This document shows, in pieces, positions 1 to 8,710 of a DNA stretch of 8,710 bases. The notes beneath the pieces are model-generated. The model did no database searches and was not told where the DNA came from. It saw nothing but the letters and a program-made list of their open reading frames with translations. The stretch is taken from contig JALHTN010000042.1 of NCBI GenBank assembly GCA_022865865.1, positions 1-8,710 of the forward strand, in the 5' to 3' direction. The translations under genes were made by a program, and so were the position numbers. Position 1 is the first letter of the stretch, and each line of letters starts with the position of its first letter. This DNA comes from Anaerolineales bacterium (GTDB lineage: Bacteria; Chloroflexota; Anaerolineae; Anaerolineales; UBA4823).

Positions 1-111
1 AGCGCGGCAGCCGACCTGATCCTTGGAAATTCAGATTTCAGCATAGATAACGAACTGCTGTCTGCTGATTTGGACCCTTATGGATATATGTGGGTACACG
101 TTAAAGAATAA
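1..111 (+). CDS. C-terminal fragment of a probable GH13 (alpha-amylase family) glycoside hydrolase
   Basis: An open frame runs from the first base to a TAA at 109-111, giving 36 residues; the 5' part lies outside the window. The fragment contains AADLILGNSDF and then LDPYGYMWVHVKE at the end. The order 'D-L-hydrophobic-x-G ... L-x-P-Y-G-Y-x-W' is the usual ending of the C-terminal beta-sandwich domain of GH13 enzymes such as amylosucrase, sucrose hydrolase or trehalose-synthase-like proteins. This assignment rests on a short motif only. The catalytic barrel is not visible, so substrate and exact family cannot be given. The downstream Nudix gene is on the same strand after 64 bases, so read-through is possible, but I see no functional link. 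Confidence 0.55.
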   Translation, partial: SAAADLILGNSDFSIDNELLSADLDPYGYMWVHVKE

Positions 112-175
112 CGCTCTAAAACTGAATTGATTTCCCAATAACCTCATCTTACGCTGATATTAGGATTGATAGTTA

Positions 176-622
176 ATGATGCACGCTTACAAGTATCCCC
201 GACCCGCGTTGGCGGTTGATATAGCCGTCTTCCGGCAGCTTGACAAACAGGTGCAGGTGCTGCTAATCCAACGTGCCCAGGCACCATTCAAGGGATCTTG
301 GGCATTGCCAGGTGGATTTGTGAATATGGAAGAATCTTTGGAGCAGAGCGCAGCTCGTGAACTTGAAGAAGAAACTGGATTGACGGATTTGCAGCTTGAA
401 CAGGTTCACACCTATGGAGATCCAAAGCGCGATCCCCGGGGGAGAGTGGTAAGCGTGGGGTACTGTACATCATTGCTGGATGAGGTTGCGCCCCACGTGC
501 GCGCGGGAAGTGATGCTGACAATATACGCTGGTTCAGACTGACTGACCTACCAGAGTTGGCTTTCGACCATCATCAAATCATCACGGATGCATATTTCCA
601 GATTAAAGACCGGATTGAATGA
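176..622 (+). CDS. Nudix hydrolase (ADP-ribose pyrophosphatase / NrtR Nudix-domain type)
   Basis: This 148-residue protein carries a complete Nudix box at residues 47-69: Gly47, Glu53, then RELEEETGL at 61-69. It fits GX5EX7REUXEEXGU with all metal-binding glutamates present, so it should be catalytically active. The preceding stretch (VLLIQRAQAPFKGSWALPGG, 28-47) and the later DPRGR (85-89) resemble COG1051-type ADP-ribose pyrophosphatases and the Nudix half of NrtR regulators. NrtR proteins add a C-terminal winged helix; this one ends at the Nudix fold, so it is an enzyme-like stand-alone domain. Likely reaction: hydrolysis of a nucleoside diphosphate linked to another moiety, possibly ADP-ribose; the substrate is not determined. 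An ATG at 179 is an equally possible start. AGGA at 162-165 is a weak ribosome-binding site for either. Cytosolic. Confidence 0.88.
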   Translation: MMHAYKYPRPALAVDIAVFRQLDKQVQVLLIQRAQAPFKGSWALPGGFVNMEESLEQSAARELEEETGLTDLQLEQVHTYGDPKRDPRGRVVSVGYCTSLLDEVAPHVRAGSDADNIRWFRLTDLPELAFDHHQIITDAYFQIKDRIE

Positions 623-714
623 TCCTCAATATCGCTGTGTGCTGTAAGCCGAAAATTAATATCAATCATCGAATAGGAAATAAAATTTTAGCACTCTTTC
701 TGAGATATTAAACG

Positions 715-1908
715 ATGAGAAAACGCATCCCCCACAACGTATGGATCTTATCCATCACATCCTTCCTGACGGATGTCTCTTCGGAAATGATCTTCAACCT
801 GCTGCCGCTCTTCCTGGTAAATGTATTGGGAGTGCGTACGGCCGTGGTGGGACTCATTGAAGGACTCGCTGAAACCACTGCCAGCTTGATCAAATTCGGT
901 TCCGGTGCGCTCTCAGACTACCTGGATAATAGAAAAACCCTGGCGGTGATCGGCTATGGACTTTCCGCAGTGGCCAAGCCGCTGTTGTATTTCGCCAACA
1001 CGTGGGGATGGGTGCTGGGCGTCCGTTTTACTGATCGAGTGGGTAAGGGCATTCGCTCCTCCCCGCGCGATGCATTGCTGGCTGCCAGTACCCCAGCGGA
1101 CCGGCGCGGGCTGGCGTTCGGCCTGCACCGGGCTGCAGACACAGCTGGTGCTTTCACAGGTTTATTGATCGCTGCTTTGGTGGTCTGGGTTACGCAGGCA
1201 GCAGCTTCTACGCTTACCAGAAGCACATTTCAAATCGTGACTCTGATCAGCATCGTACCTGCCTTTCTGGGAGTACTCGTGCTGGCATTTGGAGCGCGCG
1301 AAGTAATCTCAGCGCAATCCCCTAAAACAGATCGTCAATTTAAATTCTCGGGTTTAGACCGCAGATTCTGGGCTTTCCTGGGGGTGGTGGTGATCTTCAC
1401 CCTGGGAAATTCAGCCGATGCATTTATCATCTTGCGCGCTCAAGAACGAGGTTTAAACGTACTGCAGGTGCTCGGTATGCTGCTCACCTTTAATGCGGTC
1501 TACACACTGATTGCCAGCCCAGCTGGAGCACTTTCAGACCGTATCGGGCGCCGTGCAGTTCTCATCAGCGGCTGGCTGGTATACGGCCTCATATACCTGG
1601 GATTCGCATATGCAGATACCGGTGCTCAGATTTGGCTATTTTACGGTGTTTATGGCCTGTACTATGCGTTAACGGAAGGAGCCTCGCGGGCTTTTGTGGC
1701 CGACTTGGTCCCCCAAGAACAGCGGGGTACAGCCTATGGGTACTTCAATGCAGGCATTGGCCTGGCTGCCCTACCGGCTTCTCTGATCGCGGGAATATTA
1801 TGGCAGGGGCTTGGCAGCTGGGCAGGGCTTGGACCAGCCGCACCATTTTACTTCGGCGCTTCACTGGCATTACTCTCCGTGTTCTTGTTTGTTATTTGGG
1901 TTAAGTAG
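715..1908 (+). CDS. Major facilitator superfamily transporter (MJ1317-like type)
   Basis: This 397-residue, very hydrophobic protein has a length normal for a 12-helix MFS permease in the cytoplasmic membrane. Diagnostic segments are LTDVSSEMI (18-26) at the end of helix 1, a motif-A-like GALSDYLDNRK (64-74) after helix 2, DRVGKGIRSSPRDALLA (107-123) in the helix 4 region, and the second-half repeat of motif A, GALSDRIGRR (271-280). The 'TDVSSEM' and 'GKGIR..PRDALLA' signatures mark the MJ1317-like MFS group, found widely in bacteria and archaea and mostly without a known substrate. Drug or metabolite efflux is a common guess, not shown here. The nearest upstream gene ends 92 bases before, with a possible TAAAAT -10 at 681-686 and no convincing -35. 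The ribosome-binding site is weak (GAGA near 703). Confidence 0.9.
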   Translation: MRKRIPHNVWILSITSFLTDVSSEMIFNLLPLFLVNVLGVRTAVVGLIEGLAETTASLIKFGSGALSDYLDNRKTLAVIGYGLSAVAKPLLYFANTWGWVLGVRFTDRVGKGIRSSPRDALLAASTPADRRGLAFGLHRAADTAGAFTGLLIAALVVWVTQAAASTLTRSTFQIVTLISIVPAFLGVLVLAFGAREVISAQSPKTDRQFKFSGLDRRFWAFLGVVVIFTLGNSADAFIILRAQERGLNVLQVLGMLLTFNAVYTLIASPAGALSDRIGRRAVLISGWLVYGLIYLGFAYADTGAQIWLFYGVYGLYYALTEGASRAFVADLVPQEQRGTAYGYFNAGIGLAALPASLIAGILWQGLGSWAGLGPAAPFYFGASLALLSVFLFVIWVK

Positions 1909-1943
1909 CTAAATAGGATTAGACCGAAACACAAGTGAGCATG

Positions 1944-2023
1944 CAGGTTCAAGGAGATGAATCCCTAATGAATTCTGAACGCCTTGCACCAATTAATAAT
2001 TGGTTTCAATCTCCTTGTACCTG
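1944..2023. repeat. Nested inverted repeat between convergent genes
   Basis: The outer arms, CAGGTTCAAGGAGAT (1944-1958) and ATCTCCTTGTACCTG (2009-2023), are reverse complements at 14 of 15 positions. Inside lies a perfect 7-bp hairpin ACCAATT-aat-AATTGGT (1988-2004). The element sits between the stops of the MFS gene and of the minus-strand lyase gene, so it may end or protect both transcripts. Neither side has a T-tract, so it is not a canonical intrinsic terminator. A small palindromic (MITE-like) element is an alternative, but I see no clear target-site duplication. Confidence 0.6.
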
Positions 2024-2060
2024 ATCAATGATGTGGATAATAACCATTCACAGCATACGG

Positions 2061-3467
2061 TTATAAGCTGTACAGCATATCCAGGAACCAATTGAACACT
2101 GACTTCACCAAACCGCGGGTTTCTACAGCAGCTGCCATCCCATAGATTGGTCCCAACCCATCTGAAGCCTCTGGATGATCTTGGACATATTCAATCGCCG
2201 CTTTCATATCTTCCAGGAAACGTTCCTTGATCCCTTCTTGGGTATGCCGCAGCGTGACACACAGGTGAGCGCAGGGAGGTAAGTGCAGTCCGCTGAGACC
2301 CCAACCCCTTTGAGTCATGTATTCCAAGATTTGGTACACATTCAATCTTTCTGATCTGAAGGTAACCATAAAGGGCGGGTCACCAATAACTTCAATCTCA
2401 TCGATTTTACGTAATTCATTATTGATCCAGCTGGTTGTCTCTAAGATGCTCCGGGCGGTATCGAGATACCCCTGCTCACCCATCGAGACCATGGCTGCCC
2501 AGGCAGCCGCGATCAATCCGCCAGGTCGGCTGCCAGCAAAGGTCGGCGAAGCATAGAAACCACCCGGCCAATCGGTTACCGAAAAGTATTGGTAATGGCG
2601 CAGCTCGGTGCCTCGATATAGGATCACCGAAGTACCTTTCGCTGCATACCCGTACTTATGGGTGTCCACCGAGATTGATGTCACTCCGGGCAGGCGGAAA
2701 TCGAATGGCGGTATGTCATAACCTAATTTCTCAGCCCAGGGCAAAATAAACCCCCCCAAACAGGCATCGGTGTGAAAGCCAATCTGGTGTTGGAGTGCCA
2801 GCTCGGAGAGCTGTTCAATTGGGTCTACGATGCCGTGGGGGAAAGGAGGAGCTGATCCAACCAGGGCGATCGTGTTTTCGTTGATCTCATCCCGTGTTGC
2901 AGAGACATCGGCGCGAAAATCCACACCCACCGGGATGCGAACGATTTTTATTCCGAAATAATCTCCTGCTTTGGTGAAGGCGGCATGGGCAGTAGTTGGG
3001 GTAACAACCTCTGGTTCATCGATCCCCTTAGTTTCCCTTGCCCAATCCCGGTATGCTTTCATCGCCAATAAAATGCTCTCAGTACCCCCAGAAGTTACGG
3101 TACCAACGATCTCTTCCGGTGCTTGATCTGCACTTAACATATTGGCAGTCATAGCGACCACTTCAGCATCGAACTTTGATGTACTCGGCCAAATCTCTGG
3201 ATGCAGGGGATTACTTTGAGAATTGATCGCATAAACGCGGTTCATAAAATCGATATGTACTTCATTCCCATGATAAACTGCTCCGGAAACATATCCATCC
3301 TCCCATCGGGAGGCCTCGAGCTGCTTAAAATTCTCCATCATTGCAAGGATTTGTTCCCGATCCAAACCTTCATCGGGCAGCTGATCGAATTTTTCATAGC
3401 CTTCTTTATAAGGTTTCAGTGAGCTATCAAGCTCTGCCGCTATCGCAGCAAATATCTCTGCGTCCAT
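2061..3467 (-). CDS. PLP-dependent lyase of the sphingosine-1-phosphate lyase family (group II decarboxylase fold)
   Basis: The product is about 468 residues from the ATG at 3467. I prefer this to the GTG at 3473, because GGAGAGG (3479-3473) is well spaced before the ATG and overlaps the GTG. Key segments follow human and bacterial S1P lyases closely: TVTSGGTESILLAMKAYRDW (123-142, phosphate-binding), AHAAFTKAGDYFG (160-172, with the conserved His161), HTDACLGGF (232-240, Asp234 for the pyridine nitrogen), SVDTHKYGYAAKGT (266-279, Schiff-base Lys271) and FAGSRPGG (310-317). The tail 'GPIYGMA...FLDMLYSL' also resembles the eukaryotic enzyme. Known family reaction: retro-aldol cleavage of a phosphorylated long-chain base to phosphoethanolamine and a fatty aldehyde. 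There is no N-terminal membrane helix, so it is probably soluble. It follows the kinase gene by 30 bases, probably in one operon. The true substrate could differ. Glutamate decarboxylase is less likely on motif grounds. Confidence 0.87.
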   Translation of the reverse strand: MDAEIFAAIAAELDSSLKPYKEGYEKFDQLPDEGLDREQILAMMENFKQLEASRWEDGYVSGAVYHGNEVHIDFMNRVYAINSQSNPLHPEIWPSTSKFDAEVVAMTANMLSADQAPEEIVGTVTSGGTESILLAMKAYRDWARETKGIDEPEVVTPTTAHAAFTKAGDYFGIKIVRIPVGVDFRADVSATRDEINENTIALVGSAPPFPHGIVDPIEQLSELALQHQIGFHTDACLGGFILPWAEKLGYDIPPFDFRLPGVTSISVDTHKYGYAAKGTSVILYRGTELRHYQYFSVTDWPGGFYASPTFAGSRPGGLIAAAWAAMVSMGEQGYLDTARSILETTSWINNELRKIDEIEVIGDPPFMVTFRSERLNVYQILEYMTQRGWGLSGLHLPPCAHLCVTLRHTQEGIKERFLEDMKAAIEYVQDHPEASDGLGPIYGMAAAVETRGLVKSVFNWFLDMLYSL

Positions 3468-3497
3468 TTTCACCTCTCCATAATATTTTGGGTAGAT

Positions 3498-5003
3498 TCA
3501 CCGGTTTAAGTCGTGATACAGATCACGTAAAGCCGGATACACGCGCCGGTATGCAGCATACATTTTCGTGTAAGTATCTTGGTGGCTCAGATCAGGTTCA
3601 ATAACCAACTCGATGGGCACTAAAGGTTTAATCGCTTCAAAGGTTGGGTAAATTCCCAATCCTATCGCAGCCACAAGGGCTGCCCCTACGGCCAACCTTT
3701 CCCGGGGATCAGGAAGGACTTCGAGTTTACAACCAGTCACGTCGGCAATAATTCTAAGCCAGGGCAATCCTCGAGCTCCCCCTCCCAAAACCCGCAGGGT
3801 TTCGCACTTTATGCCGTACAATTCATCAATTGAATCCAGGATCCAGCGTAAGTTGAAGGCAATGCCCTCATAGATGGCGCGTGCCATTTGCTGCCGGGTG
3901 CGGTTGATGCTGAGATTGATGAAAGCCCCTCGCAAGCTCTCATCGGGGATAGGACAGCGCTCACCGAACATCCACGGGGTGAAGATTACACCCCCTGCTC
4001 CAGGTTCCGCCTGATCTACATCACGATCCATCTTTGCCAGAGAATCTGGACCAGCTTCAGCACCATATAGTTCGCGCACTGCCCACTCAAGACTGGCACC
4101 CGCGGTGGATGTCTCCCCGAACATCATGAGCATATCTGGGTCTGCGGATTGGATCGTGGCTAAACCCCGTCTGCCAGTCAATTGCTTTCTGGTTAGCACG
4201 CCAATGAATGCAGAAGTGCCCAGGTTCAGGTAGGCATCACCCTCGTTTACTGTACCAGATCCAACGGCAGCGGTCATTGGGTCCCCTGCGCCACCAAAAA
4301 CCGGTATTCCTGGCAGAAGCCCTAGATCGTCTGCAGCTTTCTTATTCAATTCTCCCACCTGGTCAATCGATTTAACCAGTGGGGGAAATTTATTGCCATC
4401 CAAGCCGAAGAAGCCCATCAGCAGCGTGTCGATTTTTTTGGTTTTGAAATTAAAGAGACCCAATCCGCTTGCCACACTCCACTCGTAGACCATCTCGCCG
4501 GTGGCACGATACAAGAGATATCCACTCACATCCAGGAAGTATTCCCCCTGGTCGTAAACCTCAGGTTCATTACGTTTCAACCACAGATATTTTGGAATCA
4601 GGTCTTTTCCAGAAGCAGTGGCACCAATAACCTGGGTAAAAATCTTTTCACCCCCTAAACGCCGCATTATATATCGTGCCTCCTCACCCGCTCGCCCATC
4701 CATCCAAAAAATACAGGGTCTCAGCAGGTTTTTCTCCTCATCCAGCACCACGATATTGGTCATGGTGGTCGAAAAAGCCATCCCACAGATCTGGTCTAAT
4801 GCCACTCCGCTGGCATCCAATACCCGTTTTGTCGATTGGGTTATCGCCTGCCACCAATCCTCTGGATCTTGTTCTGACCATAACGGCTGCGGATAATGAG
4901 TTGGATAGCTTTCGTAGGCTGTCTCCACAAGGCGACCATCAATGGTAACCAGAGCGGCTTTACAACCGGTTGAGCTGACATCATGGGTTAGCAGGTAGTC
5001 CAT
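3498..5003 (-). CDS. FGGY-family carbohydrate kinase (xylulokinase-like, substrate unknown)
   Basis: This is a 501-residue protein, normal for FGGY kinases. I start it at the ATG at 5003 because GAGG lies just upstream and the protein then opens with MDYLLTHDVSSTGCKAALV, the ATPase-fold phosphate-1 segment (Asp8, Lys15). A start at 5066 would add 21 residues without family character. Other landmarks: WSEQDPEDWW (42-51), FWMDGRA (99-105), FGGAGDPMTAAVGSG (236-250, with the likely catalytic base Asp241), GERCPIPDESLRGAF (347-361) and LGGGARGLPWLRIIADVTG (406-424, adenosine side). The usual xylulokinase sugar contact 'QMHG' is replaced here by STTMTN (78-83), so D-xylulose should not be assumed. 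The expected reaction is ATP-dependent phosphorylation of a sugar, polyol or related compound in the cytosol. It is the first gene of the pair with the S1P-lyase-like enzyme. Confidence 0.88.
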   Translation of the reverse strand: MDYLLTHDVSSTGCKAALVTIDGRLVETAYESYPTHYPQPLWSEQDPEDWWQAITQSTKRVLDASGVALDQICGMAFSTTMTNIVVLDEEKNLLRPCIFWMDGRAGEEARYIMRRLGGEKIFTQVIGATASGKDLIPKYLWLKRNEPEVYDQGEYFLDVSGYLLYRATGEMVYEWSVASGLGLFNFKTKKIDTLLMGFFGLDGNKFPPLVKSIDQVGELNKKAADDLGLLPGIPVFGGAGDPMTAAVGSGTVNEGDAYLNLGTSAFIGVLTRKQLTGRRGLATIQSADPDMLMMFGETSTAGASLEWAVRELYGAEAGPDSLAKMDRDVDQAEPGAGGVIFTPWMFGERCPIPDESLRGAFINLSINRTRQQMARAIYEGIAFNLRWILDSIDELYGIKCETLRVLGGGARGLPWLRIIADVTGCKLEVLPDPRERLAVGAALVAAIGLGIYPTFEAIKPLVPIELVIEPDLSHQDTYTKMYAAYRRVYPALRDLYHDLNR

Positions 5004-5122
5004 AAATCGCCTCGCAGAAAAAGGGATCAAGATTTTGTAGCATGCCTGTCCAATAGCGGAAGACAAAACTGATTTTACAATTAAATCGGTATACTTGCCA
5101 ACCCACCTGTGAACCTAGGTAT

Positions 5123-5128
5123 ATTATA
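5123..5128 (-). promoter_or_regulatory. Candidate -10 box for the kinase-lyase operon
   Basis: The minus strand reads TATAAT here, a perfect consensus -10, about 120 bases upstream of the kinase ATG. No good -35 lies at 16-18 bases: TTGCTT at 5147-5142 leaves only 13. The position in the divergent gap fits a kinase-operon promoter; the weak -35 would suit activator dependence. Confidence 0.35.
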
Positions 5129-5136
5129 GTATCGAA

Positions 5137-5167
5137 TTGCTAAGCAACTTGTTTCTTCGATTATAAT
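5137..5167 (+). promoter_or_regulatory. Candidate promoter for the lipoprotein gene
   Basis: TATAAT at 5162-5167 is a consensus -10, preceded after 19 bases by TTGCTA (5137-5142). The gene starts at 5199 with GAGGAG at 5185-5190, giving a short 5' leader. The -35 half lies in the palindrome TTGCTAAGCAA (5137-5147), which could be an operator placed between this promoter and the opposed one. Confidence 0.4.
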
Positions 5168-5198
5168 TTCCCGAACCTTCTTGCGAGGAGATCTTGTT

Positions 5199-6128
5199 TT
5201 GAAAACAATCCGTGTGAAGCTCAATCCGGTTATATATTTCTTCCTGCTTCAATTGATAGTAATCAGCGGGTGCAGTCCTGGTTCACCGTCTATCAGCGAA
5301 CAAACACCAGAACCAAGTGCTACATTGGTACCTACTCCCTCACCCACTATCACTCCCCCACCACCGACTCCAACCGAAACAATCTCTCCACCCACGGCAA
5401 CGTTTACCCAAACAACTACCAACACTGCATCACCAACTGCGACCAGCCAACCTCCCACTATTGTGGTTGATCAAAATTTGACCTGCCGTACAGGACCGGG
5501 GCTGATCTATGATATCAGGGCTTACCTATCGCAAGGTGTCGAACCAATACTGCTTGGGCAATCTGAAGACAATACCTGGTTGATGGTAGAAGAGCCCGAA
5601 TTCAAAGCTGCCTGTTGGATATCCTCGGAATATGTAACGCTGCAGGGAAACCCAGGTCTCCTCCCAGTTTTTACACCCGAACCTACGCCAACACCTATCC
5701 CAAGTCCCACACCGAAACTGAAAGGGTTGAAGGTCTTCCTGGTAAATTTGGATACCGGGGGACCATTTGGTTGTGGTGATGGGTTAGTTTATTTTTTCAC
5801 CGGCAAACAGCGTACCGGCAGTGTCGAAGGAAATATCAGGTCAGCACTCAATGCTCTATTTAAGCTCAAAACCGAGTATGTAGGTGAATCCTACAATCCC
5901 GTGCATAATGCCCACCTGCACGTTACAGGTGTGGATGTGATTGAAGAAACTGGCCATGTCTTTATCTATCTCGCTGGATCGATCCCCAAACCTCCCGATG
6001 TGTGTGAAGCCAAGAGGATTCATGATCAGATTTGGGAGACAGTCAGAGAGATCTCAGGGCATCGAAAGGTCACTATCCGGGTAGGCACAAAGTTGTTGGG
6101 GGATTTGATCGCTGTCGGAGATCGCTAG
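5199..6128 (+). CDS. Secreted lipoprotein with SH3b and GerMN-like domains
   Basis: The preferred start is the TTG at 5199, because GAGGAG at 5185-5190 stands 8 bases before it; the TTG at 5181 lies upstream of that site. The 309-residue product opens with a basic N-terminus, a hydrophobic stretch and the lipobox ISGC (Cys25), so it should be lipidated and surface-anchored. Then come a Pro/Thr-rich linker (about 36-86), an SH3b domain (about 88-150, with LTCRTGPG and a Cys96/Cys139 pair) and a second Pro/Thr linker (157-173). The C-terminal domain (about 175-309) has a GerMN-like pattern: KVFLVN, GCGD, SALNALFKL, VFIYLAG and VCEAKRIHDQIWETV. SH3b domains often bind cell-wall peptides. GerMN is known from spore germination and sporulation proteins but is widespread in non-sporulating Chloroflexota. 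I infer an envelope role; no enzyme motif is seen. It stands alone on its strand. Confidence 0.82.
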   Translation: MKTIRVKLNPVIYFFLLQLIVISGCSPGSPSISEQTPEPSATLVPTPSPTITPPPPTPTETISPPTATFTQTTTNTASPTATSQPPTIVVDQNLTCRTGPGLIYDIRAYLSQGVEPILLGQSEDNTWLMVEEPEFKAACWISSEYVTLQGNPGLLPVFTPEPTPTPIPSPTPKLKGLKVFLVNLDTGGPFGCGDGLVYFFTGKQRTGSVEGNIRSALNALFKLKTEYVGESYNPVHNAHLHVTGVDVIEETGHVFIYLAGSIPKPPDVCEAKRIHDQIWETVREISGHRKVTIRVGTKLLGDLIAVGDR

Positions 6129-6139
6129 TCTAATAACAA

Positions 6140-6168
6140 TCTCTCCCGGGATGAATTTCCGGGAGAGA
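6140..6168. terminator. GC-rich hairpin after the lipoprotein gene, possible terminator
   Basis: CTCTCCCGG (6141-6149) and CCGGGAGAG (6159-6167) form a perfect 9-bp stem, extended by an outer T-A pair, 11 bases past the TAG. There is no T-tract on the plus side. The minus side is only moderately T-rich, so it may instead stop the opposing 6S-like transcript or stabilise an mRNA 3' end. Confidence 0.5.
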
Positions 6169-6190
6169 ATCCAACACGAACATAAACCTT

Positions 6191-6369
6191 AAAGAAAATA
6201 CCCCACCGTGTCGTGTGCAGCTAAGTTCTGAACCTGCCTTCGCAGGGTGGGTCCCGCCTCGACAGCTCCGCCTTGGCTCAGGCCTATCGCGTCATTGCCG
6301 TAAGACTGAGACCCATAAAGTGTTTGTTGGCTCAGAACCGGATTGCAGCAGCACGCACACAGCAGGGTC
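6191..6369 (-). ncRNA. ssrS: 6S RNA candidate, downstream of aspS
   Basis: Read on the minus strand, about 179 bases fold into an interrupted rod. The closing helix pairs 6368-6357 with 6200-6211 (12 pairs including wobbles). A second short helix pairs 6354-6351 with 6215-6218, and a 10-bp helix pairs 6338-6329 with 6225-6234. Then a symmetric bubble of 13 bases per strand (6328-6316 and 6247-6235) precedes a 6-bp helix (6315-6310 with 6253-6248) and a 56-base terminal region. The 3' bubble strand can form the small hairpin CCTGC-GAAG-GCAGG. A closing stem, a central bubble with a 3'-strand hairpin and a terminal arm are the known shape of 6S RNA, which mimics an open promoter and sequesters housekeeping RNA polymerase. 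An extended -10 lies 6 bases before the predicted start, and the 3' end reads TATTTTCTTT. I recall the B. subtilis bsrA gene lying next to aspS, which supports the call. Identity rests on structure and position, not on a profile search. Confidence 0.6.
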
Positions 6370-6375
6370 AATAAT

Positions 6376-6384
6376 TTTATACCA
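6376..6384 (-). promoter_or_regulatory. Extended -10 promoter of the 6S-like RNA
   Basis: The minus strand reads TGGTATAAA, a TGn extension plus a near-consensus -10, six bases before the predicted RNA start at 6369. A -35-like TTGTCT lies 22 bases upstream of the hexamer (6409-6404), too far for normal spacing, so the extended -10 probably compensates. It lies just past the aspS stop, so the RNA can be made independently of aspS. Confidence 0.5.
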
Positions 6385-6420
6385 CAGAACTGATCACTTG
6401 AGTAGACAAAACTGATAAGT

Positions 6421-8187
6421 CTAATCAATGACCCGCAAATGCAGTTCACGCAGCTGCTGGGCTTCGACCTGCGAGGGTGCATCCGCCATCACATCGCGGG
6501 CAGCTTGGTTCTTGGGGAAAGCGATCACCTCCCGGATGTTGGGCTCATCTGCAAAAATCATGCACAAGCGATCCATACCAAGAGCAATTCCTCCGTGGGG
6601 TGGAGTCCCAAACTCGAAGGCCTCCAGCATGTGACCAAATCGCTCAGCGGCTACTTCAGGATCCAGCCCGATCAGTTTAAAGACTTTTTCCTGCAGTTGG
6701 CGATCATGGATCCGGATCGAACCACCGCCGACTTCGTAATCGTTAACCACCATATCGTACTGCTGACCACGTGCCTTACCAGTATCACTGTCCAGCAATG
6801 GCAAATCTTCAGGCTTTGGAGAAGTAAATAGATGGTGACTCGGATCCCAGCGCTTCTCAGCCTCATTCCAAACAACGAATGGAAAATCAACGATCCAGCA
6901 GAAAGCCAACACTTCTGGATCTCTTAAATTCAAGCGATCAGCAAGCTGGACCCTCAGCCGGCCCAAAGACTCAGAAACAACCTCTGCCTTGTCAGCAACA
7001 AAGAGCAATAAATCTCCAGGTTGAGCATCAAATCGTTTTAAGATTGCCTGCTGGTCTGCATCAGACAGGAATTTGGCGAAGGAGGATCTCTGTTCTCCCG
7101 CAGCTGTTACCGCCAGGTACGCCAAGCCTCGTGCGCCGAACTGGCTCACATACTCAACCAATCCATCGATCTCTTTGCGGCTGTAATCTCCCAAACCACT
7201 GGCGTTGATACCAAATACCTTTCCACCACTGGAAACAGCTCCCTCAAAGACCTTAAATCCGCTGCCGCTGGCGATATCGCTGATATCTATTAACTCCATA
7301 CCGAAACGCAAATCCGGATTGTCTTTGCCAAAGCGCAGCATCGCTTCTTGATAGGTCATGCGCGGCCATGGGCTGGCTAACAAACGCTTTTCGGGTACCA
7401 ATGCAGACACCATCTTGGTAAACATTTCTTCGATCAGTGCCATGATGTCTTCCCGGTCGATAAATGACATCTCGACATCCAGCTGGGTAAATTCCGGCTG
7501 CCGGTCCCCGCGCTGGTCTTCATCCCGGAAACAGCGCGCGATCTGGAAATAACGCTCCATTCCGGCTACCATCAGCAGCTGTTTCAACTGTTGGGGAGAT
7601 TGGGGAAGAGCATAAAATTCACCCGGGTGTACTCGCGAAGGCACCAGGTAATCCCGGGCACCCTCTGGGGTGGTTTTGAAGAGGATTGGGGTCTCAATTT
7701 CGAGGAAGCCCTGCTGGTCGAGAAAGTCACGGATGAATTTTACTACCCGGTGCCGCAAGATCAGGTTATTTGTCATGCGTTCGTGACGCAAATCCAGGTA
7801 GCGATAACGCAGCCTGATTTGTTCGTCCACCTCTTCCTCTTTATTTATGGGGAAGGGAGGTGTTTTCGCAGGATTGAGCACTTTCAATTCCTGCACTTCT
7901 ACTTCGATTTCACCCGTAGCAAGATTGGTGTTTTTCATTCCTTCGGGTCTTTGGCGAACAATTCCTCGGACCTGGATCACCCATTCAGCACGTAAAGGCT
8001 CAGCTTCCTGGTGGGCTTGTGGGGAATTATCCGGGTTGAAAACCACCTGCACAAAACCAGAGCGGTCGCGCAGATCGATAAATGTTACTCCGCCATGATC
8101 TCTCCTGCGATTCACCCAACCCGATAATTTTACTGATTGTCCTTCATCAGTAAGTGTTAATTTCCCACAGGAATAGGTTTCATCCAT
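6421..8187 (-). CDS. aspS: Aspartate--tRNA ligase, non-discriminating type (AspRS / AsxRS)
   Basis: This is a full-length 588-residue bacterial AspRS. The N-terminal OB fold (about 1-105) contains [13 protein letters not shown] and reads the anticodon. The class II core has the flipping loop [16 protein letters not shown] (170-185), QSPQ (196-199), motif 2 FRDED (220-224) and motif 3 GIALGMDR (533-540). The bacterial GAD insertion lies at about 285-415. The ATG at 8187 has GGAGG six bases upstream. His31 and Gly83 are the residues reported for non-discriminating AspRS such as that of Pseudomonas aeruginosa; E. coli AspRS has Leu at the His position. The enzyme should therefore charge both tRNA(Asp) and tRNA(Asn) with Asp, with GatCAB completing Asn-tRNA(Asn). 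The leader upstream looks like an attenuator and a 6S-like RNA lies downstream. The family call is very secure; the specificity call is an inference from two residues. Confidence 0.98.
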
Positions 8188-8237
8188 CCTTGACCTCCGG
8201 AACCAATTTTTTCGATACTTAGAACCACTTGAATTCC

Positions 8238-8288
8238 AAAATAAAAAGCCCTCCGCAGATTCTGCGTCAGGCGATGAATTATTGACGC
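8238..8288 (-). terminator. Intrinsic terminator with competing hairpin in the aspS leader (candidate attenuator)
   Basis: On the minus strand, 8272-8248 forms a hairpin: a GCC(T)/GGGC base, a tandem G-A mismatch and CGCAG-aat-CTGCG at the tip. TTTTTATTTT follows directly, so this is a canonical intrinsic terminator about 50 bases before the aspS ATG. Just upstream, GCGTCA (8288-8283) is the exact complement of TGACGC (8269-8264), which overlaps the terminator's 5' arm. The two hairpins exclude each other, the usual arrangement of an antiterminator and a terminator. A plain terminator of an upstream transcript is the alternative. No T-box consensus (TGGNACCGCG) is seen. Confidence 0.65.
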
Positions 8289-8418
8289 TAAATAACTATT
8301 CCAAAAAACCTGTATTATTGTTTCCCCGGTCTGTCTCTGCATGGCGAGGAAATGACGATCTGGTGTAGGTTTGAAATTGAATTTTCATCGATTTATCGGT
8401 TTTCTAATAATACACGGC

Positions 8419-8427
8419 ATTATAGCA
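8419..8427 (-). promoter_or_regulatory. Candidate extended -10 promoter for aspS
   Basis: The minus strand reads TGCTATAAT, a perfect -10 with a TGn extension. The -35 position has no recognisable hexamer. Transcription from about 8412 would give a leader of roughly 225 bases before aspS that includes the terminator and competing hairpin. Confidence 0.5.
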
Positions 8428-8433
8428 TGAGAG

Positions 8434-8631
8434 CTATTTTACTGGGATATAAGCATGACACTGGTCCTTGATTTTTCCTAAAGTGTAAACGCGGTATTCT
8501 CTAAAATCGAAAATCTTTCCCCAGACCTGGAATGGATGCTGCAGAGCACTCAGGTAGAAAAAGTAGTAATCAAACGCCACCCGCTTAACAATTATGAGCA
8601 TAATATCTACGTGTGAGTCTTCAGCATACAT
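8434..8631 (-). CDS. Doubtful small ORF, 65 residues, unrecognised
   Basis: The ATG-to-TAG frame encodes a peptide rich in aromatic residues (DYYFFYLSALQHPFQVW in the middle) with no signal peptide and no family I recognise. A run of six G precedes the ATG by only two bases, too close for normal ribosome binding, and a TGA stop lies in frame shortly upstream. It could be a small gene, a decayed remnant or chance. It ends just before the candidate aspS promoter. Confidence 0.2.
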   Translation of the reverse strand: MYAEDSHVDIMLIIVKRVAFDYYFFYLSALQHPFQVWGKIFDFREYRVYTLGKIKDQCHAYIPVK

Positions 8632-8710
8632 TTCCCCCCAGCAAGCTGGTCACCGGCTTTCGATCTGGGACGAGTGCGCCAATAATTTCCTGCTATGGGA
8701 GTGTTTTCAA

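What the first reader, a model, noticed from the sequence alone, without database searches (positions are those of the whole stretch)
6191..6369. Unannotated 6S-like regulatory RNA directly downstream of aspS
The gap after aspS is not empty. On the minus strand it shows about 28 pairs in an interrupted rod, a symmetric 13+13 base bubble with a hairpin on its 3' strand, an extended -10 six bases before the predicted 5' end and a U-rich 3' end. This is the known architecture of 6S RNA, and 6S beside aspS is what I recall for Bacillus. If right, it is the housekeeping polymerase decoy of this lineage, where sequence divergence could hide it from standard annotation.
Basis: partly seen in the sequence, partly recalled or inferred. 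Interest (0 to 1): 0.78.

Follow-up and report, generated by a model that had tools for sequence, protein, structure and literature searches.

The report
A 6S RNA gene beside aspS
The gap next to the aspartyl-tRNA synthetase gene of this Chloroflexota-type bacterium holds an ordinary but easily missed 6S RNA gene, a small RNA that in well-studied bacteria switches off the main RNA polymerase by imitating an open promoter.

Summary
The minus strand at 6371-6196 scores 63.8 bits over the full length of Rfam's 6S model RF00013 (threshold 46.4). It is reported only with permissive filters: Rfam's fast-filter run over the window misses it, and the four nearest relatives behave alike. Folding beats shuffled sequence (z -4.68). 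Two structure-blind alignments (18 and 33 sequences) show strong covariation over the rod. An extended -10 (TGNTATA) sits 12-16 bases before the 5' end in 50 of 72 homologues. A lineage model finds one copy above background in 19 of 20 genomes carrying related aspS genes.

The gene lies just after aspS, same strand. That order holds in 28 of the 30 best-scoring Bacillota loci, 0 of 30 from the phylum of Desulfuromusa, 1 of 30 Armatimonadota. It is known for B. subtilis (PMC11077062) and S. aureus (PMC3386247). 6S RNA in Chloroflexi is already reported (cited in PMC7726162).

Verdict: a genuine new member of a known kind. Polymerase binding and product-RNA synthesis are inferred from the family, not shown.

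The parts
6196..6371 (-). 6S RNA (ssrS) coding region, 176 nt by model match; likely 5' end near 6369
   Evidence: RF00013 63.8 bits, model 1-187; lineage model R1 184.8 bits (the window is among the sequences R1 was built from)
6376..6384 (-). extended -10 promoter element TGGTATAAA
   Evidence: TGNTATA at -12 to -16 in 50 of 72 homologues; 1 match in 34 shifted control offsets x 72
6345..6367 (-). closing stem, 5' arm (pairs with 6201-6221)
6201..6221 (-). closing stem, 3' arm
6329..6338 (-). inner stem, 5' arm (pairs with 6225-6234)
   Evidence: 97-99% of cells paired, with two-sided changes
6225..6234 (-). inner stem, 3' arm
6326..6339 (-). predicted product-RNA template GGUUCUGAGCCAAC (predicted pRNA 5'-GUUGGCUCAGAACC)
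   Evidence: by homology to the B. subtilis 6S-1 pRNA 5'-GUUCGGUCAAAACUA (PMC12005410); conservation; inference
6315..6328 (-). central bubble, 5' strand
6235..6248 (-). central bubble, 3' strand, with hairpin CCUGC-GAAG-GCAGG (second arm ends at 6233)
   Evidence: conserved in A1 and A4; 3 pairs in the ground state, 5 when the template is blocked
6249..6314 (-). apical arm, with covarying basal stem and conserved internal loop GAUA/AAG
6140..6168 (-). terminator-like hairpin (10 pairs, loop 9) followed by a T-rich tract, 28 nt beyond the 6S model end
   Evidence: such hairpins in 45 of 72 homologues (7-21 of 72 in ten shuffles); with 8 or more pairs 41 of 72 (0-4 in shuffles)
6421..8187 (-). 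aspS, aspartyl-tRNA synthetase, same strand, directly upstream of the 6S gene
   Evidence: Pfam PF00152, PF02938, PF01336

Best explanation
The feature is the 6S RNA (ssrS) gene of an Anaerolineales-like Chloroflexota bacterium. It is transcribed on the minus strand from its own extended -10 promoter about 50 nt after the aspS stop codon, probably ends at a hairpin 28 nt beyond the mature 3' end and is then trimmed (inferred). The RNA folds into a rod with a central bubble that imitates an open promoter (structure supported by covariation). By family analogy it binds the housekeeping sigma-RNA polymerase holoenzyme in slow-growing cells. When nucleotides return, the polymerase copies the 5' bubble edge from C6326 into a short product RNA, predicted 5'-GUUGGCUCAGAACC. 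That opens the inner stem, lets the 3'-strand hairpin grow from 3 to 5 pairs, and releases the polymerase (inferred; only the refolding was computed).
For: RF00013 at 63.8 bits over its full length, threshold 46.4. MFE z -4.68. Covariation in A1: 18 of 53 pairs with two-sided changes, score 0.299, 0/500 shuffles as high, slid versions at most 0.088. In A4, MAFFT-aligned, 32 homologues outside A1 plus the window: 29 of 53 pairs, score 0.285, 0/500 shuffles, slid versions at most 0.091. Extended -10 in 50 of 72. One copy above background in 19 of 20 genomes. Template edge GAGCCAAC: 7 of 8 positions invariant in A1; in A4 all but one at 90% or more. Hairpin extension on blocking the template. B. 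subtilis 6S-1 has the same 5' neighbour and a similar product RNA.
Against: No transcript, binding or product-RNA data exist here. The fast-filter Rfam run does not report it. The promoter lacks a TTGACA-like -35. The outer named helix has no two-sided change in A1 and some of its pairs fail in 13-16 of 33 in A4. The aspS link is not universal in Chloroflexota: aspS or asnS was hit within about 1.5 kb in 13 of 30, aspS itself in 3. Refolding on release differs between E. coli (hairpin) and B. subtilis (central bulge collapse helix; PMC12005410, passage), so the release step assumed here is uncertain. The window's own genome is not held, so a second copy there was not excluded. A4 members were found with a model built from A1, so A4 is not fully independent.
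Confidence: 0.96

Rival explanations
1. A long inverted repeat acting as terminator or 3' stabiliser of the aspS mRNA, not a separate RNA.
For: It starts about 50 nt after the aspS stop on the same strand, and the scan found no terminator between them.
Against: It matches a specific 187-position model end to end, has its own conserved promoter at near-fixed distance, and the same sequence core is found without a nearby aspS hit in other genomes (flanks held are about 1.5 kb).
Confidence: 0.02
2. A different RNA-polymerase-binding RNA of the Ms1 type that binds the core enzyme instead of the holoenzyme.
For: Ms1 is structurally related to 6S (PMC9130861, abstract seen).
Against: The RF00013 match over its full length is above threshold and was the only family reported at E <= 1 in the window. 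Ms1 is described there for Actinobacteria. The predicted template edge is conserved.
Confidence: 0.02
3. A protein-coding gene: the 97-codon minus-strand frame 6482-6189, or the 66-codon plus-strand frame 6215-6415.
For: Both frames are open in the window; the 97-codon frame stays open in 2 of the 4 nearest relatives (L001, L003).
Against: The 97-codon frame has no Pfam match and is broken by a stop in the other 2 of 4 (L002, L004). Substitutions follow base pairing. The plus-strand frame was not tested further.
Confidence: 0.005

Closest known systems
6S / SsrS RNA, Rfam RF00013
   Same: Full-length model match above the gathering score, closing stem, central bubble, apical arm, 3'-strand hairpin
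   Different: Not reported by the fast-filter run in this clade; apical internal loop sequence GAUA/AAG conserved in the lineage
Bacillus subtilis 6S-1 RNA (bsrA)
   Same: Directly downstream of aspS (PMC11077062, passage seen); product RNA starts GUU and runs into the same helix (PMC12005410)
   Different: B. subtilis has a second paralogue, 6S-2; 19 of 20 genomes here carry one copy above background. The B. subtilis 3' neighbour is yrvM; here it is a convergent lipoprotein-like gene
Staphylococcus aureus 6S RNA
   Different: That operon is T-box controlled; Rfam reported no T-box in this window, which holds about 520 bases upstream of aspS

Membership tests
6S RNA (RF00013) | Covariance-model score at or above the gathering score over the whole model | tested here: met
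   63.8 bits, cut-off 46.4, positions 1-187; not reported with fast filters
6S RNA (RF00013) | Rod with closing stem, central bubble and apical stem, supported by compensatory changes | tested here: met
   two-sided changes in 18 and 29 of 53 pairs, 0/500 shuffles as high
6S RNA (RF00013) | Free-standing gene with its own housekeeping-type promoter | tested here: inconclusive
   Extended -10 conserved at near-fixed distance, 50 of 72, but no -35 consensus and no hit in the generic scan; no transcript data
6S RNA (RF00013) | Conserved template edge in the 5' side of the bubble for product-RNA synthesis | tested here: inconclusive
   GAGCCAAC conserved; initiation site inferred from B. subtilis
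6S RNA (RF00013) | Binds sigma-70/sigma-A RNA polymerase holoenzyme and accumulates in stationary phase | not testable with these tools
   needs RNA and protein experiments
6S RNA (RF00013) | Templates a short product RNA that releases the polymerase | not testable with these tools
   Consistent refolding in silico only
Ms1 RNA | Binds RNA polymerase core without sigma; described in Actinobacteria | not testable with these tools
   Only RF00013 was reported in the window at E <= 1

The most novel reading that the evidence does not exclude
The aspS to 6S order is an old gene pair shared by descent between Bacillota and Anaerolineae, kept because read-through from the aspS promoter adds to 6S levels and ties polymerase shutdown to aminoacylation or amino-acid supply.
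Probability: 0.2. Interest if true: 0.5.

Novelty: new member of a known kind. Interest (0 to 1): 0.25.

Why it matters
It adds a 6S RNA gene in a poorly studied, mostly uncultured lineage and shows that a fast-filter annotation setting misses it there although its score is well above the curated threshold. The shared aspS neighbourhood gives a simple positional way to look for 6S genes in part of the Anaerolineae. It also touches a question left open in print for S. aureus (PMC3386247, passage): whether 6S expression responds to amino-acid or uncharged-tRNA pools through its aspS neighbour.

Tried and rejected
Generic sigma-70 promoter and terminator scans found nothing; the extended -10 and the terminator-like hairpin came from comparison and purpose-written scripts. 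The window's own genome is not held, so copy number was judged from genomes behind the aspS loci. RF00013 at genome scale missed G001, G002 and the true site of G004, which led to wider use of the lineage model R1. My first flank table read minus-strand loci of the genome search in the wrong orientation; it was redone and only the corrected table is used. The terminator part used a wrong wobble rule (it let A-C through instead of G-T) and gave 37 of 72 against 13 shuffled; it was redone and only one search is used. A conserved CTAC block (CTACCC, CTACTC or CTACCA) with an 18-base spacer to TATA in 16 of 52 promoters looked like a special -35, but in G003 a wider pattern gave 2 sites against 9 for the reversed control, so no promoter class is claimed. 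The conserved apical loop was considered as a new module, but the RF00013 consensus also has an internal loop there, so it is only noted. Wehner et al. 2014 is not held; its Chloroflexi statement is taken from a citing paper. In four searches no listed title or abstract start reports aspS-linked 6S in Chloroflexi; most of the listed papers were not opened, so this does not prove absence.

Full report
Window and neighbours. Minus-strand 8187-6421 is aspS. Its closest relatives in the genome collection are Chloroflexota metagenome-assembled genomes, 84% protein identity. The convergent plus-strand gene 5181-6128 has no Pfam match. The 6S candidate lies in the gap between them. No tRNA was found.

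Identity. cmscan of 701 bases with permissive filters gives RF00013 at 6371-6196 minus, 63.8 bits, E 2.9e-12, model 1-187, gathering score 46.4; the whole window with the same kind of filters gives the same hit as the only one at E <= 1. The gathering-mode run with Rfam's fast filters reports nothing in the window. The four nearest relatives score 58.5-65.0 bits with permissive filters and are all missed in gathering mode. Of ten loci given to gathering mode, a 6S was reported in nine; the tenth, L003, is of the window's clade and was missed. The blind spot therefore concerns this clade, not the family.

Structure. The single sequence folds at -82.2 kcal/mol, z -4.68, 0 of 200 shuffles as good. 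Eighteen sequences (the window and 17 Chloroflexota-type loci) were aligned by MAFFT without structure (A1). The RNAalifold consensus has 53 pairs, 18 with two-sided changes. Counting gives 94.8% of cells paired (shuffled 87.6, slid 34-44) and covariation score 0.299 (shuffled 0.152, slid at most 0.088), 0 of 500 shuffles as high. The structure was derived from this alignment, which favours it. A second MAFFT alignment, A4, holds the window and 32 homologues outside A1; the A1 structure, mapped through the window row, gives 91.3% paired (shuffled 83.9, slid 36-44), 29 pairs with two-sided changes and score 0.285 (slid at most 0.091), 0 of 500 shuffles as high. A4 members were found with a model built from A1, and I gave only part of the hits, mostly the better-scoring ones, so A4 is not fully independent.

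Inner, 6329-6338/6225-6234: two-sided changes in 2 of 10 pairs in A1 (helix 2, 98.3% paired) and 5 of 10 in A4 (helices 2 and 3, 97-99% paired). Outer, 6357-6367/6201-6211 (11 pairs): in A1 no two-sided change, 4 pairs with one-sided changes such as G-C to G-U; in A4 two-sided changes in 3 pairs, while the pairs at columns 8-10 fail in 13-16 of 33 rows, probably because part of the relatives carry one extra base there. Most of the covariation lies in the apical stem and the inner end of the closing stem.

Promoter and end. TGNTATA starts 12-16 bases before the model 5' end in 50 of 72 distinct homologues; 34 shifted offsets gave 1 match in all (73 hits, L109 dropped as a duplicate of L032). 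The window has no TTGACA-like -35 (best 3 of 6), while 7 of the 52 promoters with TGNTATA have 5 of 6 at a 17-base spacer. A terminator-like hairpin follows within 130 nt in 45 of 72, against 7-21 of 72 in ten shuffles; with 8 or more pairs, 41 of 72 against 0-4. In the window it spans 6168-6140, 10 pairs and loop 9. This suggests a longer precursor that is trimmed (inference).

Copy number and spread. With R1, 19 of 20 genomes behind the aspS loci give a match; 18 have one, and G004 has a second at 16.6 bits, E 0.86, taken as chance; G006 has none (at most 137 candidates scored per genome). In 301 Chloroflexota genomes R1 finds 60 and RF00013 finds 66, 54 of them over its cut-off, both with strict filters; comparing the two lists by handle gives 54 shared, 72 in all. 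G003, a relative with a complete chromosome, is found by R1 only in that pair of runs. Of the 301, 229 gave nothing; strict filters and few scored candidates make 72 a lower bound.

Synteny. Of 80 aspS loci, 31 have a same-strand 6S match downstream within the 3 kb held (4 cut by the locus end, L076 weak at E 0.0029); one more (L033) is on the other strand; several loci hold little downstream sequence. In some, asnS lies between (L006, L011). In the 30 best-scoring loci per phylum, a same-strand upstream aspS hit within about 1.5 kb was seen in 28 of 30 Bacillota, 0 of 30 of the phylum of Desulfuromusa and 1 of 30 Armatimonadota; in Chloroflexota 13 of 30 had a hit, 3 aspS and 10 asnS. Phylum names follow the record titles of the genomes used as centres. 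These are the top hits of 119, 99, 101 and 301 genomes, not random samples. The order is known in B. subtilis (PMC11077062, passage; Suzuma et al. 2002 is seen only as a reference) and S. aureus (PMC3386247, passage).

Mechanism. In B. subtilis the 6S-1 product RNA is 5'-GUUCGGUCAAAACUA (PMC12005410, passage). The homologous edge here predicts 5'-GUUGGCUCAGAACC from template 6339-6326. Blocking that template in silico leaves the closing and apical arms and extends the 3'-strand hairpin from 3 to 5 pairs. The same paper says that E. coli 6S forms a hairpin on release and B. subtilis 6S-1 a central bulge collapse helix (passage); which applies here is not known. Binding to polymerase, product-RNA synthesis and growth-phase control are inferred from the family.

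Known or new. 6S RNA in Chloroflexi is reported (Wehner et al. 2014 as cited in PMC7726162, passage). The finding is a new member of a known kind, with a useful note on detection and a cross-phylum gene order whose cause is open.

Noticed in passing
6371-6196; L001-L004: Rfam's fast-filter mode misses a 6S RNA that scores 58.5-65 bits against a threshold of 46.4 in this clade.
   Followed up: yes
L008:4877-5040: A short 164-nt 6S-like RNA downstream of aspS whose closing stem runs directly into a T-rich tract, as if the rod itself served as terminator.
   Followed up: no
upstream of 6384; 16 of 52 promoters: A conserved CTAC block (CTACCC, CTACTC or CTACCA) with an 18-base spacer to TATA stands where a -35 would be; some sister loci have TTTACA, TGGACA or TTGTCA there.
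   Followed up: partly
6294-6266: The segment with internal loop GAUA/AAG in the apical arm is better conserved (mean commonest base 0.85-0.88) than the stem below it (0.60-0.68) and the loop above it (0.51-0.64).
   Followed up: partly
genome G108: One Chloroflexota genome carries two 6S matches, 64.2 and 54.0 bits with R1.
   Followed up: no
L232: One Armatimonadota locus also has an aspS hit upstream of its 6S gene.
   Followed up: no
5181-6128: Plus-strand lipoprotein-like ORF with a Thr/Pro-rich stretch and no Pfam match, convergent with the 6S gene.
   Followed up: no
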